Shown here piece by piece: positions 1 to 37,290 of a stretch of DNA of 37,290 nt (its first letter is position 1; each line of letters starts with the position of its first letter). Below the pieces are notes generated by a model. That model searched no databases. It was not told where the DNA came from and worked only from the letters and a program-made list of their open reading frames with translations. Made by a program: the position numbers and the translations under genes. Origin of the DNA: Geobacteraceae bacterium (lineage in GTDB: Bacteria > Desulfobacterota > Desulfuromonadia > Geobacterales > DSM-12255); NCBI GenBank assembly GCA_013377075.1, contig JACABD010000033.1, positions 1-37,290 on the forward strand. The letters are read 5' to 3'.

Positions 1-389
1 GTGTCAAGGGCGCTACGGTCAACGACCAGGTCCTTGATAACCGGGAATGCACGGGCTCTCCATGGCTCGATGAAGATGCTGTCGCCATTCTTGAAGGAGC
101 GCATATGGAGCTGGCAGACAGTTGTTCTGTCCTGACCGCCGTGGGGAACGCCGTTGATTACCTGGGAGCACATGCCACAGATACCTTCGCGGCAGTCATG
201 GTCGAATGCTATCGGGTCAACACCCTTTTTGATGAGGGTTTCATTGACTTCATCGACCATTTCCAGAAATGACATATCAGGGCTGATATGCTTTGCTTCG
301 TATGTCTCCAGCTTGCCCGGGGCATTTGGCCCCTTCTGGCGCCAGACGTGGAGAGTCAGATCCATGGTGTTTGAATTGTGATCGCTCAT
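1..389 (-). CDS. sdhB: Succinate dehydrogenase/fumarate reductase iron-sulfur subunit (SdhB/FrdB), 3' end missing
   Basis: This is the N-terminal part of the iron-sulfur subunit that passes electrons between the flavoprotein and the membrane cytochrome b. I translated it from the minus strand: it starts ATG at 389 and reads [20 protein letters not shown]. The plant-ferredoxin-type [2Fe-2S] motif [12 protein letters not shown] lies near residue 70. The window ends at about residue 129, so the C-terminal [4Fe-4S]/[3Fe-4S] domain is outside it. The start codon shares one base with the sdhA stop (TAATG), and AAGGAG lies just upstream inside sdhA, so translation is probably coupled. The order C-A-B matches the Geobacter frdCAB operon, whose enzyme is known to work in both directions. 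Only one end is visible, but the family call is firm. Confidence 0.93.
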
Positions 390-2305
390 TATTTGTAACT
401 CCTTACCGCCAGATGGACGTTATCGAATTTCAACGGCTCTTTGTGAAGCTCCGGCTCGTTGCCAACGCCTTTGAACTCCCAGGCGGCAACATGGCAGAAG
501 TCGGCATCATTACGCATTGCTTCGCCGTCAGGCATCTGGTGCTCAGTACGGAAGTGGCCACCGCAGGACTCTTCACGGGTAAGAGCGTCTTTGGAGAGGA
601 GTTCGGCAAACTCAAGGAAGTCGGCAACACGGCCGGCATTCTCAAGCTGCTGATTCATTTCACCACCCTCACCGCTGATGTTGACGTTGTTCCAGAACTC
701 GTCACGGAGTTTTGGAATTTCTTTGAGGGCATTCTTGAGGCTCTCGTCACTTCTTGCCATGCCGACATTTTCCCACATGACCTTGCCAAGCGCACGGTAG
801 ATCTCGCTGACAGTCTTCTTCCCTTTAAGAGCGAACATCTTCTTGATGCTGGCGTGGACCTCGTCGATCGACTTTTTCACTTCAGGATGATCCAGAGAGT
901 AGTCGCCCGGCTTGACACCTGCAAGGTAGCCACCGATGGTGTAAGGAATGACGAAGTAGCCGTCAGCCAGACCCTGCATCAGTGCTGATGCACCAAGGCG
1001 GTTTGCACCGTGAACGGAGAAGTTTGCCTCGCCGAGTACGAAGAGACCCGGTACGTTGCTCATGAGGTTGTAGTCAACCCAGAGACCGCCCATTGAGTAG
1101 TGAGGAGCAGGGTACATACGCATCGGACGCTTGTAACCGTCCTCGTCAGTGATCTTCTCGTACATTTCGAAAAGATTGCCGTAACGCTCTTTGATAGTGT
1201 CTGCGCCAACGCGCTTGATTGATGTGGAGAAGTCAAGGTATACACCGCGTCCACCAGGTCCTACGCCACGGCCGTCGTCGCACTGCTCTTTGGCAGCACG
1301 GGAAGCGATGTCACGGGGAGCAAGGTTACCGAAGCTCGGGTACTTACGCTCAAGGTAGTAGTCACGATCATCTTCAGCAACTTCGTTCGGGTGCTTGCCG
1401 CAGTCCTCTTTTTTCTTCGGAACCCAGCAACGGCCATCGTTTCTGAGGGACTCGGACATGAGGGTCAGCTTGGACTGGTGATCGCCGGTCTGCGGGATGC
1501 AGGTCGGGTGAATCTGTGTGTAGCATGGGTTGGCAAAGTAAGCGCCCTTCTTGTGTGCTTTCCAGTTTGCAGTTACGGAGCAGCCCATGGCGTTTGTTGA
1601 GAGGTAGAATACGTTTACATAACCGCCTGTTGCCAGGCAGACAGCGTCAGCCATATGGGCGCGGATTTCGCCGGTAACCATATCGCGGATGGTGATACCT
1701 TTAGCAACACCGTCAATGACGATGAGGTCGAGCATTTCGGTACGGTTGTACATCTTTACAGTTCCGGCCTTGATCTGACGGGAGAGTGCGGAGTAAGCAC
1801 CAAGAAGGAGCTGCTGGCCTGTCTGGCCACGGGCAAAGAATGTACGGGACACCTGGGCGCCGCCGAAGGAGCGGTTGTCGAGGTAACCGGCGTAGTCACG
1901 GGCAAAAGGAACGCCCTGGGCAACGCACTGGTCAATGATGTTGTTGGAGACCTGAGCCAGACGCCAGACGTCCGCCTCACGGGCACGGAAGTCGCCACCC
2001 TTGATGGTGTCGTAAAAGAGACGGTAGACAGAGTCGCCGTCGTTCGGATAGTTCTTGGATGCGTTGATACCACCCTGTGCAGCGATGGAGTGGGCGCGGC
2101 GTGGTGAATCCTGGTAGCAGAAAGCCTCTACGCTGTAGCCGAGCTCACCAAGAGATGCAGCTGCTGCGCCACCGGCAAGACCGGTTCCTACCATGATTAC
2201 CTTGTACTTACGCTTGTTGGCCGGGTTCACGAGCTTCAGGTCGAAGCGGTGCTTGTCCCATGTTTTTTCAATTGGTCCGGTTGGACATTTTCCGTCGAGT
2301 ATCAC
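389..2305 (-). CDS. sdhA: Succinate dehydrogenase/fumarate reductase flavoprotein subunit (SdhA/FrdA)
   Basis: This is the catalytic FAD subunit that interconverts succinate and fumarate in the TCA cycle and anaerobic respiration, on the cytoplasmic face of the membrane. It has 638 residues, the usual length for the Bacillus/Geobacter-type enzyme. Visible motifs are the dinucleotide-binding [11 protein letters not shown] (40-50), the flavinylation site [10 protein letters not shown] (H72 would carry the covalent FAD), the active-site HPTCIP (266-271), the catalytic arginine region PRDIASR (330-336) and PAPHYSMGG (H402). It lies 10 bases after sdhC and overlaps the sdhB start by one base, forming a tight three-gene operon. 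In Geobacter the equivalent complex does both succinate oxidation and fumarate reduction. Sequence alone cannot say which direction dominates here. Confidence 0.97.
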
Positions 2306-2315
2306 TATGAACCCC

Positions 2316-2981
2316 CTATTTAATCAGAGCGCTGGCCATGATGGAGAGCGGAATTACCGCATAACCGGCGAGCAGGATAAAGGCAACTGCTTTACCAATG
2401 GCTGAGATAGTGCACTGTGTTCTGTCAGTGTTCCACCCCATTGTCTGGAAAAAGCTCTGAATGCCGTGCGAAAGATGAAGGAAAAGAGCACACATTGCGA
2501 CAAGATAAACCGCCACGATGCCACCGTTTTTGAATGCCGACACGACCATCGTGAAAACATCGAAGCGATTAAGCGCATCAACACCCTGAACGACCCCAGG
2601 AAATACTCTGGCAGTAAAATGAAGAAGGTGAATGATGATGAATGCCAGCATGACAAGCCCTGTCCAGATCATGGTAGAACTGGCGAAAGTCGCCTTGATC
2701 TGGCGTTTGACAGCATATCCTGCAGGATTGGCCGCACTGTTCTCGAGAGTCAACTGAATACCGAAAAGGATATGCACTGACACAAGAGCGAAAAGCCCTG
2801 CACGAAACACCCAGACCAGAGGCCCAAGGCTATGCAGATGTTCTGCATAGGCGTTGATGCCGTTCGGCCCAACGAAAATCGACGAGTTGCCCACCAGGTG
2901 GACAACGGCGAACAGCACCATGCACTGGCCTGTGATCGCCATGAAAACCTTTCTTCCAACAGCGCTTTTTAGAATTTGCAT
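2316..2981 (-). CDS. sdhC: Succinate dehydrogenase/fumarate reductase cytochrome b subunit (SdhC/FrdC)
   Basis: This is the membrane anchor that carries haem b and exchanges electrons with quinone. With the start at 2981 ([12 protein letters not shown]) it has 221 residues, the normal size for the cytochrome b558 family. It shows about five hydrophobic segments with histidines well placed for haem ligation (VVHLVGN near residue 28, VHILFG near 70, IIHLLHF near 117, FLHLSHG near 170). An ATG at 3062 in the same frame would add 27 polar residues. I reject it because 2981 has a Shine-Dalgarno-like AAAGGGA at the right distance and the family begins at this point. It is the first gene of the C-A-B operon and follows a leader of about 210 bases if the proposed promoter is correct. 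Confidence 0.93.
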
Positions 2982-3200
2982 GTTTCTTTCCCTTTTTGCT
3001 GGAGATTTACAACCAGGTTTGAAATTGAGTCCAACTCCTGCAGGAATTGCAAAAGCCGACACGGATGATTTTTGATGACAAATTTCAGGGGGGAGCTCGT
3101 AAGCTGCTGAACTTATGCATTATCTTTTCCTTTCGTGAAATGTGATAGCATGCAGAAACAGCTTTTATTGCTGAGATAAATCCCTGAAAATTGCGCACCG

Positions 3201-3230
3201 AATATAAAGCATTATTTTAGAAAAAATCAA
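3201..3230 (-). promoter_or_regulatory. Candidate sigma-70 promoter of the sdhCAB operon
   Basis: Reading the minus strand, TTGATT (3230-3225) is followed after 18 bases by TATATT (3206-3201). This would start transcription near 3194 and leave a leader of about 210 bases. The -35 box is only four of six and the spacer is one base long, so this is a moderate prediction. Confidence 0.4.
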
Positions 3231-3239
3231 CATAAATAA

Positions 3240-3254
3240 TGTATACAGTGTACA
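3240..3254. promoter_or_regulatory. Imperfect palindrome, possible operator
   Basis: TGTATACAGTGTACA is two 7-base arms around a central A with one mismatch. It lies about 10 bases upstream of the proposed sdh -35 box and about 50 bases upstream of the tgt -35 box. The TGTATAC core resembles sites bound by some GntR-family regulators. No regulator gene is nearby, so the function is a guess. Confidence 0.3.
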
Positions 3255-3303
3255 GATTCCATCACATTTTTTCCTTGCAGAGCAGTAAACTGCTCCACGT
3301 TTC

Positions 3304-5282
<1,979 letters not shown>

Positions 5283-5291
5283 GTCTGTTTA

Positions 5292-5323
5292 GTGGTTAAG
5301 TGTTCTACATACCGCTTAACCAC
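5292..5323. terminator. Hairpin between convergent mazG and the DUF815 gene
   Basis: An 11-bp stem (5292-5302 with 5313-5323, one G-T pair) closes a 10-base loop. It sits between the two convergent genes, and the DUF815 stop codon lies in its right arm. Neither side has a good U-run, so it may stop transcription only weakly or may simply protect 3' ends. Confidence 0.45.
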
Positions 5324-6203
5324 CCAACGACCTATTGAGCATCGCCCGCCCGACCCACTGATTGGCGAACTGCCAGGCGATCCTGCCGCTGCGATCACCT
5401 TTAACATGGGACCAGTCGATAGCCTCATTTGCAATAGTCCCACTCCATTCAAAAGCAAATTCGTTTTGCGCTGCAACTTTTTCAGTCCACTGCCTGGCAA
5501 CATCTACATACTGATCCTGGGTAAAAGGGTGAAAGCCTATCCAGAGCCCAAAGCGGCCGGAAAGAGAGATCTTCTCTTCAACCGATTCGCCGTGGTGGAT
5601 CTCGTTGTTCACCAGCATCGCCCCCCGGTTGTCACTCTCGTACTCCGGAAGCAGGTGCCGCCTGTTTGAAGTCACATAGATGAGCGCATTTTCCGGCGGG
5701 GCATAAACAGAGCCATCAAGGGCGCTTTTCAGCATCTTATAGCTCGACTCGCCGGTTTCAAAAGAGACATCATCGGCAAATATTATGAACCGGTACGGCT
5801 CGTTTTTGATCTCATCGACAATATCTGGCAGGTTTACCAGGTCCCCCTTGTCCACCTGAACAAGCCGAAGCCCCTCGCAGGAGTACGTCTGCAATAGCGC
5901 CCTGACAAGTGAGGATTTGCCGGTGCCCCGTGTTCCCCACAAAAGCACGTTATTTGCTGGATAGCCGGCCAGAAACTGCCTCGTGTTTTCCAGCAGTGCT
6001 TCCTTCTGACGGTCTATTCCAAGCAGATCACAAAGACCGATTGCTGCTCCTTCATTAACCGGATAAAGTGAGCCCCCTATTGCATGTCTGCGCCAGACAG
6101 CAGCCTTGTAAATTTCCCAATTGATCGGCATGACCGGTTTTGGCAATAGTCTCTCCATACCAGTCAGCACACGCCTTAGCTGTATCTGAAGATCCTGGTC
6201 CAT
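5316..6203 (-). CDS. DUF815-family AAA+ ATPase
   Basis: This is a 295-residue P-loop ATPase of the DUF815 family, whose cellular role is not established. Walker A is WGTRGTGKSSLV (about 89-100) and Walker B is FIIFADDVSF (about 139-148). The conserved NRRHLLPE (sensor-1 region) and a C-terminal helical lid with DRSGRIAWQFANQW follow. There are no signal peptide or membrane segments, so it is probably cytoplasmic. The ATG at 6203 has AGGGGG upstream. The gene is transcribed alone from a TTGACA promoter next to a DnaA box (see 6252-6307). It converges on mazG. The family is clear, but I assign no function. Confidence 0.9.
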   Translation of the reverse strand: MDQDLQIQLRRVLTGMERLLPKPVMPINWEIYKAAVWRRHAIGGSLYPVNEGAAIGLCDLLGIDRQKEALLENTRQFLAGYPANNVLLWGTRGTGKSSLVRALLQTYSCEGLRLVQVDKGDLVNLPDIVDEIKNEPYRFIIFADDVSFETGESSYKMLKSALDGSVYAPPENALIYVTSNRRHLLPEYESDNRGAMLVNNEIHHGESVEEKISLSGRFGLWIGFHPFTQDQYVDVARQWTEKVAAQNEFAFEWSGTIANEAIDWSHVKGDRSGRIAWQFANQWVGRAMLNRSLGG

Positions 6204-6251
6204 TCACGCCCCCCTTAAATGTCACTAATTTGATTTTTTAGAAAATCCTGC

Positions 6252-6280
6252 GTTATTTCAGGCAGCTAGCTGCTTGTCAA
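6252..6280 (-). promoter_or_regulatory. Candidate promoter of the DUF815 gene
   Basis: On the minus strand a perfect TTGACA (6280-6275) is followed after 17 bases by AATAAC (6257-6252), giving a start near 6245 and a 40-base leader. The spacer contains the palindrome GCAGCTAGCTGC, so a protein bound there would block RNA polymerase. Confidence 0.5.
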
Positions 6281-6307
6281 CAAAATCTGTGGATAACCTG
6301 TTGACAA
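6262..6307. promoter_or_regulatory. Palindrome plus inverted repeat enclosing a perfect DnaA box
   Basis: GCAGCTAGCTGC (6262-6273) is a perfect 12-base palindrome. Immediately beside it, TTGTCAACA (6274-6282) and TGTTGACAA (6299-6307) form perfect inverted arms around 16 bases that contain TGTGGATAA (6288-6296), the complement of the consensus DnaA box TTATCCACA. A further half-arm TGTTGACG follows at 6311. The box lies directly upstream of the DUF815 -35 element. Confidence 0.6.
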
Positions 6308-6562
6308 AGGTGTTGACGTAGCCCTAAAGAGACATTTTATACGGCTGCTTTTACTCTATGCCTATTTTTTAGGCAATTTGCCATTTCAATAATTTCAACT
6401 AGTTATGCCTATCTATCGACAAATCAGGTGGTTAGAAGGATGGGTGACTAACTATTTCCCCCCGGACACCTTTTACCAAAACCACCTCTGTTCATAACAG
6501 CCCGAAATCATTGGAGCCGCTGTAAAGCATCCAATGAGCAGACTATAAGCAATCAACACAGC

Positions 6563-6602
6563 TTTTGAGTTCACGGGAAAGAGCTCCGGATGAAACTCAA
6601 AA
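6563..6602. terminator. Hairpin downstream of murJ
   Basis: TTTTGAGTT (6563-6571) and AACTCAAAA (6594-6602) form a perfect 9-bp stem just after the murJ stop. It is A/T-rich at its base and has no separate U-run, so termination would be weak. The 22-base loop contains a short CGG/CCG pairing. Confidence 0.35.
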
Positions 6603-6608
6603 ACCACT

Positions 6609-8177
6609 TCAGCTCTTCAGAAACTTGCGTTTAACCAGGTCGGCAACCTCTCTGGTTTCATCACTGCGAAGGAGAAATGAGAAGAGTGCATAGACCAGGA
6701 CTGCGGCAACTACGGCAGAGGAGAGTACGGCCCCCTTAAGAAGCTTTTCCCCCTGATGCGACCAGTCGGCAAGCCTGAGAAGCGCTGCTGCAACCAGTGC
6801 CGCAGGTATTGACGCCAGGAGACTTTTCAACAGAACCACTAACAGTTTTCGTCCGCCAAAGGAGCCGACTTTCCTCTTTAGCAGGTAGAGCAAAAGAGCC
6901 ATATTGCCAAATGCGGCCAGCGATGATGCCAGTGCAAGGCCGCTGTGCAGCATTATCCGCATCAGGACTAGGCTAAAGGCCAGATTCAGGACAAAAGCTA
7001 TGAATGCGCTAATCACAGGGGTGCGGGTATCCTTAAGGGCATAGAAGGCAGGAGCAAGAACCCTGATCAACGCAACCGAAGTAAGCCCGATCGAATACTG
7101 GACCAGTGCCTGACCACATGCAGCTGCCTTTGAATAATCAAATGCCCCCCCCATAAAGAGCAGTGAAAAGATAGGTGTGGCAGACACCATGAGCCCTGCC
7201 ATTGCCGGGACTGTGATAAAAATCATCAGGCGGATGCCAAACTGTAGAGAGTCCTTGAGCGCATCAATGTCACCTTGAGCTGCCTGCCTACTCATTGAGG
7301 GAAGAACCGCCTGGGCTACGGATACGGTGAAAATCCCCTGGGGGAATTCGAAGAGCCGCTGGGCATAGTAAAGATAGGAGACACTCCCCTGGGGGAGCAT
7401 GGAAGCAAGGATATTTCCGACGGTAATATTTAGATAATAGACCCCGACCCCGAAGATGGAGGGGCCCATAAGCAGCGCAATCTTTCTGACGGCCGGATTA
7501 TTGAAATCGAATCTGAACCTTAAGGGGAAACCCTTTTTCCAGAGTACCGGCAGTTGCAGCAGAAGCTGAAGCACCCCTCCAATAAGAACACCAACGGCGA
7601 GTGAGAGGATAGGAACGGCGAACATCTTGTGAAGCAAGAGCGCCGAAAGGATCATGGTGATATTGAGAAATACGGTCGAAATGGCAGGGGTAAAAAAGTG
7701 CCTCAAAGTGTTGAGAATCCCCATGCAGAGAGCAACCAGGCTGACAAAGAAGATATACGGAAACATGAGTCGGTTCAGAAGTACGGTCAGGTCCAGCTTG
7801 CTCGGCTCCGATGAAAAACCAGGGAACATCAGGTGGACGATCTGTGGCGAGAAGATGATTCCAAGCAGTGTCACCAGAGCCATGACGATGGTAAGGAGTG
7901 TGAAGCATGTATTGGCAAGATCTCTTGCCTCAGACTCCCCTTTCTGGGTATAGCATTCGGAGAAGGTAGGGACAAAGGCGGATGTCAGCGCCCCTTCTGC
8001 AAAGAAGCGGCGCAGCATGTTAGGGATCTGAAAGGCGGCAAAGAAGGCATCAGTGGCAAATCCAGCTCCGAAGAGCCGGGATACCACCATATCCCGTACC
8101 ATCCCCATAATCCGCGAAAGGATTGTAGCGAAACCGAGCACGCCGGCGGCCCGGACGATGTTCTTTTTTTCAGACAA
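6609..8177 (-). CDS. murJ: Lipid II flippase MurJ (MviN)
   Basis: This integral membrane protein flips the peptidoglycan precursor lipid II to the periplasmic side. It has 522 residues with about 14 hydrophobic segments, the usual MurJ layout. The N-terminal signature is clear: RIMGMVRDMVVSRLFGAG, then TDAFFAAFQIPNMLRRFFAEGALTSAFVPTF. The start is unusual. The only start codon compatible with the conserved N-terminus is TTG at 8177, seven bases after a GGGG that is also the 3' arm of a terminator hairpin. An in-frame TGA lies 15 bases upstream of it. The gene follows ytxH on the same strand but behind that terminator, so its own promoter is not obvious. Product confidence is high; the exact start is slightly less certain. 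Confidence 0.95.
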   Translation of the reverse strand: MSEKKNIVRAAGVLGFATILSRIMGMVRDMVVSRLFGAGFATDAFFAAFQIPNMLRRFFAEGALTSAFVPTFSECYTQKGESEARDLANTCFTLLTIVMALVTLLGIIFSPQIVHLMFPGFSSEPSKLDLTVLLNRLMFPYIFFVSLVALCMGILNTLRHFFTPAISTVFLNITMILSALLLHKMFAVPILSLAVGVLIGGVLQLLLQLPVLWKKGFPLRFRFDFNNPAVRKIALLMGPSIFGVGVYYLNITVGNILASMLPQGSVSYLYYAQRLFEFPQGIFTVSVAQAVLPSMSRQAAQGDIDALKDSLQFGIRLMIFITVPAMAGLMVSATPIFSLLFMGGAFDYSKAAACGQALVQYSIGLTSVALIRVLAPAFYALKDTRTPVISAFIAFVLNLAFSLVLMRIMLHSGLALASSLAAFGNMALLLYLLKRKVGSFGGRKLLVVLLKSLLASIPAALVAAALLRLADWSHQGEKLLKGAVLSSAVVAAVLVYALFSFLLRSDETREVADLVKRKFLKS

Positions 8178-8214
8178 TAAAAAACCCCGTCAACATATGA
8201 TATTAACGGGGTTT
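8178..8214 (-). terminator. Rho-independent terminator of the ytxH-like gene, abutting the murJ start
   Basis: On the minus strand AAACCCCGT (8214-8206) pairs perfectly with ACGGGGTTT (8190-8182) over a 15-base loop and is followed by a run of T (8184-8179). The run ends one base before the TTG start of murJ. This is the classic structure of an intrinsic terminator in an unusual place. Confidence 0.8.
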
Positions 8215-8270
8215 GTACCATAAACGGCTGCAAAGTGTAATAATTTTATCCCTTCAGCCTTCAGCCTGCT

Positions 8271-8624
8271 TCATCCTATTATCTTTGCCAGCCTCGCCTT
8301 CTGTTTCTCCAGCTTTGCCTGACCCTCATCGATTATCTTGATTAGTTCGACCTTGGCCTCATGGGCAAGATCCTTACCCTTGTCGAGAATATCCTCGGCA
8401 CGCTCACCGATATTTTCAACCATGCCGTGAACATTTCCTGCAAAATCATCGACAATATCCTCTGTCTCGCGCCTGATTTTCCGGCTGTACCGGGCGATGT
8501 CGCGCCTTGTCTGCCTGCCGGACTGTGGTGCATAAAGAAGCGCTGCAGCGGCTCCGAGCAGCCCGCCTGCAACAAGCATTATCCCACCGACCATGGCGCT
8601 TTTTCTGATATCGCAATCACTCAT
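8271..8624 (-). CDS. YtxH-domain small membrane-anchored protein
   Basis: A 117-residue protein with one N-terminal membrane segment (about residues 11-32, MVGGIMLVAGGLLGAAAALL) followed by the YtxH-type junction YAPQSGRQTRRDIARY. A long amphipathic, charged helical tail comes next, probably coiled-coil. YtxH proteins are small stress-associated envelope proteins of unclear biochemical role. The frame stays open upstream to 9029, but ATG 8624 is preceded by a perfect AGGAGG five bases away, which settles the start. The gene has its own promoter (8672-8699) and terminator (8178-8214), so it is monocistronic. It is divergent from aguA. Confidence 0.85.
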   Translation of the reverse strand: MSDCDIRKSAMVGGIMLVAGGLLGAAAALLYAPQSGRQTRRDIARYSRKIRRETEDIVDDFAGNVHGMVENIGERAEDILDKGKDLAHEAKVELIKIIDEGQAKLEKQKARLAKIIG

Positions 8625-8671
8625 ACTGACCTCCTGAAATTGGCATTGCTGTTGCCCTTTTTTATTAAAGT

Positions 8672-8699
8672 ATTTTACATCAAATTTCACCGCTGTAAA
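8672..8699 (-). promoter_or_regulatory. Promoter of the ytxH-like gene
   Basis: On the minus strand TTTACA (8699-8694), a 16-base spacer and TAAAAT (8677-8672) each match consensus at five of six positions. The predicted leader is about 40 bases and ends at the AGGAGG site. Confidence 0.55.
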
Positions 8700-8711
8700 G
8701 TGATGAAAAAA

Positions 8712-8740
8712 TTGACCATATCCAGTACAACGCCTATAAT
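8712..8740 (+). promoter_or_regulatory. Sigma-70 promoter of aguAB
   Basis: TTGACC (8712-8717), a 17-base spacer and a perfect TATAAT (8735-8740) lie 36 bases ahead of the aguA start. It is back-to-back with the ytxH promoter, and the -35 boxes are about 12 bases apart. Confidence 0.8.
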
Positions 8741-8775
8741 CCCTGACGCTGAATACAATTGGAAGAGGTACAGGG

Positions 8776-9807
8776 ATGCAAAAGATTATGAGGCGGCTGC
8801 CTGCAGAATGGGAAGAACAGGACGGAGTGCTACTTGCCTGGCCCCACGAAAATACGGACTGGGCACCCCAGTTAAGCCGCGTTGAGCCAGTATTTGCAAG
8901 GATTATCGCTGCTATAAGCAGATTTGAAAGGGTTCTACTGCTGACGGAAAAGGTTGAGCATGTAAAAGAGGCCCTTGCCAGAGAAGGGGGGCTACTCGAA
9001 CGAATAACATTTGCTCCGGTAGCAACCAACGATACCTGGGCAAGGGATTTCGGCCCGATTACGGTTTATGATGACAACAGGCCGCTGCACCTTGATTTCT
9101 CCTTCAACGGCTGGGGGCTCAAATTCCCGGCAAATCTGGATAACGTCATAAATCGCAGGCTTGCAGGTGACGGTTTCTTCAACGGCAGGATAGTTACACC
9201 CCCCATGATTTTTGAAGGTGGCAGCGTCGAGAGCGACGGCAAAGGAACGCTCCTTGTAACCTCCAACTGCCTGCTGGAAGCGAACCGCAACCCCCATCTG
9301 ACTAAAGATGAGATTGATGCGCTCTTGTGCGAACATCTTGGGGCAAGTCATATCCTCTGGCTCGATCATGGTCATCTTGTTGGTGATGATACAAGTTCCC
9401 ATATCGACACCCTTGCCAGGCTTTGCCCTGAAGACACGATTACATACGTCGCCTGTAACGATCCGACAGACGAGCATTTTCAGGAGCTGTCCGCCATGAA
9501 ACAGCAACTGGAGGGGCTACGCAGCCTGTCCGGTCAACCTTTCAGGCTGATTCCTCTCCCCTTCCCTTCCCCATGCCTTGACTGTGAGGGGAACAGGCTT
9601 CCGGCAACCTATGCTAACTTTCTCATAATTAACGGGGCTGTTTTGCTGCCAGTGTACAATGATCCCAGTGATATCAGTGCCATTGACGCCCTGCAAAGCG
9701 CCTTTCCGGAGCATGAAATAATCGGTATCGACTGCAGCAGCATCATAACTCAAGGGGGCTCGCTGCACTGCCTTACCATGCAACTGCCAAAAGGAGCCAT
9801 GAAATGA
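8776..9807 (+). CDS. aguA: Agmatine deiminase
   Basis: This enzyme hydrolyses agmatine to N-carbamoylputrescine and ammonia, the first step of the arginine-decarboxylase route to putrescine. It has 343 residues and belongs to the peptidyl-arginine deiminase-like guanidine-modifying superfamily. The substrate and catalytic residues are recognisable: NDTWARDFGP (85-94), FEGGS (E147), GHLVGDDTSSHID (H209) and the nucleophile in GGSLHCLTMQ (C332). The start at 8776 has GAAGAGG seven bases upstream, whereas the in-frame ATG at 8788 has none. It overlaps aguB by four bases (ATGA), which supports the pathway assignment over a protein-arginine deiminase. Confidence 0.95.
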   Translation: MQKIMRRLPAEWEEQDGVLLAWPHENTDWAPQLSRVEPVFARIIAAISRFERVLLLTEKVEHVKEALAREGGLLERITFAPVATNDTWARDFGPITVYDDNRPLHLDFSFNGWGLKFPANLDNVINRRLAGDGFFNGRIVTPPMIFEGGSVESDGKGTLLVTSNCLLEANRNPHLTKDEIDALLCEHLGASHILWLDHGHLVGDDTSSHIDTLARLCPEDTITYVACNDPTDEHFQELSAMKQQLEGLRSLSGQPFRLIPLPFPSPCLDCEGNRLPATYANFLIINGAVLLPVYNDPSDISAIDALQSAFPEHEIIGIDCSSIITQGGSLHCLTMQLPKGAMK

Positions 9808-10685
9808 GTACTCTCAAGGTCGCACTGCTCCAGCACCACTGCACTGCAGACCGTGCTGCAAACATTGCCCGGACAGCGTTACTGGCACGGCAGGCAAAGG
9901 AGAAAGGTGCCGAACTGCTCATTCTTCAAGAGCTGCACACCTCTCTCTACTTCTGCCAGGTGGAAGATGTTGCAAATTTCGACCTCGCAGAACCGATCCC
10001 CGGAAAGACGTCAACCATCTTCTCAGACCTCGCCAGGGAACTTGATGTTGTAATAGTGACATCCCTCTTTGAGCGCCGCGCACCGGGCCTCTACCACAAC
10101 ACCGCTGTTGTCTTTGAGAAGGATGGCTCGATTGCCGGCAAATACAGGAAAATGCATATCCCTGACGATCCCGGCTTCTATGAGAAGTTCTACTTCACCC
10201 CAGGTGATCTGGGATTTACCCCTATCGATACTTCTGTAGGGAGGCTCGGGGTACTTGTCTGCTGGGATCAATGGTATCCCGAGGCAGCAAGGCTCATGGC
10301 CCTTGCCGGAGCTGAAATCCTCATCTACCCGACAGCTATCGGCTGGACACCGGAAGACCCGGAAGATGAAAAGCAAAGGCAGCTTGACGCATGGCTTACC
10401 GTGCAGCGTGGACATGCAATCGCCAACGGAATCCCTCTCATAGCGGTCAATCGTATCGGCTCGGAGAACGACCCATCAGGCGGCTGCAACCTTGATTTCT
10501 GGGGAAACAGTTTCGTTGCCGGTCCCCAGGGAGAAATCCTCCATCGCTCATCCGCAACTGCTCAGGAGGTCGCAATTGTTACTCTTGACAAAGGGCGAAG
10601 TGAAGAAGTAAGACGAATCTGGCCGTTTTTGCGTGACCGCCGCATTAGCAACTACCAAAATTTAATACTGCGGTACATAGATTAA
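9804..10685 (+). CDS. aguB: N-carbamoylputrescine amidase
   Basis: This nitrilase-superfamily amidase converts N-carbamoylputrescine to putrescine, CO2 and ammonia. It has 293 residues. The catalytic triad is visible: Glu43 in LQELH, Lys116 in KYRKMHIP and Cys153 in LVCWDQWYPEAAR. The stretch DDPGFYEKFYFTPGD is typical of the AguB subgroup. The start codon is embedded in the aguA stop (ATGA). With aguA it completes the agmatine-to-putrescine route. The arginine decarboxylase needed to make agmatine is not in this window. Confidence 0.96.
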   Translation: MSTLKVALLQHHCTADRAANIARTALLARQAKEKGAELLILQELHTSLYFCQVEDVANFDLAEPIPGKTSTIFSDLARELDVVIVTSLFERRAPGLYHNTAVVFEKDGSIAGKYRKMHIPDDPGFYEKFYFTPGDLGFTPIDTSVGRLGVLVCWDQWYPEAARLMALAGAEILIYPTAIGWTPEDPEDEKQRQLDAWLTVQRGHAIANGIPLIAVNRIGSENDPSGGCNLDFWGNSFVAGPQGEILHRSSATAQEVAIVTLDKGRSEEVRRIWPFLRDRRISNYQNLILRYID

Positions 10686-10782
10686 ACTTGAGCTGAACTA
10701 CGCTATCTGCTACAAATAACAGGATTTTAATCAATAGTCTGACACTCCCTTTTTAACCGTCACATAATTTATGAGGTTCATT

Positions 10783-12975
10783 ATGAGCAATCTCAAGCTT
10801 GGACAAAAACTTGTCGGTCTTTTCCTGATAATGGCTCTCATTGTCGGGATAACCGGTCTTTTCGGCATATACAGCCTGAACAGGGTCGGCCATACCATTC
10901 AGGATGTCATCATGACCGGCTCGACACAGTCAAACCAGGTTGTACTCATGAAGACAGCACTTCAGGAGTGCAGGCTGCACCTTGTGGAAGCCTCAACTGT
11001 TGACAAAATTGATGACCTTGAGCTGATCAAGGGGGATTACGAGTCAAAACGTGATCGTTTCAACGGCTATCTTGATATAATTCTCAAAGGGAATCAGAAG
11101 CTCGGTCTTCCGGCTGCGATAAAAGGGAGCCCGCTTGAGTCCAGAGCCACTGCCGTATCAGCAAAATTCCTTCAGTTCAGCGAAACTGCCGAAAAGTTGT
11201 TAACACATAAGGAAACACTCTTTAACTCCGGGAAGAAGGGGAGTGCGGCATCTGACGATGACATAAAAAACATGATCCGTAGCGAACTTCCGGAAAAAAC
11301 CGATGAAGTGGCAACCTCTGTAGACGAACTGCTGGTAACTGTTACAGGTCTGATGAAAGATGCCAACAGGGATGCGTCTTCAATCCAGCACAATGCCCAG
11401 TACACACTGCTGCTTGTCATAATCTGTGCGGTTATCTCTGCAATCATTTTTGGCAGCTTTGTATCCAGAGGAATTGTCAACAGAGTCAGGAAAATTGCTG
11501 ATGCGCTGGCAGAAGGATCACACGGAAAACTAGTGGTTACCCTTACAGACAAATCGGCTGACGAAATAGGTGTGCTTGCCAGTGATTTTAATCTCATGAG
11601 CGCCAAGCTCTCTGAAATGGTAAACAGGATCAAACTCTCCTCTATGGAGCTTGGCAACATAACCGCAAGTCTGCGCGATGTTTCCCAGAAAAGTGTAGCC
11701 TCAGCCGAAATTCAGGCTGGAGGTGTACTTCAGACAACTTCGGCGATTTCAGAGATGAATTCGTCCATAAACGGCATATCACAGGCCATTGACAGTCTGT
11801 TCCTCTCAACCTCTGAGAGTTCATCCTCGACAATGCAACTTGTGGCCAGCATAGAAGAAGTAGCTCTAAATGTTGAAACCCTGTCTGAGGCAGTCGAAGA
11901 TGTAAGTTCCTCCATCACTGAGATGGCAGCATCAATTAGAGCTATTGATGGAAATGTTGCCAGCCTGGTTGATTCATCCCTGACAACCGCCAGTTCAGTG
12001 GCAGCCATGGATATTTCCATACGTCAGATTGAGCAGAATGCCACAGAAAGCGCAGCGATTTCGGAAGGCCTGCTAAGCGACGCAGAGACCGGCAGAGCTT
12101 CTGTAGAGGCCACAATTGCCGGCATATCTGAAATCAAAAAATCATCAATCATAACCTCTGAAGCGATCTCAACCCTATCTGAAAAAGCCCGTGATATTGG
12201 GTCAATCCTTCAGGTAATCGATGAAGTTGCCGAGCAGACCAATCTGCTTGCGCTTAATGCTGCAATAATTGCCGCACAGGCCGGAGAGCAGGGAAAAGGT
12301 TTTGCAGTTGTAGCAGAAGAGATAAAAGAGCTTTCCGAAAGAACAAGCAGCTCGACAAAAGAAATTTCAAAAGTCATTGCAGCTGTACAGCAGGAGGTTC
12401 ATAGGGCTGTCGAATCCATCTCTCTAGCAGAACAGAGCATTGAAGATGGCGAGCAGCTTTCCTACCAGTCAGGTGAGGCTCTTGCCAAGATTCTTTCCGG
12501 GGTTAAGACATCAAGTTCGCAGATTGTAGAAATTGCAAAAACCACCGAATCTCAGGCAAGAGAAAGTCGGCAGATCAAGGCTGCTGTTGAAAAAATCTCG
12601 GACATGGCGGCTCAGATCGCCACTGCAACAGGCCAGCAGGGTCGCGGCGCTGACATGATTATTTCAGCCACCGAGAAGATGAAGGGGCTGAACTCCCAGG
12701 TCCGCAACTCTACCCGAGAGCAGAGCACTGTCGGTTCATTCATTGGCAAATCCACTGAAAGCATCTCAACACTGATAAGAAAGATCAAGATTGCCAGCGA
12801 TGAGCAGACCAAGAGCAGCGCACTAATAATGCATTCGGCCAACGAAATCCAGCAATCCACAGAAAATTCCCTTGAAGCGAACAGGGTGACTGATGAAGCA
12901 GTAAGAAGGCTCTCGGCCCAGAGTGAACTGCTTAAAAAAGAGATGAATCAGTTTATCATCCCTGAAAACGGCTGA
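10783..12975 (+). CDS. Methyl-accepting chemotaxis protein
   Basis: A chemoreceptor of 730 residues when started at ATG 10783, which has GAGG seven bases upstream; the ATG at 10771 is less well supported. The order is TM helix 1 (about 10-30), a periplasmic helical sensing domain of roughly 175 residues, TM helix 2 (about 207-228), a HAMP domain ([18 protein letters not shown] onward) and a long cytoplasmic coiled coil. The signalling tip reads [20 protein letters not shown] instead of the usual [11 protein letters not shown], a variant common in delta-proteobacterial receptors. No CheW or CheR genes are nearby, so its partner array cannot be told. A weak promoter-like pair (TTGAGC 10688, TACAAA 10711, 17-base spacer) lies upstream. 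Its last 20 bases overlap convergent glgA. Confidence 0.92.
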
Positions 12976-14428
12976 TAGCCATCATGTAAAGATGTTCGTA
13001 CTTTCTGGCCGCACTCTCCCAGGTAAAACTCATCTGCATGGCATTGGTACGAAGTTTCTCTATTGCCGCTCTTCTGTTGTACCAGGTATATACTGCCCAT
13101 CCGACAGTATCAAAAATTGCTCCTGCGGTAAGATCCCTGAATTTGAAACCTGTACCGGTCATTTCTGCCTCATTGTAATTCTCAACACTGTCATCCAGGC
13201 CGCCGGTTGCACGTACAATCGGCAGTGTGCCGTATCTCATGCTGTACATCTGATTTAGGCCGCAAGGCTCAAATGCTGAAGGCATGAGGAAAAAGTCAGC
13301 GCCAGCCTCAATCCTGTGGGCTAGACCATTGTCATACCCGACTTTTACTCTCATCTTAGTAGGATTTTCAGCAGCCATCCCACCGAAATAGAAGTGCGCC
13401 CATGGCTCACCTTCACCAAGCATAATTAGCTGGATATCAAGCTTCAGCAACTGCGGCAAAGCCTCGGCTAGAAAATCAATCCCTTTTTGCTTCACCATCC
13501 GGCTGATAACCCCAATAAGTGGAACAGTGTCATCCTCAGGAAGCCCCAACTCTCGTTGAAGTTCCTTTTTACAAACCATTTTACCGAGCATGTCTTCTGC
13601 TGAATAGTTTGCTGCCAGATGCCGGTCTGTTTCCGGTGACCACTCGGTGTAATCAACGCCATTTAATATACCAAAAAGATCGGCACTCCTTTCGCGAAGG
13701 ACATTTTCAAGCCCCCAGCCATACTCAGCTGTTCCGATCTCAGCGGCATACCCTTCGCTGACAGTATTCAGGATGTTGGCATTGTAAATCCCCCCTTTAA
13801 GAAGATTTACCCTGTCATCTTTTTCAATGCCTAGGAAAGTGAAATACTCCCAGCCAACCCCGAGAATCTCAATTGTTTCGGGAGGGAAGATACCCTGATA
13901 CTGCATGTTGTGTATTGTCAGAACAGACGCGGCTGTACCGACATAAGGATCATTGCGGTAGATACTGTTGAGGAGAAGAGGTATAGCAGCCGTATGCCAG
14001 TCATTTGAATTAATGATATCCGGGTGAAAGCCGATCATCTTGCAAAGTTCCAGACTCCCCTTAGAGAGGAATATGAAGCGCCTGTCATTGTCAGGGAATT
14101 CAATATTTGCTTCGTCATAAAGCCCGTCCCTGCCGTAGTAGCCGTCGTGTTCGAGAAAGTAAACGGGAACATCACAGTCCGGCAGTACTCCTTCATAAAC
14201 TGCACAGTACTCATCCCCCAGAATTCCCATGGGCACGACCAGCACACCCGGCAACAACCTAAGGCCGTACTTTTCCTTGTCAATCCGGTAATAGCGCGGC
14301 ATGACAAGCCTTACATCATGCCCCAGGCTGCGAAGATATCTGGGGAGTGAGCCGACAACATCTGCGAGGCCGCCGCTCTTTGCAAAGGGAACTGCCTCGG
14401 AAGCGGAAAAAAGAATTGAAAGCGACAT
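12956..14428 (-). CDS. glgA: Glycogen synthase (ADP-glucose type)
   Basis: A GT5-family glycosyltransferase that extends alpha-1,4-glucan from ADP-glucose. It has 490 residues, normal length. Visible signatures are the donor-binding [13 protein letters not shown] (17-29), [13 protein letters not shown] near residue 140, the nucleotide-binding [14 protein letters not shown] near 311 and the C-terminal [21 protein letters not shown] near 378 with the conserved Glu. The C-terminus is slightly extended. Start at 14428 with AAGGTG upstream. It stands alone without glgB or glgC in the window. Its last 20 bases overlap the 3' end of the chemoreceptor gene on the opposite strand. Confidence 0.96.
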
Positions 14429-14504
14429 TTACACACCTTTTAAATCAACATTAAGTAGACAAATTTCAGGGGACAGAATAGCAGCTATGTTCATGCTTGC
14501 AACA

Positions 14505-14531
14505 ACAAAAAGGCGGCCCGGAGGCCGCCTT
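14505..14531 (-). terminator. Rho-independent terminator of the four-gene membrane cassette
   Basis: AAGGCGGCC (14510-14518) and GGCCGCCTT (14523-14531) pair perfectly over a four-base loop. On the minus strand the stem is followed by TTTTTGTTGTTG. It is placed 24 bases after the stop of the 349-aa gene. Confidence 0.88.
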
Positions 14532-14554
14532 GATCAAACATATGCAGGTTAAAC

Positions 14555-15604
14555 TCAAAACTTTTCAACAGCTTTTTTTGACGGCCCGTTGAGGCGTATC
14601 GCAGCTGCAAACTCCATCCAGAATATCAGGTAGATAGATATCATTGCCGATAGGCCGATATTCTGGTTTTCAGCTCCAAGCGCCTTGGCCAGCACAGGTG
14701 ATGCGAAACCGGCACCGAGTGTTCCTGTTGCCCGCTCCAGCATGTAGAAGACTACCAGTGTAACCGCAGTGCCTCCGAACATAAGAGCAATCCCCTTGCC
14801 ACGTTTTACCCAGTATTTTGGAGAGAATCCGAACATGCGCATGAATATCACGACCCAGATAATCCATACAGAATAGTCAACAGCAGCATCTGGGAGGGCA
14901 AATTTGTTTTTCACCAGAAAAATTTCCATGATGGTTACCGCTGCAAGCAGAGTAAACATCCAGGAAAACTTTTCGTCTGCCTGGGATACCCAGTTTCTGC
15001 TGTCTGGCGGTTTTACCTCTTTAACCGAGTGACCGTGTGTGCCGAGGGCAGAAAAGAGGATAGCAAACCAGATGCCAGCATTATGGAAGAGCAGTGAAGC
15101 ATGATTTCCTGCCACATTAGCCACCCTGGCCATAGGCTCGCGGGCAAAATCGGCGGCAATTCGCATCAGGAAAAGATTGGCAATGATTGAACAGGTCATG
15201 ATGACAGTGACGGTAAATATTCGTTTGGGAAGGAGATACGGGTCAACCTTATCAGGAAAACCCAGAATAAAGGCAAACCAGATCAGGAACATTATAAAGG
15301 GAATTCCATAACAGATTCCATAAACCGAGTTCCCGGCAAAATCGCCGTTTTGTGCATAAATAATTACGTGCTTGGTTTGATCGGCGTCGGTATTAAGTGC
15401 AAGAACCTCATTTTTCGGCATTTTCTTCAGACAAGGCAGTATCCCCATCATATACCAGCCGTGATCCCCCTGAGTTGCGTCAACAACCCAGTACTGATCG
15501 CCCATCATTTCGTCAAAGCCCTGAAATATACGCATCGAGAAGGTCGCACAGAGCGCCACAACAACCAGAAGCAGTATGGAATTCTTTAAACTCATTGGTG
15601 TCAT
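14555..15604 (-). CDS. Uncharacterised eight-helix membrane protein
   Basis: I do not recognise this 349-residue protein. It has about eight hydrophobic helices (roughly 6-25, 97-116, 129-150, 172-190, 217-236, 247-262, 274-295 and 318-338). A soluble loop of about 70 residues sits between the first two and contains DQYWVVDATQGDHGWYMMG and two cysteines. Histidines occur at membrane edges (GNHASLLFHNAG, GTHGHS), but there is no clear haem or quinone-site signature. The penultimate helix region ends in MISIYLIFWMEFAAAIRL. Start at 15604 with AAGGAG six bases upstream. It is the last and largest gene of a four-gene minus-strand cassette, 15 bases after the 83-aa gene, and is closed by a strong terminator. 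It may be the core subunit of a small membrane complex (inference). Confidence 0.75.
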   Translation of the reverse strand: MTPMSLKNSILLLVVVALCATFSMRIFQGFDEMMGDQYWVVDATQGDHGWYMMGILPCLKKMPKNEVLALNTDADQTKHVIIYAQNGDFAGNSVYGICYGIPFIMFLIWFAFILGFPDKVDPYLLPKRIFTVTVIMTCSIIANLFLMRIAADFAREPMARVANVAGNHASLLFHNAGIWFAILFSALGTHGHSVKEVKPPDSRNWVSQADEKFSWMFTLLAAVTIMEIFLVKNKFALPDAAVDYSVWIIWVVIFMRMFGFSPKYWVKRGKGIALMFGGTAVTLVVFYMLERATGTLGAGFASPVLAKALGAENQNIGLSAMISIYLIFWMEFAAAIRLNGPSKKAVEKF

Positions 15605-15619
15605 TGTTTTCTCCTTGAA

Positions 15620-15871
15620 CTACTCCTTATGTGTTGTCCAGAACATAGATACTGCGTTTGCTGCAAAAAGCCCGTAAAGCCACATTGTATTCCAGGCAGG
15701 TCCTGACCAGTGACTGCCTCGTCCGCCACCGACAACACCTGATGCGACTACTATTCCTATAAGGGCTGTAAAGGAAACCATCGCAACGGCTCTCAGAATT
15801 GCGCTGTTACGCCAGGTGTGCCGCTCAAGCTCTTCAATACGCGCCAGAAGTTCAAGCTCTTTCTCGCTCAT
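15620..15871 (-). CDS. Small two-helix membrane protein, unrecognised
   Basis: An 83-residue protein with an acidic N-terminal helix (MSEKELELLARIEELERH) and two hydrophobic segments (about 27-48 and 61-78). These are joined by a glycine-rich turn, GGGRGSHWSG. AAGGAG precedes the ATG at 15871. Its first 20 bases overlap the end of the 40-aa gene, and its stop is 15 bases from the next start, so the genes are co-translated. Size and position suggest an accessory subunit of the eight-helix protein. I know no named family for it. Confidence 0.7.
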   Translation of the reverse strand: MSEKELELLARIEELERHTWRNSAILRAVAMVSFTALIGIVVASGVVGGGRGSHWSGPAWNTMWLYGLFAANAVSMFWTTHKE

Positions 15872-15974
15872 CTTTTTTCTCCTTTAAATGCTGGATTATT
15901 ATCAGACAAAGTAGCGGCAAAATTGCCGCAATAGCCGAAAATTTACCAAAGTAAAGTGTCATATTGTAAAGCAT
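15852..15974 (-). CDS. 40-residue single-helix membrane protein (very short gene)
   Basis: Translated directly from the minus strand: ATG at 15974, stop TGA at 15854-15852, 40 residues. It has one strongly hydrophobic segment (about 13-28, SAIAAILPLLCLIII) and a charged tail, KEKKDERERA. GGAGGG lies five bases upstream of the ATG. It starts 11 bases after the Cys-rich gene ends and overlaps the 83-aa gene by 20 bases. The excellent ribosome binding site, the overlap and the clean TM-plus-charged-tail design support a real gene despite its length. It resembles the tiny stabilising subunits of membrane complexes (inference). Confidence 0.62.
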   Translation of the reverse strand: MLYNMTLYFGKFSAIAAILPLLCLIIIQHLKEKKDERERA

Positions 15975-15985
15975 AGTCACCCTCC

Positions 15986-16177
15986 CTAATTACAGCCAGC
16001 ATAAACGGGAATCCCTGCCGGCGCTCTCTCTAGCAGCTCCTGATACTTGACGCATTCACAGTACCGGCTGCTGCAGAATCTTATTATCATGTTGACATCG
16101 TGTGTTGAAATATAGCCACACCCCACATCACAGAGATCTTCATTCTTACCGAAATATGGGCATATATTTTCAGGCAT
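15986..16177 (-). CDS. Small cysteine-rich protein, possible metal-binding
   Basis: A 63-residue soluble protein with seven cysteines in the pattern C6, C16, C20, C35, C40, C42 and C62 (CPYFG, DLCDVGCGYIS, FCSSRYCECVKY). The spacing looks like a small zinc or iron-sulfur-binding fold. Short modules of the form C...C...YC...C..Y recur in delta-proteobacterial proteins. The start at 16177 has AAGGA eight bases upstream. It is the first gene of the cassette that continues with two tiny membrane proteins and an eight-helix protein. No named family is recognised with confidence. Confidence 0.68.
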   Translation of the reverse strand: MPENICPYFGKNEDLCDVGCGYISTHDVNMIIRFCSSRYCECVKYQELLERAPAGIPVYAGCN

Positions 16178-16475
16178 CGCTGATCCTTCAACTCATTATC
16201 TGCACGGCTTCGGAGGGTGATCGTCACCACCCTCCAATAAGAAGCACGGTGCATAAGGAGTAACCATGAGTATATTAGAGCAACCGCCGTACCAAAGTTT
16301 GGCATTTATCACATTAATGTTTATCCCGTGTAATTTCAAGCAGTTGCACAAGGTACAGATTGTACAGAGTTACCATCCCCAAACATGGCTCTTGCAAACA
16401 TGCAAATCATTAATTCAGGCAAATCCTTGTAGCATCGCTCAGGGTAGCAATTCAAGGGCTTTGCGCCTGAGCAAA
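16178..16475. other. Intergenic region upstream of the four-gene cassette
   Basis: About 300 bases between the cassette and the aroQ terminator. It contains the strong hairpin at 16201-16253 (listed). It also contains GTACA-GAT-TGTAC (16353-16365) and a second branched hairpin, GCTCAGG (16437-16443) with CCTGAGC (16466-16472) plus an inner GCAA/TTGC pair. On the minus strand a promoter-like pair, TTGAAA then TAATGT with 17 bases between, lies near 16337-16309. On the plus strand AAGGAG and an ATG at 16266 look like a start site, but the frame soon runs through the aroQ terminator and antisense to aroQ, so I treat it as a remnant. Confidence 0.45.
16201..16253. promoter_or_regulatory. Strong leader hairpin ahead of the Cys-rich gene
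   Basis: A perfect 8-bp GC-rich stem (16212-16219 with 16228-16235, 8-base loop) is extended by GCTTC/GAAGC (16207-16211 with 16241-16245) and TGCAC/GTGCA (16201-16205 with 16249-16253). It lies 24 bases upstream of the first cassette gene and has no U-run. It could be a leader regulatory structure or an mRNA-stabilising element. Confidence 0.5.
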
Positions 16476-16516
16476 ATAAAAAGGGCCGGTTTCGCACAAA
16501 TGCAAAACCGGCCCTT
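16475..16516 (-). terminator. Rho-independent terminator after aroQ
   Basis: A perfect 12-bp stem AAGGGCCGGTTT (16481-16492) with AAACCGGCCCTT (16505-16516) is followed on the minus strand by TTTTTATTTTG. It closes the long minus-strand run that begins with the pil genes or with aroB. Confidence 0.92.
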
Positions 16517-16544
16517 AACTCAACTACATCCTTGCTCGACTATT

Positions 16545-16982
16545 TCACCGTTTTCTAAGAAACTCCACAAGACCTTTCAATGCAAGCTCATACCCAAACG
16601 CACCGAAACCGGCTATCTGGCCAATGGCAACAGGCGCGATCAGGCTTTTGTGACGAAATTCTTCACGGCTGTATACGTTGGAAAGGTGCACCTCTACCGT
16701 CGGGATGGCTACGGCTGAGATGGCATCACGAATTGCAACGCTCGTATGGGTGTAGGCAGCCGGGTTGATGATTATTCCGTCAAAGCTACCGAGTGCCGAC
16801 TGTATAGCATCCACCAGCCCACCTTCGGAGTTCGACTGCACGAAGTCGAGTTCAGCTGGTAAGGTCAGTGCTGACTCACTCAGGGAGGCATTTATGGATT
16901 CGAGGGTCTGCGAACCGTAAATGCCAGGCTCGCGCCTGCCGAGAAGGTTAATATTCGGGCCGTTTATAACCAGTATCTTCAT
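16545..16982 (-). CDS. aroQ: 3-dehydroquinate dehydratase, type II
   Basis: This enzyme dehydrates 3-dehydroquinate to 3-dehydroshikimate, the third step of the shikimate pathway. It has 145 residues, the usual length of the dodecameric type II enzyme. Signatures are [17 protein letters not shown] (catalytic Tyr22), [15 protein letters not shown] (H79) and [17 protein letters not shown] (catalytic H99). The start at 16982 has GAGG upstream. It follows the Roadblock gene closely. aroB, which makes its substrate, lies 1.3 kb upstream in the same run, so the two shikimate enzymes bracket the TPR and Roadblock genes. Confidence 0.96.
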
Positions 16983-16990
16983 GTGCGCCT

Positions 16991-17353
16991 CTAGACCAGA
17001 TCATATCGTAACTTGAGAGCTTCGCGGGAAAGGAGAAATCGGCCTTTACCGTAATTACCGTTTGTAGTTATTACCAGAACAAGGAAAAACTGGTCATTAA
17101 TAACTCTGACTAAAACCTTTAACTGGTCAGTAGCTATCAATACCTCTTCCATATCACCGTTTTCAAGTAGATCCACGGTTTTCCTGATGTCTCTCAGGAG
17201 GTTCGAGTATTCAACCGAAAGGAGCTGTAGATCAAACTGATTGGAATCAACAAGGTATTCTTCAATCGGAATGCCGTCATATCCCATTATGATCGCGGCA
17301 AGCCCACCACCAACGTTTTCTGTCAATGATTTCAGAGACTCTTTATACGACAT
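16991..17353 (-). CDS. Roadblock/LC7-domain protein
   Basis: This 120-residue single-domain protein fits the Roadblock/LC7 (MglB-like) fold: an N-terminal helix ([16 protein letters not shown]), then [17 protein letters not shown], a central helix ([22 protein letters not shown]) and strands [17 protein letters not shown] and [20 protein letters not shown]. Bacterial proteins of this kind regulate small Ras-like GTPases or act as dimeric scaffolds. No MglA-type GTPase is in the window. I place the start at 17353 (GGAGGG eight bases upstream) rather than 17383. It overlaps the end of the TPR gene by 22 bases, which suggests a joint role with it. Confidence 0.82.
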
Positions 17354-18216
17354 TCCTTTACCCTCCCGATATTCCCCAGCCACGCCTGAAGTTTATCCAG
17401 TAGACCATCAGGCGGTGTGCCGGTAATCTCATCTGACAGCGCATTTTCGGGCTGGATCAGCTCCATCAGGCGCTTTTCATATTCCATGTTAAGAGGATCA
17501 GAAGCAAGCAGATCCCGGTAGACTTCAACCGCTTTTTCAGGGAACCCCTGTTTCAGATAAAGTTCGGCTATAGTTGCTGAAACCATAACAGACTGCTGTT
17601 CAGCCGCTGGAAGCTCCTGCTCGTACAATGGCGGCGGACTGTCCATGAGGAAAGGTTCTGCCCGGTTTACATCATCTCCCAGTGACGGTCTTTGCGGCGA
17701 GGCGGAAAACGGCTGGGCCAGGTCGTCAAAAATATCATCTTCAATCAGCTCATCCGAAAGTTCCAGAATATCCGCATCAAGAAGGTCCTCTTCCGGCAGG
17801 TCAATTTCGTTCGAAGACGCTGTAACAAATGGCTCGTCACTGAACGTAATGTCAAGCGAGTTTGCAACTAAAATACAGCTCTGTGCCGCAGCGGAGTTGC
17901 CTGTTGACATGTACAAATCGGCCAGCAGTCTTTGCGCCTCGATATTTTCAGGCGTTACCCTTACTACGGCTTCGAGTGCCTTTACAGCTTCATCCTTGAA
18001 TCCGCACTCTATTGCAGATTTTGCCAAAGCCATCTGCCCGCCGGCGAGATCAGGATAAAGTGCAGCTCCGTTTCTTGCTGTATCAAGTGCCTCTTCAAGG
18101 AGCCCAAGCTGCCTGTAGATGTCGGAAAGCGGCATAAAGCTGTAGGCTCTTGGGTCACTTCTCAGGATACCTTCAAACCTTTTTGCAGCCGCCCATAATG
18201 AAGCTTTATCAGTCAT
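17332..18216 (-). CDS. Tetratricopeptide-repeat protein
   Basis: A 294-residue soluble protein. The N-terminal half has TPR-like helices (RAYSFMPLSDIYRQLGLLEEAL; YPDLAGGQMALAKSAIECGFKDEAVKALEAVV; NIEAQRLLADLYMSTGNSAAA). A long acidic, proline-containing linker (about 125-205) follows, then a further TPR (SATIAELYLKQGFPEKAVEVYRDLLASDP) and a C-terminal LLDKLQAWLGNI helix. There is no signal peptide, so it is cytoplasmic and probably a protein-interaction scaffold. It starts 16 bases after aroB and overlaps the Roadblock gene by 22 bases. The tight link to a Roadblock protein next to pil genes hints at a polarity or pilus-regulation role (inference). Confidence 0.82.
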   Translation of the reverse strand: MTDKASLWAAAKRFEGILRSDPRAYSFMPLSDIYRQLGLLEEALDTARNGAALYPDLAGGQMALAKSAIECGFKDEAVKALEAVVRVTPENIEAQRLLADLYMSTGNSAAAQSCILVANSLDITFSDEPFVTASSNEIDLPEEDLLDADILELSDELIEDDIFDDLAQPFSASPQRPSLGDDVNRAEPFLMDSPPPLYEQELPAAEQQSVMVSATIAELYLKQGFPEKAVEVYRDLLASDPLNMEYEKRLMELIQPENALSDEITGTPPDGLLDKLQAWLGNIGRVKECRIKSL

Positions 18217-18232
18217 AGTTTAAGCCCCCCAC

Positions 18233-19315
18233 TTATAACTGGTTCACGCAGTCTGAAAGCAGCGTACGAAGATCAATAATCTTCTCGATTTTGAATCCGC
18301 CAATTCCGTGATTAAAGATGAAATTTACTCCACCGTCACGCTTTTTCTTGTCATGGGAAATAATTTCCAGATACGCATCGATTGGAAAAACCGGCAATTC
18401 TGTAGGCAGACCGAATTCCCGGATCAGCTTAACAATCAGATTCCTGTCATCTGACGTCAACAGGCCTTTTAAAAATGACAATCCTGCAATCTGAGCCATA
18501 CCGATGGCTACCGCCTCACCATGCTTGATTTTTCCATATCCGGCAAGTGTTTCCACTGCATGACCAATGGTGTGGCCATAGTTCAAAACCGCCCTTAAGC
18601 CACCTTCATGTTCATCCCGCTCAACAACCGAACCCTTGATCGTGCAGGACTCACCGACAATATGCTCTAAAGCCACTTTATCCCTGGCTTTAAGATCACC
18701 CGACTTTTCTGAGATATAATCGAACAGACTTCTGTCCAGACATGCCCCATACTTGAGTATCTCTGCAATGCCGCACAGATACTCCCTTTCCGCAAGGGTA
18801 TCAAGAGTGTCCAGGTCTGCCAGTACCAGCTTTGGCTGATAAAATGCTCCGATCAGGTTTTTGCCGAGGCGATGATTGATTCCGGTCTTGCCGCCGACGC
18901 TGCTGTCCACCTGGGCAAGCAGGGTTGTCGGTACCTGAACAAAAGGTATTCCTCGCAAAAAAGTAGCAGCTGCGAAGCCTGCCATGTCCCCGATAACTCC
19001 ACCACCAAGAGCCACTATGAACGCCCCTCGATCAAGGCCTTCGGTGATCATGGCATCATATATCAGATCAAGTGTTGCAGCGTTCTTGAACTCTTCACCA
19101 TCCGGAAGTTCTATCACTCTTACATCGTAGCCTGCACGCTCAAGTGAATCCTTAACCAGGGGAAGATACAGCGCCCCGACAACCGGATTGGTTATAACCG
19201 CTGCAGTGCCTTTCAGCCCGATCCTGTTGCAGTCAGCACCAAGGCCGTCAAGCAGTCCGCAGCCTATATGTATATTGTACGATCGCTCATCAAGTCCTAC
19301 CGTGATGATTTTCAC
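18233..19315 (-). CDS. aroB: 3-dehydroquinate synthase
   Basis: This enzyme cyclises DAHP to 3-dehydroquinate, the second step of the shikimate pathway, using NAD and a divalent metal. It has 360 residues, a normal length. Conserved blocks are ELPDGEEFKN, the NAD-binding GGGVIGDMAGFAAATFLRG (about 103-121), VPTTLLAQVDSSVGGKTGIN (about 128-147), KNLIGAFYQP and the metal-binding NYGHTIGHAVE (about 247-257). The start is GTG at 19315 with GAGGGAG six bases upstream. In many proteobacteria aroK and aroB directly follow pilQ. Here aroB is preceded by secreted-protein genes and aroK is absent from the window. Confidence 0.97.
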   Translation of the reverse strand: MKIITVGLDERSYNIHIGCGLLDGLGADCNRIGLKGTAAVITNPVVGALYLPLVKDSLERAGYDVRVIELPDGEEFKNAATLDLIYDAMITEGLDRGAFIVALGGGVIGDMAGFAAATFLRGIPFVQVPTTLLAQVDSSVGGKTGINHRLGKNLIGAFYQPKLVLADLDTLDTLAEREYLCGIAEILKYGACLDRSLFDYISEKSGDLKARDKVALEHIVGESCTIKGSVVERDEHEGGLRAVLNYGHTIGHAVETLAGYGKIKHGEAVAIGMAQIAGLSFLKGLLTSDDRNLIVKLIREFGLPTELPVFPIDAYLEIISHDKKKRDGGVNFIFNHGIGGFKIEKIIDLRTLLSDCVNQL

Positions 19316-19372
19316 TAAAACTCCCTCAAATGAAGCATCGAGATCTCTGAAGTTAACTTATGCAGATGATCA

Positions 19373-19687
19373 TCACTTTGAAGTTATCTTCTTCACAGCC
19401 TCTGCAGTGAGATTCTGCTTACTATCAACGTTGACAATACTTCCGGAGACCACAAGTTTTGCCTTACTGTTAACATAGAGAACAAGTGGTTTTTTGTCCG
19501 CGTTTATAAGGACTTCGTACAATCCTGAGATGCCATCAACCGGGCTGACATTTAATACCTCAAAATTTACCGGCATGATCTTCTTGAGCGAAATGGCAAC
19601 ATCCTCTTTTTTGGGAGCATTGTCACAAGCTGTAACAGCGAGCATAAAAGTAACTGCCAGTAATGCCTTAACTACTCTGTATTTCAT
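19373..19687 (-). CDS. Lipoprotein with a stand-alone DsbC N-terminal-like domain (copy 2)
   Basis: A 104-residue lipoprotein. Its signal peptide ends in a lipobox (AVTAC, Cys21), then comes one domain with the pattern of the DsbC/DsbG dimerisation domain: SLKKIMPVNFEVLNVSPVDG, GLYEVLIN, PLVLYVNSKAKLVVSGSIVNV and NLTAEAVKKI. The thioredoxin domain with its CxxC catalytic site is absent, so it cannot be a disulfide isomerase by itself. AGGAGA precedes the ATG. It lies directly downstream of the giant lipoprotein gene and is a clear paralogue of the protein encoded at 26081-26392 on the other side of it. It may assist folding or assembly of that giant protein (inference). Confidence 0.78.
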   Translation of the reverse strand: MKYRVVKALLAVTFMLAVTACDNAPKKEDVAISLKKIMPVNFEVLNVSPVDGISGLYEVLINADKKPLVLYVNSKAKLVVSGSIVNVDSKQNLTAEAVKKITSK

Positions 19688-19707
19688 ATTTTCTCCTGCC
19701 CCTATGT

Positions 19708-19744
19708 AAACAGACCCCGCAGTCAGATAGAACCGCGAGGTCTG
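19708..19744 (-). terminator. Probable terminator after the giant lipoprotein gene
   Basis: CAGACCCCGC (19711-19720) pairs with GCGAGGTCTG (19735-19744), ten bases with one mismatch, over a 14-base loop. On the minus strand it is followed only by TTTACAT. Termination may be partial, leaving the small lipoprotein and aroB connected. Confidence 0.45.
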
Positions 19745-19768
19745 GTTTGCGTAATCAGATTCTGCTTT

Positions 19769-22700
19769 CTACTTGGTTAAGAGTGCTGACCTGCGCAGCC
19801 TCAGCCCGCGGATTCCTGCATAGAGAGCTGCAAATACCCCTGCGAACAGCATTACAGGGTACTTGACCACAACGATAAGCGGTGTAAGCATGATCCGAAC
19901 CAGTGTGCGGAGCGATTCATGGTCACGGATAAAATCTGCAACCGGCGGACTGTATTTGTAGTAAAACTTCACAAATGCAGTACCAGGGGTACTTCTTAGA
20001 AGGATATCATCACGGAAATGGCGAAGTACCATAACGTGTGGATCAAGATAACTGCCGTAAGCTGCAGTTGCGATGAAACATCCGCCACCGCCACCACCTG
20101 CTGCTACCGGTTGTGTTACGCCGGTTTGAGTTGTCCCACCACTGCCGCCACCTGCAGCTGAGGTAACAACAATAGTTCCTACATAGGTATTGTTTGCAGC
20201 ATCTAGGTTTGCATCTTCATTAACAGCGTTATTAGTCACTGTGTATGTAATAAAATTAGCATCTATAGTTCCGGGGGTAAACTCAAGAGCGTGACCGTTT
20301 ACGACCTTGAAGAAGCGTGATCCTGCCGGAATATCACTTGAATATGTTACTGTCACAGACGCCGTTGTGGGGATATTAGTCAACTGGTACTGAGTTCCGT
20401 TCCAGACAGTCAAGCCCTGCAGTCCGGATAACTGAGGTGAATTAGAGGCAACATTTCCATAAAAATCAACCGTAGCACCGCTGGTAACTACAGCTGGCAC
20501 TCCTGTTCCCATCAAGGTCAGGGTAGTTGTTGCCCCTGTCGAGTCCACGACTTTAAGCGATCCCGAGTAGTTGGAAGTCTGAGTTGGTGAAAATGAGATT
20601 GTAATCGACTTCGAACCATTCTTACCTATTGTAGTATTGACTGGAAGTACACCGCTAAAAACACTGTTGGAAAGGGTTGCCGAGGTTATACTTACGGCAT
20701 TTGATGTAAGATTCGTCAATGTGAAGGAGTAGCTGGTCATTGTCCCTTTCAGCACATTACCAAAATTGTAGCTGCTTCCGGGAAGCTGAACACCAGCGGA
20801 ATCGCCGAACTGCAGAGCACCGGTTGTACCGGTATCGTTTACAGTTATTGAAAGCGTTTTCGTCTGGTTTCTGCCCGCATCATCTGTCACTGAAACTACA
20901 AAGCTGAAGACACCCGCAGCTGAAGCAGTACCCGAGATAAGACCTGTAGCTGGAGCAATGCTTAGTCCGTTAGGGAGCTGTCCGGAGAGGATAGTCCATG
21001 TCTGTATCGGTGAGCCGCCTGTGGCTTTCACTGACTGAGAGTATGAATCCCCTTTATTTACCGACGGTAGTTCGCTTGTAGTAATTGTCAATGGAGCAAA
21101 GACGTTTATGGAAAGGGGAAGATCGGCAGCTGAACCTGTTGTGTCTGTTGCACGGGCGGTGAATGTAATGGCTGAAGAGGTCGAAGCTGTCGGTGTCCCT
21201 GAGAGTACACCGGTCTCGCCATCAAGAAAGAGTCCAACGGCTGAAAGTGCGTTTAACTCTGAAGCTGAAGGAATGCTCCATACATATGCACCTGTACCGC
21301 CGGTAGCCTTAAGTGTGGTGGTATATGGGCTTCCCTTGACACCATCCTGTATTGAGCCGGTAAGACCTGCGACCTTCGCTGCTATTTTGATGGTGAATAT
21401 TTTTGTCGCAGCAGTAAGTGTAGGGATTAAAGTATCAGAGGCTTTTATTGTGAATGTCGTGTTTCCGGCTGCTGACGGGGTGCCTGAGATCTCCCCGGTC
21501 GCTCCGTCAAGAGTAAGACCTGTCGGAAGCACGACTGAGCCTGAAACTGACCAAGTCAATGTTCCGGAGCCGCCTGAGCCGGTAAGCACCTGGCTGTAGC
21601 CCGTCTGACCTGCTGTCCACTGGGCAAGCGGTGAAGTCGATGTTATGACAAGCGGATCAAGCACCTGCAGAGTGATCGGTATAGAAGCCGTGCGACCATT
21701 GATATCGGCTGCGGTCACGTTGAAGTTATAGACGCCGGATTTTGCCGGAGTACCGCTGATAATACCGTTAAGTTGACCGATTGCAAGTCCGGTCGGGTAC
21801 CCTGCTGAAAGACTATATGTGTAGGCCGAAGAGGTATTCCCGCCGGAAGCGACAATTGTCAGTGTGTATGGTGAATTCACGACACCCCTGGGAACGGTTG
21901 GCGTTGCTATTGTCACTTGGTCATACACTTTGATTGTGAAAGATTTGGTAACTGTGCCACCTCCAGCATCAGCGGCAGTAACAACTGCTGTATACGTACC
22001 TGCACTGTTTGGAATTCCACCTATGGTCCCTGTGAGGCTGTCGATATAGAGTCCGGGGGTATCGATGCCGGTAACTGACCAAAATACAGGAAGTGTTCCA
22101 GTCCCGGTGTTCAGTTCAATCGGCAGATTGTAAAGAAGACCTGCTGTACCGGTAGCTATCGATAGATTATCAGTCTTGATAGAAAGCGCCGGATTGATTG
22201 TGATCGTATAGCTCTTCACCCCTGTCAGAGCGGTGTTTACCGAGTCGGTCGCCTTTACTTCAAAGGTATAGGTTCCAACAGTACTCGGTGTACCTGATAT
22301 AACACCACCGGTTGAGATATCTAATCCTGTAGGGAAGCTGCCGGATGATTTTGTCCAGGTATACGTCCCACTGCCACCGGTTGCAGTCAATTTCTGACTA
22401 TAGGCTGTTGTAGCGTTGCGGGTCCAGTTAGGAAGGGTTGCCGGCTGTATCGCAATTGGCGTGTACACTGAAAAACTGAAGGTTGTAATCGACTTGGCAG
22501 CAAAAGCATCCTGCACCTGAACTGTCACGGAATAATAGCCATTCTGTGAAGGGTTCCCGTAAATGGTTCCGCCTCCCGCATTCAGCGAAAGCCCTGTTGG
22601 GAGGGCCCCGGCTATCACACTCCAGGTATATGGTTTAGTACCACCACTTGCCGTCAGCAATTGGTCGACAGCTGTTCCGGTTGGCATGTCGGGTATTTTA

Positions 22701-25700
22701 GTCGTTGCAATTTTAAGGTCAGTAACTGTCGCCTGCAAAAGCACCGTCAGCTTCGGCTGGCTGGCGAGATCTGTGTTTATGGTCAGAGTATCTGTTACAA
22801 CTCCGGCAGTGGCTGGGGCGGTAAAAATCACCTGAACATCATAATAGGCGTTTGGCAGTACGACGGCAGACGCTGAGCTGCCTAATGAGAATTTTGACCC
22901 AAGTGGCAGGGTTATGCTGCTTATGTTGAACACGGCAGTACCGGTATTGGTAACCCTTACAACCATTGTCTTGGAGGATGATGCTCCTACATAACCATAA
23001 TCAAGGGATGTCGGAGACAGAGAGGCAACCCCGACTGCTCCGATACCGGTCAGGTTTACTGCCTGAGTACCTGCTGTAGACACAACCGACATAGTCCCGC
23101 TGAATGCGCCCCCTGAAGTAGGCGTAAAAACTACCGGTACAGCCTTACTTGCACCTGCTGCCAGGGTAAAAGGAACTGTGGTGGTTGTTGAAAACATAGT
23201 GCTGCCACCGAAATTGAGGGCATTTACGGTCAGCGAAACATTTCCGGTATTCTGAACGGTTACGGAACTGCTCGAAGTTGAGCCAATAGTAACCGAGGTA
23301 AAATCAATTGATGTTGTCGACAAGGACATGATTGCCTGACTACCTGTCCCCTTAAGGGTCACTGTAGCACTTTGACTGGCTATATTGGTGTACACAGTGA
23401 AGCTGCCAGTATAATCCGCAGGCAGCGTCGGCGTGAACCTGACTGTTAACTGCTGTGAGTTTCCTGGAGCCAGGGTTACTGGCAGCGCCGGCGCACCGAT
23501 AATGCTGAAGACAGCGCTATTGGGGCCGCTAATAGAGGTGATATTTATGGGTGCGCTGCCGCTGTTGGTAAAAGTGACAACTCTATCCAGGGTGGAGCCT
23601 ACGGCAAGAGAACTAAAATCTATACTCTTAATATCCGCTTGGAAATCTGGGCTTACTGCAAGTCCGTTAAGGGACACGGTTGCATTACCGCCATCACTCT
23701 GTATGACAAAACTGCTGGAATAGCTTTGCGATGACCCTGATGGTGGCTTGAATGTAACGATTATGGACAGCTCGCCATTTGGAGCCAGCGTGCCTCCAGT
23801 TGTGGGTGACACCGTAAACACCGCGCCCTGGGCTCCGATAGGGGTACCGATGCTGGTAATATTAAGATCAACGTCACCGGTATTTTTCACTTTGAACGTT
23901 AGTGTCGATTGCTGACCCGCGGTTATCGAACCAAAATCAAGCAATGGCGGAGCGAAATAGGAATTATCTGTTTTCAGCAAGGCGAGATGGGCCTGGCCCA
24001 GTGAGAACATCTGGCCGTAGATATCTGCGCCGCTGACAGATGTGTTGCGAGCATCTTTCCAGACGGCCAGAAACTGGTTTGTTCCAGTCGAGTAAGCTAT
24101 TGACGGTGAATACTGGTTTGCAGGTGGAGTGGCAATGGCATAGTTTTCACCCCTGAGAGATCCTTCGGCATCCACATACTGCCCGTATATATCTAGATTC
24201 TCGTTGGAGACAGTGCCGTTTCTTCCATCTTGCCAGGCGACAAAATACCGCTGGTTAACTCCGTCGTAACTGAGAGCCGGAGCAGTCTGCCTGCTGTTGA
24301 TTACCGATGGATCGCTGGAACTGGTGATATTGATGTTGCTGTTGTAGAGGCCAGCGCCCGAGTTTATCAGCTGACCGTAGATTTTCGTGTTACTGCCACC
24401 ACGCATATCCTCCCATACGGCAAGAAACCGCTTTGTTATTGGGTCGAAGATTGCCGCCGGGTTAAAGGTGTCGCCTGCACCAGCATTCAGCTGTGCAGAC
24501 CTTACTACACCTAAAGAAATATATTGCGCGAAAAGTCCATAAACATTTGTTCCTGAGGCATTTGTCAATGAGTCAGGAGCCTGAGTAAATGTTGAAGTTA
24601 CCGGTTCGCCATAATCACACGCACTGTTGCTGTTGGTATCAGTACAGGTGACATTTAGAGTACCATTATTTCTTGTTCCATTCAGGACAAAGAGTGTCTG
24701 GGGTGATGTTGAATCGGAAGAGAGAGCTATGCCTGATACATTGGTATAAAACTCATACTCACGAGTTTCTGATAGAGCTGAAGCCGTTCCGCTGATCACT
24801 CTGTTCCCGAGGGTACTCTTGTTCCTGACTATATCAGCGCCGGTAACACCGGTATGGCTAATAATTTTCTTGGTTGTACCATCACTCCCGAGACGCATAT
24901 AGCCCGGAAAAGTTGTGTCTCCAAACTGCCAATGTACCTGTGCCCATCCAAAAGATATTTCATCAAGGGAATTCAGGTTTGAACGGGTTTCAGCCCAGCC
25001 CAGCCAGAACTCGTCACTGATATTGTCATAAATAGCGACCGGCTTCGATCTTGCCAGCAGAGTATCAGTAATGTCGGGTGTTGTAGTAGAGGTGTCTATC
25101 GAATATGGGGTATATTGATAGTCTGCCTTGACAGTGGAGAATTTTGCCGGTGGTGCGGAGAAACCGACTGCTGTCAATTGGCCGGATGAATAGTTGACTG
25201 CACCACCACCAGCTACAGGAGCACCAGCGACTATTGTGTTTTTGCTTACGTAAAAACCACCGATCCCATCGTCTTTTAGTTTTGCCGTACTTGCGTTTGA
25301 GAAAGTAGCCGATACAGTTATTGAATTTGCCACAAGGTTGCGATCAAGACCCTTATCGAAAGTAGTAGCGGTTCCATCACCAGTAGCAATTGTAACCGTT
25401 TTTGAGACAGAAGGGAGCGCTGTCACCGTCACCTTATTGGTTTCACGGGGGGTAAAATTTGCTGGAGTTGCAACCGCCAGGTTAGTTCCAGTAGGCCCGG
25501 TATAACCGGTACATGAGGCAACAGCCGGCGGTGTAATGTTAGTGTAGTATACAAAACCGCCAGATGCGTCACCATTGGTATCTTGCCAGGCAACAAAAAG
25601 CTTGCCACCAGGCTTGTAGGCCACGGTTGGCACGGTCTGATTGCCGGACTCAGCCACGTTGGGAGAACCAATAGTCTTGGCACTTACCAGAAATGACGAT

Positions 25701-26035
25701 CCGCATACGGTGCCGTCCTCTTTTACAAACTGACCGTAAATATCAGCACCGGACGTTAACCGGTTTCTCCAATCCTCCCATACGGAGAAATAGAGCTGTT
25801 TGTCCTGGAGATAGACAATTTTAGGATTTTGCTGATCCTCGCGGGCAGCGGAGGTATAATTGCCTAAAGTCGGAGTTCCACTCCCGCTGATAATAAGTGG
25901 ATTGCCAATCAGCTTGGCAGCAGTTTTTTTGGAACTGCCCCCACTCCCAATCTCCGATAAATAACCGCTGCCGGAACATGCGGCTACTATGGTAATGACC
26001 CCGACTAAGATCAGGTGCTTGATGTGCCTTATCAT
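19769..26035 (-). CDS. Giant multidomain repeat lipoprotein with CFI-box C-terminus
   Basis: A 2088-residue secreted protein. The N-terminus is a lipoprotein signal (VAAC lipobox, Cys20). Residues about 50-690 hold six or so propeller-like repeats ending in patterns such as [11 protein letters not shown] and ADIYGQF. Four HYDIN/choice-of-anchor-D Ig-like domains follow (about 698-1110, e.g. [22 protein letters not shown]), then seven He_PIG putative-Ig repeats (about 1112-1738, e.g. [19 protein letters not shown]). A fifth anchor-D-type domain (about 1740-1850) leads to a glycine-rich linker. The protein ends with a CFI-box module, [20 protein letters not shown] (about residue 1988), a hydrophobic stretch ([20 protein letters not shown]) and a basic tail. 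The C-terminus resembles a sorting signal. It probably forms a long cell-surface fibre or adhesin. It is flanked on both sides by DsbC_N lipoproteins. Confidence 0.88.
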
Positions 26036-26080
26036 ATATCCTCCAAACTACCGATTAGACGTTAATATGTTCAGCTAAAA

Positions 26081-26392
26081 CTACTGGATATTCTGTGATT
26101 CCGCTGTCAGGTTTTTCTTTGTCGCAATCTCCATCAAACTCCCAGAAAAAACATATTTCAGAGATTTATCCAGATAAAGAACAACACTCTGCGTATCAAT
26201 TTTTGCAACAACTTCAATTATTCCAGGAATTCCCTCAACAGGAGTTATTCTGACTATTTTGTGATTTGCTGGCAACAGTGACTTAACAGCTTCACCTACC
26301 TGTAGATCAGTTGGGCGCGAAGAACTTTTTGAGCATGAACTGATCAAAAGTGAGAAAATTAAAGCTGCGATTAGCAGAGTATTTCGATGCAT
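26081..26392 (-). CDS. Lipoprotein with a stand-alone DsbC N-terminal-like domain (copy 1)
   Basis: A 103-residue lipoprotein with a lipobox (LISSC, Cys20). It has a single domain that fits the DsbC N-terminal dimerisation module: AVKSLLPANHKIVRITPVEG, GIIEVVAKI, SVVLYLDKSLKYVFSGSLMEI and NLTAESQN. No thioredoxin domain or CxxC motif follows. AGGAA lies upstream of the ATG at 26392. It is a diverged paralogue of the protein at 19373-19687; the two share order, length and the NLTAE ending. It is separated from the giant lipoprotein gene by 45 bases. A cofolding or surface-presentation role for that neighbour is an inference. Confidence 0.78.
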   Translation of the reverse strand: MHRNTLLIAALIFSLLISSCSKSSSRPTDLQVGEAVKSLLPANHKIVRITPVEGIPGIIEVVAKIDTQSVVLYLDKSLKYVFSGSLMEIATKKNLTAESQNIQ

Positions 26393-26489
26393 AGCTTGTT
26401 CCTGTTTCTATTAGGCCTTTTTCTGCCTGCCTGAAGTAATCGGTTATCTATAAAATCAAGCACTGATTTGCTTTTGTAGCGGACAGCCG

Positions 26490-26900
26490 TTACGGAGTTA
26501 CTACATACGCGGGAATTGCAACCTGAACTGTCTTGCTGAGTCCGGAAATGATGGCCGTGACCTCAAGAGTTGTGCCAAAAGTTGGATTAGTAAAATTGGC
26601 AGTCCATTCAGCATTACCAGCCTTATCTGTAGCTTTGATTGCGTCATGGGTTTCTGTTGTTCTGATACTCCCTGCTGAAGGGTCGTAACCAGACATTTTA
26701 GCAGTGAAACTGATGTCAGCTCCCACCATTACAGGCACTACAGATGCTATTGACTTAACACCAACAAACCCGTTATTTGCTGCTGGAGTAACTGTCAACG
26801 TCAAAGTTCCGTTGGTGTTACTGTTAGCGCTGCCACAACCGGAAACCGCTAGCAAAAGAGCTGTGGTTATTAGTGCCTTAAACAGGTTACGAATAATCAT
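26490..26900 (-). CDS. Small lipoprotein with a predicted Ig-like fold
   Basis: A 136-residue lipoprotein. The lipobox AVSGC ends the signal peptide (Cys22), followed by a short Ser/Asn linker and one beta-rich domain. The domain has alternating strands (GTLTLTVTPAANN, ADISFTAKMSGYDP, NAEWTANFTNPTFGTTLEVTAIISG, KTVQVAIPAYVVTP) that look like a bacterial Ig-like (Big-type) domain. AAAGGAG lies 7-8 bases upstream of the ATG. It starts only 14 bases after pilQ, so it belongs to the pil transcript and could be a pilus- or secretin-associated outer-membrane lipoprotein. I do not recognise a named family. Confidence 0.72.
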   Translation of the reverse strand: MIIRNLFKALITTALLLAVSGCGSANSNTNGTLTLTVTPAANNGFVGVKSIASVVPVMVGADISFTAKMSGYDPSAGSIRTTETHDAIKATDKAGNAEWTANFTNPTFGTTLEVTAIISGLSKTVQVAIPAYVVTP

Positions 26901-26914
26901 TTATGCTATCTCCT

Positions 26915-29900
26915 TTAATTCATTATTTTCGGTGTAATAAATATGAGCATTTCGTTTTTGACCTTATTTTTGGAATTGGACTTAAACAGCCACCCCAAAA
27001 GAGGCATATCTGAAATATAGGGTATACCTGTGTCACTTTCTGTCTCGGAATCCACATAAATACCACCGATTACCGTTGTTTCACCATTCTTGACTACCAG
27101 CTCGGTGGTAGCCTCTTTCTTGTTTATTGGTGGTGTTGAACCACCACCGGTACCTACTGTATTATTACTTGCCTTTATTTTCATGTTAACACTACCGTCA
27201 GAGGTAATATGCGGTGTGACCTCAAGACTCAGGGCGGCTTCAATAAACTCGGTTTTAGCCCCATCGGTTGAGCTTGTGTTCTGATAGGGGATCATCTGAC
27301 CCTGTGAAATTTTTGCAGGTTTGTTGTTTACAGTCAGTACTTTTGGCGTTGAGATGATTTTCACTTGGCCGACAGATGCCGCAGCTGACAGTCTCAAGTC
27401 AAGTTGTATATTACTGATAAGCTTGCCGAACGACATACCAGCTGCAATTCCTCCGGTCGTAGACGTAGGAAGAACCGATGACACTATCCCTCCCATTGAA
27501 CCTGTCAGGCTGTTAATATTGGCGACAGAAGCGCTACCATCCGTATAACCGAAATTCCATTTCACCCCCATATCACGGGCAAAGCTGGATGAAGCCTCTA
27601 CAATCCTTGCCTCGATCATCACCTGTTTCTCAGGTACGTCTAGCTGCTCTAGTAACTTGCGCATCTTGTTAATGTTGGGGTCAATATCAACAACGATAAT
27701 CTTGTTAGTACGGGTATCACTTGAAATTGATGAGTCGTTACGCTTGCTCTTGAGATTTTTGAACTGATTTTCTATGTCCCCAAGTGTTGCAAAGTTTATG
27801 TCGAAAATCACTGTCGAGAGCGGCATCTTCTTCTCTTCTGTCAGACGAAACTCAACAGCTTCATCATCAAGTGATTTCATTTTTGTCTTAGGGCGAATCT
27901 GGACGATATTACCGTCTCTCTGCATCCCCAGCCCCTTGTTATCAAGGATGACATCCAGAGCCTGATCCCAGGGGACGTTTACGAGCTTGAGACTGATAGT
28001 CCCGGTTACATCGTCGGACACCAGAATATTCTGATTACTGACCTCAGCCAGAAGCTGGAATATCTTCTTGATATCGGCGTCTGAAAATTCAAGTGTCACT
28101 TTGCGGCCGGTATAAACTTTCCCTGTTTTGAGCACAGGCTGAGAAGCTTTTTCCAGCACAAATGCCTCATCAGAACTTTTTTCCTGCTTATTCTTTACAG
28201 GTTCTGTCCTGGTTTCAGCAACATCCTTTTCCATAAAATCATTTGTTTCCGGCTTCACATAAGCGGCTTTTACAGCCCTTGCCTGCCTTGAACTCTTTGA
28301 AACACTGATAGGCTCCTTAAACTCCCACTGGAAATTTCCGTTATCTTTTTTAAGGGTATTAGGAATACTCCCTTTAAAGTTTACCGCCACTCTCGATTCT
28401 GGTGAACTGCCCCCTTTTACGCTGAAAGGGGCAATGCTCTTTATGGCCGTGTCAAACGCTCTTGTATTAAGCTGTCGTTGCAGGTTAGAGGGCATACGAC
28501 AACTTTTCAGATAAAGAGAGAGTCCTGTTTTGGTTTTTACTGGCTCACCAGCTACACAGCTCCCGCTTGTACGGATCGTAACTTTTGAGACACCATTGGC
28601 CTGTGTAAATTCAACTGCATCGACAGCTCCCGGCAATGTTTTTGCTGCAGGTTTGGGCTTGGCTGTAATTTCAGGTCTGGCATCTGTTTCAGCGGGTGCA
28701 GTCTTTGCTGCCGGGGGCTCAACCGGGGCCGCTATAGCAGCCGCAGCTGATTTTTTAGGTTCTGCAACAACCGGAGTGGGTACAACTGCTGAGACAGGTT
28801 CGGCGACTGGTGCCACAGCAGCAGTTGCTGCTACAGCCGGTGCGGTCGCTGCTTCTGTTACAGCAGGTGCTATGGTGGCAGGCATTGAAAGCTCGTTGAC
28901 GGCTACTTTAGGTTCGCTGTTTTCTGCTTTAGACGAAAGAGGCACCTGCTCAGCAAAACTTATTTCGAGATTAGAGCCATTCCTGGCAACAGAATAGTGG
29001 GGAACTGGCCCGGTAGCATCGAAGACAACTCTGAGTTTTTCCGGGGACCCACCGAGCCTTACCTTACTCAGATTGAAACCGTTAACATCCTTAATTCTCT
29101 CAAAAACTCCACTCTTGGTTTTTGGAATATCTATAATAAGCCTGTCCGGCTTATTCAACTTAAACGGCTTGAATGATTCAGGCGCAGCGGAAAACTCCAG
29201 CAGTATTCCGCCATCAAGCTTCCTTATTGCTGTAAGAGCTCTGTCACCTGGCTTGAACTGCATCCGGTTACGCTCTGTAAGGAACACTCCACTGCCTGCA
29301 ACTATTTCTTTTTGACCACTGATAGACGCATTTACAGCTACCGGCTCTGCTAGCGGTGCAATCTGTTTTTCTGTTACCGTCTTGGGCTCAGCAACAGCTT
29401 CAGTAGGTGCTGCCGTATCGGCCTGTTTTTCTGTATTTGCCTGTAATGGAACTACTTTATCCAATGTTTGCTTATCAGGAACAACCGCAGGCTCAGCAAC
29501 TACCAGCAGAGGGGATGGTGCTGTTACAGGCTGTTCAGCAGTTGCCGATTTTGGTTGCTGAGTTTCAATCTTTGCAGTACCTGCATCCTGATTTACTAGC
29601 GACACCTTTTCTGACTGCGGGAGAGGTACTGATATAACCAGCCTCTTTTTCTCCTGTTTATCAAGTATGGCGGACACCTCAGTTTTAGAACTAAGGGCTA
29701 TATCTATCCGGCTCAACACACTGTTACCAAACTCGTGCTTTGAAACGTCGATCTGCTTCAGGCTACCTTTGTTTACAAGCAAGGGGAGCTTCTGGGCGCC
29801 TGGTGATGTCTGTGCAAGATCAACAATCACTCTCGGAGGGTTTTCAAGCATATAGTAAGTGTACACAATGGGCTTGTCAGAAGTGATCTCTATGGATGAG

Positions 29901-30061
29901 GCATCATCTGAGACGGTTATACCTGTAATCTTCGCAGATTCGGTAACACCAGGAACCGGCTCTGACTGAACCGACTTCATCTGCTGGGCACAACCAAAAG
30001 TTAAACAAAGCGCAAGTATAACCAGCGACCTTAGAACAATGCCAACTCGTCGTATTATCAT
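26915..30061 (-). CDS. pilQ: Type IV pilus secretin PilQ
   Basis: This is the outer-membrane channel through which the pilus exits. It is unusually long at 1048 residues. It has a lipobox-like signal (LTFGC, Cys24) and an AMIN domain (about 45-146), then a Pro/Ala/Glu-rich stretch. A second AMIN domain (about 278-370) and a second low-complexity Ala/Pro/Glu linker (about 390-470) follow, and then a third AMIN-like domain (about 480-590). The secretin short N-terminal domain comes next (RKVTLEFSDADIKKIFQLLAE), then the N-domain with DTRTNKIIVVDIDP and the C-terminal secretin barrel (EKQVMIEARIVEASSSFARD through EMLIFITPK). AMIN domains bind peptidoglycan and help localise the secretin. It is last of pilM-N-O-P-Q, nine bases after pilP. 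Confidence 0.97.
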   Translation of the reverse strand: MIIRRVGIVLRSLVILALCLTFGCAQQMKSVQSEPVPGVTESAKITGITVSDDASSIEITSDKPIVYTYYMLENPPRVIVDLAQTSPGAQKLPLLVNKGSLKQIDVSKHEFGNSVLSRIDIALSSKTEVSAILDKQEKKRLVISVPLPQSEKVSLVNQDAGTAKIETQQPKSATAEQPVTAPSPLLVVAEPAVVPDKQTLDKVVPLQANTEKQADTAAPTEAVAEPKTVTEKQIAPLAEPVAVNASISGQKEIVAGSGVFLTERNRMQFKPGDRALTAIRKLDGGILLEFSAAPESFKPFKLNKPDRLIIDIPKTKSGVFERIKDVNGFNLSKVRLGGSPEKLRVVFDATGPVPHYSVARNGSNLEISFAEQVPLSSKAENSEPKVAVNELSMPATIAPAVTEAATAPAVAATAAVAPVAEPVSAVVPTPVVAEPKKSAAAAIAAPVEPPAAKTAPAETDARPEITAKPKPAAKTLPGAVDAVEFTQANGVSKVTIRTSGSCVAGEPVKTKTGLSLYLKSCRMPSNLQRQLNTRAFDTAIKSIAPFSVKGGSSPESRVAVNFKGSIPNTLKKDNGNFQWEFKEPISVSKSSRQARAVKAAYVKPETNDFMEKDVAETRTEPVKNKQEKSSDEAFVLEKASQPVLKTGKVYTGRKVTLEFSDADIKKIFQLLAEVSNQNILVSDDVTGTISLKLVNVPWDQALDVILDNKGLGMQRDGNIVQIRPKTKMKSLDDEAVEFRLTEEKKMPLSTVIFDINFATLGDIENQFKNLKSKRNDSSISSDTRTNKIIVVDIDPNINKMRKLLEQLDVPEKQVMIEARIVEASSSFARDMGVKWNFGYTDGSASVANINSLTGSMGGIVSSVLPTSTTGGIAAGMSFGKLISNIQLDLRLSAAASVGQVKIISTPKVLTVNNKPAKISQGQMIPYQNTSSTDGAKTEFIEAALSLEVTPHITSDGSVNMKIKASNNTVGTGGGSTPPINKKEATTELVVKNGETTVIGGIYVDSETESDTGIPYISDMPLLGWLFKSNSKNKVKNEMLIFITPKIMN

Positions 30062-30070
30062 CGATAACTC

Positions 30071-30721
30071 CTACTTTTTCCTTAATAACGTAAGCTTTAC
30101 CACTCTCTTTCGTATACGACCGTTGTCGTCTCTGGAACTCTCTTCAACCTCAACAGCATTACTTGTGATTTTCTTCACCACACCATCATTATTCCCAATG
30201 AGCATCCCTTGCCTGACAACATAGCCTTTGTTATTGGGGTCAATAATAAGCGCTGTGTTTTCCTTAAGACCAGTTACGATACCAGAGACTTTTAATTTTT
30301 CGGTGTCAAAGGTCTGAATAGGCAGCGGATCTCTTACTCTGCCCTTTGATGACTTGTTTGCAGAAGACTGTTGAGGAAGTGGCATCTGGGCATAAGGTTT
30401 AAATGGATCCCGCTTATTTGTAAAATCCAGACTTACGCCAGCTGGAGCGACTATCCGCTTGGAAGTAGTCAGCTGAGCCTGGACAATATTTTTTACAGGC
30501 AGCTTTTTAGAAGTGGATAGAGCTGCCTGAACAGGTTTCACTGGCAATACAGGGGCAGCCGGAGCTGTTGCCTGTTCGGGCTTTTTGGGAAGCGGAGTTG
30601 CCTTTGCTGGCGGAGGGGGAGGCTCCTTCTTCTTGCATCCCGGCACGGCTATAGCAAGTAATAGCATGCAGAGAAGTCCACCTTTTACTAAAAGGTTTTT
30701 TTTACTTCTTCTTTTTATCAT
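30071..30721 (-). CDS. pilP: Type IV pilus assembly lipoprotein PilP
   Basis: An inner-membrane lipoprotein linking the PilMNO platform to the PilQ secretin. It has 216 residues, a lipobox (AVPGC, Cys29) and a long proline/alanine linker that begins KKKEPPPPPAK. The C-terminal beta-sandwich is typical of PilP: DPFKP, LPIQTFDTEKLKVSGIV, ALIIDPNNKGYVVRQGMLIGNN and a basic RKRVVKLTLLRKK ending. The start overlaps the pilO end by 20 bases. AAGG directly abuts the ATG with no spacing, so translation probably relies on coupling from pilO. Confidence 0.94.
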   Translation of the reverse strand: MIKRRSKKNLLVKGGLLCMLLLAIAVPGCKKKEPPPPPAKATPLPKKPEQATAPAAPVLPVKPVQAALSTSKKLPVKNIVQAQLTTSKRIVAPAGVSLDFTNKRDPFKPYAQMPLPQQSSANKSSKGRVRDPLPIQTFDTEKLKVSGIVTGLKENTALIIDPNNKGYVVRQGMLIGNNDGVVKKITSNAVEVEESSRDDNGRIRKRVVKLTLLRKK

Positions 30722-31310
30722 CCTTGGGGTCCTTAATCTCGCTCTTGTCCATAAATCTGAATGTTGTAGCCTGACACGTCACCTTGACAACATTGCGACC
30801 TCTATCATTACGTATATCTGAAAAAGACACATTACTTATATTCACAATCCGTGGAAGATTTCCTACCGCAACAAAGAAGTTAGCAATACCTAAAAAAGGC
30901 CCTGAGACAACTATGTCGACTGGCACTTCAGCATAAAACTCTTTTGGAACCTCCGGCTTTGGTCGGAATGCTAAAAAATCAAGTCCGACAGACTTACCTG
31001 CACTTGTTATGCTCGTAAGAAGCGTTGGGATCTCTTTTGAGTTTGGTAACTCGGTAAGGGCACTATCAAGATCCTTTTTCAGCCCCTCGAATTCAGCCCT
31101 GAATTTAGGCAGGTTGTTTGCTAGTTTTCGCGTTTCTCCTATTTCTGCGCGGATTTTGTCCAGTTTACCCTGTAGAGTTTTCAACTCTACATCTTTTGGT
31201 TTTTGGAGCAGAAAATAATAGGTTGCTCCTAACGCAACAATCACTACCAGAAGCCCGGCCATTTTCTGCTTCATCGGAAGATTGACTATTTTTTCGACTT
31301 GCGGATGCAT
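30702..31310 (-). CDS. pilO: Type IV pilus inner-membrane protein PilO
   Basis: A bitopic protein that forms a heterodimer with PilN in the pilus alignment complex. It has 202 residues: one TM helix (about 17-36, MAGLLVVIVALGATYYFLLQ), a coiled coil (about 40-90) and a ferredoxin-like periplasmic domain (PTLLTSITSAGKSVGLDFLAFRPKPE, then PVDIVVSGPFLGIANFFVAVGNLPRIVNISN). The tail is lysine-rich because it overlaps pilP by 20 bases. AAGGA lies seven bases upstream of the start. It is 49 bases after pilN, the widest gap in the pilM-Q operon. Confidence 0.95.
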   Translation of the reverse strand: MHPQVEKIVNLPMKQKMAGLLVVIVALGATYYFLLQKPKDVELKTLQGKLDKIRAEIGETRKLANNLPKFRAEFEGLKKDLDSALTELPNSKEIPTLLTSITSAGKSVGLDFLAFRPKPEVPKEFYAEVPVDIVVSGPFLGIANFFVAVGNLPRIVNISNVSFSDIRNDRGRNVVKVTCQATTFRFMDKSEIKDPKDDKKKK

Positions 31311-31359
31311 ATCTAAATCCTTGTGGAAGTTGTTTAAACTCCGTCAAATCAGGTAACTG

Positions 31360-31938
31360 CTATTTTTTCGGCGGTTCCTTCTTTGGTTCTTCTTTTTTAT
31401 CCACCTTAATAATACAAGTCAGGTCAAATTTCTTAAGCTTAACTCCGTTAACTTCCTGTTGTTCTGAAACCTGAAGATCTACATTCCCGTACTCCTGAGA
31501 TGACTGAATACTCCTCATGAACTCGGCAATAAGGTCTTCATTGTATGCCAATCCGGATATTGAAACAGCCTGTCCGGATTCCTGATATTTTATCAACCAC
31601 ATTTTTTCAGGCACGATGTCACTCAATCTGGCGAGCCTTATTGCAGGACCGGTTTTGCCCTTTCTAAGCTGACTTAGAATATCAAGTTTCTTTTGCACTT
31701 CAGCCTGCAACTTTTTCAAGTTGTCGATTTCGCCAATTTTCTTCTTAAGAGTGGCAAGTTCTTCTTCAGATCGGGTAATTTCTTTTTTTGCAGTGGATAT
31801 TTTAGTAATGGTAATGGAATAGTAAACGCCTGCAGCTATAACGGATGTAATAAAGATCAGCCCAAGAATTATCAATTGCTGGGTAAGTGTCTCTTTCTTC
31901 TTTGAAGCTCTGTAAGGGAGGAGATTAATTTTAATCAT
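31360..31938 (-). CDS. pilN: Type IV pilus inner-membrane protein PilN
   Basis: A bitopic partner of PilO whose cytoplasmic N-terminus docks onto PilM. It has 192 residues and opens with the PilM-binding motif MIKINLLPYRASKKKE. A TM helix (about 22-44), a coiled coil (about 48-95) and a periplasmic domain with VPEKMWLIKYQESGQAVSISGLA and FDLTCIIKVDKKE follow. It overlaps pilM by four bases (ATGA), typical for this pair. It ends in a Lys/Glu/Pro-rich tail. Confidence 0.96.
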   Translation of the reverse strand: MIKINLLPYRASKKKETLTQQLIILGLIFITSVIAAGVYYSITITKISTAKKEITRSEEELATLKKKIGEIDNLKKLQAEVQKKLDILSQLRKGKTGPAIRLARLSDIVPEKMWLIKYQESGQAVSISGLAYNEDLIAEFMRSIQSSQEYGNVDLQVSEQQEVNGVKLKKFDLTCIIKVDKKEEPKKEPPKK

Positions 31939-32990
31939 TTGTCGCCGAGCCTCCTTGATGCAAGTCCGACAGCAACAGTCATTATCGGTGCAATCTCATC
32001 GAGGAACTCTTTTTCAAACTTCTTTTCGTCACACTTAATATTATTAAAGGGGTTAATAACCTCTACAGGCAGGGCAAGCTTTGTTGCAACAGACTCAAAA
32101 AGATTAAGGCTTTTACAACCACCACCGGAGAGAAGCACCTTGGTTATTCTCCCCTCAATGGCATTTGAATTATAGAAGTCAAGCGAACGCCTGATTTCAA
32201 GAGAGAGGGTCTCGTTGACCCTGTAAATAGACTCTATAAGATCAGGTGATGATGAGCGGCTAGCAGACAACTTCATTTTCTCGGCATCTTCGCCGCTGAT
32301 AGACAGCTTTTTCTGAATTTCTTCAGTATAGAGTCCGCCCCCCATCTGAACATCACGGGTAAAAAGAGAGATTCCACCTTTTATTACATTTAGATTCATC
32401 ATGTTCGCGCCGATGTTTACCAGAGCATATACCTCATCGGGCTCCATGTCGTAATTCATCTCGAACGCATTTTGAAGCGCAAAAACGTCAACATCGACCA
32501 GAAGCAACTTCAACCCCGCCTCAGCAAAGACCGACTGATAATCATTTACAATGTCTTTCTTGCTTGCAACAAGGAGCACAAACATTTTAGAAGGATCAAT
32601 ATCGTCAGGCTCAAGTATCTGGAAGTCTATATTGACGTCATTTACATCAAACGGAATATACTGCTCTGCCTCCCACTGAATCTCTTCCTCAAGATCTTCA
32701 GCCGACATGGCAGCAAGCGTAATCTTCCTAATAATGACGGAGTTCCCTGAAACCGAACTGGCAACATCCCTTAGATTCGCGATCTGCAGATCATTAAACA
32801 GTTTGCGTAAACCATCAACTACTGCAGATGTGTCCATCAGGGTATTGTCCACAATTGCCTCAGAAGGCAATGGAACAATGCCGACATACTCAAGCTCGTA
32901 GCTGCCCTTCGCCCCTTTTAGCTTTATCAGCTTTATGGAGGTCGAGCCTATATCGATTCCGATCAGATCTTTCTTTTTCGCAAAAAACAT
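31935..32990 (-). CDS. pilM: Type IV pilus assembly ATPase PilM
   Basis: A cytoplasmic actin-like (FtsA-fold) protein that binds ATP and the PilN N-terminus. It has 351 residues. The nucleotide-binding signatures are LIGIDIGSTSIKLIKLKG (about 8-25), NIGANMMNLNVIKGG (about 192-206) and VLLSGGGCKSLNLFES (about 289-304). EEIQWEAEQYIPFDVNDVNIDFQILE is a conserved PilM block. AGGA precedes the ATG at 32990. It is the first pil structural gene of the operon, 21 bases downstream of the small XRE regulator, and so is controlled by the riboswitch leader and the internal promoter described below. Confidence 0.97.
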   Translation of the reverse strand: MFFAKKKDLIGIDIGSTSIKLIKLKGAKGSYELEYVGIVPLPSEAIVDNTLMDTSAVVDGLRKLFNDLQIANLRDVASSVSGNSVIIRKITLAAMSAEDLEEEIQWEAEQYIPFDVNDVNIDFQILEPDDIDPSKMFVLLVASKKDIVNDYQSVFAEAGLKLLLVDVDVFALQNAFEMNYDMEPDEVYALVNIGANMMNLNVIKGGISLFTRDVQMGGGLYTEEIQKKLSISGEDAEKMKLSASRSSSPDLIESIYRVNETLSLEIRRSLDFYNSNAIEGRITKVLLSGGGCKSLNLFESVATKLALPVEVINPFNNIKCDEKKFEKEFLDEIAPIMTVAVGLASRRLGDK

Positions 32991-33011
32991 AATCTATTCC
33001 TGTCTTGCGTA

Positions 33012-33212
33012 TTAGTCCTGAAAAACTTTTTCCCTGTCGGTCAATGCAAAACCGAGAGCCAGAATTATCTTTCTCTTGGTTTCAACACGGCATAGCTCAC
33101 CCCGCTCTATCCGGTCAATGGTAACTGCTGAAACACCCGCAAGGCGTGCCAACTCAGCCTTGCTCATCAGCTTTGCTTCTCGTAACTTCTTGAGATTGTT
33201 CTTTTCTTTCAT
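33012..33212 (-). CDS. Small XRE-family (Cro/CI-type) DNA-binding protein
   Basis: A 66-residue protein that is almost entirely one helix-turn-helix domain: KNNLKKLREAKLMSKAELARLAGVSAVTIDRIERGE, then TKRKIILALGF. The frame can begin at TTG 33227, but ATG 33212 has GGATC at a suitable distance and is preferred. It has no ligand or membrane domain. It lies between the riboswitch and pilM and is 21 bases from pilM, so it is co-transcribed and may regulate the operon itself. An 8-base inverted repeat at 33308-33334 upstream is a candidate operator. Confidence 0.85.
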   Translation of the reverse strand: MKEKNNLKKLREAKLMSKAELARLAGVSAVTIDRIERGELCRVETKRKIILALGFALTDREKVFQD

Positions 33213-33258
33213 ATCGGCACGATCCAAATTCTTATAGAATTTTCACATCATGTCGCGG

Positions 33259-33286
33259 AATTTACACCAATTTGGATGTTTGTCAA
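33259..33286 (-). promoter_or_regulatory. Candidate internal promoter for the XRE gene and pilMNOPQ
   Basis: On the minus strand a perfect TTGACA (33286-33281), a 16-base spacer and TAAATT (33264-33259) would start transcription near 33252, downstream of the riboswitch terminator. It would give expression independent of the riboswitch. Confidence 0.5.
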
Positions 33287-33307
33287 GATATTTTACCTAA
33301 TTATGTC

Positions 33308-33334
33308 AAATTATGTGCAAATGATGCATAATTT
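33308..33334. repeat. Inverted repeat upstream of the XRE gene, possible operator
   Basis: AAATTATG (33308-33315) and CATAATTT (33327-33334) are perfect inverted arms separated by 11 bases. The site lies about 22 bases upstream of the -35 box of the internal promoter, where an activator or repressor could act. The XRE protein is the obvious candidate (inference). Confidence 0.4.
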
Positions 33335-33363
33335 AATAAACTGATACTATTAGCGCTATAACG

Positions 33364-33413
33364 CAAAAAAGCCGGATGCCATATATCTGTCTGGATATTT
33401 CGGCAACCCGGCT
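33364..33413 (-). terminator. Riboswitch-controlled intrinsic terminator
   Basis: On the minus strand AGCCGGGTTGCC (33413-33402) pairs with GGCATCCGGCT (33380-33370), 11 pairs with one bulged base and one wobble, and is followed by TTTTTT. The 5' arm is also the conserved 3' end of the GEMM aptamer. Folding the aptamer would therefore compete with the terminator, the logic of a ligand-activated (ON) switch. Confidence 0.82.
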
Positions 33414-33480
33414 GTCTGCGTGAGACCCATTAGGCTTTCCGCCCCACCCTCGCGGATGGTTGAGTATTATCGTGTATCGG
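33395..33480 (-). promoter_or_regulatory. GEMM-I riboswitch aptamer, probable cyclic AMP-GMP (GEMM-Ib) type
   Basis: The minus strand shows the GEMM-I core in order: CACGATAATACTCAACC, a P2 stem CCATCC-GCGA-GGGTGG capped by a GNRA tetraloop, then GGCGGAAAGCC. A P3 hairpin GTCT-CACGC-AGAC follows, and the conserved 3' segment AGCCGGGTTGCCG. Aligned by length to the Vibrio Vc2 aptamer, the ligand-contacting G20 is replaced by A, the mark of the Geobacter cyclic AMP-GMP subclass. That ligand assignment rests on my hand alignment. It precedes the XRE-pilMNOPQ operon. Confidence 0.82.
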
Positions 33481-33498
33481 TTATGTGAGGTGCGACCA

Positions 33499-33526
33499 AT
33501 ATTATTCATGCCGCCTAAAATGTCAA
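33499..33526 (-). promoter_or_regulatory. Promoter of the riboswitch leader
   Basis: On the minus strand a perfect TTGACA (33526-33521) is followed after 16 bases by TAATAT (33504-33499), giving a start near 33492, about 15-20 bases ahead of the aptamer. It sits in the 60 bases just after the pilX stop codon. Confidence 0.6.
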
Positions 33527-33537
33527 CGCTTTGCTGC

Positions 33538-34176
33538 CTAGTACTCGTAAAGAACTGAAACTCTGGAATTTTCTTTGGGATTTAGTGTTTTTTCACTCGC
33601 AACCTCAACTCTATAGATAAAATGGGCCAGGTTCATCGTAGTCCCTGCGCTCAGCTCGGTAACCCCACCCCCCATTAATTGCGAAGCAACGCCACCAGTT
33701 CCTGATGAAGTAGACCCTGGGTAAGGAACCCCTTCCAAAGTATCAACTATTTTTGAATAAACGGTAAAACTCTGACTATTAGTACCCACTAGCTTCATGG
33801 TCATATCAGGACTTAGTTTCGCGTTAAGACTCTTGTCACCGCAGGCGCTCCAATTTGTCCCGGTATTTGCATAATCACGCTTTTGCCTGACACAGACACT
33901 ACTTCCGATCGTCATGGAGTTAAAATTAATTTTGTTGTAATCCGATCTAATTATGCTGGTTGATACGTTTGTAAATAGCCTTGGAAGAACATCATTCATG
34001 GTTATATCAGCACCACCATATGCAGCCTCTGTTGCATTTCTGTATACCTTCATAGCAGCGGTACCTTTAGTCCCTTGTATAACCATGGCTAGCACACCCA
34101 TGATAAGCGTAAGGATTATCAAAGTGAACATCAACGCGGTGATCAGTGCAATACCTTTATTATTTATCAATCTCAT
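33538..34176 (-). CDS. pilX: PilX-like minor pilin / pilus assembly protein
   Basis: A 212-residue protein with a PilX-type N-terminus: a short basic leader, cleavage after Gly8 in NNKG|IALITALMFTLIILT, and one long hydrophobic helix (about 9-35). The Glu5 typical of major pilins is missing, as in PilX/GspK-type subunits. The rest is a variable soluble domain of unknown fold (YRNATEAAYGGADITMNDVLPRLF onward). I choose ATG 34176 (GAGG five bases upstream) over GTG 34191. It is last in the pilY1-fimU-pilV-pilW-pilX run, 15 bases after pilW. No terminator is visible before the riboswitch promoter. Confidence 0.78.
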   Translation of the reverse strand: MRLINNKGIALITALMFTLIILTLIMGVLAMVIQGTKGTAAMKVYRNATEAAYGGADITMNDVLPRLFTNVSTSIIRSDYNKINFNSMTIGSSVCVRQKRDYANTGTNWSACGDKSLNAKLSPDMTMKLVGTNSQSFTVYSKIVDTLEGVPYPGSTSSGTGGVASQLMGGGVTELSAGTTMNLAHFIYRVEVASEKTLNPKENSRVSVLYEY

Positions 34177-34191
34177 CTGAGCCTCTAACAC

Positions 34192-35379
34192 CTAATTCAG
34201 ATTATTTGGCCTAACCACTAGCTTATACAGTTTCCAACGATAGTTTTTCATGCTTGCAGCTGTAAGATCCACAGTCCGTGTAAGCGCAGCTTCACCCATA
34301 TCTACATCCCCTACAACAAAACCGGTGCTGGTATTTGTAAAGTTTTTGTCAAAAGTACCGTCCTGAGCAAGGATATATACCTTGATTAACTTAAGATGCT
34401 GCCGGATATATGCCGGATCATTCATATCCACCGGGAAAGCGGGTGTTGTTGACCCTGAAAACTGGGTAGAATCAGGACTAGTGTAATAATCAACATTACT
34501 TGTAATCCCGCTTGTATTCCATCCGAAAACTATCTGCATGTCAGCAACGCAATCAAGTATGGGGAAATAAGTATACACGCCACTCGCAGGATTAAGTGAT
34601 GCCTTGGTTAGCACCCCTGTTGCTGGAGAGCAGCTTGTCGGCAACTCTGTTCCAACCAGCTTCACGTAGTAATCAGAACGATTGAATGGCCTTTTGGGTA
34701 CATCATCAGCACTGATGCCGTAATAGTAATACTGCACAGCACCCGCTGGAGGGATATAAGGAGCAACCATTGCAGCCGTGTTATATGTAGTAGAAAACGG
34801 AGTGGCACTTGATGGATCATTAATAAGTGTTCGCGTGATAACGCCGCTCCGGTAAACCTGCCTGACAACAATCATATTATCGTTAAGATTAAAATCTACC
34901 CCGCCGCCCCAGACTTTTGGCATAGTAGAACTCACACCGTCAATATAGCTCCACTTTTGCGAAACCTTATTTCTAGGATCCCCCTGGGAGGTTCCTTTAA
35001 GCGCCAAATAATCAGAATTAGCCAGGACACCGGTGGCACTTACATTGTTCCCGGCAACAACCGCCCGGGGCAGATATGTCACTTCATCATTATATGCTTT
35101 ACCTGGTAGAGATGAAGCCTCCGTATAGGTAAGTAGCGGATTCGATACGTCGGTAAAGAGCCCAAAACCTGCCTGTATAAGATCGCGTCGAAAAATCTCA
35201 AGTCCTATCATACCCTCGATATTGCTCTCCTCACTTTTTGACACAATGTTAGCCTGCCTTACCACAAGGTCAAACGACTTCCCTGCGATAATAATAACAA
35301 CCGTAAAAACGGCCATTACGATAATCATCTCAAGCAGCGTAAAACCAGAGCAATTTTTCGGAGTTTTCCCTGTTAGCAT
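34192..35379 (-). CDS. pilW: PilW-like minor pilin
   Basis: A 395-residue prepilin-like protein. Its prepilin peptidase site is NCSG|FTLLEMIIVMAVFTVV with the Glu at +5 (E17) and a hydrophobic helix of about 20 residues. SNIEGMIGLEIFRRDLIQAGFGLF follows, the PilW-type continuation after the helix. The large C-terminal domain is variable and Ser/Thr/Pro-rich. PilW, PilX, PilV and FimU are thought to prime pilus assembly together with PilY1. AAGG lies seven bases upstream of the ATG. The gene is 16 bases after pilV. Confidence 0.87.
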   Translation of the reverse strand: MLTGKTPKNCSGFTLLEMIIVMAVFTVVIIIAGKSFDLVVRQANIVSKSEESNIEGMIGLEIFRRDLIQAGFGLFTDVSNPLLTYTEASSLPGKAYNDEVTYLPRAVVAGNNVSATGVLANSDYLALKGTSQGDPRNKVSQKWSYIDGVSSTMPKVWGGGVDFNLNDNMIVVRQVYRSGVITRTLINDPSSATPFSTTYNTAAMVAPYIPPAGAVQYYYYGISADDVPKRPFNRSDYYVKLVGTELPTSCSPATGVLTKASLNPASGVYTYFPILDCVADMQIVFGWNTSGITSNVDYYTSPDSTQFSGSTTPAFPVDMNDPAYIRQHLKLIKVYILAQDGTFDKNFTNTSTGFVVGDVDMGEAALTRTVDLTAASMKNYRWKLYKLVVRPNNLN

Positions 35380-35395
35380 AAATACCTTTTAATAT

Positions 35396-35839
35396 CTATC
35401 TTGACGGTGTATTGGCAATCACTGTTGCAATAGAATGTGTCTTGCGAACCCCTTTTTCCTTCCATGAGACATTGATCTGAACATTTTTTGTGTACACACT
35501 AACGGTCGAATTATTTGCAAATTTAGTAACCTTGTCGGAAACGGAGTAATTTACAAAAGCTAACCCTGCATATGCGCTTTTGGTTAAATTAGGATACTCG
35601 GTTGTCGTCTTCAATCCATTGGAAGTAATTGTGGAGAATGCCATAACCCTTACCCGCCCAAGAGCCTGATCAGCAAGCTGAACAGCAGCGGCCCTCTTCT
35701 TTTCGCTACCGTTTGTTGCAATGGCTATATTTACCGACTGGAGAAGGGCCATAAGCCCGAACATCAGAATGACAATTGCCACAAGAAACTCTGTCAGGGT
35801 AAATCCGTATGGATTATTTAACCTTACAATCAGTCGCAC
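35396..35839 (-). CDS. pilV: PilV-like minor pilin
   Basis: A 147-residue type IV prepilin. Leader cleavage is expected at NNPYG|FTLTEFLVAIVILMFGLMALLQ with Glu at +5 (E17). The helix then continues into TNGSEKKRAAAVQLADQALGRVRVMAF, a typical PilV motif. The start is GTG at 35839 with GGAGGA seven bases upstream. The first 26 bases overlap the end of the fimU/gspH-like gene, so translation is coupled. The C-terminal domain is a short beta-rich globular domain. Confidence 0.87.
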   Translation of the reverse strand: MRLIVRLNNPYGFTLTEFLVAIVILMFGLMALLQSVNIAIATNGSEKKRAAAVQLADQALGRVRVMAFSTITSNGLKTTTEYPNLTKSAYAGLAFVNYSVSDKVTKFANNSTVSVYTKNVQINVSWKEKGVRKTHSIATVIANTPSR

Positions 35840-36323
35840 TACTCATCCTCCCCATATTTGTCCGGATTGCATGAACAACTATGCAGTTTGTCCCCTCGTT
35901 ATAAATAACAGGGGTTATTGCAAATGTCATATTGGTTGTCGTTACCCCGTTCACATCAAACTCCAGAATGTTATTACTGGCAGTAAAGTCAATCAATCCG
36001 CTTGTTGAATCAACTTTTTGAAGCTTAAACGGAAGTGCCGTTGAACTTCTTAATGCTCCGGCGGTTTGCGGTTCAGCTGAAGATGAATATACCTTGAACT
36101 GATAACTATTAGGTTGAAAAAAGATAATCGAGCGCTGTTTGTTCTGCATAGCCGAGAGTCTTGTAGCAACAACAGTGCTATAAATTTCCCTGGTTTGTCG
36201 TTCTATATCGGCTTTCTTTTTCATTGCATTATAGTTAGGGATTGAAACAGCCGCCAAAATCCCCATTATGAGGATTGCAAACAGCACTTCAACCAATGTA
36301 AAACCCTTGGGTCGCACTGTCAT
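35814..36323 (-). CDS. fimU: FimU/GspH-like minor pseudopilin
   Basis: A 169-residue prepilin with a very short leader: MTVRPKG|FTLVEVLFAILIMGILAAVSIPNY, Glu at +5 (E12). A helix and a GspH/FimT-type beta domain with a probable C-terminal disulfide (cysteines in GTNCIVV and ATDCKVK) follow. Its start overlaps the pilY1 stop by four bases (ATGA) and its end overlaps pilV by 26. It is the second gene of the minor pilin run. FimT or FimU naming is not separable here. Confidence 0.84.
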   Translation of the reverse strand: MTVRPKGFTLVEVLFAILIMGILAAVSIPNYNAMKKKADIERQTREIYSTVVATRLSAMQNKQRSIIFFQPNSYQFKVYSSSAEPQTAGALRSSTALPFKLQKVDSTSGLIDFTASNNILEFDVNGVTTTNMTFAITPVIYNEGTNCIVVHAIRTNMGRMSSATDCKVK

Positions 36324-37290
36324 CTCTCCTGAATATGCAGGATACGTCTTGAGGGGGTATGATTTGAGTTTGTGGTTATTGCAGGCTGAATTTTGGGAGG
36401 AACCCCCTTATAATCATCAGACTGCCTGTTAAGACTTTTGGTAAATGCTGAGCCAGCATCAACCTGCTGGAATGCACCTGTCGACAACTGAATCAATATC
36501 TGCCCTTTTAATCCTGATAATGTATCACCACCATTATCAAACTTTACAGACCATACTGAACTGGTACCGCCATAACTACAAGTATCAACAGAGGGTTTGA
36601 AGGTTGAGAACGTAATTATTCCGTTAATACTGGCAACTGTATCAGTAACGACCCTCTCAGCATTACTTGAACCCGCTTGCGCAGCCAGATTAATAAACCA
36701 GCCGTTAGCCGAAGCAGGAACCGTACTTACTGCTGAGGTCTGGTTTACCAGTGTCGTCCCGCTTCCAGCGGTAACCCCTGTAGTGCCGGAGCTGGTGGCG
36801 CTGAGTGATGTTGTACATGGCGAACCGAATGACCCCTTGTAGTCATCCGGCCTGCCTGTTTCGCTAAAGCATGGATCTTTTATCCCGAATAGTGATTGTA
36901 CATTTGTAGGATCATCAGTTTTTGTAAAGTAGCGTCCAGTTCCAAAATAGAGCCAGACATTGTGCTTGGTTTTATCCTGGAGCCTTGTTACGGTGGATGC
37001 AACCGGTCCGATTCCATCCAAGATCTTTGACACTGACCAGTTTGCAGGACTGAACTGATTATAGGTCAACAGCCTCAACACCCCCCCCTTGTTCCAGTCA
37101 GTCGGAGTAGCAACCGGTTCGCCTCTGGTATAGCCGATATAAAGCGCATCATCACTATAAGAGCCAGGCAGGTTTGCTTGATATTTGTCAACGTCGATAA
37201 CCGATGATGTCAATGATGCGCCAAACGCGCTGCTTGGCATATCAGTGACCTGCTTGTGCACAGATTGATTGGCACTGTTGAATGAATCCG
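36320..37290 (-). CDS. pilY1: PilY1-like type IV pilus adhesin, C-terminal part only
   Basis: The frame stays open to the window edge, so only about the last 320 residues are seen and the N-terminus is missing. The visible part fits the C-terminal beta-propeller of PilY1: DDALYIGYTRGEP, NKGGVLRLLTYNQ, the blade VASTVTRLQDKTKHNVWLYFGTGRYF and a late GDTLSGLKGQILIQL, followed by the DYKGVPPKIQPAIT tail. PilY1 is a large secreted protein that sits at the pilus tip and promotes extension and adhesion. It overlaps the fimU-like gene by four bases. The calcium-binding loop of the family cannot be judged from this fragment. Confidence 0.86.
   Translation of the reverse strand, partial: DSFNSANQSVHKQVTDMPSSAFGASLTSSVIDVDKYQANLPGSYSDDALYIGYTRGEPVATPTDWNKGGVLRLLTYNQFSPANWSVSKILDGIGPVASTVTRLQDKTKHNVWLYFGTGRYFTKTDDPTNVQSLFGIKDPCFSETGRPDDYKGSFGSPCTTSLSATSSGTTGVTAGSGTTLVNQTSAVSTVPASANGWFINLAAQAGSSNAERVVTDTVASINGIITFSTFKPSVDTCSYGGTSSVWSVKFDNGGDTLSGLKGQILIQLSTGAFQQVDAGSAFTKSLNRQSDDYKGVPPKIQPAITTNSNHTPSRRILHIQER

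Follow-up and report, generated by a model that had tools for sequence, protein, structure and literature searches.

Probable riboswitch control of the pilMNOPQ operon

In the 37,290-nucleotide stretch of DNA analysed here (the window), we consider it quite probable that the type IV pilus genes pilMNOPQ are controlled by a transcriptional ON riboswitch of the GEMM-Ib type, together with a proximal source of basal expression. Without ligand, the nascent RNA would put the 3' strand of the aptamer, together with its ligand-pairing C, into a terminator, and transcription would stop near 33365. With cGAMP bound, this strand would stay in the aptamer and polymerase would continue through xre and pilMNOPQ. 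A promoter-like element right behind the terminator probably supplies basal expression that is independent of the riboswitch, and cGAMP would then make the pilus alignment complex and the secretin more abundant without being their only switch. The ligand, the ligand-dependent switching, the activity of both promoters and the co-transcription of the operon are the parts of this reading that we infer. With it, an uncharacterised relative of Geobacter joins those in which cGAMP is known to be linked to the type IV pilus machine.

The window is contig 54 of a genome assembly of 3.7 Mb. The original prediction named an XRE gene and pilMNOPQ as the target, which was borne out by the Pfam identities of the downstream genes: the order PilM, PilN, PilO, PilP, PilQ of the type IV pilus alignment operon is complete (Table 1). 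The in-frame ATG start of xre was picked by comparison with relatives. Downstream of pilQ, positions 19769-26035 of the minus strand encode a secreted-looking protein of 2088 residues with repeated Ig-like domains (He_PIG, HYDIN-type), in which a C-terminal stretch of 12 residues was remarked.

Table 1. Features of the riboswitch region and the pilus operon
Feature	Position	Strand	Basis
Four ORFs, likely minor pilins	33538..36323	minus	PF07963 (type IV pilin-like methylation motif) in 3 of 4
Distal promoter-like site TTGACA-16-TAATAT, ahead of riboswitch	33499..33526	minus	10/12 consensus matches
GEMM-I aptamer	33399..33475	minus	RF01051, 43.0 bits, model 1-87 of 87
A replacing Vc2 G20 (A14 of crystallised cGAMP riboswitch)	33465	minus	aptamer alignment
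C expected to pair with ligand guanine (C75 equivalent)	33403	minus	C in 21/21 aligned aptamers
Terminator hairpin and T run; 5' arm is aptamer 3' strand	33365..33413	minus	folding
Proximal promoter-like site TTGACA-16-TAAATT, between terminator and xre	33259..33286	minus	10/12 consensus matches
xre, 66 aa from ATG at 33212 (71 aa from upstream TTG at 33227)	33012..33212	minus	PF01381 HTH_3, 1.8e-08
pilM	31935..32990	minus	PF11104, 5.2e-77
pilN	31360..31938	minus	PF05137, 1.9e-19
pilO	30702..31310	minus	PF04350, 1.2e-44
pilP	30071..30721	minus	PF04351, 3.7e-15
pilQ-type secretin with AMIN domains	26915..30061	minus	PF00263, 3.3e-48; PF11741, 1.7e-22

Aptamer and ligand pocket

The window holds one Rfam match at the gathering threshold, a match to the c-di-GMP-I family (RF01051) at 33475-33399 of the minus strand (E 2.6e-05), and a whole-genome search with the same model recovered it again. 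Rfam keeps both ligand types, c-di-GMP and cGAMP, in this one family. The GEMM-I class had been proposed from the letters of the sequence, and the covariance model agrees with it over its full length (43.0 bits against a gathering score of 35). Every motif described earlier was also found in the aptamer: the GNRA loop of P2 (GCGA), the core GGAAAGCC, the P3 hairpin and the 3' segment AGCCGGGTTGCCGAA.

The junction architecture, GNRA tetraloop, P3 and 3' segment are shared with RNAs of the Vc2 type in RF01051. The difference lies at 33465, which corresponds to G20 in the Vc2 numbering: the alignment puts A there, as the original prediction had it. The equivalent base is A in 21/21 aligned aptamers (14 linked to pilM and seven others of this genome), and the pair beside the pocket is C-G in 20 of these 21. 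For the cGAMP riboswitch, simulations started from crystal structure 4YAZ gave hydrogen bonds at G8, A9, A11, A12, A14, C15, G40, A41, A42 and C75 (PMC6274999). With the register set so that A14 stands directly ahead of P2, where Vc2 has G20, the window aptamer is identical at every one of these ten bases. The RNA at 33475-33399 is thus likely of the GEMM-Ib (3',3'-cGAMP) type, with cGAMP as its likely ligand.

When the 3' arm of the terminator is left out, the folding energy of the stretch is no better than that of shuffles (z 0.51), so the aptamer is unsupported by energy alone and its support comes from the covariance match. This energy and the moderate score of 43 bits are what a chance match, or a decayed riboswitch without function, would have in its favour. 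We regard such an origin as very improbable, because the match is full-length and above the curated cut-off, the pocket is intact, and in 14/14 pilM-linked aptamer loci the aptamer is followed by a T run behind a terminator-like hairpin. The riboswitch is real, well formed and most likely functional.

Other GEMM-I RNAs and GGDEF proteins of the genome

The genome contains at least eight GEMM-I RNAs that exceed the cut-off (scoring covered 150 of 282 first-look candidates, and weak ones were possibly missed). All of them have A where Vc2 has G20, and the G20 type was found in 0 of the 8. There are two tandem pairs, L003/L005 and L004/L008. The second pair (contig 13, 21515-21756) has C at the otherwise kept equivalent of A12 (2/21 aligned aptamers), and judged from this base its ligand preference may differ from that of the other aptamers. 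Another RNA, L002 (contig 39, 30226-30300), differs from the other seven: it has A20, but its P2 is diverged and the pair next to the pocket is the usual G-C. Its terminator-like hairpin with T run is located further downstream.

GGDEF domains gave 18 matches, two of which are pieces of one gene. The signature reads GHxxGS in two (L016 and L018), GHxxGD in 11 and GINCGD in one, and no motif was read in four. Serine at the signature position (GHxxGS) marks Hypr enzymes able to make cGAMP (PMC6456294). The genome thus encodes two predicted Hypr-type GGDEF domains, L016 and L018, and with them a putative capacity to make cGAMP.

The natural ligand might instead be c-di-GMP, or both dinucleotides, if A at position 20 broadens specificity rather than switching it. 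A at this position leaves c-di-GMP possible, since the omcST riboswitch is reported to respond to both c-di-GMP and cGAMP (PMC6456294); c-di-GMP binding by cGAMP riboswitches is also cited in PMC9262584, and most GGDEF matches carry the ordinary GHxxGD motif. On the other side, all ten pocket bases fit the cGAMP class, and the genome pairs its A-type GEMM-I RNAs with two Hypr-type domains. We therefore think that c-di-GMP as sole or second natural ligand is improbable.

Terminator and predicted switching fold

Folding predicts that about 33413-33370 form a long hairpin, and six T come next at 33370-33365. The 3' strand of the aptamer pairs in it with GGCATCCGGCT, immediately ahead of the six T, which bears out the earlier claim that the aptamer 3' end is reused as the terminator 5' arm. 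The 131-base leader folds at -46.3 kcal/mol against a shuffle mean of -33.2 (z -3.7), and 0 of 200 shuffles were as good. A simple terminator scan found none; it permits loops of 3-8 bases only and for this reason overlooked the hairpin that folding shows.

Stepwise folding was done for a ligand-free transcript with an assumed start at 33495 and without tertiary contacts. Before the terminator forms, the ligand-binding C (33403) pairs with a leader base at a probability of 0.62-0.84, and the apo aptamer is hence not the predicted minimum. When the transcript reaches 33376, 33403 pairs with 33379 in the 3' arm of the terminator at a probability of 1.00. Aptamer and terminator compete for one strand and are mutually exclusive by folding prediction. 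The ON logic first proposed is supported as a prediction, and PMC9262584 describes the orthologous pilM riboswitch of Geobacter metallireducens as an ON-switch responding to cGAMP.

Occurrence of the riboswitch at pilM loci of relatives

PilM was sought in the genome of the window and in 57 relatives, and 56 pilM loci from 52 genomes were taken, with L027 being the window's own. One pilM lying 56 bases from a contig end (G044) was left out, and five of the 58 genomes gave no strong pilM match (G001, G002, G012, G019 and G052). The aptamer stands upstream of pilM in 14/56 loci, from 13 genomes. All 14 share the order aptamer, terminator, xre, pilM, all have A at position 20, and the aptamer sequence is strongly kept among them. 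We built a search model, R1, from these aptamers; its structure comes from RNAalifold, is without P1 and is partly unlike the accepted GEMM fold, so it served for searching only. With R1, the other 42 pilM loci gave 0 matches at E up to 1.

The absence of the riboswitch from 42/56 pilM loci counts against the ON-switch explanation. The xre gene was located by motif in 45/56 loci; the XRE motif was not found in the remaining 11, where a divergent XRE may be missed. The riboswitch is therefore a variable layer (14/56) on a commoner xre-pilM unit (45/56). In a named set, which overlaps the 56 loci and is not independent of them, 14/52 pilM loci carry the aptamer, all among 16 Geobacter-like loci and all of the A type. 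The closest named PilM, of 'Geobacter sp. isolate Bin_37_8', is 77% identical.

Some relatives show further arrangements. The assembly G005 has two pilM loci (L029, E 4.6e-156, and L057, E 4.4e-151), and both are equipped with a separate A-type aptamer and xre; a duplication or mixed strains might account for this. In six loci of relatives (L083, L084, L085, L086, L089 and L098), two GEMM-I RNAs share a strand: an A-type one lies upstream, and a G-type one follows after about 160-255 bases, at about 1246-1344 and 1501-1594 in match orientation, with the G read by eye in the alignment. The ORF after the pair has a weak fibronectin-III match, below the Pfam cut-off, in L084 and L089. Such a tandem of an A-type (cGAMP-like) and a G-type (c-di-GMP-like) RNA could be a two-messenger gate.

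Promoter-like sites

A promoter had been predicted ahead of the aptamer, and a promoter-like sequence with 10/12 consensus matches is present there (TTGACA-16-TAATAT). Both strands of 32980-33800 together hold five promoter-like sites, compared with 1.7 (sd 1.4) in shuffles. This distal site is poorly conserved: in the scan, 4/14 aptamer loci have a promoter-like site within 150 bases before the aptamer, and the same placement, 20-23 bases before it, occurs in two of the 14, L027 (the window) and L028. Further upstream, the group of pilin-like ORFs ends 62 bases before the aptamer. The nearest of them (33538-34191) has no Pfam match, and similar pilin-like ORFs, judged by eye, precede the aptamer in 11 of 13 named aptamer loci with upstream ORFs listed. 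No terminator was found between these ORFs and the aptamer by the simple scan (loops of 3-8 bases), and read-through from the pilin-like ORFs would therefore also meet the riboswitch.

The proximal element is better kept. TTGAC stands 106-122 bases before the SKxELA codons of xre in 45/45 loci with xre located, 14 with the riboswitch and 31 without it, and in 13/13 loci of the named set. Over 200 rounds of dinucleotide shuffling, this placement had a mean of 2.1 and a maximum of 6 of 45, a control that overstates the strength of TTGAC because the loci are related and the test window of 95-140 bases was set after the promoter-score results were known. Conservation is lower in the second hexamer than in TTGAC. 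The stricter promoter score of 9 of 12 is reached by 18/45 proximal elements, of which 11 belong to the 14 aptamer loci, and in many of the 45 a TGTAAAT-like sequence follows TTGAC at a distance suited to a promoter. An AT-rich stretch (TATAATTA-like; 33330-33287 of the minus strand in the window) lies directly before TTGACA in many of these xre-pilM loci, and it is a candidate UP element or XRE operator.

The conserved TTGACA might be a binding site, for example an operator of the XRE protein, rather than a promoter. The element is always beside xre in the loci examined and adjoins the AT-rich stretch, and the TATAAT-like hexamer is variable. Against this, the TGTAAAT-like sequences keep promoter spacing, and the 31 riboswitch-free loci need some transcription start for xre-pilM, either here or further upstream. 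A pure binding site seems to us rather unlikely, and we prefer to read the element as a putative promoter. Its transcripts would bypass the riboswitch because it lies after the terminator. With a promoter-like element of conserved first hexamer in this position, the riboswitch is probably not the sole switch of the operon.

Strength of the riboswitch in operon control

In Geobacter sulfurreducens, loss of GacA, a Hypr cGAMP synthase, lowers 'a transcriptional regulator' and pilMNOP 2-3 fold, while pgcA and omcAHG change 10-16 fold and omcST again 2-3 fold (PMC6456294). The GEMM-Ib regulon of that species thus resembles the window in having a regulator and pilMNOP as cGAMP target, with an effect of only 2-3 fold there. 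These data would fit a minor role for the riboswitch, in which the proximal promoter, possibly controlled by XRE, accounts for most pilMNOPQ expression and cGAMP gives a small addition; so would TTGAC at the same place in all 45 xre loci, 31 of them without a riboswitch. But omcST responds as weakly, so a weak effect has other possible causes, the proximal promoter is putative with a variable second hexamer, and the aptamer sequence is strongly kept where it occurs. So small a role is possible, yet we doubt it, and prefer an ON riboswitch acting together with proximal basal expression.

Control of pilMNOPQ in this bacterial order could have two tiers: an older promoter before xre, present with or without a riboswitch, would give basal expression and possibly be XRE's own target, and some lineages would have gained, upstream of it, a separately promoted cGAMP riboswitch as a gain control. 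This arrangement would explain why the pilus genes respond 2-3 fold and other riboswitch targets 10-16 fold, and a second, riboswitch-independent promoter may be the cause of the smaller effect. Should the proximal element be a promoter, the operon would have a basal level that the riboswitch raises, and the published response would be simply explained. The probability of the two-tier reading is reduced by the 27/45 loci that fail the stricter promoter score, and we hold its chances of being right and wrong to be about equal. No description of it was found in the open-licence full-text literature, and it may be new.

Comparison with known Geobacter systems

The original prediction made the pilus machine itself a second-messenger output. 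The target is supported; the idea is already published for Geobacter, and the riboswitch is probably not the only switch. G. sulfurreducens is apparently absent among the 141 genomes searched (best PpcA identity 86%), and the crystallised cGAMP riboswitch has no exact match in them (best 96%). In G. metallireducens, several predicted cGAMP-activated genes rose when cGAMP fell (PMC12285248), which speaks against a simple scheme of activation. Disruptions of pilus genes are reported to shift cGAMP levels, those of pilA-C down and that of pilB up (PMC8835794), so a cGAMP-controlled pilus operon could close a feedback loop between the pilus genes and cGAMP.

The nearest studied system is the pilM riboswitch of G. 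metallireducens. According to PMC9262584, it binds cGAMP in vitro with a K_D of 0.25 uM at best and loses binding once C75 is sequestered by G102, and its switching was simulated from the binding data. The words XRE, internal promoter and second promoter do not occur in the text of that paper. Like the window, this system has a GEMM-I aptamer of the cGAMP type before pilM and a terminator made from the aptamer 3' strand, which sequesters the ligand-pairing C, a likeness that follows the published description and not the sequence. The window riboswitch is an orthologue of this studied riboswitch, and control of pilus genes by cGAMP has been published before.
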